Origin: Thiotrichaceae bacterium
Lineage (GTDB): Bacteria; Pseudomonadota; Gammaproteobacteria; Eutrophobiales; Eutrophobiaceae
DNA length: 49,352 bases
Reading direction: 5' to 3'
NCBI GenBank assembly: GCA_012960105.1
Contig: DUBV01000114.1
Location: forward strand, 1-49,352
Shown here: piece by piece, positions 1-49,352 of the stretch
Layout: each line of letters opens with the position of its first letter
Numbering within the stretch: position 1 is the stretch's first letter
The notes under the pieces: generated by a model
The model's database searches: none
Told to the model about the DNA's origin: nothing
What the model saw: the letters and a program-made list of their open reading frames with translations, nothing else
Program-made: the position numbers and the translations under genes

Positions 1-1
1 G

Positions 2-130
2 CAAGTAAAAACTGGTGATATAATCGGCAACGTTGGATTAACCGGTCGTGTTACTGGTGCACACCTGCATTGGAGTGTAATGTTAAATAATACGACAATT
101 GATCCTTTACTCTTTTTAAGCTCAAACTGA
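2..130 (+). CDS. M23 family metallopeptidase, C-terminal fragment
   Basis: The first 42 codons visible, ending in TGA at 128-130, read as the C-terminal end of a LytM/M23 peptidase domain: a G-D-I-I-G-x-V-G-x-T-G-x-x-T-G stretch followed by the H-L-H-W motif, whose histidines belong to the zinc site and catalytic centre of this family. Such enzymes cut peptidoglycan cross-links, or activate amidases when degenerate; the HLH here looks intact. The protein ends shortly after with a typical D-P-x-x-F-L tail. The 5' end lies outside the window, so export signal and full domain layout are unknown. It converges on the minus-strand DUF218 gene with a 6-base gap. Confidence 0.8.
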   Translation, partial: QVKTGDIIGNVGLTGRVTGAHLHWSVMLNNTTIDPLLFLSSN

Positions 131-136
131 TAAAGA

Positions 137-892
137 TTAATATCTAATTTTATACCAAAATATCCCAATGTACTCATGCAAGGCTTTACTCGAATTAGAT
201 AATGCTGATGCTGAGGGAACGTAATGTGACCAACCCGGTTTTTCAACATCGTCCATAAACATAGTTGGCGCTGGAGTTACATTAATTCCTTCTTGTTCAA
301 ACATCATTACCGCACGTGACATGTGCCAAGCATGAGTTACAAGATAAATTGAATCTATCCCACTCTGCTTCAACATCTCAACTGAATAAAATGCGTTTTC
401 TGCTGTGTTTTTCGCCTGTTCTTCTAACCAATTAACTTCAACATTAAAATTGTTTTTTAATGTGTCCGCCATTACAGCTGCTTCAGAATTTAATCTCGGT
501 TCAAATAAACCACCGGTAACTAATACAGGAAGCTTAAGTTGTTTGTATAAAAATGCACCGTAATGAATTCGTTGCAAGGTATTAGCTCCATTTATTTCCT
601 CATTATATTCTTCTCTAAGGGGATAACTGCCAGCAGACAAAATAACAATCGCCTGCTCATTATTTATTTCTATAGGCAATTCAAGTGCGGGATACTTTTC
701 TAGGTTGTGTAAAAGAAAATTTGAGAATGGAGATAAACAAAACAAGAGCAAAGTAAATACACCAATAAATAAAAACATATATGATAAAAATTTATTTTTT
801 TTTATTATCGATAAGCCTAGTATTATTAGTATAAAATTTAATGTTGGCGGAAGAATGACCGCTTTAATAAAAGCGATTAAAGATAAACTCAT
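137..892 (-). CDS. DUF218 / YdcF-ElyC-SanA family envelope protein
   Basis: This 251-residue protein has two N-terminal hydrophobic segments (about residues 5-27 and 33-58) followed by a DUF218 domain. Family marks include A-I-V-I-L-S-A-G near residue 80, L-V-T-G-G near 124, the E-x-x-x-N-T-x-E-N block near 157-166 and V-T-H-A-W-H-M-x-R-A near 185. The two helices plus cytoplasm-distal domain are the architecture of ElyC, which acts in envelope biogenesis around the lipid carrier undecaprenyl phosphate; the biochemical activity of the family is not settled. It starts 14 bases after the lipA stop and is probably the last gene of the ybeD-lipB-lipA transcript. Assignment to ElyC rather than another DUF218 subgroup is an inference from size and topology. 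Confidence 0.8.
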   Translation of the reverse strand: MSLSLIAFIKAVILPPTLNFILIILGLSIIKKNKFLSYMFLFIGVFTLLLFCLSPFSNFLLHNLEKYPALELPIEINNEQAIVILSAGSYPLREEYNEEINGANTLQRIHYGAFLYKQLKLPVLVTGGLFEPRLNSEAAVMADTLKNNFNVEVNWLEEQAKNTAENAFYSVEMLKQSGIDSIYLVTHAWHMSRAVMMFEQEGINVTPAPTMFMDDVEKPGWSHYVPSASALSNSSKALHEYIGIFWYKIRY

Positions 893-906
893 AGTATATT
901 GATAAA

Positions 907-1869
907 TTAACTAATCGTTTTTCCTGATGCCTGCAAATCTGCATGATAAGAAGAACGTACCATCGGCGCACTGGCAACATTCATAAAACCCAAACTTTCA
1001 GCGAATTTTCCTAACTCACTGAATTCATCGGGATGAACGAATCGTTCTACGGGCAAATGATAACGACTAGGTTGTAGGTACTGACCTATAGTGACCATAT
1101 CGCAACCATTATTTTTTAAATCTTCTAGTACCAGCTTAACTTCATCTATTTCTTCTCCAAGACCTAACATTAAACCTGATTTCGTCGCGACTGACTTATT
1201 ATGTTGTTTGAATTTTTTAATTAACGTTAATGACGCCTGATAATTGGCGCCCGGTCTGATTTTTTCATACAAGCGTGGTATTGATTCAAGATTATGATTA
1301 AACACATCCGGCGGTGCTTTTTTTAATATATCGAGTGCAATATCAATTTTTGAACGAAAATCAGGAACTAATATTTCAATACGTGTTGTCGGGCATTCTT
1401 CTCTTACTTTTTCTATGCAGGCGACAAAATGTCCTGCACCCCGGTCTAGTTGATCATCCCGATCAACAGAAGTGATGACAACGTATTTTAAATTCATGAT
1501 CTTAATCGCATGCGCCAGATTCGCTGGTTCTTCTGGATCTAGCATTTGAGGTTTGCCATGAGCAACATCACAGAAAGGACAACGACGTGTACAGATATCC
1601 CCCATGATCATAAAAGTCGCCGTGCCGTGACTGAAACACTCGCCTATATTAGGACAAGAGGCTTCTTCGCAAACGGTATGTAACTTATGTTCGCGTATTA
1701 CTTTTTTAAGATTTAATACGCTTTCATCGGTCGGAGCTTTGGCTTTAATCCATTTTGGTTTTCTTGCTAGCTTACCTTCGATGGGGATGACTTTAATCGG
1801 GATTTTATTTGTTTTTAATTTACCACGTTTATCCTGATCGGGCTGCTTATGAATATTATCCTGATACAT
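907..1869 (-). CDS. lipA: Lipoyl synthase
   Basis: LipA inserts two sulfur atoms into protein-bound octanoyl groups to form the lipoyl cofactor of pyruvate and 2-oxoglutarate dehydrogenases and the glycine cleavage system. The 320-residue protein carries both iron-sulfur cluster motifs: the auxiliary-cluster cysteines C67, C72 and C78 in [12 protein letters not shown], and the radical-SAM C-x3-C-x2-C at C93, C97 and C100. The C-terminal R-S-S-Y-H-A holds the serine that ligates the auxiliary cluster in characterised enzymes. Length is normal. It follows lipB by 27 bases, so the octanoyl transfer and sulfur insertion steps are encoded together. Confidence 0.97.
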
Positions 1870-1896
1870 AACTATCCTTATTTATTAGCAACTTTA

Positions 1897-2541
1897 CTAT
1901 GCGACGTCAGATAAAACATTATCTGACTGGTCCAGATGTTTGACTAGATACGTTGAAAAACTTTTTTTAACTTTAGTAACTGACATATCTTTTTTATAAT
2001 TTATTAGCTGCGTACAAATAAGGCCTTCATAACCACAGGGATTAATTCCTGTAAAAGGCTTGAGATCCATATCTATATTTAATGCCAAACCATGATAGGT
2101 ACAGCCTTTTTTTACTCGCACGCCTAAAGCAGCAATTTTTTCACCGCCGACATAAACACCCGGCGCTCCTGACTTTCGTTCTGACTTTATTCCACAATCA
2201 TGAAGGTATTCAATAACGGCGGACTCCATTAATGAAACCAGCTTTTTAATAGCGTAAGGCCGTCGTTTTAAATCGATTAGCAAATAAGCAATTAGTTGAC
2301 CGGGTCCATGATAAGTTACCTGACCACCTCTATCTGTTTTTATGACTGGAATATCGGCCGTATTTAATAGGTGCTCTGTTTTGTCCGTAAGACCTAAAGT
2401 ATAAACAGGCTTATGTTCAAGCAACCATATTTGGTCTTCGGTACTGGCATCACGCTGTTCATTAAATTCACGCATGGCCCGATAGGTTTCTTCGTAATCC
2501 TGAATACCAAGATCGATTACCCCAATACTCACAACGCCCAC
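1897..2541 (-). CDS. lipB: Octanoyl-[ACP]:protein octanoyltransferase
   Basis: LipB moves octanoyl from acyl carrier protein to lipoyl domains, the step before LipA. The 214-residue protein shows the R-G-G-Q-V-T-Y-H-G-P-G-Q block at 71-82, the catalytic lysine K135 in G-G-E-K-I-A-A, and the catalytic cysteine C169 in I-N-P-C-G, so it should be active. The start is GTG at 2541, with an AGGG four bases upstream; a second GTG three codons in is an alternative. The start lies inside the end of ybeD (13-base overlap), suggesting translational coupling. Confidence 0.96.
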   Translation of the reverse strand: MGVVSIGVIDLGIQDYEETYRAMREFNEQRDASTEDQIWLLEHKPVYTLGLTDKTEHLLNTADIPVIKTDRGGQVTYHGPGQLIAYLLIDLKRRPYAIKKLVSLMESAVIEYLHDCGIKSERKSGAPGVYVGGEKIAALGVRVKKGCTYHGLALNIDMDLKPFTGINPCGYEGLICTQLINYKKDMSVTKVKKSFSTYLVKHLDQSDNVLSDVA

Positions 2542-2822
2542 AACACCCTTTCGTGAGCAGTCAGTTCGAGATAAATATTATCCAACTGCTGCTTACTCTC
2601 TGCTTCCACATGTACTGTAATAGAAATGTACTTACCTTCCTTACTAAGACGACTTTTTACCGCATTTTCAGATAAGTCAGCAACGTGTTTTCGGATAATA
2701 CCAACCACCAGAATATCAAAATCATCCTCTGCTATCCCCATCGCTTTAATGGGAAACTGACATGGAAACTCTATGATTGTATCTTCATCAATTTCTTGCG
2801 TATTTTTCATTTTCTTATCCAT
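2529..2822 (-). CDS. ybeD: DUF493 family protein YbeD
   Basis: This 97-residue protein matches the small DUF493 family: an E-F-P-C-x-F-P-I-K-A-M-G start, the S-K-E-G-K-Y-I-S-I-T-V-H-V strand region, and a C-terminal Y-x-x-L-T-A-H-E-R-V-L-W-A-L. E. coli YbeD has an ACT-like fold and a suggested but unproven regulatory role. It is the first gene of the ybeD-lipB-lipA operon, which is its usual neighbourhood. The start is uncertain: ATG at 2822 has no visible ribosome site, while ATG at 2810 (four codons in) is preceded by a weak GGATAAG. Confidence 0.9.
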   Translation of the reverse strand: MDKKMKNTQEIDEDTIIEFPCQFPIKAMGIAEDDFDILVVGIIRKHVADLSENAVKSRLSKEGKYISITVHVEAESKQQLDNIYLELTAHERVLWAL

Positions 2823-2839
2823 ATTCTGACTGAAAGACT

Positions 2840-2869
2840 AGCATACATTCCGTCATCTAAACGAGACAA
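2840..2869 (-). promoter_or_regulatory. Candidate sigma-70 promoter for ybeD-lipB-lipA
   Basis: On the minus strand TTGTCT (2869-2864) and TATGCT (2845-2840) are separated by 18 bases; each matches four of six consensus positions. Transcription would start near 2833, leaving a very short leader before ATG 2822, or about 23 bases before ATG 2810. Prediction by eye only. Confidence 0.4.
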
Positions 2870-2970
2870 AGCACGTTTAAAGTCCGTCAAAACTCAATAC
2901 TATCGAGACAATTTGCATCTTACCTAGCATGAAACTCAAACCTCACTACATCATCAAGCGATGATCATGC

Positions 2971-2990
2971 CAATGATAGCTATATCATTG
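2971..2990. repeat. Palindrome in the ybeD / DUF4389 divergent intergenic region
   Basis: The 298-base gap between the divergent ybeD and DUF4389 genes has no reading frame I would call. It contains an inverted repeat with 8-base perfect arms (CAATGATA at 2971-2978, TATCATTG at 2983-2990) around GCTA. A smaller palindrome, ATGATCAT, lies at 2961-2968. It lies between two divergent genes, so an operator is possible; it could equally be chance in AT-rich DNA. Confidence 0.4.
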
Positions 2991-3120
2991 AAAAACAAAG
3001 AGTTTATTTACGATAGCGTTTTCGACGAAGAAAAATTCATAATGGAATATTTTGTCATTGCAATTTTATCAAAATAGGTCAACTATTTACCTATAAACTT
3101 ATTATTGGAGAACCTGGATT

Positions 3121-3477
3121 ATGGACATTAAAGAAAACGCCAAGAATATTGATGTATGGACACGGGGCCTATTTATATTGGTGTTTGGAGTCATATTTTA
3201 TTTTCTTTTTACCCTAATCTGGTTAGTTGTTATTTTTCAATTCCTTATGAAACTCATTACTACCGATTTGAATGAGCAACTACTCGACTTTAGCGATTCT
3301 TTAAATAAATATGTTTCTCAAATATTATCCTATATCACTTTTAAATCCGAAGAACGCCCTTTCCCTTTCAGCCCCTGGCCTGGAGTAGATGGAAAAAAAA
3401 TAAGCAAAAAGAAAGCGTCAAAGAAAAAAGCAGCAAAAAAAGAGCCTAATCAGGTGAAAGTAGTGAAAAGAGATTAA
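3121..3477 (+). CDS. DUF4389 small membrane protein with lysine-rich tail
   Basis: This 118-residue protein starts after GGAG at 3107-3110. Residues about 15-48 are strongly hydrophobic (one long or two short membrane segments). It then follows the DUF4389 pattern: N-x-x-L-L-x-F near 33-40 residues downstream of the helix start, a Y-x-x-Q-I-L segment, and the motif T-F-K-S-E-E-R-P-F-P-F-x-P-W-P near residues 78-92. The last 25 residues are mostly lysine and alanine, a basic cytoplasmic tail of the kind that often contacts nucleic acid or acidic lipid. The family has no established function. It is transcribed away from ybeD. Confidence 0.75.
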   Translation: MDIKENAKNIDVWTRGLFILVFGVIFYFLFTLIWLVVIFQFLMKLITTDLNEQLLDFSDSLNKYVSQILSYITFKSEERPFPFSPWPGVDGKKISKKKASKKKAAKKEPNQVKVVKRD

Positions 3478-3551
3478 AGAATAATTAATTCAGCCTGGAT
3501 TTATATACTATGTGACACAGTTCTCTATTCGTGAATCAATCTTTAAAAACA

Positions 3552-3567
3552 TGTGATACAAGTAACA
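3552..3567 (+). promoter_or_regulatory. CRP-like binding site upstream of the tandem CNB gene
   Basis: TGTGA (3552-3556), six bases, then TAACA (3563-3567) matches the CRP core TGTGA-N6-TCACA at nine of ten positions. Its centre lies about 61 bases before the start predicted from the promoter at 3586-3613, which is the class I activator position. A further TGTGA half-site is at 3511-3515. No CRP gene is in the window, so the regulator is inferred. Confidence 0.3.
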
Positions 3568-3585
3568 GATTCGACTACTTGCGTT

Positions 3586-3613
3586 TTGATTCGCAGCACT
3601 AATTTTTTACTAT
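3586..3613 (+). promoter_or_regulatory. Candidate promoter for the tandem CNB gene
   Basis: TTGATT (3586-3591) and TACTAT (3608-3613) are spaced by 16 bases; each matches four of six consensus positions. Transcription would start near 3620, giving a leader of about 75 bases. The 219-base gap between this gene and the DUF4389 gene contains no other gene. Confidence 0.38.
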
Positions 3614-3696
3614 GATTGATATAGGCATAAGCCTGATATTAAATTTGAAAATGGATAAAGCACCCATCAAACAGGTGATAATAAACAGGAATTAAA

Positions 3697-4542
3697 ATGA
3701 CAGTGAATAACATTAATCCCAGCCACCTCGGTAAAGTCCCTATTTTCTCTAATCTCAGTGATGCTGAATTACAGGAAATCATTAATTCTCCTGACAATGG
3801 TTATGAAGAATACGAGATGAAGCAAGGTATTATTCGTGAAGAAGAAATTGGCGATTGTATGTACATCATATTGGAAGGCACGGTGGATGTATCAATCAGA
3901 AGTGGTGGTGGAAGTCGCGAAATATCAATAGCGACTTTACGTGCCGGTGATTTTTTTGGTGAGCAATCCTTGCTTCCCGGTAGCGATGGCAGAAGAAATG
4001 CCAGCGTACGTGCAATGCACCCGAGCAAACTTTTTCGAATTGATAAAAAACACGTTTTATTACACATCGATGGTATTGATGAATCAGAAGATGTGACGAT
4101 GGTTCCCAAGTTTAAAACGGAAGAACAAGAAGTGCGTGACATGCTTGGAAATTTACGACTTTTCCAATCTTTGGCCAGTTTTGAACTAGATTCTTACCGT
4201 AACTGGACCGAAGTTATTACCGTTGGACCAGGTGATTTTATTGTAAAAGAATCAGAGCATGGTGAACACTTATATGTGATTCTTGATGGAATCGTTGAAG
4301 TATTCATTATCGATGAAGATGGCAAAATTAACATTCTTGCCCGACTAAAGCCCGGAGAATACTTCGGAGAACAAGCGTTAATGGAAGGTAATAATAGTGA
4401 AAGAAACGCCTATGCTAGAACAGATAATGAAACTAGATTAATAAAAATTGCCAAAGACTATTTCAAGTTGGCTCTTAAACGAGATAGTGTTTTAGCCGAA
4501 GCATTGACGAAAGTAGGTGAATCACAAAAACTTCAAAGTTAG
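3697..4542 (+). CDS. Tandem cyclic nucleotide-binding domain protein
   Basis: This 281-residue protein consists almost wholly of two CNB (cNMP-binding) domains, about residues 12-128 and 150-265, with no DNA-binding, kinase, cyclase or channel part. Each domain has a phosphate-binding cassette: G-D-F-F-G-E-Q-S-L-L with a following R-R-N-A-S-V, and G-E-Y-F-G-E-Q-A-L-M with a following E-R-N-A-Y-A. The F-G-E glutamate, which binds the ribose, and the arginine, which binds the cyclic phosphate, are kept in both, so real ligand binding is plausible. The two-domain, output-free layout resembles a regulatory subunit; the partner is unknown. AGGA lies eight bases before the ATG. A lone gene between DUF4389 and yadG. 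Confidence 0.85.
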   Translation: MTVNNINPSHLGKVPIFSNLSDAELQEIINSPDNGYEEYEMKQGIIREEEIGDCMYIILEGTVDVSIRSGGGSREISIATLRAGDFFGEQSLLPGSDGRRNASVRAMHPSKLFRIDKKHVLLHIDGIDESEDVTMVPKFKTEEQEVRDMLGNLRLFQSLASFELDSYRNWTEVITVGPGDFIVKESEHGEHLYVILDGIVEVFIIDEDGKINILARLKPGEYFGEQALMEGNNSERNAYARTDNETRLIKIAKDYFKLALKRDSVLAEALTKVGESQKLQS

Positions 4543-4638
4543 CTGATAAAAAACTCACATTAACCTAATTAAACTCTTTCCCTGTCTGTTATTCTTCTCT
4601 ATTCCATGCTTATTGTTTCAGGCAGGAACAATTCAATT

Positions 4639-4644
4639 TATAAT
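4639..4644 (+). promoter_or_regulatory. Candidate -10 box for yadGH
   Basis: A perfect TATAAT lies 49 bases before the yadG start. No good -35 is at standard spacing: TTTCAG (4616-4621) at 17 bases is weak, and TTGTTT (4613-4618) is at 20 bases. The rest of the 150-base gap is without visible signal. Confidence 0.4.
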
Positions 4645-4692
4645 GATAAGGGTGTCCAACTACATTGGTTTTAATTACTCTGTTCTTTCATC

Positions 4693-5616
4693 ATGTCAGC
4701 ATTAGAAATAAATAATTTAAATAAAGTATATCCAAATAAACTTACTGCTTTAAAGAATGTTGACCTCAAAGTTAGCCAGGGTGATTTCTTTGCCCTACTC
4801 GGTCCTAACGGTGCAGGAAAATCAACTACCATTGGAATTATTTGTGGTCTTGTAAATAAAACATCTGGCTCAATTAAAGTATTTGGTCATGACATTGATT
4901 CAGAAAATGAGGCTGCCAAAGCGTGCATTGGTATCGTCCCGCAAGAAATTAATTTTTCACAATTTGAAACACCTCTGGATATCGTTGTAAATCAAGGTGG
5001 CTACTATGGAATTAAACGCAGTATCGCTTTGCAACGAGCGAAAAAATATCTTGATAAACTCGGCCTTACGGAAAAATGTCATGAACCTTCGAGACAGCTA
5101 TCCGGCGGCATGAAGCGCCGTCTCATGATAGCCAGAGCTTTAATCCATGAACCCAAGATGCTAATCCTGGATGAGCCTACAGCAGGGGTTGATGTTGAAC
5201 TAAGACGATCTATGTGGGATTTTCTTGTTGAGATTAACCAACAAGGAGTAACGATTGTATTAACCACTCATTATCTAGAAGAAGCAGAAATGCTTTGTAA
5301 AAACATCGCTATTATTGATCAGGGCAAAATCATCGAAAATACATCGATGAAAATACTATTATCTAATCTCAATAAAGAAACATTTATTATTGATCTAATT
5401 AGTCCAATTGAGTCCTTGCCTGAGCTAAATGGCTTTGATGCAAAATTAATTGATCCTTTAACCATGGAGGTTGAAATTGAGCGAGAGAAAAGCATAAACG
5501 ATCTCTTCAAACTTTTTTCTACCTATAATATCAATGTATGCAGTATGCGAAATAAATCTAATCGTCTGGAAGAGCTGTTTCTTGATTTACTAGACAGTAA
5601 CAGCAAAGAAGATTAA
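4693..5616 (+). CDS. yadG: ABC transporter ATP-binding protein, YadG type
   Basis: This 307-residue ATPase powers an ABC-2 type exporter with the next gene. Walker A G-P-N-G-A-G-K-S-T is at 37-45, the signature L-S-G-G-M at 136-140, Walker B L-I-L-D-E at 157-161, and the switch histidine H193 in T-T-H-Y. The sequence follows E. coli YadG closely along its whole length (308 residues there), including the C-terminal S-M-R-N-K-x-N-R-L-E-E-L-F. The transported substrate of YadGH is not known. The start lacks a strong ribosome site. It is followed by the permease gene after six bases. Confidence 0.95.
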   Translation: MSALEINNLNKVYPNKLTALKNVDLKVSQGDFFALLGPNGAGKSTTIGIICGLVNKTSGSIKVFGHDIDSENEAAKACIGIVPQEINFSQFETPLDIVVNQGGYYGIKRSIALQRAKKYLDKLGLTEKCHEPSRQLSGGMKRRLMIARALIHEPKMLILDEPTAGVDVELRRSMWDFLVEINQQGVTIVLTTHYLEEAEMLCKNIAIIDQGKIIENTSMKILLSNLNKETFIIDLISPIESLPELNGFDAKLIDPLTMEVEIEREKSINDLFKLFSTYNINVCSMRNKSNRLEELFLDLLDSNSKED

Positions 5617-5622
5617 ACAAGC

Positions 5623-6396
5623 ATGTATACACAATCGACACTAATTGCATTATATACAATTGTAAGAAAAGAAATTTCTCGGTTTACACGTATTTGGGTG
5701 CAAACCATACTCCCGCCAGCAATTAGCATGACACTGTACTTTGTAATATTCGGTAGTTTGATAGGCCCGCGGATAGGTATGATGAATGGCTTTAGTTATA
5801 TAGATTATATTGCTCCGGGAATCATTATGATGTCTATCATTAATAATTCCTACGCCAACGTAGTTTCTTCTTTTTTTGGGGCTAAATTTCAGCATCACAT
5901 TGAAGAGATGCTAGTTGCACCCATTCCCAATAGTATCATTCTAATTGGTTTTATCACTGGCGGCATTGTCAGAGGCTTTATGGTTGGTGCTGTTGTAACA
6001 CTAGTTGCTCTTTTCTTTACTGAATTAAATATCCACAACCTTGGCATAACCATTGCCGTTGTCTTTATGACATCGGTTGTTTTTTCACTAGCCGGTTTAA
6101 TTAATGCTATTTTCGCAAAAAAGTTTGATGATATTTCCATCATCCCAACATTTGTATTAACGCCATTGATTTACCTAGGTGGAGTATTTTATTCAATCGA
6201 CATGCTGCCAGAATTCTGGCAAACAGTATCTTCATTTAATCCTATTTTATATATGGTCAATGCATTCCGTTACGGTATGCTCGGAGAATCAGATATAAAT
6301 ATCACAACTGCATTTTTAATACTGACACTATTTACATGTGTACTATTTACAGTTTCTTTACACCTTTTGAATAAAGGTGTGGGCATAAAACATTAG
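5623..6396 (+). CDS. yadH: ABC-2 type permease, YadH type
   Basis: This 257-residue membrane protein has about six hydrophobic segments, starting after the R-K-E-I-x-R-F-x-R-I-W-x-Q-T amphipathic entry helix, and ends with L-N-K-G-V-G-I-K-H. Family marks are the L-P-P-x-I-x-M-x-L-Y-F segment, the A-P-G-I-I-M-M motif near 69, and P-L-I-Y-L-G-G-V-F-Y near residues 181-190. It forms the channel partner of the preceding ATPase. The gene runs convergently into queD with 22 bases between stops and no evident terminator. Confidence 0.93.
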   Translation: MYTQSTLIALYTIVRKEISRFTRIWVQTILPPAISMTLYFVIFGSLIGPRIGMMNGFSYIDYIAPGIIMMSIINNSYANVVSSFFGAKFQHHIEEMLVAPIPNSIILIGFITGGIVRGFMVGAVVTLVALFFTELNIHNLGITIAVVFMTSVVFSLAGLINAIFAKKFDDISIIPTFVLTPLIYLGGVFYSIDMLPEFWQTVSSFNPILYMVNAFRYGMLGESDINITTAFLILTLFTCVLFTVSLHLLNKGVGIKH

Positions 6397-6418
6397 TGTC
6401 TTCTTCTGTAACTAACCT

Positions 6419-6772
6419 TTAGCCAGTATAGATACAACCTGCTGTACACGTTTCCTTAACAACAATAGAAGATAATAACGGAACTGAAGGTTTAAGTTTT
6501 TTCCAGATCCACATAGCGAGAACTTCACTAGTCGGATTTTCCAAACCATCAATATCATTTAGATAATAATGATCAAGACTCTCAAATACAGGTTTGAATG
6601 CCTTACTTATATCAGCGAAGTCCATTACCCATCCCGTTGTTTCATCTACATCGCCGGAAACATGTACTTCAATCATGAATGAATGGCCATGCAAACGACT
6701 GCATTTATGATCATCAGGTAAATTTGGTAATCGGTGAGCCGCTTCGATGCTAAAGGCTTTGTAAATTTCCAT
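6419..6772 (-). CDS. queD: 6-carboxy-5,6,7,8-tetrahydropterin synthase
   Basis: QueD converts dihydroneopterin triphosphate to carboxytetrahydropterin in the queuosine / 7-deazaguanine pathway. The 117-residue protein has the zinc ligands H13, H28 and H30 (A-A-H and L-H-G-H), the catalytic cysteine C24, the D67-H68 pair, and E107 in V-K-E-T-C, which holds the pterin. The complete set supports true QueD rather than a PTPS-III paralogue. It begins two bases after dat and seems to be the last gene of the mreB-to-queD run, away from other queuosine genes. Confidence 0.93.
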
Positions 6773-6774
6773 AA

Positions 6775-7614
6775 TTAATTATTATATTGCTTTTTAAATT
6801 CTTGATAAAAATGATTTGCCTTTTCCCACATTGGTCCCGTAAAACCCTGTCCCACAGGTTTATTATCCAAGTCAATAACAGGTACTATTTCCCAGGTAGA
6901 GCTCGTAATCCAAATTTCATCAGCATCAAATAATTGTTCAGGTTCAACCGGAGTTTCAAGACAGTTAATATTATTCGTGGAAAGAATCTCAATCAGTAGA
7001 TCTCGTGTGATACCTGATAAGACGTGTCTATTTTTAGGGGGTGTAAACACAGTATCACCTTTAATTATAAAGACATTACTAGCTGCACCTTCAGTAATAT
7101 AACCATCTCGGATCAAGATGGCTTCTTTTGCCCCTTGCTCTTTAGCCTTATGCCTGAGTATGACACTAGGTAGTAAAGTAATAGCTTTAATATCACAATA
7201 TTGCCAACGTATATCTTCGTGAGTAATCACCTTTATCCCTGAAGACAAATCTTTTTTCACTATAGGACGACTCATAGAAAATACGGTTGGACTGTCCGCC
7301 AATGATATATCGTGATCGCGTTCAGTCACACCTCGAGTAATCTGCAAATATATCGATTGGTCTAACGCTTCTGAAGCATCTACTAATTGATTAAATATAT
7401 TCAGCCACTGATCCTTTGTTAAAGGATTATCCATATAAAGTGCTTTTAAACTATTTTCAAGGCGTTGAATATGTTCATCAAAGCGAAATATTTTACGATT
7501 GAAAACAGGAATAACTTCATAGACACCATCACCAAATGTAAAACCTCGATCAAGTACATTGACTGACGCTTCGGAAAGGGGTTTAAAGTCACCATTTATA
7601 TATACTGTTGTCAT
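6775..7614 (-). CDS. dat: D-amino acid aminotransferase (class IV PLP enzyme)
   Basis: This 279-residue enzyme interconverts D-alanine and D-glutamate with their 2-oxo acids, so it can supply D-amino acids for cell wall. The PLP lysine is K143 (D-I-K-A-I), the cofactor glutamate is E175 (I-T-E-G-A-A-S-N), and D-R-G-F-x-F-G-D-G-V-Y-E-V is at 22-34. R99 and H101 match the R-x-H carboxylate trap of Bacillus D-amino acid aminotransferase, which favours the D-enzyme over branched-chain or aminodeoxychorismate relatives. It lies nine bases after dacA, the usual neighbour in gammaproteobacteria. Confidence 0.9.
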
Positions 7615-7623
7615 AATGTAAGA

Positions 7624-8772
7624 CTATTCAAATAAAAGACGAACTTCATCTTTTAATCTATTGACAATACTTCCCTCGGAAATTGTTTCTAGCGCCAACA
7701 ACGGGACAGAAAATACATTCTCACCCAACAACGTGACATTTAAAGTTCCTTTCTGCTCTCCTTCATTTATTGGAGCAATCACTTGTTGATCAAGCTCAAC
7801 CACTGGTTCTAACTTATCATATTGACCGCGGGCAACTGTCACGTAAATATCATTTTTAATTCCGAGGTTTAGAACATCAACATCTGCCTTCCAGATTTTC
7901 ACACTAGTAATTAACTCACCAGCACTATAAAGCTTATGCGTTTCAAAAAATCGATAACCATAGCTTAATAATACCTGACTGGCTTTAGCTCTGGCATTGA
8001 CACCATCTGTCCCCATGACAACTGAAATAAGCCTCATACCATTTTTAACTGCCGAAGCAACCAAACAGTACCCCGCTTCTTCTGTATGCCCGGTCTTTAT
8101 TCCATCGACACTATGGTCGCGCCAAAGTAATTTATTACGGTTATGTTGTTTAATCTTATTAAAAGTAAATTCTTTAACTTTATAAAGTTTATATTCTTCA
8201 GGAAAATCTTTAATCATTGCTTGTGCCAATTTAGCTAAATCACGAGCAGTCGTATAATGGTTTTCATCCGGTAATCCGGTGCTATTTACAAAATGTGTGT
8301 CATGCATGCCTAAGCGTTGTGCATGCTTATTCATAAGATCAGCAAAAACATCTTCTGTTCCAGACACATATTCAGCCAGTGCAACGCTAGCATCATTGCC
8401 TGATTGAATAATGACACCGTGTAATAGGTCATTAAGTTTCACTTTTTTGCCAACTTCAATAAACATTCTTGAACCCTGGGTACGCCAGGCTTTTTCACTA
8501 ACCAAGACTTCATCATCGAGAGTTATTTTTCCGTTAACTAATTCACTCGAAACCACATAAACCGTCATCATTTTAGTTAAACTGGCTGGCGGTAATTTTA
8601 GTTCACTATTCTCTTCTACCAGTAACTTTCCACTATTAAAATCCATCACCAAATATGATGATGCTTTTATTTTTGGCGCCGCTGGCACTATCAATGACTC
8701 AGCTAAGAGCGACTGACTGTTAATAGAAAAAAATATAAATATAAATATAAATTTGCTTAATCTAGTAGTCAT
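7624..8772 (-). CDS. dacA: D-alanyl-D-alanine carboxypeptidase, PBP5/6 family
   Basis: DacA trims the terminal D-alanine from peptidoglycan pentapeptides in the periplasm. I choose ATG 8772 (382 residues) because it begins a standard signal peptide and avoids running into rlpA; a longer frame reaches 8862. Active-site motifs are S64-L-T-K67, S124-G-N126 and K226-T-G228. The C-terminal end (L-L-A-L-E-T and onward to R-L-L-F-E) looks like the amphipathic helix that holds these enzymes on the inner membrane. The signal peptide core is encoded by a hexanucleotide repeat (see separate entry). Ribosome site is weak; the gene is 16 bases after rlpA. Confidence 0.94.
   Translation of the reverse strand: MTTRLSKFIFIFIFFSINSQSLLAESLIVPAAPKIKASSYLVMDFNSGKLLVEENSELKLPPASLTKMMTVYVVSSELVNGKITLDDEVLVSEKAWRTQGSRMFIEVGKKVKLNDLLHGVIIQSGNDASVALAEYVSGTEDVFADLMNKHAQRLGMHDTHFVNSTGLPDENHYTTARDLAKLAQAMIKDFPEEYKLYKVKEFTFNKIKQHNRNKLLWRDHSVDGIKTGHTEEAGYCLVASAVKNGMRLISVVMGTDGVNARAKASQVLLSYGYRFFETHKLYSAGELITSVKIWKADVDVLNLGIKNDIYVTVARGQYDKLEPVVELDQQVIAPINEGEQKGTLNVTLLGENVFSVPLLALETISEGSIVNRLKDEVRLLFE
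8733..8750. repeat. Hexanucleotide tandem repeat in the dacA signal sequence
   Basis: Three exact copies of ATATAA (plus-strand view) plus partial flanks encode the F-I-F-I-F-I part of the DacA signal peptide. Change in copy number would add or remove an F-I pair without shifting the frame. Confidence 0.7.
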
Positions 8773-8788
8773 AATTTTTATAATAATT

Positions 8789-9649
8789 TTATTTAATGAC
8801 AATGCGGTGCTCAGATACACCATAATTTTCCAGTTTAGAAATAATTGAGTCCGAATGATCAATATCTGTTATCGGTCCAATTCTCACTCTATATAAAGTT
8901 TCATTAGCGACAGTAGCCTGACTAATATTAAGTAAACCCTCACCCAAAGGATTTAATTTTTTCTGTAATTTTTCTGCATTAGCTAATTGACCAAACGATC
9001 CTACTTGAATATAAAACCCGGTCTTATCAATAGTATTCTCTACAGAAGAGCCGCTAACAGGAGCACCTACACCTGAACTAGTCACTATTGATTGGCCGGG
9101 TTCTATTACCCTAATCTCAACCAAGCCAGTTCCATTTTTTACGATATCAAGCTTGATGGCTGCCGTATAAGAAAGATCAATAATTCTATTTTCATGAAAT
9201 GGCCCCCGATCATTTACCTTCACTATAACCTGCTTACCATTATTGAGATTTGTTACCTGGACATAACTTGGTAATGGTAAATTCTTATGTGCCGCTGTCA
9301 TAGCATGCATGTCATAAGTTTCTCCGCTCGATGTACGTCGTCCATGAAATTTGGTGCCGTACCATGACGCGATGCCTTTCTCTACAAACCCACTTCTATT
9401 TTCCATAACATAATATCGCTTACTAAAAACAACATATGATTCTGGATTACCATAACGACTCTTTGGTTCATTTTTTGGTATTGCATTCGGAACCTTGGAT
9501 ACATCAACATGTTTATTCGGTGCCGCATCGCCAGAAGTGGGAACGACTCGATGTTCTGCGCATGCAGATAGTAAGAGATATACAAATAAAGACAAAAACA
9601 ATAATTGTTTTTGCACGATTGTTTTTTCTATATTAATGGAAGAATACAT
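8789..9649 (-). CDS. rlpA: RlpA lytic transglycosylase, lipoprotein with SPOR domain
   Basis: RlpA cuts peptide-free glycan strands, chiefly at division sites. The 286-residue protein has a lipobox L-S-A-C with C30 as lipidation site, a linker, a double-psi beta-barrel domain (about 88-184) and a C-terminal SPOR domain (about 210-286, G-F-Y-I-Q-V-G-S-F and V-R-I-G-P-I) that binds naked glycan. H121 and D147 (V-N-D-R-G-P-F) match the catalytic residues of Pseudomonas RlpA, so it should be active, unlike the E. coli form in which activity was not found. Two bases separate it from mltB. Confidence 0.95.
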   Translation of the reverse strand: MYSSINIEKTIVQKQLLFLSLFVYLLLSACAEHRVVPTSGDAAPNKHVDVSKVPNAIPKNEPKSRYGNPESYVVFSKRYYVMENRSGFVEKGIASWYGTKFHGRRTSSGETYDMHAMTAAHKNLPLPSYVQVTNLNNGKQVIVKVNDRGPFHENRIIDLSYTAAIKLDIVKNGTGLVEIRVIEPGQSIVTSSGVGAPVSGSSVENTIDKTGFYIQVGSFGQLANAEKLQKKLNPLGEGLLNISQATVANETLYRVRIGPITDIDHSDSIISKLENYGVSEHRIVIK

Positions 9650-9651
9650 GC

Positions 9652-10662
9652 TTACTGTGCAATAACTTCTGCAGATTGATTAGCACGCCGTTTAATTTCC
9701 ATAGCTAATTGATATACGGCCATTGCATATAGAGCACTATGGTTATAACGAGTAATCACGTAAAAGTTTTTATGCGCCAGCCAGTATTCATTTTTCTTTT
9801 CCAGATCATATTCAAATAACTTTAACTTTTCATTTTTTTCAAATATTGAATCTGATTTAATTCCTAAAGCACCCAGATCAGTTTCATTTATATCCGGTTG
9901 CAAACCACCTTCTAATGCCCGTCTATACTTAGTACCTTCAACTGTTACCTCGGCAACGATAGACTTACCCTTTTTCCAACCATGCTCTGAAAAATAATTA
10001 GCGACACTGCCAATAGCATCCGTAGGATTACCCCATATATCAATAACGTCGTCCCCGTCAAAATCAATAGCATAATGACGGTAGCTGCTTGATATAAATT
10101 GCGGCATACCCATTGCCCCAGCATAAGAACCTTTTAATGATAAGGGATCAAAACCTTGTTCGCGTGCGAGCAATAAGAATTGTTCAAATTCGGCACGAAA
10201 AAAATCTGCGCGTTTTGGATAATGAAAAGCAAGCGTATTAAGTGCATCAACAACACGATAACTACCCGTTATACGACCATAGAATGTTTCAACCCCAATA
10301 ATCGCAGTGATAATTTCAGCGGGGACACCAAATTTTTCTTCTGCTTGTTTAAGCGTGGCGGCATTCTTTTTCATGAATGCAACACCCTGATTAATTCTCT
10401 TTTTCTGTATAAATATTTTTCGGTATTTATACCATGTTAATTTCTTCTCTGCCGGTCTTGAAATCGCATCAAGTATCGTTTGAGAAACTATAGTTTGCTT
10501 TAATACTTTGCTTAAATTTGTCGCATCAAAATTATGCCGCTTCGCCATTTGCGCAATGAATTCATCCTGTGAAACTGAAATTTCAGTTTTTGCCAGAACA
10601 TTCTGCTGCGCCGTAGCAATCAGACAAATTAGTAAAGTAGAAAAAATATTTAATTTAAACAT
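9652..10662 (-). CDS. mltB: Membrane-bound-type lytic murein transglycosylase B
   Basis: MltB cleaves the MurNAc-GlcNAc bond with formation of anhydro-muropeptides. The 336-residue protein has the catalytic glutamate E125 in I-G-V-E-T-F-Y-G, the Y-A-G-A-M-G-M-P-Q-F-x-x-S-S-Y block and the D-x-D-G-D-x-x-x-D-I-W segment typical of the family. The N-terminus (hydrophobic 5-19, then A-K-T-E near 24) is a plain signal peptide: no lipobox is present, so the product is probably soluble periplasmic rather than outer-membrane anchored. Gaps to rodA (6 bases) and rlpA (2 bases) show co-transcription. Confidence 0.94.
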   Translation of the reverse strand: MFKLNIFSTLLICLIATAQQNVLAKTEISVSQDEFIAQMAKRHNFDATNLSKVLKQTIVSQTILDAISRPAEKKLTWYKYRKIFIQKKRINQGVAFMKKNAATLKQAEEKFGVPAEIITAIIGVETFYGRITGSYRVVDALNTLAFHYPKRADFFRAEFEQFLLLAREQGFDPLSLKGSYAGAMGMPQFISSSYRHYAIDFDGDDVIDIWGNPTDAIGSVANYFSEHGWKKGKSIVAEVTVEGTKYRRALEGGLQPDINETDLGALGIKSDSIFEKNEKLKLFEYDLEKKNEYWLAHKNFYVITRYNHSALYAMAVYQLAMEIKRRANQSAEVIAQ

Positions 10663-10668
10663 GTGTAA

Positions 10669-11760
10669 TTAAAATGAGAGAAAACGCCTATGAGTGTGTA
10701 CGGACATTATAATACCGAAACCTAGCATCAATGTTACCATAGAAGTTCCACCATGGCTGATTAAGGGTAACGGTACCCCAACTACAGGAAGCTGTCCGGT
10801 GACCATTCCTATATTGACAAAAACATAGACAAAAAAGGTTAAAGTCAGGCTACTAGCTAATAAGCGTCCGTAGGTGTTCTGGGCGTTAATAGCGATAAAC
10901 AGTCCACGTGAAATGATAAACAGGTAAACACATAATAATAACAAGACACCTAACATTCCAAATTCCTCGCAAAATACAGCAAAGATGAAATCTGTCGAAC
11001 GTTCAGGTAAAAATTCAAGGTGTGATTGCGTACCTTTTAACCAACCCTTGCCATAAAAACCACCCGAACCAATAGCAATCTTTGACTGAATGATGTGATA
11101 ACCCGCCCCTAAAGGATCCTCCTCAGGGTTCAACAAAGTTAACACGCGTCGCTTTTGATAATCATGCATAACATACCAGAGGATCGGCGCACATGCTGCA
11201 GCTAACACGCCCATAGACATTAATAAGCGCCAGGAAATTCCGGCAATAAAAAGCACAGAAAAACCAGCTGTCGCGACCAATAGAGCCGTACCCAAATCAG
11301 GTTGTTTAGCAATTAATAGGACGGGGATAAGTATCAACACACAGGTCATTAATACCCACGAAAATTTCGGCGGCAACGATTTATCAGCAAGATAAGAAGC
11401 AATCATCATCGGTACAGTAAGCTTCATTATTTCAGAGGGTTGAAAACGAAAAACTTTCAAATCTAACCAACGCTGCGCGCCTTTACCGACATCCCCATAA
11501 AAAATAACTAACACTAATAAAATAATACCAAAAATAAATAACCAGATAGACCAACGTTCAAGTATCGCCGGAGATAATTGCGCAATCATAATCATACCGA
11601 CAAAAGCAATAAGCAATTTTACAGCTTGACGATAAACTAACTGAATATCCTGTCCGCCCGCACTATAGAGCACAAGCAAACCAATCAAACATAAGACAAA
11701 AATAGCGAACAATAGAGGAAAATCTATATGTAAACGTTGTCCTAGACTCTGCTGTTCCAA
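10669..11760 (-). CDS. rodA: SEDS peptidoglycan glycosyltransferase RodA
   Basis: RodA polymerises lipid II into glycan strands for lateral wall growth, paired with PBP2. The 363-residue protein has about ten membrane segments and typical SEDS motifs: the W-x-x-x-K-x-F-R-F-Q-P-S-E entry to the long helix, K-Q-P-D-L-G-T-A near 149-156 with the key aspartate, Q-S-K-I-A-I-G-S-G-G-x-x-G-K-G, H-L-x-F-L-P-E-x-x-T-D-F-I-F, and the final L-I-S-H-G-G-T-S. Length is usual. It follows mrdA by five bases, keeping polymerase and transpeptidase together. Confidence 0.97.
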   Translation of the reverse strand: MEQQSLGQRLHIDFPLLFAIFVLCLIGLLVLYSAGGQDIQLVYRQAVKLLIAFVGMIMIAQLSPAILERWSIWLFIFGIILLVLVIFYGDVGKGAQRWLDLKVFRFQPSEIMKLTVPMMIASYLADKSLPPKFSWVLMTCVLILIPVLLIAKQPDLGTALLVATAGFSVLFIAGISWRLLMSMGVLAAACAPILWYVMHDYQKRRVLTLLNPEEDPLGAGYHIIQSKIAIGSGGFYGKGWLKGTQSHLEFLPERSTDFIFAVFCEEFGMLGVLLLLCVYLFIISRGLFIAINAQNTYGRLLASSLTLTFFVYVFVNIGMVTGQLPVVGVPLPLISHGGTSMVTLMLGFGIIMSVHTHRRFLSF

Positions 11761-11765
11761 GATAC

Positions 11766-13625
11766 TTATCCTTTGTTTACTAAAATTTTGTTCATAAAAT
11801 TGTCAAACATTTTACGGGCAATAGGTGCAGCCGTTTTCGAACCACCACCGCCATTCTCAACTATAATAGCAACAGCAATTTCCGGTGACTCTACTGGGGC
11901 AAAGGCAATAAACAAAGCATGATCCTGAAATTCTTCAGAAATCTCATCTTTATTATATTCTTTGTCCTGAGCTATCCCTATTACCTGAGCAGTACCGGTT
12001 TTACCGGCAAATTCATACTTGGCATTTAAACCACTACGCCAAGCCGTACCACTGACGCCATGCACGACATCCCGCATTGATTGAATAATGTCACCCCAAT
12101 AACGTTCATTATTCATAATAATTTTATCTTCAGTTTTTATCGGCAATTCTTTTTTTTCATTAGTAATTGAACTACTTGTACTAAAAACCAAGCGAGGAAC
12201 AACAACATTTCCTCGACTCGCTAATGAAGCGGTTGCCTTTGCTAACTGTATCGGAGTTGTTAAAGCATAGCCTTGACCGATACCTATAATTAGAGTTTCT
12301 CCCGGAAACCATGCTTGACCTAAGGCTTTACGCTTCCATTCTCTCGAAGGCAATAATGCTTTTGATTCACCACTGATATCGATACCGCTTTTTTTACCTA
12401 AACCAAATTTCGATAGACCTTGATGAATACGATTAATTCCCAATTCATGGGCAAGAATATAAAAAAAGACATCACATGACTGTATTATCGCCTTATGTAA
12501 ATCTGTATGACCATGCCCTTGTTTTTTCCAGTCACGATAACGATGTTCATGACCTTTTAACGAAAACCAACCCGGACACCACGATTCATCATTTAAGTTT
12601 CTCACACCATTGTTCAAAGCAAGCAAGCCCATGAAAGGTTTTATTGTCGAACCAGGCGGGTATTTTCCTTGTGTAGCACGATTGATTAATGGTTTATCTT
12701 TAGACGATAACAATGCCTTATATGACTTTGTATCAATACCATTTACAAATTTATTTGGATCGTAACCTGGAGAGCTAACAAAGGTTAAGATATCTCCATT
12801 CCTCGGATCTATTGCAACAATTGCTCCGCGTTTATTTTTCAAAGCCTCTATCGCGACTCGTTGTAAAGAAATATCGATAGTTAGATGAAGGTTTTCTCCC
12901 GGTTTCGGTGCGGTTCGATCCAAAACACGAATCACTCTGCCTTGAGCATTGACTTCAACTTGCTGATAACCAACATCACCATGCAATAAAGATTCATACG
13001 ATTTTTCTATTCCCAATTTTCCGATATGTGTCGTACCACTATAATTAGATGCATTAAGTTTTTTCATATCATCTTCATCGATACGTGCAACATAACCGAT
13101 GGAATGCACTAATTCTTCACCTAGAGGGTAATACCTGTTTAAACCAGCAACAACATCAACACCGGAAAACCGATGACGGTTCACTGCAAACAAAGCAGCT
13201 TCTTCTTCATTTAAATTTAAACGTAACGCAACGTTTTCAAAACGTCTTTTTTTCTTCAATGATTTTTTGAAACGTTTTATATCGTTATCTTCAATACTAA
13301 TTATTTTTTTTAACTGGTTAATTAGCTCATCAACGTCATCAATTTGTTCCGGTATAACTTCAAGACTAAAAATAGGTTTGTTTTCTGCCAGCAAGATACC
13401 GTCACGACTATAAATAAGTCCTCTAATAGGCGGGATAGGTGTTATTTTTACACGGTTAGATTTCGACAAAGTCGTAAAGTGGTCATACTCCAGTACAGTT
13501 AAATAAAACACTCTGGAAATAATCATCAATACCAAAAGAAGAATGATCAAGCCAGAAATGTAAACACGTTTGGCTATCAAACTAGATTCATGTTCACTGT
13601 TTTTGAGTATCGTTTCCTGAGCCAT
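11766..13625 (-). CDS. mrdA: Penicillin-binding protein 2, elongation transpeptidase
   Basis: PBP2 cross-links the glycan made by RodA. The 619-residue protein has one membrane helix near residues 20-42, a dimerisation/pedestal region starting at R-G-L-I-Y-S-R-D-G, and the transpeptidase domain. The nucleophile is S326 in Y-P-P-G-S-T-I-K, the second motif is S-C-D (in Q-S-C-D-V-F-F-Y), as in other PBP2 proteins, and the third is K-T-G in A-G-K-T-G-T-A-Q. No mark of truncation. mreD ends 35 bases upstream and rodA follows after five bases. Confidence 0.97.
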   Translation of the reverse strand: MAQETILKNSEHESSLIAKRVYISGLIILLLVLMIISRVFYLTVLEYDHFTTLSKSNRVKITPIPPIRGLIYSRDGILLAENKPIFSLEVIPEQIDDVDELINQLKKIISIEDNDIKRFKKSLKKKRRFENVALRLNLNEEEAALFAVNRHRFSGVDVVAGLNRYYPLGEELVHSIGYVARIDEDDMKKLNASNYSGTTHIGKLGIEKSYESLLHGDVGYQQVEVNAQGRVIRVLDRTAPKPGENLHLTIDISLQRVAIEALKNKRGAIVAIDPRNGDILTFVSSPGYDPNKFVNGIDTKSYKALLSSKDKPLINRATQGKYPPGSTIKPFMGLLALNNGVRNLNDESWCPGWFSLKGHEHRYRDWKKQGHGHTDLHKAIIQSCDVFFYILAHELGINRIHQGLSKFGLGKKSGIDISGESKALLPSREWKRKALGQAWFPGETLIIGIGQGYALTTPIQLAKATASLASRGNVVVPRLVFSTSSSITNEKKELPIKTEDKIIMNNERYWGDIIQSMRDVVHGVSGTAWRSGLNAKYEFAGKTGTAQVIGIAQDKEYNKDEISEEFQDHALFIAFAPVESPEIAVAIIVENGGGGSKTAAPIARKMFDNFMNKILVNKG

Positions 13626-13660
13626 ATGACTTTATATAGTTATATCTTACAATATTAATT

Positions 13661-14155
13661 TTAGGAAATATGATACTTACGACGTAAGTCTCTTAAGATT
13701 ATGAATAACCATGGCCACAACAACATACTTGTTATAGCAGGCATCCAATAAGTCCAATCACGACTACCCGTTCCTGAATAGCCCATTATCCACAACATAA
13801 TGAGTTCATAGAACAAGAGGTAAAAACAAATCAATACTGCCTGCTGAGCAAGAGGAAAAACTCGCATGCGTTGATAAGATTTAATAGTAAGAAATGCAAG
13901 TAAAGCAAGACCTAGAGCATTTTGGCCAAGCAAGGTACCTTGTTGTACATCCAGAATAAGCCCAAGAAACCAACCAATGGCAATGCCAACACGATCAGGA
14001 ACAGCCATGCACCAATACATTAAAACTAACGCGACCCAGGCTGGTCTCCAATTAACAGCCCAATCGGGTAAAGGTAATGCCATCAACATGACTGCCACAA
14101 CAAAACTCATGACAATTAAGCCGTTACCATAATTAGGTTCTTGTATAGGGATCAT
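13661..14155 (-). CDS. mreD: Rod shape-determining protein MreD
   Basis: MreD is an integral membrane partner of MreC in the elongation complex. The 164-residue protein is about 70% hydrophobic with five or so membrane segments, and has the family pattern R-P-x-W-V-A-L-V-L-x-Y-W followed by G-x-x-x-G-L-I-L-D-V-Q-x-G-x-L-L-G-Q-N-A-L, which is well conserved in proteobacterial MreD. Its ATG overlaps the mreC stop by four bases (ATGA), a sign of coupled translation. Confidence 0.94.
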   Translation of the reverse strand: MIPIQEPNYGNGLIVMSFVVAVMLMALPLPDWAVNWRPAWVALVLMYWCMAVPDRVGIAIGWFLGLILDVQQGTLLGQNALGLALLAFLTIKSYQRMRVFPLAQQAVLICFYLLFYELIMLWIMGYSGTGSRDWTYWMPAITSMLLWPWLFIILRDLRRKYHIS

Positions 14156-15030
14156 TCTATTTTATCCCCTATAGTTTCATTTCCAGTTGTACTTTTTGTT
14201 TCGTTAATATTTTTGTATGGCCAGACCATTAATACCTCTCGACTCTGACTCAATAGCGCACTAGGTTTAATGAGAACCTTCGCAAAAACTTCGCCTGGAT
14301 CTCGGGTAACTTTTTCAATCTGACCAACTGGATACCCCGAAGGAAATCGTTGCCCAAGACCAGATGAAATAATAAGATCACCGACACGTATATCCGCATT
14401 ATTAGTTAGGTTCTCAAGTAACAGTTTATTTCTTTGACCTGTGCCCACGGCAATGGCACGTAGACCATTTCGGTTAACCTGCACTGGCAAAGCATGATTG
14501 GGATCGGTAATTAATAATACCGTACTTGAAAATGGGCCAACATGAATAACTTGTCCCATGATACCTGCGGCATCAACTATAGGCTGGCCATCATAAGCAC
14601 CTTCACGCTGCCCCTTATTAATAACAATTTGCCGTCGGAATGATTGTAATTCAACAGCAACTAATTCAGCGACAAGAACTCGGTCATTAAGACGAAAAGA
14701 AGATTCCAGTAAATTACGTAAGCGTTGATTTTCGCTTTCGAGAATTTCGTATCGCTGCAGTTTAGAGTTAAGTAATAAGTGATCGCGTTTTAGCCGATCA
14801 TTTTCTTCTAATAAATTATTATGTGTGGCCAGTGAGACCGAAACCCATTCGGCAGCTTCGACAGGTAGGTTGACGATATACTGCAGCGGATAAACAAGTG
14901 TTGATAAAGCCGAACGAATAATTTTTAAATGACCTTGATTATGGTCAACAAACATGACCATAATTGAGAGAACAACAAATACGCCAAAACGAATGTTGAC
15001 GGAAGAGCTTCTTAGAAACAGGGTACTAAT
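14152..15030 (-). CDS. mreC: Rod shape-determining protein MreC, with probable ATT start
   Basis: MreC is a periplasmic scaffold that activates PBP2-RodA. I place the start at ATT 15030 (292 residues). The nearest ATG, at 14961, falls in the middle of the membrane helix and would delete its first half. The upstream codons, in frame after a TGA at 15036-15034, read I-S-T-L-F-L-R-S-S-S-V-N-I-R-F-G-V-F-V-V-L, the usual MreC N-terminus. A strong GAGGTGAT lies six bases (counted from GAGG) before the ATT, and no ATG, GTG or TTG exists in between. Then follow the helix (about 14-30), a coiled coil (about 72-115) and the beta domains. mreB stops 56 bases upstream. Confidence 0.88.
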   Translation of the reverse strand: MSTLFLRSSSVNIRFGVFVVLSIMVMFVDHNQGHLKIIRSALSTLVYPLQYIVNLPVEAAEWVSVSLATHNNLLEENDRLKRDHLLLNSKLQRYEILESENQRLRNLLESSFRLNDRVLVAELVAVELQSFRRQIVINKGQREGAYDGQPIVDAAGIMGQVIHVGPFSSTVLLITDPNHALPVQVNRNGLRAIAVGTGQRNKLLLENLTNNADIRVGDLIISSGLGQRFPSGYPVGQIEKVTRDPGEVFAKVLIKPSALLSQSREVLMVWPYKNINETKSTTGNETIGDKIE

Positions 15031-15086
15031 GTATCACCTCTTCGCCCTCAGTGATTATTCTGTAATCTTTAATTCAAAATTACTCT

Positions 15087-16133
<1,047 letters not shown>

Positions 16134-16224
16134 TCATTAAACCAATTAGTTAGTATTAACATTGTGATATAGTCACGACAGAGTGCTGTATGGAAGGAAT
16201 TTTAGCAATTTGCCTGACGCAGGA

Positions 16225-16253
16225 TTCATCAATAATCTTATTCGCGATACAAT
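16225..16253 (+). promoter_or_regulatory. Candidate promoter for gatCAB
   Basis: In the 247-base divergent region between mreB and gatC, TTCATC (16225-16230) and TACAAT (16248-16253) lie 17 bases apart. The -10 matches five of six positions, the -35 only three. It would give a leader of about 120 bases. A small inverted repeat (AGGAAT/ATTCCT, 16332-16350) follows. I could not pick a convincing mreB promoter on the other strand. Confidence 0.33.
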
Positions 16254-16380
16254 AGCGTGCCTCAACAGCCCTACTGATCACCTTGATTAAAAAGTGTAAC
16301 TTTAACAATGGGTGGGGCTTTGGGCAAGCAAAGGAATGTGATAAATTCCTATTTTTTCAACAAATAACAACGGCTAGTTT

Positions 16381-16668
16381 ATGTCCCTCGATAAATCAGA
16401 AGTAGAAAAAATTGCCTGGTTAGCCAGACTCGCAATCGATGAGCAGGATATTCCCGATTACAGTGATGAATTATCGAATATTCTAGAATTGGTTGAACGT
16501 ATGAATTCGGTTAATACCGACGGTATTTCTCCAATTGCGCATCCGCTGGAGTTATCTGCTCGCTTACGAACAGACGAAGTAACGGAAACGAATCAACGAG
16601 ATCATTTTCAGAAAGACGCGCCACTCATTGACGAAGGCTGTTACCTCGTTCCAAAAGTTATTGAATAA
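16381..16668 (+). CDS. gatC: Asp-tRNA(Asn)/Glu-tRNA(Gln) amidotransferase subunit C
   Basis: GatC is the small subunit that wraps between GatA and GatB and stabilises the complex. The 95-residue protein has the family pattern: V-E-K-I-A-W-L-A-R-L-A near the start, L-x-x-I-L-E-L-V-E-R-M-N in the middle, and H-P-L-E-L near residue 59, followed by R-x-D-E-V. Length is normal. gatA follows after 30 bases. Confidence 0.96.
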   Translation: MSLDKSEVEKIAWLARLAIDEQDIPDYSDELSNILELVERMNSVNTDGISPIAHPLELSARLRTDEVTETNQRDHFQKDAPLIDEGCYLVPKVIE

Positions 16669-16698
16669 CTTTCACCCTATTCTCCAAGAAAAATTATC

Positions 16699-18153
16699 AT
16701 GCACCAATCTACACTGGCACAATTATCAGCCGCACTTGAATCAAAACAGATCAGCAGTGAAGAATTAACACGCTTGTATCTTGATCGATGTAAAAAATTC
16801 AATGAATCACTAAATTGCTTCATCACTATAAATGAAGATGAAGCGTTAGAAAAAGCAAAGCAAGCGGATAAACAACGAGCAGAAAATAAACACACTTCAT
16901 TAACAGGAATACCCGTCGCACAAAAAGATATTTTTTGTACCAATGGTATAAAAACATCGTGCGGTTCAAAAATGTTGGACAACTTTATCGCCCCCTATGA
17001 TGCAACCGTTATTGAAAAAATGAATGCAGCAGGTTTTGTTACTTTAGGTAAAACCAACATGGATGAGTTTGCGATGGGCTCAACAAACGAAACCAGTTTT
17101 TATGGCCCAGTAAAAAACCCTTGGGATAGTGAACGTGTTCCCGGTGGTTCATCAGGTGGTTCTGCTAGTGCTGTTGCAGCGCGTCTTAGTCCCGTTGCAA
17201 CCGGAACAGATACCGGTGGTTCAATACGACAACCGGCTTCGCTATGCGGCATAACCGGTCTGAAACCTACGTATGGTAGGGTTTCCCGCTATGGCATGAT
17301 TGCCTTTGCATCAAGTCTTGATCAAGGCGGGCCTATGACACAAACCGCAGAAGATGCCGCATTAATGATGAATGTTATTGCCGGTTTTGATGAACGCGAT
17401 TCAACTTCTGCCGAACAGCCGATTGATGACTACACAGAAAAATTAAATGATTCTATTGAAGGATTAAAGATAGGTTTACCAAAAGAATATTTTAGCGAAG
17501 GACTTGATAGCAACATTGCAAAGATTATTGAAGACGGCATTAAAGAATTAGAAAAACTGGGGGCAACGTGTAAAGAAATAGAATTGCCGAATACAGAATT
17601 ATCGATCCCCGCATATTATGTTGTTGCGCCAGCAGAATGTTCATCTAATCTTTCGCGTTTTGATGGTGTTCGTTTTGGTTATCGTTGTGATGAACCAAAA
17701 GATCTTTCCGATTTATATACGCGTAGTCGCGGCGAAGGTTTTGGCAAAGAAGTAAAACGACGCATCATGATCGGTGCTTATGTTCTTTCTGCTGGTTACT
17801 ACGATGCCTATTATTTACAAGCACAAAAAATTAGACGTTTAATTCGTGATGATTTTCAAAATTCATTTAAAGATGTTGATGTGATAGCCGGACCAACAGC
17901 AACGGGTACTGCGTTTAAACTTAATGAAATGATGGATGATCCTGTCAGCATGTATTTGTCGGATATTTATACCGTCTCGGTAAACCTTGCCGGCTTGCCG
18001 GCTTTATCAATGCCTGCTGGTTTTGTTAATAAACTACCCGTAGGTATGCAACTCATTGGTAATTATTTTGAGGAATCAAAATTACTGAATATTGCCCATC
18101 AATTTCAACAAGCAACTGATCACCACCAACAAATTCCAGAGGGTTTTGAATAA
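16699..18153 (+). CDS. gatA: Asp-tRNA(Asn)/Glu-tRNA(Gln) amidotransferase subunit A
   Basis: GatA is the amidase that releases ammonia from glutamine for transfer to mischarged Glu-tRNA(Gln) or Asp-tRNA(Asn). The 484-residue protein has the amidase-signature triad K76 (V-A-Q-K-D), S151 (P-G-G-S-S-G-G-S) and S175 (D-T-G-G-S-I-R-Q), so it should be active. The presence of gatCAB means that Gln-tRNA or Asn-tRNA, or both, is made by the indirect route in this cell. gatB overlaps its stop by one base (TAATG). Confidence 0.98.
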
Positions 18154-19601
18154 TGGAATGGGAAACAGTCATCGGTCTAGAAATACACGCCCAACTCGCC
18201 ACTAAAAGTAAAATATTCTCTGGCGCATCAACAACTTACGGCTCAGAACCGAATACTCAAGCCTGTGCTGTTGATCTGGGTCTACCCGGCGTGTTACCTG
18301 TTATTAATAAAGAAGTCGTGTCGATGGCAGTTAAATTTGGTGTCGCTATTGGTGCAATAATTCCAGAAAGATCCGTATTTGCCAGAAAAAATTATTTTTA
18401 CCCTGACTTACCCAAAGGCTATCAAATTAGTCAATTCGAGCACCCTATTGTTAGTAGAGGTAATATTGAAATTGAATTAGAAGACGGCACAACAAAAACT
18501 GTTGGTGTCACACGTGCTCATCTTGAAGAAGATGCAGGGAAATCTATGCACGATGGTTTTGGTGACAACACCGGTATTGATCTCAATCGTGCTGGTACGC
18601 CCTTGTTGGAAATCGTATCCGAACCCGATATGCGTAACGCCAAAGAAGCCGTTGCTTATATGAAAAAGATTCATTCCATTGTTCGTTACTTAGAAATTTG
18701 TGATGGCAATATGCAAGAAGGATCATTTCGTTGTGATGCGAATGTCTCAGTCAGACCTAAAGGTCAAAAAGAATACGGCACTCGCGCTGAGCTAAAGAAT
18801 ATCAACTCATTTCGTTTTGTAGAAACAGCTATCAATATCGAAGTTGAAAGACAAATAGATCTAATTGAAGAAGGCGGAAGCGTATTACAAGAAACACGTT
18901 TGTACGATGCAAACAAAAATGAAACCCGTTCTATGCGTAGTAAAGAAGAAGCTAACGACTATCGCTACTTCCCAGATCCAGATCTATTACCAATAGATAT
19001 CGAAGCTAGTTTTATAGAACAAATTAAAAGTGAATTACCTGAACTCCCTGATGCAAAAAAACAACGTTTCATAAATGATTTTAATTTATCTGAATACGAC
19101 AGTGGCGTTTTAACAGCACAAAAAGAAATGGCAGATTACTTTGAAACTTGTGTAAAAGCCGCTAATGGTGAAAGCAAACTCAGCAGCAACTGGATTACCG
19201 GTGAACTTGCAGCATCATTAAACAAGGCAAACAAAGATATTAACGACAGCCCTGTTAGCGCAGAAATGTTAGGTGGAATGGTCAAACGTATTAAAGACGA
19301 CACCATCTCTGGGAAGATAGCCAAACAAGTCTTCGAAGCTATGTGGAATGCTGAAGGTGATGCCGATGCTATTATCGAAAGCAAAGGCTTAAAACAAGTT
19401 ACTGACACCGGTGCTATAGAAAAGTTAGTCGAGGATGTGATTGCCAATAGTCCAGATCAAGTCGCCCAATACCAAGCTGCACCAGAAGAAAAACAAGGAA
19501 AGCTAATCGGCTACTTCGTCGGACAAATAATGAAACAGTCTCAAGGGAAAGCTAACCCGAAACAGGTTAATGAATTATTGAAGGTAAAACTAAAGTCTTA
19601 A
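18153..19601 (+). CDS. gatB: Asp-tRNA(Asn)/Glu-tRNA(Gln) amidotransferase subunit B
   Basis: GatB binds the mischarged tRNA, activates its acid side chain with ATP, and receives ammonia from GatA. The 482-residue protein begins W-E[11 protein letters not shown] and holds [13 protein letters not shown], the E-E-D-A-G-K-S-x-H motif near 126-134, and R-C-D-A-N-V-S-V-R. The C-terminal YqeY-like tail domain is complete. No obvious terminator follows in the 109 bases to the convergent cytidylyltransferase gene. Confidence 0.98.
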
Positions 19602-19710
19602 ACAATAGATGCAGATAACGACCCAAGGGGGACATTATCTAGCAAACATAAATATTGTTTTCTTTTTCAAACTATTTCTTGCTTATTCGAAGTAATGAAA
19701 TGAACAACGA

Positions 19711-20157
19711 CTAATGTATGATAGCTTGTACTGTATACGTGCCGTTAAGAGGTTGCTTTATAACATTTTGTTTTATCTTAGTAGATGAAGTTCGGGAGTT
19801 ATAATCAACTTGAACAATCCTCTTCCCTTTACTCTTTAAGTAATACTCCACATCGATATTATGGGCTTTGTCACCCCAATCTTCTCCAATTACGAAAATA
19901 TCGACATCCAATTCCTTGCAAGCAGAGACATATTCAAGTTCATGGTATGGACGAACAATATCAACACAGCGTAAAGCCTTCAGCATATCTATTCGTTGTT
20001 CGAGGGGAATAACCGGTACATTGAATTTATATGATTTCACCACACTATCGGAAGCAACACCCACAGCCACGACGGCGCCTAATGATCTACAGCGTTCCAG
20101 TAAAGCTAAATGACCTACATGCAACATATCAAAAGTACCGACTGTATATACAACCAT
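19711..20157 (-). CDS. TagD-like cytidylyltransferase
   Basis: This 148-residue protein is a nucleotidyltransferase of the glycerol-3-phosphate / ethanolamine-phosphate cytidylyltransferase family, which joins CTP and an alcohol phosphate to give a CDP-alcohol. The first motif is G-T-F-D-M-L-H-V-G-H at residues 7-16, the second is R122-T-S-S-T-K-I-K, a variant of the R-T-x-G-I-S-T-T of TagD: one residue is missing and the fold-closing positions differ. G-E-D-W-G-D-K near 91-97 is as in TagD. The last 20 residues are an unusual tail. It is 64 bases downstream of a CDP-alcohol phosphotransferase gene on the same strand, so the two probably act in sequence. The alcohol cannot be told from sequence. 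Confidence 0.82.
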   Translation of the reverse strand: MVVYTVGTFDMLHVGHLALLERCRSLGAVVAVGVASDSVVKSYKFNVPVIPLEQRIDMLKALRCVDIVRPYHELEYVSACKELDVDIFVIGEDWGDKAHNIDVEYYLKSKGKRIVQVDYNSRTSSTKIKQNVIKQPLNGTYTVQAIIH

Positions 20158-20221
20158 TATGCTATTTAACTCCTTTGTTAAAGTGATTTGCGTTATTTTG
20201 TTTTTTCAATCTCATTACTCG

Positions 20222-20875
20222 CTATAAAAGTTTCCAACCATAGACTGCGGTCATCCCCAGAGTATAAATAGCAAGAAGATATACATTGACTGGATTTCCA
20301 GAAAGTTTCGGTGTCTTAATTTGAGAAACATTCAAGGCCGCGAGCCCTAGACCGCTGACATAAAGAATGACAGAAAAGGTTCCTGCACTAAAAATACTTT
20401 CAAATAAAAATATAAAAACGAGAATTATGTTGTTGTTATCAAGAGCTAACCCTGTGTATTTCGAACCGCCAGAAAGTCCGTATGTACTAAAATAACTCAA
20501 CCGTATCGCACTTGCAGCTAGCATTATAAAAGCGACTGGTAGAAATAGTGGGTCGAATTTTCCAAAACTCAGCAGAAGAATAGCTGGAGTGACGCCGTAG
20601 CTCACAATGTCTATTAACACATCAAGTTGGCCACCAAAAGTTTGGTCGTTACCCGTCCTCCCTTTCATTCTTCGTGCAATAAGTCCATCTGCCCAGTCAA
20701 AAGCGACAGCCCAGATCATGCCAATCATCGCTGCGTAGTAAACGCCCAAAATATTAAAGTAAATAGCTAGTATTGTGCAGGCTAATCCGGAAAGTGAGCA
20801 CAAATTCGGAACATCTTTTACATAGGAAAGAATGGTCGGTTGTAACTCTTGAGATTCTACATTATCTGTAGCCAT
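20222..20875 (-). CDS. CDP-alcohol phosphatidyltransferase family membrane protein
   Basis: This 217-residue protein has about six membrane segments and the CDP-alcohol phosphotransferase motif: D60-x-x-D63-G-x-x-A67-R68, then G81-x-x-x-D85-x-x-x-D89. All four aspartates are kept, so it should be active. The spacer between A-R and G is 12 residues instead of the common eight. I recall the same 12-residue spacing in bacterial phosphatidylcholine synthases, but the rest (R-L-S-Y-F-S-T-Y-G-L near 124) is closer to phosphatidylserine synthases. Ribosome site AAGGAT precedes the ATG. With the adjacent cytidylyltransferase it suggests a small route to an uncommon phospholipid or polar-head product. 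Confidence 0.82.
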   Translation of the reverse strand: MATDNVESQELQPTILSYVKDVPNLCSLSGLACTILAIYFNILGVYYAAMIGMIWAVAFDWADGLIARRMKGRTGNDQTFGGQLDVLIDIVSYGVTPAILLLSFGKFDPLFLPVAFIMLAASAIRLSYFSTYGLSGGSKYTGLALDNNNIILVFIFLFESIFSAGTFSVILYVSGLGLAALNVSQIKTPKLSGNPVNVYLLAIYTLGMTAVYGWKLL

Positions 20876-20982
20876 AGAGATCCTTATGGATGCTAATCGA
20901 TATTTATGATGATGAGAAAATTACCGGAGAAACAGTATGTTTATAAGGAGCGATTACTTATCAAACACTGTAAACAGGAAAT

Positions 20983-20999
20983 CCGACAAAATATGTCGG
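20983..20999. repeat. Small hairpin in the intergenic region 20876-21130
   Basis: CCGACA (20983-20988) and TGTCGG (20994-20999) form a six-base stem with loop AAATA; four T residues follow on the plus strand. It could be a weak terminator, but there is no established plus-strand gene upstream. The remaining 255 bases of this gap show nothing else convincing. Confidence 0.4.
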
Positions 21000-21130
21000 C
21001 TTTTAAAGCTAATGCTTCGGGTAGAGTCGCGTATTATACATATTTACTAGGCTTATACTCTCATTGTTAATAAATAATTATAAGTCATTGATATATATTG
21101 ACCATTTCTTATGGCTAAAAGTTACATAAA

Positions 21131-21850
21131 CTAATAAATAATTTCAGACCCAATTTTTAAATTCAAATCGTCACAAACACTTCCCTGATTCACCGCTATC
21201 TCTACCAATCCATTTGAGTTTTCATACCAGAAGGATTTCCCCACATTTACATCGGAAAATGTGTCGGCATTTGCTATAACTAGATTATTAATCCGTAGTA
21301 TTGTTTTTTTATCTAAATAAGCTGCACGAATTCCCGTCATACAGTTTCCAAAGTGATCAATATAAATTACTTCATTAAGATCCTCTGGCCATTGATGTTT
21401 ATCCATCCAACCGACTCTATCACCGGGAATCTGTTCTTTATTTTCCAACATGGCACAAACAGGTGCGTATAGATCTCGACCATGAAAACTGTTCGATAAA
21501 GTTTCTGGCTTCCATGATATCTGCCAAACTAATATTTCCTTTGCTTGTTTAGCAACAATATCAAACAAACCATTATCAGGACCAACAAACCAACGACCAT
21601 CTATTTTTATAGCAATAGGCTTATCCTCATCCGAACCCACACCCGGATCAACAACACTGAATATAATAGAACCAACCGGAATTTGAGGTATTAATGAAGC
21701 AAGCAAATAAGCACTAGCCTTAGGGTTATTACGCGGTGCATCCGCCATTAGATTAATGACTTTTACATTTGGTGCCAGTTGATACAACACCGTTTCAACC
21801 TGCCCTATATACGGCCCTTCTAGTCCATAATCTGTGAAAAGAAATATCAT
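21131..21850 (-). CDS. S-adenosyl-L-methionine hydroxide adenosyltransferase (DUF62)
   Basis: Proteins of this family hydrolyse SAM to adenosine and L-methionine; they are related to the fluorinase/chlorinase enzymes. The 239-residue protein begins I-F-L-F-T-D-Y-G with the conserved aspartate, has V-V-D-P-G-V-G near 67-73, G-P-D-N-G-L near 90, and S-F-H-G-R-D-L-Y-A-P near 122-131, which holds the Arg/His of the Asp-Arg-His water-activating triad. The chlorinase/fluorinase loop insertion is absent, in line with hydroxide use. The cellular role is unclear. Single gene between two long gaps. Confidence 0.9.
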   Translation of the reverse strand: MIFLFTDYGLEGPYIGQVETVLYQLAPNVKVINLMADAPRNNPKASAYLLASLIPQIPVGSIIFSVVDPGVGSDEDKPIAIKIDGRWFVGPDNGLFDIVAKQAKEILVWQISWKPETLSNSFHGRDLYAPVCAMLENKEQIPGDRVGWMDKHQWPEDLNEVIYIDHFGNCMTGIRAAYLDKKTILRINNLVIANADTFSDVNVGKSFWYENSNGLVEIAVNQGSVCDDLNLKIGSEIIY

Positions 21851-21928
21851 GTCTAGTAGTCTAGTTTTAATGAAGTAAATATCAATCTATTCAATGTGAT
21901 TAACAGTTTTGCATAATTTATTTACTGG

Positions 21929-21953
21929 ATTCCCGCCAAGAGCACGCGGGAAT
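21929..21953. repeat. ATTCCCGC / GCGGGAAT inverted repeat
   Basis: Perfect eight-base arms (21929-21936 and 21946-21953) around a nine-base loop. Short GC-rich palindromes of this form with GGGAATGAC at one end are found scattered in many proteobacterial genomes, and it resembles the Neisseria dRS3 type (ATTCCC-N8-GGGAAT), though the spacing here is 13. A second small inverted repeat, TAGAAAT/ATTTCTA, is at 21968-21992. Confidence 0.7.
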
Positions 21954-22040
21954 GACGAATGGTTAGATAGAAATGTTGAAGCAATATTTCTATGCAAAAT
22001 GCAGGATTTTGAAGAGTAGATTTTTTTCGAAGTACTATTT

Positions 22041-22160
22041 GAGGCTTCGAATTTTTTCTCAATGCGAGGCGCAATGATTTTTTAATGACCGAGTTTACAA
22101 AAGTAAATGAGGGAGTTAAAAAAGCATTGCAACGAAGCAGTGAGGAAAAAGGCGTGCCTC
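22041..22160. repeat. 120-base near-symmetric palindromic element
   Basis: The two halves are reverse complements around a four-base AAAA loop at 22099-22102. Outer ends are GAGGC/GCCTC. Inner arms include GCAATGATTTTTTAA (22071-22085) against GTTAAAAAAGCATTGC (22115-22130), and TTTAC/GTAAA next to the loop. Allowing a one-base shift, TTTTTTCTCAATGC (22052-22065) pairs with the opposite arm at 12 of 14 positions. About three quarters of positions are complementary. No reading frame is present. It looks like a miniature palindromic repeat or MITE, seen here only once. Together with the neighbouring repeats and the terminator it fills the 369-base gap 21851-22219, which has no gene. Confidence 0.75.
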
Positions 22161-22190
22161 AAAAAGAAAAACCGGGATAAACCCGGTTTT
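22160..22190 (-). terminator. Rho-independent terminator after rplQ (alpha operon)
   Basis: On the minus strand a nine-base stem AAAACCGGG / CCCGGTTTT (plus coordinates 22168-22176 and 22182-22190) with a five-base loop is followed by a T-rich run TTTTTCTTTTT. It lies about 30 bases after the rplQ stop and should close the whole ribosomal array. Confidence 0.88.
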
Positions 22191-22219
22191 AAATGTTACA
22201 AGCTTTATTATTAATATTC

Positions 22220-22615
22220 TTATGCTTGTTCTTGTACCTCTACAGCTTCTGCTGTTTCAGGACGACCTACTAATTCTACATATGCCATAGGTGCTTTATC
22301 ACCGGTGCGAACACCACATTTCAATATACGCAGATAACCACCTGGACGCTCTTTGTAACGAGGACCTAATTCTTCAAAAAGTTTGGTTACAATTTTACGG
22401 TCACGAAGACGCGAAAATGCCAAACGACGTTTTGAAACGCTATCTTCTTTAGCCAGAGTAATTAATGGTTCTACTACTTTTCGCAATTCTTTTGCCTTAG
22501 GCAAAGTCGTACGGATAAGTTCATGTTCCATTAATGATACCGACATATTTTGAAACATCGCTTTACGATGCGAACTATTTCGGTTCAGTTTTCGTCCACT
22601 TTTACGATGACGCAT
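22220..22615 (-). CDS. rplQ: 50S ribosomal protein L17
   Basis: L17 is a 23S rRNA-binding protein near the exit side of the large subunit. The 131-residue protein begins [17 protein letters not shown] and has the T-L-P-K-A-K-E-L-R segment and the conserved G-D[10 protein letters not shown] end of the core fold. It is last in the alpha operon, 12 bases after rpoA, with a terminator behind it. Confidence 0.98.
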
Positions 22616-22627
22616 TATTCTTCTCTC

Positions 22628-23647
22628 TTAAAATGATATAGGTGCAGAAATAACAGGAGTTTCTCTTTCTTCAAGTCCAGCTGGCGGCCAGTTTTCCAGG
22701 CGCATTCCTAATGATAGGCCTCTTGATGCAAGAACATCCTTTATTTCAGTTAATGATTTTTTACCTAAGTTTGGAGTTTTTAACAACTCAACTTCGGTAC
22801 GTTGAATCAAATCACCAATGTAATAAATACTTTCTGCTTTTAAACAGTTTGCAGAACGTACTGTTAATTCAAGGTCATCAACTGGACGTAACAAAACAGG
22901 GTCTATTTCCGGTTCTTTATTTTGACTTGCTTCAATTGCTTCTTCAGCTTCTAAATCAACAAATACAGAAAACTGAGAACGTAGAATTGTCGCAGCTTCG
23001 CGAACAGCATCTTCTGGGTCAATCGTTCCGTTAGTTTCTATTTCAATAACCAACTTATCCAGATTAGTACGTTGTTCTACACGAGCACTCTGAACTTCGT
23101 AAGCAATACGAGTAACAGGACTAAATGAAGCATCCAGTTTTAATTGACCAATGGTTTGTTCAGCTTCATCGGTACCGCCAATAATAACTGGTTTGTATCC
23201 ACGACCACGAACAACTTTCATAGTAATATTCAAGTCACCTGCTTTAGTCAGGTTAGCAATAACATGATCTGGGTTTACAATTTCAACATCATGATCAAGC
23301 GTGATATCACTAGCATAAACTACTCCTGGGCCACTCTTTTTCAGAGTCAGCGTAGTTTCGTCTTTTGCATGCATAATGATAGCAAGGCCTTTTAGATTAA
23401 GAAGAACATCAATGACATCTTCTTGAACGCCTTCAATCGTGGTGTATTCATGTAGTACACCTTCGATCTCTGCTTCGACAACTGCGCAACCTTGCATTGA
23501 AGATAACAAGACACGGCGTAATGCATTTCCTAAAGTATGTCCAAAACCTCTATCTAAAGGTTCAATGGTAATCTTCGAGGAAGTCTTGCTGATGGTAGTT
23601 ACGTCAACTAACCGTGGCTTTAACAATTCATAAAATGTTGATGGCAT
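22628..23647 (-). CDS. rpoA: RNA polymerase alpha subunit
   Basis: RpoA starts assembly of RNA polymerase and contacts activators and UP elements. The 339-residue protein has the N-terminal dimerisation domain (including [20 protein letters not shown] near 27-46), an acidic linker near 235-245, and the C-terminal domain with R-x-x-N-C-L-K-A-E and [10 protein letters not shown], the DNA- and activator-binding face. Between rpsD and rplQ, the standard alpha order. Confidence 0.99.
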
Positions 23648-23668
23648 GCGTAATAATCCTTACGTTAA

Positions 23669-24289
23669 TTACTTGGAGTAAAGTTCTACAACGAGTTGTT
23701 CATTAATTTCAGATGGCAATTCGCTTCTTTCTGGAACCGATTTAAATACACCCTCCATACCTTTAGCATTCACATCAACCCAGTCTGGCAAGCCGTATTG
23801 TTCTGCAACTTCTAATGCACTCTGAATACGTAATTGTTTTTTACTTTTTTCACGAATAGATATCATGTCACTTGGTTGCACATTATATGAAGGGATGTTC
23901 ACTGATTTACCATTAACCATGATAGCTTTATGGCTTACCAATTGACGCGCTTCATTACGAGTTGCGCTAAAGCCCATACGATATACAACGTTATCCAGAC
24001 GACATTCTAGTATCTGCAACAAGTTTTCACCTGTTGATCCTTTTCTACGTGCTGCTTCTTTATAATACTTACGAAACTGTTTTTCTAATACGCAATAAAT
24101 ACGACGTAACTTTTGTTTTTCACGTAATTGTAATGCGTAATCAGATAATCTTTTAGGACGGCTGCCTTGGATACCTGGTAGTTTGTCAATTTGACATTTT
24201 GATTCGATCGGTCTGGCGCGACTTTTTAAGAATAAGTCTGTGCCTTCACGTCGACTAAGTTTACATTTTGGTCCGAGATAACGTGCCAT
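23669..24289 (-). CDS. rpsD: 30S ribosomal protein S4
   Basis: S4 begins assembly of the 30S body and in E. coli represses the alpha operon. The 206-residue protein starts [15 protein letters not shown] and has the S4 RNA-binding domain near 95-160 (L-E[12 protein letters not shown], Q-L-V-S-H-K-A-I-x-V-N-G). The zinc-type cysteines of some S4 proteins are absent. It lies 15 bases after rpsK. Confidence 0.98.
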
Positions 24290-24304
24290 AATAAAGCTCC
24301 TGAA

Positions 24305-24697
24305 TTAAACCCGACGTTTCTTGGGTGGGCGACACCCATTATGTGGAATCGGGGTTACATCAGTAATGTTAGTGATTTTAAGTCCGATTGAATTAAGTGC
24401 TCGTACTGCTGACTCACGACCAGGTCCAGGTCCTTTTATCAAAACTTCCAGAGTCTGCATACCGAATAAATCTTTTGCCGTTTCACCCGCTTTTTGCGAA
24501 GCAATCTGAGCTGCAAATGGCGTACTTTTACGCGAACCACGGAAACCACTACCACCCGAGGTTGCCCATGACAGAGTGTTACCCTGACGATCGGTAATCG
24601 TAATAATCGTATTATTAAATGAAGCATGTATGTGAGCGATACCGTCTACGACAGTCTTCTTTACACGCTTGCGACTCTTTGCTGGTGTTTTAGCCAT
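24305..24697 (-). CDS. rpsK: 30S ribosomal protein S11
   Basis: S11 forms part of the platform and mRNA exit channel. The 130-residue protein has [18 protein letters not shown] near 19-36, S[18 protein letters not shown], and ends [16 protein letters not shown], as usual. Placed 22 bases after rpsM. Confidence 0.98.
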
Positions 24698-24719
24698 ATT
24701 TAAAACCTGGTTATATTAT

Positions 24720-25076
24720 TTATTTTTTAATCATTTTCTTTGGACCCTTACGAGTACGAGCATTCGTTTTTGTACGTTGCCCTCTCACTGGTAGTCCACG
24801 ACGATGACGAATTCCTCGGTTGGTACCGAGATCCATCAAACGTTTGATATTCATTGAAACTTCGCGACGTAAATCACCTTCAAGATCAAACTTAGTGACC
24901 TCAGCACGGACTTTGTCTAAATCAGCTTCTGATAGTTCTCTAACTTTAGTTGTGCCTTGTATACCAACCGCATCACAAATTTTTTGTGAGCGAGTAGCAC
25001 CAATGCCATATATATAGGTCAACGCAATTACTAAATGCTTGTTGTCCGCTATGTTTACGCCTGCAATACGAGCCAT
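24720..25076 (-). CDS. rpsM: 30S ribosomal protein S13
   Basis: S13 sits in the 30S head and touches the P-site tRNA and the large subunit. The 118-residue protein begins A-R-I-A-G-V-N-I and carries Y-G-I-G near 24, the [20 protein letters not shown] block and a lysine-rich tail. It is the first gene of the alpha group, 31 bases after rpmJ. I see no S4-binding pseudoknot leader in that short gap. Confidence 0.98.
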
Positions 25077-25107
25077 GTGTTATATCTCCAATTCTTGCTC
25101 TGGTTAT

Positions 25108-25221
25108 CTAGCCCTGACGCTGCTTATGGCGCGGGTCAGTACAGATAACACGTACAACTCTATTACGTCGGATAACTCTACAGTTCCGACAGATTTTTTT
25201 TACTGATGCTCTAACTTTCAT
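25108..25221 (-). CDS. rpmJ: 50S ribosomal protein L36, zinc-binding type
   Basis: A 37-residue gene easily missed by length filters. Translation gives [14 protein letters not shown] and ends D-P-R-H-K-Q-R-Q-G. Zinc ligands C11, C14, C27 and H32 are all present, so this is the zinc-dependent form. GGAGAG lies just before the ATG. Position between secY and rpsM is the standard one. Confidence 0.97.
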
Positions 25222-25251
25222 CTTTTCTCTCCAAGCAAATCGAACGACGTA

Positions 25252-26595
25252 TTAACGTCGGCCTTGTCCCTTAAGATTGGCTTTTTTCATTAGCCCTTCA
25301 TATTGGTGAGACATTAAATGCGATTGCACTTGGGACATAAAGTCCATAACAACCACAACAATAATTAATAATGATGTACCACCAAAATAAAATGGCACAT
25401 TAAATTTCAAAATCAAAAATTCCGGTAATAAACAAACAAAGGTTATATAAACTGCACCTGCCAAAGTTAATTTGGTTAACACCTTATCGAGATAAGCTGC
25501 TGTTTGTTCACCTGGACGCATACCAGGAATAAATGCACCTGACTTCTTTAAATTATCTGCTGTTTCACGCGGGTCAAATACCATTGCCGTGTAAAAGAAA
25601 CAGAAGAAAATAATCCCTGCTGCATAACATAATACATATATAGGTTGCCCTGGTGACAAGGTTGTTGCGATATCCTGCAACCATCCCATACCCTTGGTTT
25701 GGCCAAACCAACCCGCTATCGTTGCTGGAAATAAAATCAAACTAGATGCAAATATAGGTGGAATTACACCGGCCATGTTTAATTTCAATGGCAAGTGACT
25801 CGCCTGACCGCCATACATCTTTCGCCCAACCTGACGTTTCGCATAGTTAACCGTAATACGACGTTGACCACGTTCTACAAAGACAACAAAAGCAGTGACT
25901 GCTATTGCTAAGGCAAACAAACCAAACACAGATAACAAATGCATTTCGCCGGTTCTGGATAACTCAACTGTTCCAGCAACTGCTGAAGGCAAACCTGCAA
26001 CAATACCAGCAAAAATAATCATCGAGATACCGTTACCAATACCGCGTTCGGTAATCTGCTCACCTAACCACATTAAGAACATGGTTCCGGTCACTAATGT
26101 ACTAACTGCAACAACTCTAAAACCTACACCTGGGTCCATAACTACAGCTAAACCCGCAGCTTGTTGTCCTTCTAATGCAGCTGCAACACCAAATGCTTGA
26201 AAGGTTGCCAAGACGACTGTGCCGTAACGCGTGTATTGCGTAATTTTTCTACGGCCTGCTTCACCTTCTTTTTTTATTTGCTTTAACTTAGGGTCAACAA
26301 CCGATAACAACTGCATAATAATTGATGCAGAAATGTACGGCATAATCCCAAGTGCAACGACCGAGAAGCGACTTAATGCGCCACCCGAAAACATATTAAA
26401 CATATCCAGAATTGTACCTTTCTGTTGCTGAAACAGATCAGCCAATGCTACTGGATTAATTCCAGGAACAGGAATATGCGTTGCGATTCGATAGATGAAT
26501 AGCGCTACTAGTAAAAACAACAGTCGTTGACGCAGTTCTTTTAACTGGCCTAGACCTGAAACGCCGCCTGGTATTGCTGGATTAGATGCTGACAT
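25252..26595 (-). CDS. secY: Protein translocase subunit SecY
   Basis: SecY is the channel of the Sec translocon in the inner membrane. The 447-residue protein has ten membrane segments, the [16 protein letters not shown] segment near 84-99, the large cytoplasmic loops with [13 protein letters not shown], and F-I-P-G-x-R-P-G-x-x-T near 351-361. It is cotranscribed with rplO (16 bases upstream), tying export capacity to ribosome supply. Confidence 0.99.
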
Positions 26596-26611
26596 TATTA
26601 ATCTATAATCC

Positions 26612-27046
26612 TCAGTCTTCTATTTTGCCGCCGGCAGCTTCAATTGCACTTCGAGCACCTTTAGTAACCATAAGACCTTTAACGGTAACGGCTTTTTCGA
26701 TTTTGCCAGAAAGTATAACTTTCGCTCGTAAAGTGCTTTTGTTAATTAATCGTGCCGACTTAAGTGCTTCTATATCGATAACATCAACACCTAGACTTTC
26801 TAATTCATTCAAACGAATTTCTGCAGTTACACGACCAATACGTGAACTAAAACCAATCTTTGGTAAACGACGTTGGATAGGCATTTGACCGCCTTCAAAA
26901 CCAACTTTGTGGTAACCACCTGAACGTGATTTCTGACCTTTATGGCCGCGACCACCAGTTTTACCTATGCCCGAACCAATTCCTCGGCCTGGACGCTTTG
27001 CGTTCGAAGTCGAATCAGGATGGGGTTTCAATGTATTTAAACGCAT
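26612..27046 (-). CDS. rplO: 50S ribosomal protein L15
   Basis: L15 is a late-assembly protein of the large subunit. The 144-residue protein has the glycine- and arginine-rich extension K-R[20 protein letters not shown] near 18-39 and the G-F-E-G-G-Q-M-P segment near 49-56, followed by the compact C-terminal domain. rpmD ends two bases upstream. Confidence 0.98.
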
Positions 27047-27048
27047 CG

Positions 27049-27237
27049 TTACACCTCTTCAACGTTAAGCAAATAGCTTACTTTATTAATCATGCCACGA
27101 TTCTCTGGCGTATCTTCAACAGTAACACTGTGACGAATACGACGTAGACCTAAACCCATGACGCATGCTTTATGTTTTTCGATACGTCGATTAGTACTCT
27201 TAATCAACGTAACCTTTAATTTATTTGATTTAGCCAT
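27049..27237 (-). CDS. rpmD: 50S ribosomal protein L30
   Basis: A 62-residue protein with the L30 pattern: K-V-T-L-I-K-S near the start, then [17 protein letters not shown], and ending with the M-I-N-K-V-S-Y-L-L helix. Bacterial L30 is non-essential in some species but is kept in its normal place between rpsE (4 bases) and rplO (2 bases). Confidence 0.97.
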
Positions 27238-27241
27238 AATA

Positions 27242-27748
27242 TTAACTAACCACTTCTTCTACTGATTTACCACGTTTAGCAGCAATCTGTTCAGGGGAAT
27301 ACATAGACTGCAAACCTTTAATAGTTGCGCGGATAACATTAATTGGATTAGTTGAACCATTCGATTTAGCTAACACATTATGTACACCAACTACTTCAAA
27401 CACCGCTCGCATTGCACCACCAGCAATAATACCGGTACCTTCTGATGCAGGTTGCATATAAACCTTGGCGGCACCATATTCTGCAACGATAGGGTACTGA
27501 AGAGTACCTTCATTCAACGGCACTGAAATCATATTGCGACGTGCATTTTCCATTGCTTTTTGAATTGCCAATGGGACTTCACGAGATTTACCCAAGCCCA
27601 GACCAACGCGACCATTACCGTCACCGACAACAGTTACCGCGCCGAAACGGAATTGACGACCACCTTTAACTACTTTGGCAACACGATTGACCGTGACAAG
27701 TTTTTCTTGAAGATCTTCGTTACCGGTTATTGAATTTGCTAATGCCAT
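27242..27748 (-). CDS. rpsE: 30S ribosomal protein S5
   Basis: S5 lines the mRNA entry side and affects accuracy. The 168-residue protein has [16 protein letters not shown] near 19-34, the V-G-D-G-N-G-x-V-G-x-G-x-G-K-S-R-E-V-P motif, and a double-stranded RNA-binding fold followed by [12 protein letters not shown]. The V-K-G-G loop linked to spectinomycin sensitivity looks wild type. Confidence 0.98.
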
Positions 27749-27760
27749 AAGAATATTTCC

Positions 27761-28114
27761 TTAGAATTCCATACCTTGTTCACGAGCCGCATCAGCTAAA
27801 GCTTTAATACGACCATGATATTTAAAACCTGAACGATCAAAAGCAACATTAGACACACCTGCTTTTTTCGCACGTTCCGCCAGAGCTTTACCAATAATGG
27901 CAGCGGCTTCAACATTGCCACTATATTTAATCTGACCCTTAATTTCTTTATCTAGACTAGAAGCACTTGCAAGTACTTGCGATCCACATGGAGCAATCAC
28001 TTGCGCGTAAATATGACGCGAAGTTTTATGAACGCTCAAGCGATTTATGCCTTTGTGTTTAATTCTGGCACGCGTCTTTCTAGCACGACGTAATCTATCT
28101 GTTTTTTTACTCAT
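27761..28114 (-). CDS. rplR: 50S ribosomal protein L18
   Basis: L18 binds 5S rRNA and brings it to the large subunit. The 117-residue protein has the basic N-terminus ([13 protein letters not shown]), [16 protein letters not shown], and the [21 protein letters not shown] motif near the C-terminus. Five bases after rplF. Confidence 0.98.
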
Positions 28115-28119
28115 ATCAA

Positions 28120-28653
28120 TTAGCTCTTCTTAGCTTCTTTGCGAACAATACGTTCATCAGAATAACGAACACCTTTACCTTTATAAGGTTCAGGTGGACG
28201 GTAAGCACGAATATTTGCAGCAACCTGACCTACTTGTTGCTTATCTATGCCTTTAATAACGATCTCTGTTTGACTTGGTGTTTCAATTGAAATGCCTTCA
28301 GGAATTTCAAAAGCAACAGGATGAGAAAAACCTAAACTCAGATTCAATGCCTTTCCAGCAACATTAGCTCGGTAACCAACACCGACAATTTCAAGCTTGC
28401 GCTCAAAACCTTCAGTAACACCGGTCACTATATTTTGTATTAAGGCACGAGTTGTACCTGAAAGCGCATTAGCAGACTTACTGTTACTGTTAACAGTCGT
28501 CTTTATCACACCATCTTCTTGCTCAACTTTAACCAAAGAATGAACATTATGAGACAACTCACCTTTGTTACCCTTAATCGTAATCAAACTACCCGCAATG
28601 TTGACATCAACACCGCTTGGTATGCTTACAGGATTATTTGCTACTCTAGACAT
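28120..28653 (-). CDS. rplF: 50S ribosomal protein L6
   Basis: L6 sits near the factor-binding site of the large subunit. The 177-residue protein shows the two repeated L6 folds and the C-terminal signature [11 protein letters not shown] near 153-163. Length is as in E. coli (177). Lies 17 bases after rpsH. Confidence 0.98.
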
Positions 28654-28670
28654 AATTCAATCCAATTAAT

Positions 28671-29066
28671 TTATGAAACGTAACACAGTATTTCACCACC
28701 AATACCATGCTCACGTGCTGATTTATCTGTCATTACACCTTTAGCTGTAGAAATAACTGCTACACCTAAACCACCCATTACTTTTGGCAAGTCATCCTTA
28801 GATTTATAACTACGAAGACTAGGCTTACTAATACGCTTAATCGTTTCAATAACAGGTTTACCATCAAAATACTTAAGCTCAATTGTCAACGTTGCTTTCT
28901 TATTTTGCTCTTCAACGCTAAAACCTGTGATATAACCTTCTTCCTTCAGAATGTTTGCAATCGCTACTTTTAATTTTGACGATGGCATTTTCACATCAAC
29001 TTTATTACGTTGCAGTGAATTACGAATTCGCGTCAACATATCTGAAATTGGGTCTGACATACTCAT
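28671..29066 (-). CDS. rpsH: 30S ribosomal protein S8
   Basis: S8 binds helix 21 of 16S rRNA; in E. coli it also represses the spc operon. The 131-residue protein starts [16 protein letters not shown] and has [10 protein letters not shown] near 98-107 and the end [10 protein letters not shown]. The S8 operator expected near rplE in E. coli could not be identified by eye. Confidence 0.98.
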
Positions 29067-29083
29067 ATCTTATTCTCTCTCTA

Positions 29084-29389
29084 TTACCAGCTTGCTTTAA
29101 CCAAGCCTGGCACATCGCCACGCATAGCCGCTTCACGTAGTTTATTTCGTCCTAATCCAAATTTACGGTAATAACCATGTGGACGACCTGTAATACTACA
29201 TCTATTACGAATGCGACTAGGACTTGCATCTCTAGGCATTTTATTAAATTTATCACGAGCGATTGTACGTTCCTCATCACTCAATGACGCGTTTTTCATA
29301 ATCGCTTTTAACTCTGCTCTTTTAGCAGCGAATTTCTTAACCATTCGAATTCGTTTAGCTTCACGATTTACCATGCATGACTTTGCCAT
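29084..29389 (-). CDS. rpsN: 30S ribosomal protein S14, zinc-free type
   Basis: The 101-residue long form begins [10 protein letters not shown] and ends [17 protein letters not shown]. It has the R-N-R-C-x-I-T-G-R-P-H-G-Y segment but lacks the C-x-x-C pairs of the short zinc form, so it is the zinc-independent type usual in gammaproteobacteria. It contrasts with the zinc-type L36 in the same array. Confidence 0.98.
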
Positions 29390-29401
29390 TTCAAATAGAC
29401 C

Positions 29402-29941
29402 TCAAGACCTTAATGGAAGATTAAATGCTTTCAACAATGCACGGCCTTCTTCGTCGGTACGTGCAGTTGTGGTAATTGTAATATCCATACCACGTAACTG
29501 ATCAATTTTGTCGTAATCAATTTCAGGAAAAATAATCTGTTCTTTAATTCCCATATTGTAATTACCACGACCATCAAATGACTTTGCATTCAAACCACGG
29601 AAATCACGAATACGTGGTATTGCAATAGTAACCAGACGATCTAAAAACTCATACATGCGCTCACGACGCAATGTAACTTTACAGCCGACAGGCCAGCCTT
29701 CACGAACTTTAAAGTTCGCAACAGATTTTTTCGCGTTACAAACAATAGGCTTTTGACCTGCAATCTTGGTCATATCACCAACCGCATGCTCGACAACCTT
29801 TTTATCTGCAACTGCTTCACCTAGACCCATATTAAGTGTGATCTTGGTAATCTTCGGCACCTGCATCGCAGACTTGTAACCGAACTCTTCAGTCAACTGC
29901 TTAAATACCGTGTTCTTATAATGTTCTTGTAATCTGACCAT
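29402..29941 (-). CDS. rplE: 50S ribosomal protein L5
   Basis: L5 binds 5S rRNA and contacts the P-site tRNA. The 179-residue protein has [13 protein letters not shown] near 28-40, G-Q-K-P-I near 67, [13 protein letters not shown] near 81-93, and [10 protein letters not shown] near 131-140, all standard. 11 bases after rplX. Confidence 0.99.
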
Positions 29942-29952
29942 GAATATAAACC

Positions 29953-30273
29953 TTAAACGTCTACTACTTCGTTGTTTGATTTGAAGAAACGTACTTTCTG
30001 TCCATCATTAAGGGTACGATAACCAACTCGATCACCTTTATTAGTTACAGGGTTCCATATAGCAACATTCGATATATGAACAGCCGCTTCTTTCTCAATA
30101 ATACCGCCAGGTGTTCCCATTTGAGGATTACCCTTGGTATGTTTTTTAATCATATTGATATTTTCAACGAAGACTTTGTCTAGTTCATCAATAACCGATA
30201 AGACAACACCACGTTTACCTTTATCTTTACCTGCGATCATGACAACTTCGTCACCTTTCTTAATACGGCTCAC
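29953..30273 (-). CDS. rplX: 50S ribosomal protein L24, GTG start
   Basis: L24 is an assembly initiator of the large subunit. I take GTG 30273 as the start (106 residues, [10 protein letters not shown]): GGAGGT lies eight bases upstream and the ends of E. coli-type L24 proteins match. The ATG at 30303 would add ten residues inside rplN and has no family support. The KOW motif [10 protein letters not shown] near residues 15-24 binds 23S rRNA. One base separates it from the rplN stop. Confidence 0.96.
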
Positions 30274-30274
30274 T

Positions 30275-30643
30275 TTAAAGTACCTCCGGTGCCAAAGAGA
30301 CAATTTTCATAAACTTGTCGCCTCGTAACTCACGAGTTACAGGACCAAAGATACGAGTACCAATTGGTTGTAACTGACCATTCAATAATACTGCAGCATT
30401 ACCATCAAAACGGATCAAAGAACCATCTGGTCTACGAACACCCTTACGTGTACGCACTACAACTGCGTTATGAACTTCACCTTTCTTTACTTTACCGCGA
30501 GGAATAGCTTCTTTAATACTGACTTTAATTACATCACCAATATTAGCGTAGCGACGCTTTGAGCCACCCAGTACTTTTATACACATTACTCGCTTAGCAC
30601 CACTGTTATCTGCGGCATCAAGTATTGATTGCATTTGAATCAT
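30275..30643 (-). CDS. rplN: 50S ribosomal protein L14
   Basis: L14 lies at the subunit interface and is the binding site of the silencing factor RsfS. The 122-residue protein begins [19 protein letters not shown] and ends L-A-P-E-V-L, with R-G-K-V-K-K-G-E-V near 48-56. First gene of the spc group, 16 bases after rpsQ with no visible promoter between. Confidence 0.99.
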
Positions 30644-30659
30644 TGCGATCTATCTCCGA

Positions 30660-30926
30660 TTAAACTACTTGAGCTTTACTGACAACTTTCTGTAAGCGCC
30701 AGGTCTTGTTTTTTGATAGTGGTCGTGATGATTCTATAATGACAACATCACCTTCATTACATTCATTAGCTTCATCATGAGCCATCAATTTGGTCGAACG
30801 ACGCATGTACTTCCCATATAGAGGATGCTTTACTTTACGTTCAATCAACACGGTAATGGTTTTATCCATTTTATTACTGACTACAGTACCGCTAACTGTT
30901 TTTGCTTGTGTCTCTTCTGTACTCAT
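30660..30926 (-). CDS. rpsQ: 30S ribosomal protein S17
   Basis: An 88-residue OB-fold 16S rRNA-binding protein: [14 protein letters not shown] near 13-26, [11 protein letters not shown] near 34-44, [14 protein letters not shown]-x-K near 59-74. Last gene of the S10 group; its start overlaps the rpmC stop by four bases. Confidence 0.98.
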
Positions 30927-31129
30927 GCGTCTTTACCTACTGCAATTTTCTTTTCGTTTAACAACGTATTGATACGCGCAATATTGCGTCGAGTTTTCTT
31001 TACTTCACTAGGCCGATCTAATTGCCCAGTACCTTTTCTCATTCGCAAGTTAAATTGAGCACGCAACTCTTCTAACAACAGAGCCTGCAATTCCTCAGGT
31101 GTTTTCTCTCTTAGTTCTGCTGTTTTCAT
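30923..31129 (-). CDS. rpmC: 50S ribosomal protein L29
   Basis: A 68-residue two-helix protein at the peptide exit, part of the docking site for trigger factor and SRP. It shows [12 protein letters not shown][14 protein letters not shown] near 27-42 and [14 protein letters not shown]. The start shares one base with the rplP stop and the stop overlaps rpsQ. Confidence 0.98.
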
Positions 31130-31542
31130 TACATTATTGTCCTCGCTACAAAAGTTGTTTTAAGAGGCAATTTTGCTGCTGCCAACTCAAACGCTTCACG
31201 TGCCAACTCTTCTGGCACGCCTTCCATTTCATAAATCATTCTACCTGGCTGAACCTGAGCAACCCAGTATTCAACATTACCTTTACCTTTACCTTGACGA
31301 ACTTCTAAAGGCTTTTTGGTAATAGGTTTATCTGGAAAGATACGTATCCAGATTTTCGCACCACGCTTAACTTTACGTGTTAACGCTCGTCGCGCTGCTT
31401 CAATTTGTCTAGCGGTAATGCGACCACGCTCTACAGCTTTCAAACCAAATTCGCCAAAGCTGACTTTATTACCAACCGTTGCAAGACCACGATTACGTAG
31501 CTTACTTTGTTTTCTATATTTTGTTCTTTTAGGTTGTAACAC
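31129..31542 (-). CDS. rplP: 50S ribosomal protein L16
   Basis: L16 shapes the A-site region of the large subunit. The 137-residue protein begins [11 protein letters not shown] and has [14 protein letters not shown] near 40-53 and the R-I-F-P-D-K-P segment near 68, with arginine 81 region K-P-L-E-V-R (the arginine that YcfD-type oxygenases can hydroxylate). Length is normal. Confidence 0.98.
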
Positions 31543-31568
31543 GTCTCTTTATCCTGTTAGTTGCTTAC

Positions 31569-32246
31569 TTATGCCTGAACTTGTTCTTTAGGAGCTTCTG
31601 TTATTATTTTTTGCTCTGGAGCAAAAACTTCACCCTTAAAGATCCAGACTTTAATTCCAATAATTCCGTAGGTAGTAGCCGCTTCAGCTGTACCATAATC
31701 TATATCTGCTCGTAATGTATGAAGAGGTACTCGACCTTCTCGATACCATTCACCACGCGCAATTTCAGCACCGTTCAATCGACCGGCAACAGCAATCTTG
31801 ATACCTAAAGCTCCTAGGCGCATGGTATTCGTCACTGCACGTTTCATTGCACGGCGAAACATAATACGTCGTTCAATTTGTTGTGCGACACTTTCAGCTA
31901 CTAGATACGCATCTAGTTCTGGCTTACGAATTTCTTCAACACTTACATGTGCTGGCACACCCATCATTTGTGATATTTCTAGACGAAGACGTTCAATATC
32001 TTCACCTTTCTTACCAATAACTATTCCAGGCCGTGCCGTATGAATAATGACTCGCGCATTTCCAGCTGGTCGTTCAATTTGGATACGGCTAACTGACGCA
32101 TTGGCTAATTTCTTGCGGATATAGTCTCTAACCTTAAGGTCTGCATGTAAAAAATCAGCATAGTCTTTACTGTCTGCATACCAGGTTGAGGTCCAGTCCT
32201 TAATAATGCCGAGGCGTATCCCCGTTGGATGTACTTTTTGACCCAT
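31569..32246 (-). CDS. rpsC: 30S ribosomal protein S3
   Basis: S3 forms part of the mRNA entry helicase. The 225-residue protein begins [13 protein letters not shown], has the KH motif [17 protein letters not shown] near 65-81, and the C-terminal [10 protein letters not shown][11 protein letters not shown]. One base after rplV. Confidence 0.99.
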
Positions 32247-32247
32247 A

Positions 32248-32589
32248 CTAATTAGTCTCCGTTTCAGATACCGTCACAATAAGGTGACTGGTTCTTTTAA
32301 TAATTTGATCTGCTCGGCCTCTTGCACGTGGACGCAAGCGTTTCATTGTTGGGCCTTGATTAACTTGTATTTCGCTAACCTTTAATTCATCAATATCAGC
32401 ACCATCATTATTCTCGGCATTGGCAATTGCTGACTCTAATACTTTTTTAATAATATCCGCGCCTTTTTTATTACTGAACGCTAGCAGGTTAATTGCACGA
32501 TCAACAGCCAAGCCGCGAATCTGATTTGCTACCAAACGCAGTTTTTGCGGTGATATATGTGTATGTTTTAATGTTGCTGAAGTTGCCAT
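32248..32589 (-). CDS. rplV: 50S ribosomal protein L22
   Basis: L22 lines the nascent peptide tunnel. The 113-residue protein has [14 protein letters not shown] near 13-26 and the long hairpin with [15 protein letters not shown] near 78-92; no change is seen in the hairpin tip linked to macrolide resistance. 15 bases after rpsS. Confidence 0.98.
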
Positions 32590-32604
32590 AATATTTTCTA
32601 CTAA

Positions 32605-32874
32605 TTAAGATTTTCTATCTGCAAGATGACCACGAAAGGTACGAGTTAATACAAACTCGCCTAACTTATGTCCAACCATGTTTTCAGAGATATAAACAGG
32701 CATATGATCACGGCCATTATGTACAGCAATAGTTAACCCAACCATTTCAGGCATAACCATAGAGCGACGAGACCAGGTTTTAATTGGACGTTTATCGTTA
32801 CTTTCCCTTGCTGCTTCTACCTTTTTAAAAAGGTGATGGTCAATAAAAGGACCTTTCTTTACTGAACGTGGCAC
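32605..32874 (-). CDS. rpsS: 30S ribosomal protein S19
   Basis: S19 sits at the top of the 30S head with S13. The 89-residue protein starts [11 protein letters not shown] and has [20 protein letters not shown] and [16 protein letters not shown], the family core. 15 bases after rplB. Confidence 0.98.
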
Positions 32875-32889
32875 GTGTATTCCTCTCGT

Positions 32890-33711
32890 TTATTTACGTT
32901 TACGAACGATTAATTTATCAGTTCGTTTGTTCTTTCTTGTTTTGTAACCCTTGGTTGGCGTACCCCATGGACTAACAGGATGACGACCACCGGAAGTACG
33001 ACCTTCACCACCACCATGTGGGTGATCAACCGGATTCATAGCAACACCGCGAACAGTAGGTCTAATACCACGCCAGCGCTTAGCACCCGCTTTACCTAGA
33101 GCTCGCAACTGATGTTCACCATTACTTACTTCACCAATTGTTGCTCGACAATCAGATAAAACTTTACGCATTTCGCCTGAACGTAATCTAAGCGTTGCAT
33201 GCCGTCCTTCTTTAGCTACCAACTGAACACCAGTGCCGGCACTACGTGCTAACTGAGCACCCTTACCTGGCTTCAACTCTATACAATGAACCGTGGTACC
33301 CAATGGAATATTACGTAAAGCCATGCAATTGCCTGCTTTAATATTCGCTTCTGGGCCTGACATTACTTCATCACCAACTTTAACGGCGTTAGGAGCAATG
33401 ATGTAACGTCTCTCACCATCTACATAAAGCAGTAAAGCGATATGTGCTGTTCTATTCGGATCGTATTCAATGCGTTCTACTTTTGCGACGATACCATCTT
33501 TGTTTCGTTTGAAATCAATGATGCGATAACGTTGCTTTGAACCACCACCACGATGACGCACAGTAATGCGACCATGGTTATTACGTCCTGCAGTTTTATT
33601 CTGTTTTTCCAACAAAGGGCCATAAGGCTTACCCTTGTACAACTCAGGGCTAACCACTTTGACCATCGAACGACGGCCGGCAGAAGTTGGTTTTGGTTTA
33701 ATTAATGCCAT
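32890..33711 (-). CDS. rplB: 50S ribosomal protein L2
   Basis: L2 supports the peptidyl transferase centre and subunit joining. The 273-residue protein has [16 protein letters not shown] near 47-62 and the C-terminal [16 protein letters not shown] near 222-237, with the histidine near 229 that is important for activity. 12 bases after rplW. Confidence 0.99.
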
Positions 33712-33723
33712 GTCGGTATCCTA

Positions 33724-34020
33724 TCAAGCCCCCATGAAATCGATGTCAAAGCCAGGCTTAAGTTTGACATAGGCTTTCTTCCAGTTAACACGCTGACCTG
33801 GCTTGCGCGCAAATATTTTTTTCTTACCTTTTACGTTCGTAACCTGAACAGATAACACTTCTGCACCATCAAACATTAATTCAACAGCCTGTTTAATTTC
33901 AGGTTTAGTTGCGCTTTTAGCAACTTTAAATACGTATTGGTTATGAGCTTCACCAACCATCGTCGACTTTTCAGTCACTCTTGGTTCAAGTAAAACTGTC
34001 ATTAATTTTTCCTGATTCAT
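33724..34020 (-). CDS. rplW: 50S ribosomal protein L23
   Basis: L23 surrounds the tunnel exit and docks trigger factor and SRP. I take ATG 34020 (98 residues, [10 protein letters not shown]): it overlaps the rplD stop as ATGA and gives GAGG an 11-base spacing; the ATG at 34029 would place GAGG one base away. Marks: R-V-T-E-K-S near 15-20, [13 protein letters not shown] near 31-43, and W-K-K-A-Y-V-K-L near 78-85. Confidence 0.95.
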
Positions 34021-34634
34021 GATAACCATGCCTCAACTTTTTCAACTGCAGCTTTCGTGATTAATATCTTTTCAAAACCAATCAATGAATAAGGATCAAT
34101 TTCATTAGCATCTATCACATCTGCTTTAGGAAGATTCCTTATTCCAAAATAAAGAGTCTCTGTTAATTCTTCAGTAATGATTAAAACATCTTCAAGACCA
34201 AAGCCATTCAACTTATCTTTAACCAGCTTTGTTTTTGCTTCTGTCACATCAAATTCATCAACACAAACAAAACGTTCTTGCCGTACTAGTTCAGAAAAGA
34301 TAGAACGCATTGCCGCGCGATACATTTTCTTATTTATTTTTTTACTATAGTCACGTGGCTTTGCAGCAAATGTGACACCACCGCTGCGCCATAATGGACT
34401 ACGAATAGTACCAGCTCGTGCGCGACCGGTTCCTTTTTGTGCCCATGGCTTTCTACCACCACCACGAACTTCAGAACGTGTTTTTTGTGCTTTGGTGCCA
34501 GAACGAGCACCCGCCAGATACGTGGTTAAAACCTGATGTATCAGTGGCTCATTAAATTCGACAGAAAAAACACTATCAGCAACAGTCATGCTGCCTGCTT
34601 TTTTCTTGCCTTCTTTTTGAATCGTAAGTTCCAT
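34017..34634 (-). CDS. rplD: 50S ribosomal protein L4
   Basis: L4 reaches into the peptide tunnel and in E. coli shuts down the S10 operon. The 205-residue protein has the tunnel loop K-T-R-S-E-V[17 protein letters not shown] near 51-73 and S-P-L-W-R-S-G-G near 78. Length is as usual. The gene is 10 bases after rplC. See findings on the missing S10 leader. Confidence 0.98.
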
Positions 34635-34644
34635 TATCTATGCC

Positions 34645-35289
34645 TTATTTACGTGCTTTTACTGAAGGTTTAATAATAACCCTGCCACCTTTAACTGCAG
34701 GGACAGAACCTTTAATCAATAACAAGTTGCGTTCAACGTCAACACGAACAACTTCAAGATTCTGCATTGTGCGTTGTACATTACCCATGTGACCGGCCAT
34801 TTTTTTACCTTTGAAAACGCGACCTGGCGTTTGACATTGGCCGATAGAACCAGGAGCACGATGCGACAATGAGTTACCGTGAGTATTACGTTGATGACTG
34901 AAGTTATGTCGCTTAATAACACCAGCAAAACCTTTACCACTGGTTGTACCTGTCACATCAACTTTTTGACCTGCTTCGAACATATCAACTTTAATTTCAG
35001 CGCCGGCAGTATACTCGCCTAGCTCTTCATCAGTTACTCGATATTCCATAAGACCTTCACCTGTCTCGATGTTAGCCTTAGCATAGTTACCTGCTTCTGA
35101 TTTCGTTACCGACGAGGATTTTTTAGAACCCCATGAAACCTTTATCGCGGTATAACCTTGTGTATCTGGCGTAATCAAATCAGTAATGTGATTAGGAGTC
35201 GCTTCAACAACGGTTACTGGCACAGACTGTCCCTCTACAGTGAACACTCGTGTCATGCCTCGTTTTCGACCTATTATTCCAATCGTCAT
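34645..35289 (-). CDS. rplC: 50S ribosomal protein L3
   Basis: L3 is an early assembly protein near the peptidyl transferase centre. The 214-residue protein begins [13 protein letters not shown] and has [17 protein letters not shown] near 113-129 and the loop [22 protein letters not shown] near 136-157, in which the methylated glutamine of PrmB targets lies. Confidence 0.98.
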
Positions 35290-35312
35290 TGTTTTTAATC
35301 CACTAATTATTC

Positions 35313-35630
35313 TTATTGAAGTTTAATCTGAACGTCGACACCCGCCGCCAGATCAAGTTTCATTAACGCATCAACTGTTTTATCAGTTGGGTTAACGATA
35401 TCCATTAAACGTTTATGAGTACGAATTTCATATTGATCACGTGCATCTTTATTTACATGCGGTGAAATCAAAATTGTAAAGCGTTCTTTTTTCGTCGGCA
35501 AAGGAATAGGCCCTCTAATTTGGGCACCCGTACGCTTTGCTGTCTCGACAATCTCTTTTGTAGACTGATCGATCAGACGATGGTCAAACGCCTTAAGGCG
35601 AATTCTAATTACTTGTTGTTCATCAGCCAT
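35313..35630 (-). CDS. rpsJ: 30S ribosomal protein S10
   Basis: S10 also serves as NusE in antitermination. The 105-residue protein has [14 protein letters not shown] near 8-21, [13 protein letters not shown] near 34-46, and [11 protein letters not shown] near 72-82. It starts only eight bases after the tuf stop, so no room exists for its own promoter there. Confidence 0.99.
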
Positions 35631-35638
35631 TTTTATAA

Positions 35639-36829
35639 TTACTCAATAATTTTAGAAACAACACCCGCACCCACAGTACGGCCGCCTTCTCGTATTGCAA
35701 AACGCAAGCCTTCTTCCATCGCAATCGGGTTAATCAACTTAACCGTTACTTTGATGTTATCGCCAGGCATCACCATTTCAGTTCCTTCAGGTAATTCCAT
35801 CGCACCGGTTACATCAGTGGTACGGAAGTAGAACTGTGGACGGTAATTATTAAAGAATGGCGTATGACGGCCACCTTCATCTTTACTCAACACATAGATT
35901 TCAGTTTCGAAATGCGTATGTGGCGTAATCGTGCTCGGATGACAAAGAACCTGACCACGTTCTACGTCTTCTCGTTTGGTACCACGAAGTAAAACACCGA
36001 CGTTGTCGCCTGCTTGACCTTCGTCTAACAACTTACGGAACATTTCTACACCGGTACAAGTCGTCGTTTGAGTATCTTTTATACCAACAATCTCAATTTC
36101 TTCACCAACCTTAACAATACCGCGCTCTACTCGACCGGTAACAACCGTGCCACGACCTGAGATTGAGAACACATCTTCAATTGGAAGTAAGAAAGGTTGG
36201 TCTACTGGACGCTCTGGCATTGGGAAGTAATCATCCATTGCCGCAACCAGTTTCATGATTGATGGAATACCAATATCACTGGTATCACCTTCTAATGCTT
36301 TTAGTGCTGAGCCCGTAATAATCGGGGTATCGTCACCTGGGAAATCGTACGCATCTAATAATTCACGAATTTCCATCTCAACTAATTCTAGTAATTCTTC
36401 ATCGTCTACTTGGTCTGCTTTGTTTAAGTAAACCACGATGTAAGGTACACCGACTTGGCGTGACAATAAGATATGTTCACGAGTTTGCGGCATCGGGCCA
36501 TCAGCTGCACTACAAACCAGGATAGCGCCGTCCATTTGTGCTGCACCGGTAATCATGTTTTTCACATAATCCGCGTGTCCCGGACAATCCACGTGTGCGT
36601 AGTGACGGTTGTCACTTTCGTACTCTACGTGAGCGGTCGCAATGGTAATACCGCGTTCGCGTTCTTCTGGCGCATTATCAATGTCACCGTAGTCCTTGAA
36701 TTCACCGCCATGTGCTTCTGCCATCGTCTTGGTAATTGCCGCCGTTAACGTCGTCTTACCATGATCTACGTGACCAATTGTGCCCACATTCACATGTGGC
36801 TTCGTACGTTCAAATTTTTCCTTAGACAC
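35639..36829 (-). CDS. tuf: Elongation factor Tu
   Basis: EF-Tu carries aminoacyl-tRNA to the ribosome. The 396-residue protein has G1 G-H-V-D-H-G-K-T near 18-25, G2 R-G-I-T-I near 59-63, G3 D-C-P-G-H near 81-85, and G4 N-K-A-D near 136-139; domains II and III are complete. Only one tuf copy is in the window; many gammaproteobacteria have a second near the rplK/secE region, which is outside. Confidence 0.99.
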
Positions 36830-36865
36830 GGCCTTTACCTCTTCTATATCTTTAGTTAATTATGT

Positions 36866-38968
36866 TTATGTATTTCTACTAATAATACTTTCAGCAATAT
36901 TTGCTGGTACTTCACTATATTTTTCAAATTCCATTGTATAGACCGCTCGACCCTGAGTAGCAGAACGAAGATCTGTTGCATAACCAAACATCTCTTTCAG
37001 CGGCACTTCTGCTCTTATCACCTTTCCAGAAGGTGACTCTTCAGTGCCCTGTAAAATTCCACGGCGACGATTCAAGTCTCCATTTACAGTCCCCATATAT
37101 ACTTCCGGGGTAATAATCTCTACTTTCATCACTGGCTCAAGTAAAACAGGTTCAGCCTCTGTCGCACCTTCTCTGAATCCCATCGAGCCGGCGATTTTAA
37201 ACGCCATTTCGTTAGAGTCAACCTCATGATACGAACCATCGTATAAAGTTACTTTGACATCGACTACTGGAAAACCAGCAACAATGCCATTTGCCATCTG
37301 TTCTGTGACACCTTTCTCTACCGCCGAAATATATTCTTTCGGTACCGAGCCACCGACAATTTCGTTTACAAACTCAAATCCTTCACCAGCTTTCTTTGGT
37401 TCAAGCTTAAAAACCACATGACCATATTGACCACGACCACCTGATTGACGAACAAATTTTCCTTCCGCCTTTTCAAGTGTCGCCCTAATCGTTTCACGGT
37501 AAGCCACTTGTGGTTTACCAACGTTAGCTTCAACTTTAAATTCGCGCTTCATACGATCAATAATGATCTCTAGATGAAGCTCACCCATTCCTGAAATAAT
37601 GGTTTGACCAGATTCTTCATCGGTATGCACACGAAAAGAAGGATCTTCTTGAGCCAACTTACTTAACGCCATACCCATTTTTTCCTGATCTGGCTTTGTC
37701 CTTGGCTCAACCGCCACTGCAATTACCGGTTCAGGAAACTCCATACGCTCTAGCGTAATCACGTTTTTGACATCACAAAGTGTGTCACCGGTCGTTACAT
37801 CTTTTAAACCTACCGCTGCCGCTATATCACCAGCGTAGACTTCATTAATATCTTCACGACTATTGGCATGCATTTGTAACAAGCGACCAATGCGTTCTTT
37901 CTTTCCTTTAACCGGATTAAATACCGAATCTCCCGACTTCAGTATTCCGGAATAGACACGAAAAAAAGTTAATGTGCCTACAAATGAGTCTGTCGCTATC
38001 TTAAAAGCCAACGCTGCAAATGGGACATCATCTGCTGCTTGCCTTTCACCTTCAGACTCATCTTTATCATCTAAAATTCCTGTTATTGCAGGAACATCTA
38101 CTGGAGACGGCATGTACTCGATAACCGCATCCAACATTGTTTGCACACCTTTGTTCTTGAAAGCAGAGCCACAAAATACTGGCACCACCTCATTCACTAA
38201 TGTTTGCAAACGTATACCTTGTTTTATCTGCTCAGGGTTCAACTCACCCTTATCAAGATACACATCCATCAAATCTTCATTTGCTTCTGCTGCATGCTCA
38301 ACCATGCGTTCACGCCATAGTTCCGCTTCTGCTAGCAAAGCTTCGGGAATATCTTTCTCTTCAAACTTAATTCCCATGTTTTCTTCTTCCCAGTAAATCG
38401 CTTTCATTTTTACCAGGTCAATCACGCCTTCAAAATTCTCTTCAGCGCCTATCGGTAGCTGCATTGGAACCGCATTACTGCCTAAGCGTTCGCGAATCTG
38501 CTCAATTACACGAAGAAAATCAGCACCCGAGCGATCCATCTTATTGATGAAAGCCATACGCGGCACTGAATACTTATTCGCTTGCCGCCAAACTGTTTCC
38601 GACTGAGGCTCAACTCCGCCTACTGCACAAAAAACAGCGCAAGCACCATCTAAAACACGCAATGATCGTTCTACTTCAATCGTAAAATCAACATGTCCTG
38701 GTGTATCAATAATATTGATACGATGCTCTTCAAACTGAGACGCTGTTCCTTTCCAGAAACAAGTCGTCGCTGCAGAAGTTATTGTTATCCCTCTCTCCTG
38801 CTCTTGCTCCATCCAATCCATGGTTGCAGCACCATCATGAACCTCACCTATTTTGTGAGACACTCCTGTGTAAAACAACACGCGTTCTGTCGTTGTTGTT
38901 TTACCCGCATCGATGTGCGCCATAATCCCGATATTTCGGTAACGCTCAATAGGTGTGCTACGTGCCAT
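36866..38968 (-). CDS. fusA: Elongation factor G
   Basis: EF-G drives translocation and, with RRF, ribosome recycling. The 700-residue protein has G-domain motifs A-H-I-D-A-G-K-T-T near 17-25, R-G-I-T-I near 60-64, D-T-P-G-H-V-D-F near 88-95 and N-K-M-D near 142-145, then domains II-V (R-E-T-I near 496, G-x-Y-x-x-x-D near 593, R-R-G near 644). Between rpsG (28 bases) and tuf (36 bases). Confidence 0.99.
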
Positions 38969-38996
38969 GACTTTTTATTTAAAATGTTAATCGTGC

Positions 38997-39467
38997 TTAC
39001 CAACGGTAATGAGAGAAAGCTTTGTTTGCTTCAGCCATTCGATGCGTATCTTCACGCTTCTTAATAGCAGTCCCACGATTTTCAGAAGCATCCAGCAATT
39101 CACCCGCTAAACGCAAACCCATATTCTTTTCACCACGTTTCTTAGCCGCATCTACTATCCAACGCATAGCCAACGTGATACTACGATCTGTTCTTACTTC
39201 GATTGGAATTTGGTAAGTAGCTCCACCCACTCGGCGTGATTTTACTTCCACTGCCGGGCGAATATTCTCAAGCGCTTTATTAAATACTTCTAGCGGTTCA
39301 GGATTACCCTTGTCACCAATCTGGCCTAATGCGCCATAAACAATTTTTTCTGCAATAGACTTTTTACCACTACGCATAATCATATTGATAAATTTTGCTA
39401 ATACCTTATCTCCGTACTTCGGATCAGGCAGAATTTCAGTTCTCTCAGCTACGCGTCTTCTGGACAT
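38997..39467 (-). CDS. rpsG: 30S ribosomal protein S7
   Basis: S7 starts assembly of the 30S head. The 156-residue protein begins [10 protein letters not shown] and has the K-F-I-N-x-I-M-x-x-G-K-K-S-x-A-E segment near 26-41, [16 protein letters not shown] near 73-88, and ends A-F-S-H-Y-R-W. In E. coli S7 represses the str operon by binding between rpsL and rpsG; here that gap is just 43 bases. Confidence 0.98.
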
Positions 39468-39510
39468 GGTTCAAACTATTCCTGTATCTATTCTTAATAT
39501 TATGTATTTA

Positions 39511-39885
39511 TTAGGATTTAGGTCGTTTCGTACCGTATTTAGAACGACCCTGACGTCTATCAGCTACACCCGAAGTATCCAAAGTACCTCGAACTGTATG
39601 ATATCGAACACCTGGTAAATCCTTCACACGACCACCACGAATCAGGATAACTGAATGTTCCTGTAAGTTATGGCCTTCACCACCAATGTAAGTGGTCACT
39701 TCATGACCATTAGTCAATCTAACACGAGCTACTTTTCGCAGTGCAGAGTTTGGTTTCTTAGGTGTTGTTGTATACACACGTGTACACACACCTCGTCTTT
39801 GAGGACAAGCCTCTAAAGCGGGCACTTTGCTCTTTGCTACTTGTCGCTTTCGCGGGTTCCGGACTAATTGGTTAATTGTTGTCAT
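39511..39885 (-). CDS. rpsL: 30S ribosomal protein S12
   Basis: S12 monitors codon-anticodon pairing. The 124-residue protein begins T-T-I-N-Q-L-V-R and has the [12 protein letters not shown] loop with K43 and [14 protein letters not shown] with K88: both residues are wild type, so no streptomycin-resistance change is seen. D89 is the target of beta-methylthiolation in many bacteria. First gene of the str group. Confidence 0.99.
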
Positions 39886-40032
39886 AAAATTATCTTATAT
39901 TTCAATTTGTTAAGTGCGCAGATTGTCCCACTCACCTGAACTGTAGTATCCAAAAATGAATACACATAACTTCTTAAGAGTACAGACTAGTGCAGAATTC
40001 CTTCGGATATCCTAGGGGTTTTATCTGACTTA

Positions 40033-40059
40033 TCGCCGAACCATCTAAAATTCGCCGAA
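40033..40059. repeat. Direct repeat TCGCCGAA in the rpoC-rpsL gap
   Basis: TCGCCGAA occurs at 40033-40040 and again at 40052-40059, 19 bases apart, within the 287-base gap upstream of rpsL. Near-helical spacing (just under two turns) could suit a regulator, or an rpsL upstream element. I see no clear -35/-10 pair for rpsL. Confidence 0.35.
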
Positions 40060-40082
40060 ATTTCCAGTACTTAAAATAAAAT

Positions 40083-40112
40083 GACAGACTGAGAATACTG
40101 ACTCAGTCTGTC
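40083..40112 (-). terminator. Terminator-like hairpin downstream of rpoC
   Basis: Perfect 11-base stem GACAGACTGAG / CTCAGTCTGTC with an eight-base loop. In the minus-strand sense it is followed by ATTTTATTTT, so it can end rpoBC transcripts, 60 bases after the rpoC stop. It precedes the rpsL region, so str must have its own promoter or rely on readthrough. Confidence 0.8.
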
Positions 40113-40128
40113 AAAGAGGCGGGATTTT

Positions 40129-40159
40129 ATGTCCTTGGTGATGATCATGTCAAGGACAT
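40129..40159 (-). repeat. Second hairpin immediately after rpoC
   Basis: ATGTCCTTG (40129-40137) and CAAGGACAT (40151-40159) form a nine-base stem starting 14 bases after the rpoC stop. No T-run follows, so it is more likely an mRNA 3'-protection or pausing element that works with the stronger hairpin downstream. Confidence 0.6.
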
Positions 40160-40172
40160 TACAGCTTATTTT

Positions 40173-43100
40173 TTAAGTTCCTGTCGTACCCTCTGCCGCT
40201 TCAGATTCAGAATCAATCGGCGGCAATTCAACTTCCTCGATTTCTACGTTTTCTACAACTACTTCTGGTGCATTTTTAGCCGCTAAACGCTCTTTACGCT
40301 CCGCGTGGTAGGCAAGACCGGTACCCGCAGGAATTAGACGTCCAACGATGACATTTTCCTTTAATCCGCGCAATATATCACGCTTACCACAGACACTAGC
40401 CTCAGTAAGTACGCGTGTAGTCTCCTGGAATGACGCCGCAGAGATGAATGATTCCGTAGAAAGCGATGCTTTGGTAATACCTAATAATATAGGTACCCAC
40501 TCAGCAGGTTTCTTGCCTTCAGCTTCGATACGTTCATTTTCTTCCAATACTCTTGAACGCTCCATTTGTTCGCCTCTGAGGAATGCAGTATCACCAGCAC
40601 TGGTAATTTCTGCCTTACGTAGCATTTGTCGTACGATAACTTCAATATGTTTATCGTTAATTTTCACACCTTGCAGACGATAAACTTCTTGTATTTCACT
40701 GCTGATGAAGTCGTATAAGGCTCGAACACCTTTGAGCCTGAGGATGTCATGTGGTGTAGGAGGTCCATCAACGATGTTTTCGCCTTTAACTACATGCTCA
40801 CCTTCAAATACACTGACATGACGCCATTTTGGAATAAGCACTTCATAAACATTGTCTTCACCTTGTCCAGTGATAACAATTCTTTGCTTACCCTTGGTTT
40901 CTTTACCAAAACTAATGATTCCTGAAATTTCTGCCAATACAGCAGGTTCTTTTGGCTTACGAGCTTCAAATAAATCGGCAACTCGAGGAAGACCACCAGT
41001 AATATCACGAGTTTTCAGAGATTCTTGAGGTAGCCGCGCGATAACATCACCAATTTTAACTTCTTTACCATCACTTACATTAATAAGAGCTCTTGCTGGT
41101 AGTAGATAATGAGCCGCTTGTTCCGTACCAGGAATCATGAGGTCTTCACCATTTTCATCAACCAACCTAACTGTCGGACGCAAGTCTTTGGCAGTTGATG
41201 CTCGTTGTTTTGGATCCATGATTATAATATTGGTCAAACCCGTAATGTCATCTGTTGTACGAGTAACCGTAACACCTTCAACAATATCGGAAAATTGAAC
41301 AACACCTTTAACTTCTGTAATAACTGGATGTGTATGAGGGTCCCAAGATGCAATTTGCTGCCCTGGCTCTGTCTTATCATTGTCACCTACGGTTAAAACA
41401 GCACCGTAAGGTACTTTGTAGTGTTCACGTTCACGGCCAGTTTCGTCGCGAACCACAATTTCACCTGAACGAGAGATAACCACTTTATTACCACTATCCT
41501 GTTCCAGTGTTTTAATATTTTGTAAATACACCGTGCCGCCATTCTTCACTTCAATACTGCTAACTGCGGCTGCTCGTGATGCGGCACCACCAATATGGAA
41601 GGTACGCATGGTCAACTGTGTACCCGGTTCACCAATTGATTGTGCTGCTATAACACCCACTGCTTCACCAATATTAACCAGATGTCCACGACCTAAATCA
41701 CGGCCATAACATAGTCGACAGGTGCCATAACGACTCTCACAAGTAATTGTTGAACGTACTACGGCCTGATCCACGCCTTTAACATCAAGTAATTCTACCC
41801 AATGCTCATCTAGTAAAGTTCCCGCTTTAGCAATAACATCACCTTCAACATTAATCGCATCTCTTAATAAGACTCGACCAAGTACAAGTTCTCTTAAAGG
41901 CTCGATTACATCACCACCCTCAATAATAGGACTCATTTCCAAACCTTCTTCGGTGCCACAATCTTCTTCAGTAACAACCAAATCCTGAGACACATCAACC
42001 AAACGACGCGTCAAATAACCTGAGTTCGCTGTTTTTAACGCGGTATCAGCAAGACCTTTACGCGCACCATGTGTCGAAATAAAGTACTGAAGTACGTTAA
42101 GACCTTCACGGAAATTCGCCGTAATCGGTGTTTCAATAATTGAACCATCCGGTTTTGCCATCAAACCACGCATACCGGCTAATTGTCTGATCTGTGCTGC
42201 CGATCCTCGTGCACCAGAATCAGCCATCATATAAATTGCGTTGAAAGAAGCTTCCTCTACTTCCTTACCGTCAATATCTGTTTTCAAATCGACGCTCAAT
42301 TTATCCATCATCGCTTTAGCAACTTGATCATTAGTACGCGACCAAATATCGATAACCTTGTTATAACGTTCACCATCGGTAATTAAACCAGAGGCATATT
42401 GTTCTTCAAAGCTTTTAACCTGATCTTGTGCTTTACCGATAATCTCATCTTTATCTTCAGGAATAACCATGTCTTCGATACCAATAGACACACCTGCACG
42501 CGTAGAATATTTAAAACCGGTGTACATTAATTGATCAGAAAAGATTACCGTCTCTTTTAATTCCAGTCTTCTATAGCAAGAGTTAACTAGTTGAGAAATG
42601 GTTTTTTTCGTCATTATCTTATCGATATATTCGAAAGGTATCCCATCAGGCAAGATGCGTGATAACAATGCACGTCCTGCTGTTGTGTCATAACGTTTAT
42701 GAGTTACTGTTTTTTCACCATTCACATCAACAGCTACTTCACGTATACGCACCTTGATTCGCGCCTGCAAAGAAACTATGCCGCTTTCGTAAGCACGGTT
42801 TACTTCGTTAATATCAACAAAAGCCATATTCGTGCCTTTTGCTTCAACAGATTCGCGTGTCAAATAATAGAGACCTAGTACAACATCCTGTGTAGGAACA
42901 ATAATTGGTTCACCGTTAGCCGGTGACAAGATGTTATTAGTCGACATCATCAATGTACGAGCTTCTAACTGTGCTTCTATAGACAATGGCACATGTACCG
43001 CCATTTGATCACCATCAAAGTCAGCGTTAAATGCAGTACAAACTAATGGATGTAACTGAATTGCTTTACCTTCAATCAATACAGGTTCAAATGCCTGTAT

Positions 43101-44399
43101 ACCTAATCTATGTAATGTCGGTGCACGGTTAAGCATGATCGGATGTTCACGAATAACTTCTTCCAATACATCCCAAACTTCAGATCCTTCACGCTCAACT
43201 AATTTTTTAGCGGCTTTAATGGTTGTTGCTAGGCCACGTCTTTCCAATTTACTAAAGATAAAGGGTTTAAATAATTCCAGAGCCATCTTTTTAGGAAGAC
43301 CACATTGATGCAATCGTAAGGTCGGACCCACAACAATTACAGAACGACCAGAGTAATCAACACGCTTACCTAATAAGTTCTGGCGAAAACGACCTTGCTT
43401 ACCTTTAATCATGTCTGCCAAAGATTTTAATGGCAGTTTATTGGTACCGGTAATTGCTCGGCCACGTCGTCCATTGTCAAGTAAAGCATCAACAGACTCT
43501 TGCAGCATACGTTTTTCATTACGTACGATAATGTCTGGTGCATTAAGATCTAATAAACGTTTTAAACGATTATTTCTGTTAATAACACGACGATATAAAT
43601 CATTCAGATCAGAAGTCGCAAAACGACCACCATCTAATGGAACCAAAGGACGTAATTCCGGTGGCAATACTGGTAATACCAACATCACCATCCACTCTGG
43701 TTTATTTCCAGAATTTTTAAACGCTTCTAACAACTTCAAACGCTTGGTTAATTTACGTAACTTGGTTTCAGAATTTGTATTCGGAATAATTTCACGCAGT
43801 TCTTCAATCTCATGATCAAGATCAATTGATTTAAGAAGAGAGCGAATTGCTTCTGCACCCATCTTTGCTTCGAACTCATCACCATATTGCTCGATTGCCT
43901 CAAGATAGTTTTCTTCCGTCAGCATTTGACCTTTTTCAAGCTCGGTCATGCCAGGTTCAATCACAGCATAAGCTTCGAAATAGAGTATGCGTTCAATTTC
44001 ACGCAAGGTCATATCCAGCATCAAACCCATACGTGAAGGTAATGATTTTAGAAACCAGATATGCGCAACCGGGCTAGCCAAATCAATATGACCCATGCGT
44101 TCGCGTCTTACCTTTGAAAGCGTGACTTCAACACCACACTTTTCACAAACGACGCCGCGATGCTTAAGCCTTTTGTATTTTCCACACAAACATTCGTAAT
44201 CCTTTACTGGACCAAATATTTTGGCACAAAAAAGACCGTCGCGCTCGGGCTTAAAGGTACGATAGTTTATCGTTTCCGGTTTTTTAACTTCTCCAAAAGA
44301 CCATGACCGAATTTTTTCAGGTGATGCTAGCCCAATAGCAATTGCATCAAATTCTTCAACCTGTCCCTGTTGCTTTAAAAGCTTAAGTAAATCTTTCAA
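40173..44399 (-). CDS. rpoC: RNA polymerase beta' subunit, TTG start
   Basis: RpoC holds the catalytic centre of RNA polymerase. The 1408-residue protein starts at TTG 44399, preceded by AGGGGG at good spacing, and reads M-K-D-L-L-K-L-L-K, the exact family N-terminus. The zinc ribbon cysteines C-L-C-G and C-E-K-C are near 70-88; the catalytic N-A-D-F-D-G-D is at 458-464 with D460, D462 and D464; the second zinc site C-x6-C-x2-C is present near 890. No intein or split. rpoB lies 83 bases upstream. Confidence 0.99.
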
Positions 44400-44422
44400 G
44401 GTTTGCCCCCTATGGAGATTTG

Positions 44423-44440
44423 TTCGGATAACAATCCGAA
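44423..44440 (-). repeat. Hairpin in the rpoB-rpoC gap
   Basis: TTCGGAT / ATCCGAA, a seven-base stem with a four-base loop, about 25 bases before the rpoC start in transcription sense and upstream of its ribosome site. No T-run, so not a terminator; it could aid mRNA processing or translation of rpoC. Confidence 0.55.
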
Positions 44441-44482
44441 AATCAAAACATTAATATTCATTTCTATCATTCTGGTCAGTGA

Positions 44483-47400
44483 TTACTCGTCAAGTTCGAT
44501 ATCGATGCCTAACGATCGAATTTCTTTAACCAATACATTGAAAGATTCAGGCATGCCTGCTTCCATCTGATGATTACCATCAACAATGTTTTTATACATT
44601 TTGGTACGACCATTCACGTCATCTGATTTAACCGTCAGCATTTCTTGCAAGGTATATGCAGCGCCATAAGCTTCAAGTGCCCACACTTCCATTTCACCAA
44701 AACGCTGCCCACCAAATTGAGCTTTACCACCCAATGGTTGTTGTGTAACCAGACTGTATGGTCCCGTTGAACGTGCATGCATTTTGTCATCAACCAGGTG
44801 ATTCAGTTTAAGCATGTACATGTAACCAACAGTTACTCGACGTTCAAAGACATCACCAGTACGACCATCATATAAAGTCATTTGTCCATCTTCAGGAAGA
44901 TCAGCCAATTTCAACATTGCCTTAATTTCTTCTTCAGAAGCACCATCAAAAACAGGCGTCGCCATAGGCACACCGCCTTTTAAGTTGTGTGCTAACTCAG
45001 TAATTTCTTCATCCGTAAATGAATCCAGATCTTCTTTCTTACCACTGGTGTTATAGATTTTATTAAGTAACTGGCGAATTTCTGCAGTTTTAGCTTGTTG
45101 CTCAAGCATCTTACCAATCTTGATACCAACACCTTTTGCAGCCCATCCTAAATGAGTTTCCAAAATCTGGCCGACGTTCATTCGAGAAGGAACACCTAGT
45201 GGATTCAATACTACATCTACCGGCGTGCCATCTTCCATATGCGGCATATCTTCAACAGGAACGATTATAGAAATAACACCTTTATTACCATGACGACCCG
45301 CCATTTTGTCACCCGATTGTATGTGACGTTTAACAGCCACATAAACCTTAACCATTTTCAATACACCTGGCGCAAGATCATCACCCGAAGTTATCTTCGA
45401 ACGTTTTTCTTCAAAACGTCGGTCAAAATCTTCTTTTAATGCAGTAAATTGTTCCGCAGCATCTTCCAATAATTTATTTGCCTTATCATCTTTAAGACGA
45501 ATTTCGAACCATTTATCATTCGAAGTTTCATCAAGATAATCTTTAGTGATTTTATCACCTGCGCTTAGTCCAGATGGACCACCCGCAGCAACTTTACCGG
45601 TTAATAGCGTTTCAACACGTTGATAAACACCGGCTTCCATAATTCTAAGTTGGTCATTTAGATCTTTTCTTACGCTGTTTAATTCAGACTCTTCAATCTC
45701 AAGTGCACGCGCATCTTTTTCAACACCATCACGAGTGAAAACTTGCACATCGATAACGGTACCATTCATGCCTGAAGAAACACGTAAAGAAGTATCTTTA
45801 ACGTCAGAAGCCTTCTCACCAAAAATAGCCCTGAGTAGTTTTTCTTCCGGTGTAAGCTGCGTCTCACCCTTAGGTGTAACTTTACCAACCAAAATATCAC
45901 CAACATTCACTTCAGCACCGATATAAACAACACCAGACTCATCCAGCTTGTTCAATGCACTTTCACTGACGTTTGGAATATCAGAAGAAATTTCTTCAGA
46001 ACCTAATTTTGTATCGCGAGCTACACAGCTCAATTCTTCGATATGAATTGTTGTGTAGCGATCTTCCTTAACCAATTTTTCGGATAAAAGAATTGAATCC
46101 TCAAAGTTGTAACCATTCCACGGCATGAAAGCAACCAGCATGTTCTGACCTAATGCCAACTCACCCATGTCTGTAGAGGGGCCATCGGCAAGTACATCAC
46201 CTTTGACAATTTCATCACCAGGCTTCACCAATGGTTTTTGGTTAATACAGGTGTTTTGATTAGAACGGGTATATTTAGTCAGGTTATAGATATCTACACC
46301 AGGCTCACCAGCAACAACTTCATCATCATTCACACGTATTACAATTCGACTAGCATCAACCGAATCAATAATACCGCCACGTTCTGAAACTACGGTAACA
46401 CCCGAGTCGATTGCTACGCGTCTTTCCATTCCCGTGCCGACTAATGGCTTATCCGCTCTTAAGGTTGGTACAGCTTGACGTTGCATGTTGGAACCCATCA
46501 ATGCACGGTTCGCATCATCATGTTCCAAAAATGGAATCATTGAAGATGCAACAGAAACGATTTGTCGTGGTGACACATCCATATAATCAACTTTGTCTGG
46601 GGTAGACATAGCAAATTCATTTTTATGACGACAAGAAACCATCTCATCAAGTAGCTTACCTTTTTCATCTAAAGTTGCATTTGCTTGAGCAATAACAAAG
46701 TCACCTTCATCGATAGCTGATAGATATTCTATGTCAGTAGTCGCGACACCATTGTTAACCTTACGGTAAGGTGTTTCCAGAAAACCATAGGAATTCGTTC
46801 TTGCATAAATAGCCAGAGAATTAATCAAACCAATATTCGGGCCTTCCGGTGTCTCAATAGGACAAACACGACCGTAATGCGTTGGATGTACGTCACGTAC
46901 TTCAAAACCAGCACGCTCACGTGTCAAACCCCCCGGGCCTAACGCAGAGATACGTCGTTTATGAGTAATCTCTGATAATGGATTATTTTGATCCATGAAC
47001 TGCGACAACTGACTAGAACCAAAAAATTCTTTTATTACAGCTGAAACAGGTTTGGCATTGATAATTTCTTGTGGCATCAAACCTTCCGATTCAGCCAGAC
47101 TTAAACGTTCTTTAACTGCACGTTCAACTCGAACCAGACCAACACGGAATTGATTCTCAGCCATTTCACCAACACTACGTATACGGCGATTACCAAGATG
47201 ATCAATATCATCAACACTGCCTTTACCGTTACGAATGTCCAGTAGTACCGTCATTACTGCAACAATGTCTTCATTAGAAAGTATTTTTTCGCCTTCCACT
47301 TCCTTACGACCAACGCGACGATTAAATTTCATACGTCCAACTTTAGATAAGTCATAACGATCCGGACTAAAGAACAAATTCTTGAATAAGTTTTCGGCAG

Positions 47401-48574
47401 CATCCTTTGTTGGTGGTTCACCAGGTCGCATCATGCGATAAATTTCAACCTGAGCTTCTAACTGATTATTACTTGGATCAGCCCGTAAGGTATTCGCTAT
47501 AAAAGGACCACTATCGAGATCGTTCGTATAGATAGTTTCTAACTCAATTGCTTTACCTTTATGCTCAACAATTTTCTCTAGCAGTTCTTCAGTAATCTCT
47601 GTATTCGCAGGGAATTCAATTTCACCGGTTTCTTCATCAACGATATCAACAATATCTTTGGCGACAACTTTACCAATCAGGAATTCGGCAGGAACTGTTA
47701 ACGAAGTTAAACCTGCTTTTTCAATTTCGCGAATATGACGCGCCGTTATACGACGATCTTGTTCAACAATGACCTTGCCACTTTTGGTTTTAATATCAAA
47801 CGATGCAGTTTCACCACGTAATCGTTCTGCAACCAGCTTCAGAGTGATACCTTTACTGTTGATTTTGAACGTGTCAGTTTCAAAGAAAATATCTAAAATT
47901 TCTTCAGTAGAAAAACCCAATGCACGTAACAATATAGTCGCGTGTATTTTACGACGACGATCGATACGACAATAAACTAAATCTTTTGCATCAAATTCAA
48001 AATCTAACCAAGAACCACGGTAAGGAATCACTCGTGCTGAATAAAGCAATTTTCCTGAGGAATGTGACTTGCCTTTATCATGTTCAAAGAACACGCCAGG
48101 CGAACGATGCATCTGCGAAACAATAACTCGCTCGGTACCATTAATGACGAAAGTACCTGTGCGAGTCATTAATGGCATCTCACCCATGTACACTTCTTGC
48201 TCTTTAATATCTTTAACAACCTTGTTGTTAAGTCCTGCTTCCTTATCATAAATAATCAGACGGACTTTAACGCGCAATGAGGAAGCATAAGTTAATCCTC
48301 TAAGCTGACATTCTTTTACATCAAATACGGGAGTACCTAGCTTATAGCTTACGTATTCAAGAGCTGCGTTACCTGAAAAGCTAACGATAGGAAAAACAGA
48401 CTTGAATGCGGCTTGCAAACCAATGTCTGTTCGGTCTTCAGGTTTAGTGTCTACTTGTATGAATCGAGCAAACGACTCAAGCTGAGTCGCAACCAGATAA
48501 GGTATCTCCATAACACTGGTGCGCTTTCCAAAATCCTTGCGGATACGTCTTTTTTCAGTATAGGAATAGGCCAT
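44483..48574 (-). CDS. rpoB: RNA polymerase beta subunit
   Basis: RpoB forms one side of the polymerase cleft. The 1363-residue protein begins [10 protein letters not shown]-like (here [11 protein letters not shown]) and ends [10 protein letters not shown]. The rifampicin region [16 protein letters not shown], then [12 protein letters not shown], is wild type. No fusion to rpoC (which occurs in some epsilonproteobacteria) and no intein. Confidence 0.99.
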
Positions 48575-48688
48575 TACAATTCCTCAATAATAGTGTTTGT
48601 TTGTAGTGAATATTCCGGCTAAATAATATTCAACTGTTACCGCTTTACACACTTTTTGTGCAAACTCGGTATTATCAATAAGCGCAAG

Positions 48689-48722
48689 AAACCAACAGAC
48701 CACATTTGTAGCCTGTTGGTTT
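48689..48722 (-). terminator. Attenuator-type hairpin between rplL and rpoB
   Basis: Stem AAACCAACAG (48689-48698) / CTGTTGGTTT (48713-48722), ten base pairs with a 14-base loop, lies in the 180-base gap between rplL and rpoB. On the minus strand it is followed by CTTGCGC, not a long T-run, which fits a partial terminator. In E. coli a partial terminator in the same place lowers rpoBC relative to the L7/L12 message. No reading frame in this gap. Confidence 0.7.
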
Positions 48723-48754
48723 TGCGTCAAGTTTATTAAGCGCTGCAATTGAAA

Positions 48755-49129
48755 TTATTTAATTTCAACTGATGCGCCAGCTTCTTCAAGCTGCTTTTTA
48801 ACATCTTCAGACTCGTCTTTGCTTACACCTTCTTTAATTGTTGCAGGTGCACCTTCAACTAGGTCTTTTGCGTCTTTCAGGCCAAGACCTGTAATAGCGC
48901 GTACTGCTTTAATTACAGCAACTTTAGCTTCACCAAAGCTGGTCATTACAACATCAAACTCGGTCTGTTCTTCTGCACTAGCACCAGCGTCTCCACCAGC
49001 CGCAGCTACAGCTACAGGTGCTGCTGCAGACACACCCCATTCATCTTCTAACTCTTTGATTAAATCAACAAGTTCAAGCACAGGCATCTGACCTAAAGCT
49101 TCTTTGATTTCGTCTTTTGAAACTGCCAT
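48755..49129 (-). CDS. rplL: 50S ribosomal protein L7/L12
   Basis: L7/L12 is the multi-copy stalk protein that recruits translation GTPases. I choose ATG 49129 (124 residues, A-V-S-K-D-E-I-K), with GGAGG eight bases upstream; a TTG at 49144 is an unlikely alternative. It has an N-terminal dimer domain, an alanine/glycine-rich hinge near 36-54 and the factor-binding C-terminal domain ending [11 protein letters not shown]. Confidence 0.98.
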
Positions 49130-49182
49130 TTTAAAATCCTCCAAAAAAATAATACTAAACTGATATATAGGTTGTTTATTGC

Positions 49183-49352
49183 TTACGCTGCTTTATCACG
49201 CTTTGCTGCAAGAACACGGGCTAATTTAGCCGGTGGTTCTGCCAAAGTGCGAACAAACATACCAAGTGGAGCAGATAACAATCCAAGTAACATAGCGCGT
49301 GCTTCATCAAGCGATGGCAAACTAGCTAACTTCTCGAGTTGAGATGGGTCTA
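49183..49352 (-). CDS. rplJ: 50S ribosomal protein L10, C-terminal part
   Basis: The last 56 codons of L10, which anchors the L7/L12 stalk. The visible part reads D-P-S-Q-L-E-K-L-A near the window edge, then the [21 protein letters not shown] segment of the stalk-binding helix, and ends A-A-K-R-D-K-A-A. The start is outside the window. rplL follows after 53 bases. Confidence 0.95.

Follow-up and report, generated by a model that had tools for sequence, protein, structure and literature searches.

A probable near-cognate start codon for mreC, conserved in the order Eutrophobiales and found in many other gammaproteobacterial families

The start of mreC in a 49,352-nucleotide contig of a Thiotrichaceae bacterium (GenBank assembly GCA_012960105.1, contig DUBV01000114.1; the whole stretch is referred to as the window) raises the question of which codon initiates its translation. 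The identity of the gene itself is well supported. It lies on the minus strand in the order mreB-mreC-mreD expected of an mreC locus, and the genes after mreD look like those for PBP2 and RodA, judging by eye from the ORF translations. The protein matches the MreC barrel core PF04085 (E 2.2e-42, 144.7 bits against a cut-off of 28) and TIGR00219 (213.3 against a cut-off of 92.75). The expected short N-terminal tail and single membrane helix are also present, and are complete only with a start at an ATT codon. As a side observation, in the mechanical ORF list the first canonical codon of the gene reading as rodA (window 10669-11760) is a TTG. The features discussed below are the following.

15087..16133, minus strand: mreB, upstream partner gene with an ATG start, used as a control (PF06723)
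15033..15040, minus strand: Shine-Dalgarno (SD) sequence GAGGTGAT, with six bases between its GAGG and the ATT
15034..15036, minus strand: in-frame TGA stop, which excludes any upstream start
14152..15030, minus strand: mreC, 292 codons from ATT plus stop (PF04085, TIGR00219)
15028..15030, minus strand: ATT, very likely the start codon, read as initiator Met; aligned to E. coli Met1, and ATT, ATC or ATA (ATH) in 51/51 genomes of the order
15019..15021, minus strand: CTG, codon 4, a weak rival start not conserved as a start-capable codon
14959..14961, minus strand: ATG, codon 24, the first canonical codon and a rival start, which lies within the membrane helix and lacks an SD (SD energy +1.5)
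13661..14155, minus strand: mreD, downstream partner whose ATG overlaps the mreC stop (PF04093)

The mreC frame runs from TGA (15036-15034) through TAC to ATT (15030-15028) and on to S-T-L-F-L-R, and no ATG, GTG or TTG occurs in it between that TGA and the ATG at 14961. An upstream canonical start in the window is ruled out by the same TGA. Counting from ATT, 23 codons precede ATG 14961, with a further ATG at codon 26. These 23 codons encode I-S-T-L-F-L-R-S-S-S-V-N-I-R and then most of the membrane helix; a start at ATG 14961 would leave approximately five helix residues and lower the best 17-residue hydropathy from 2.16 to 1.21. The initial annotation had proposed an ATT start, and its positions for the TGA, the ATT, the GAGG spacing, ATG 14961 and the 23 codons held in every detail, as did its claim that ATG 14961 cuts the helix.

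Upstream of the ATT, GAGGTGAT has a duplex energy of -7.1 kcal/mol and sits at optimal spacing from position 15030, and a G-rich block at this position is conserved within the genus. The CTG at codon 4 (15021) is rejected as a start, as it lies approximately nine bases too far from the SD and is not conserved: a start-capable codon (CTG, TTG or ATG) occupies codon 4 in just 33 of 49 genes of the order and 25 of 95 genes of the class.

Alignment to E. coli points to the same codon. Read from ATT, residues 3-272 of the window MreC match residues 3-272 of the full-length E. coli MreC chain in PDB 7eft, and a Pseudomonas-like relative read from its ATC codon aligns its residue 1 with E. coli residue 1. 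Together these alignments equate ATT 15030 with the initiator Met of E. coli, where mreC has an ATG without a recognisable SD upstream. The N-terminal residues encoded upstream of the rival starts are conserved as protein across the class and align to the E. coli N-terminus without gaps. Hence ATT 15030 is very likely the start of mreC, a conclusion that is drawn from sequence comparison and not from protein, ribosome-profiling or reporter data. The proposed ATT start is thus supported by the E. coli Met1 alignment and the SD, and also by the relatives and the mreB control described below.

The window's family and its order comprise the same 53 genomes in the collection used here. The gene was found in 52 of these and its N-terminus in 51; one genome gave no match, and in one match the N-terminus was absent. 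At the homologous position, 39 genomes have ATT, eight ATC, and four ATA; none of the 51 has ATG, GTG or TTG. Codons -25 to +2 include no canonical codon in 49 of the 51, and 48 of these 49 genes have an in-frame stop at most 30 codons upstream of the ATH codon. In a second collection, ATH was found in 68 of 80 named loci, many of which are the same genomes as in the order set. Isolates with an ATH mreC include Halopseudomonas formosensis and Thiocapsa roseopersicina (L274, L278).

These data bear on the simplest rival explanation, a sequencing or assembly error at one base. A single change would indeed yield ATG, but independent genomes including isolates carry ATH, as do 51 of 51 genomes in the order, and error, like chance, is excluded. 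The check that had been proposed, looking for ATG at the homologous codon in close relatives, came out the opposite way (0/51), and base error was excluded through the relatives' sequences. The implied oddity of a single genome was too narrow a view, as the arrangement holds throughout the order and occurs in roughly half of the genomes sampled from the class. Separately, two metagenome assemblies titled Klebsiella pneumoniae (CAMDWI010000008.1 and CAMBTO010000031.1; L212, L215) hold an mreC approximately 63% identical to that of the window with an ATT start; the species label of both looks wrong.

The wider distribution was assessed in an even draw of 276 class genomes, 251 of which had a match, 248 of them outside the order. 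The analysis drew on N-terminal DNA from 206 of the 248, namely all 147 listed matches and 59 of 101 unlisted weaker matches, and 15 further class genomes from a draw across the phylum brought the total to 221; one match at a contig end (L328) was left out. The aligned codon is ATH in 110 of the 221 genomes and in 67 of 134 families, including Pseudomonas. It is ATG in 31, GTG or TTG in four, and GTT in four; the remaining genomes have other codons there, their start being located elsewhere. A canonical codon occurs within codons -25 to +2 in 15 of the 110 ATH genes, leaving 95 genomes from 60 families without a canonical alternative. In 85 of these 95 an in-frame stop lies at most 30 codons upstream. 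Nine more class genes were scored as forced ATH at a codon adjacent to the aligned one, a few of these calls being doubtful, and inspection by eye placed ATC three codons upstream of the aligned place in L065, L081, and L083.

The frequency of ATH drops with distance from the window, from 90 of 147 among the better, listed matches to 14 of 59 among the weaker ones, so the class sample leans towards the window's relatives. No forced ATH was found in 22 genomes from other classes of the phylum, counted after setting aside two class duplicates (L287, L288), and the N-termini there align poorly. A different codon was seen in a Halioglobus sp. MAG (L184, L250), in which a GTT preceded by a strong GGAGG takes the place of the mreC start and no canonical codon is available instead. 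It is possible that this is a GUU start like that of Streptomyces sigR.

The SD sequences distinguish ATH genes from their ATG counterparts. Ambiguous ATH genes with a nearby canonical codon were excluded from these comparisons and from the tree counts below. Mean SD energy at ATH mreC is -8.1 kcal/mol in the order (n=49) and -7.1 kcal/mol in the class (n=95), against -3.3 kcal/mol for mreC with ATG at the same codon (n=31). An SD at -5 or better is found in 92% of ATH genes in the order and 88% in the class, versus 29% of ATG genes. This contrast is strong when kinship is not corrected for (p=2.5e-8). A kinship-aware comparison of five well-supported pairs gave on average 3.5 in the same direction versus 0.2 in the opposite direction, with a median sign-test p of 0.25 reflecting the few independent changes. 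In most genes the SD and the ATH codon are 5-8 bases apart. The first canonical codon downstream has no SD, with energies of -0.97 and -0.63 for the order and class, respectively.

Neighbouring genes served as controls. The mreB genes of the same loci have a canonical start and an ordinary SD (mean -3.1 kcal/mol). Nine mreB loci were flagged for lacking a canonical codon within one codon of the aligned place; by eye, seven of them have one two codons upstream, while L287 has TTG three codons upstream and L319 has ATG seven codons upstream. The start of mreD is mostly canonical, though its N-terminus is often not alignable, with an ordinary SD (mean -3.2 kcal/mol). A conserved leader hairpin as an alternative means of control was rejected, as RNAalifold on 14 sequences gave -0.63 kcal/mol with no compensatory pairs and hence no conserved leader structure.

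A second rival holds that the true start lies downstream, at ATG 14961 or CTG 15021 in the window or at GTG codon 17 in Pseudomonas, with the upstream codons translated rarely or not at all. Support for it comes from P. aeruginosa. Record CP123788.1 reads TAG-GAG-CGG-ATC-ATC-AAA-CCG around codon 1; codon 1 of a relative matches from position 219 onwards, whereas the start annotated for mreC is a GTG at 267, 16 codons later. This record (L384) is a linear piece of 1131 bases filed as a P. aeruginosa plasmid, with parts of mreB and mreC, and is presumed to be of chromosomal origin. A published study of P. aeruginosa MreC names residues R175, E188, and R190, and states that the first 14 residues hold the cytoplasmic and membrane parts (PMC8137920). 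Counted from ATC, the corresponding R, E, and R are 191, 204, and 206 in CP123788.1 and six Pseudomonas-group relatives. The constant offset of 16 suggests that the published numbering starts at GTG17, within the membrane helix. This is probable but inferred from the offset only, as the relevant passages do not discuss the start. Against a downstream start stand the protein-level conservation of the upstream residues and their gapless alignment to E. coli, an SD that is placed for ATH and absent downstream, a membrane helix that would be cut, and the lack of conservation of codon 4 as a start. A downstream start is therefore very unlikely and ATH remains the preferred reading, and from its sequence CP123788.1 very likely annotates mreC 16 codons too short.

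A further question is whether the ATH codon is merely tolerated. Any start codon is read as Met. On an MreC protein tree of the order, built with codon 1 omitted, nine changes occurred among ATT, ATC, and ATA and none to ATG. Given equal third-base targets, the probability of nine changes all avoiding G is ~0.03, a modest test. A FastTree of 179 genes from the order and the class gave 40 changes from one ATH codon to another and 14 between ATH and canonical codons; the deep branches of a tree from this single protein are unreliable. As ATG is only one base away and the start is always Met, the persistence of ATH indicates selection on initiation rather than on the residue. The choice among ATH codons gave no uniform signal, since, with expectations taken from internal Ile codons, ATA starts are too few in the order (four observed, 10.1 expected) and too many in the class (24 observed, 9.4 expected). 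ATA enrichment as proof of a non-Ile reading was dropped on this mixed result.

The remaining rival is that ATH is a true but neutral start, in which ATG was lost by drift and a strong SD compensates without any special control. Compensation predicts a strong SD with ATH and a weak SD with ATG, as seen, and the 14 changes between ATH and canonical codons show that exchange occurs. Conversely, a single base separates ATG from each ATH codon, yet nine changes within ATH and no ATG were seen in the 51 genomes of the order, although the avoidance of G is only modestly significant. Neutrality is still possible. It is more likely that selection on initiation has kept the ATH codon of mreC, with the caveat that the order alone provides a modest test.

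Under selection on initiation, the following mechanism is proposed. AUU 15030 would start mreC translation with formyl-methionine, with the strong SD placing the 30S subunits. The near-cognate start would be old and selectively kept; within the order it moves between AUU, AUC, and AUA without reaching AUG, and many gammaproteobacterial families, Pseudomonas among them, share the arrangement. On the mreBCD message, AUU would probably render mreC initiation inefficient and expose it to discrimination by IF3, such that MreC may be made in limited amounts relative to MreB, varying with IF3 activity. The position of the start, its conservation, the absence of AUG, and the strong SD are shown, being read from sequence alone, whereas IF3 dependence is argued by analogy without reporter or protein data. 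Overall, a selected near-cognate start with weak and probably IF3-sensitive initiation is the likely reading, its lower output, IF3 dependence, and purpose being inferred. The "throttling" suggested by the initial annotation is consistent with the pairing of a strong SD and a weak codon; IF3 control of mreC is an inference only.

The expectation of weak, IF3-sensitive initiation rests on analogy with infC and sigR. IF3 destabilises initiation complexes at codons other than AUG, GUG, and UUG (PMC5472188). The infC gene starts at ATT or ATC and is autoregulated by IF3, while Streptomyces sigR starts at GTC, or GTT in a few species, and is repressed by IF3 (PMC5472188). In the window genome, infC (L281, C115 ~7875-8378) appears to start at an ATC preceded by GGAGG, and the frame contains no canonical codon from the upstream TAA to this ATC. 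This acts as a positive control, indicating that an AUH-type start is in use in this genome. As in infC, a near-cognate AUH replaces AUG in mreC, no canonical start is available, and the codon is conserved among relatives. Unlike infC, mreC codes for no initiation factor; a feedback loop is therefore not expected, and control would be one-way. With sigR, mreC shares an extensive SD beside a non-canonical start, genus-wide conservation, and misannotation at a canonical codon. IF3 repression of sigR lowers one operon product relative to its partner, as is proposed for mreC. The two differ in that sigR uses GUC rather than AUH and is confined to one genus against many families for mreC, and in that IF3 dependence has not been shown for mreC. 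E. coli pcnB starts at AUU and, like mreC, is not a translation-factor gene; in the window genome the pcnB frame (L282, C6:1689-2957) opens with ATG directly after a stop, unlike in E. coli.

Bacteria very rarely have conserved AUH starts, and those characterised so far are regulatory. The open-access PMC literature searched, which does not cover subscription papers or preprints, yielded no report of mreC starting at a non-canonical codon. The kind of mechanism is already known; the membership of mreC, its breadth, and its place in the elongasome are likely to be new. A bolder reading, possible but less likely than not, is that mreC and infC belong to a gammaproteobacterial IF3-controlled set in which an elongasome scaffold is dosed by initiation fidelity. 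If so, cell-wall elongation in much of the class would be coupled to the condition of the translation machinery, and this would have stayed hidden because gene finders ignore AUH starts.

If the ATH start holds across these families, the dose of MreC would be set at initiation. At least one P. aeruginosa record would also have MreC annotated with the cytoplasmic tail and part of the membrane helix missing and, judging by residue numbers, the same N-terminal truncation would affect a published structural study from that species. Other genes with such starts may likewise be missed. For cell-wall biology, the mreC start gives a direct way to ask whether IF3 controls cell shape.
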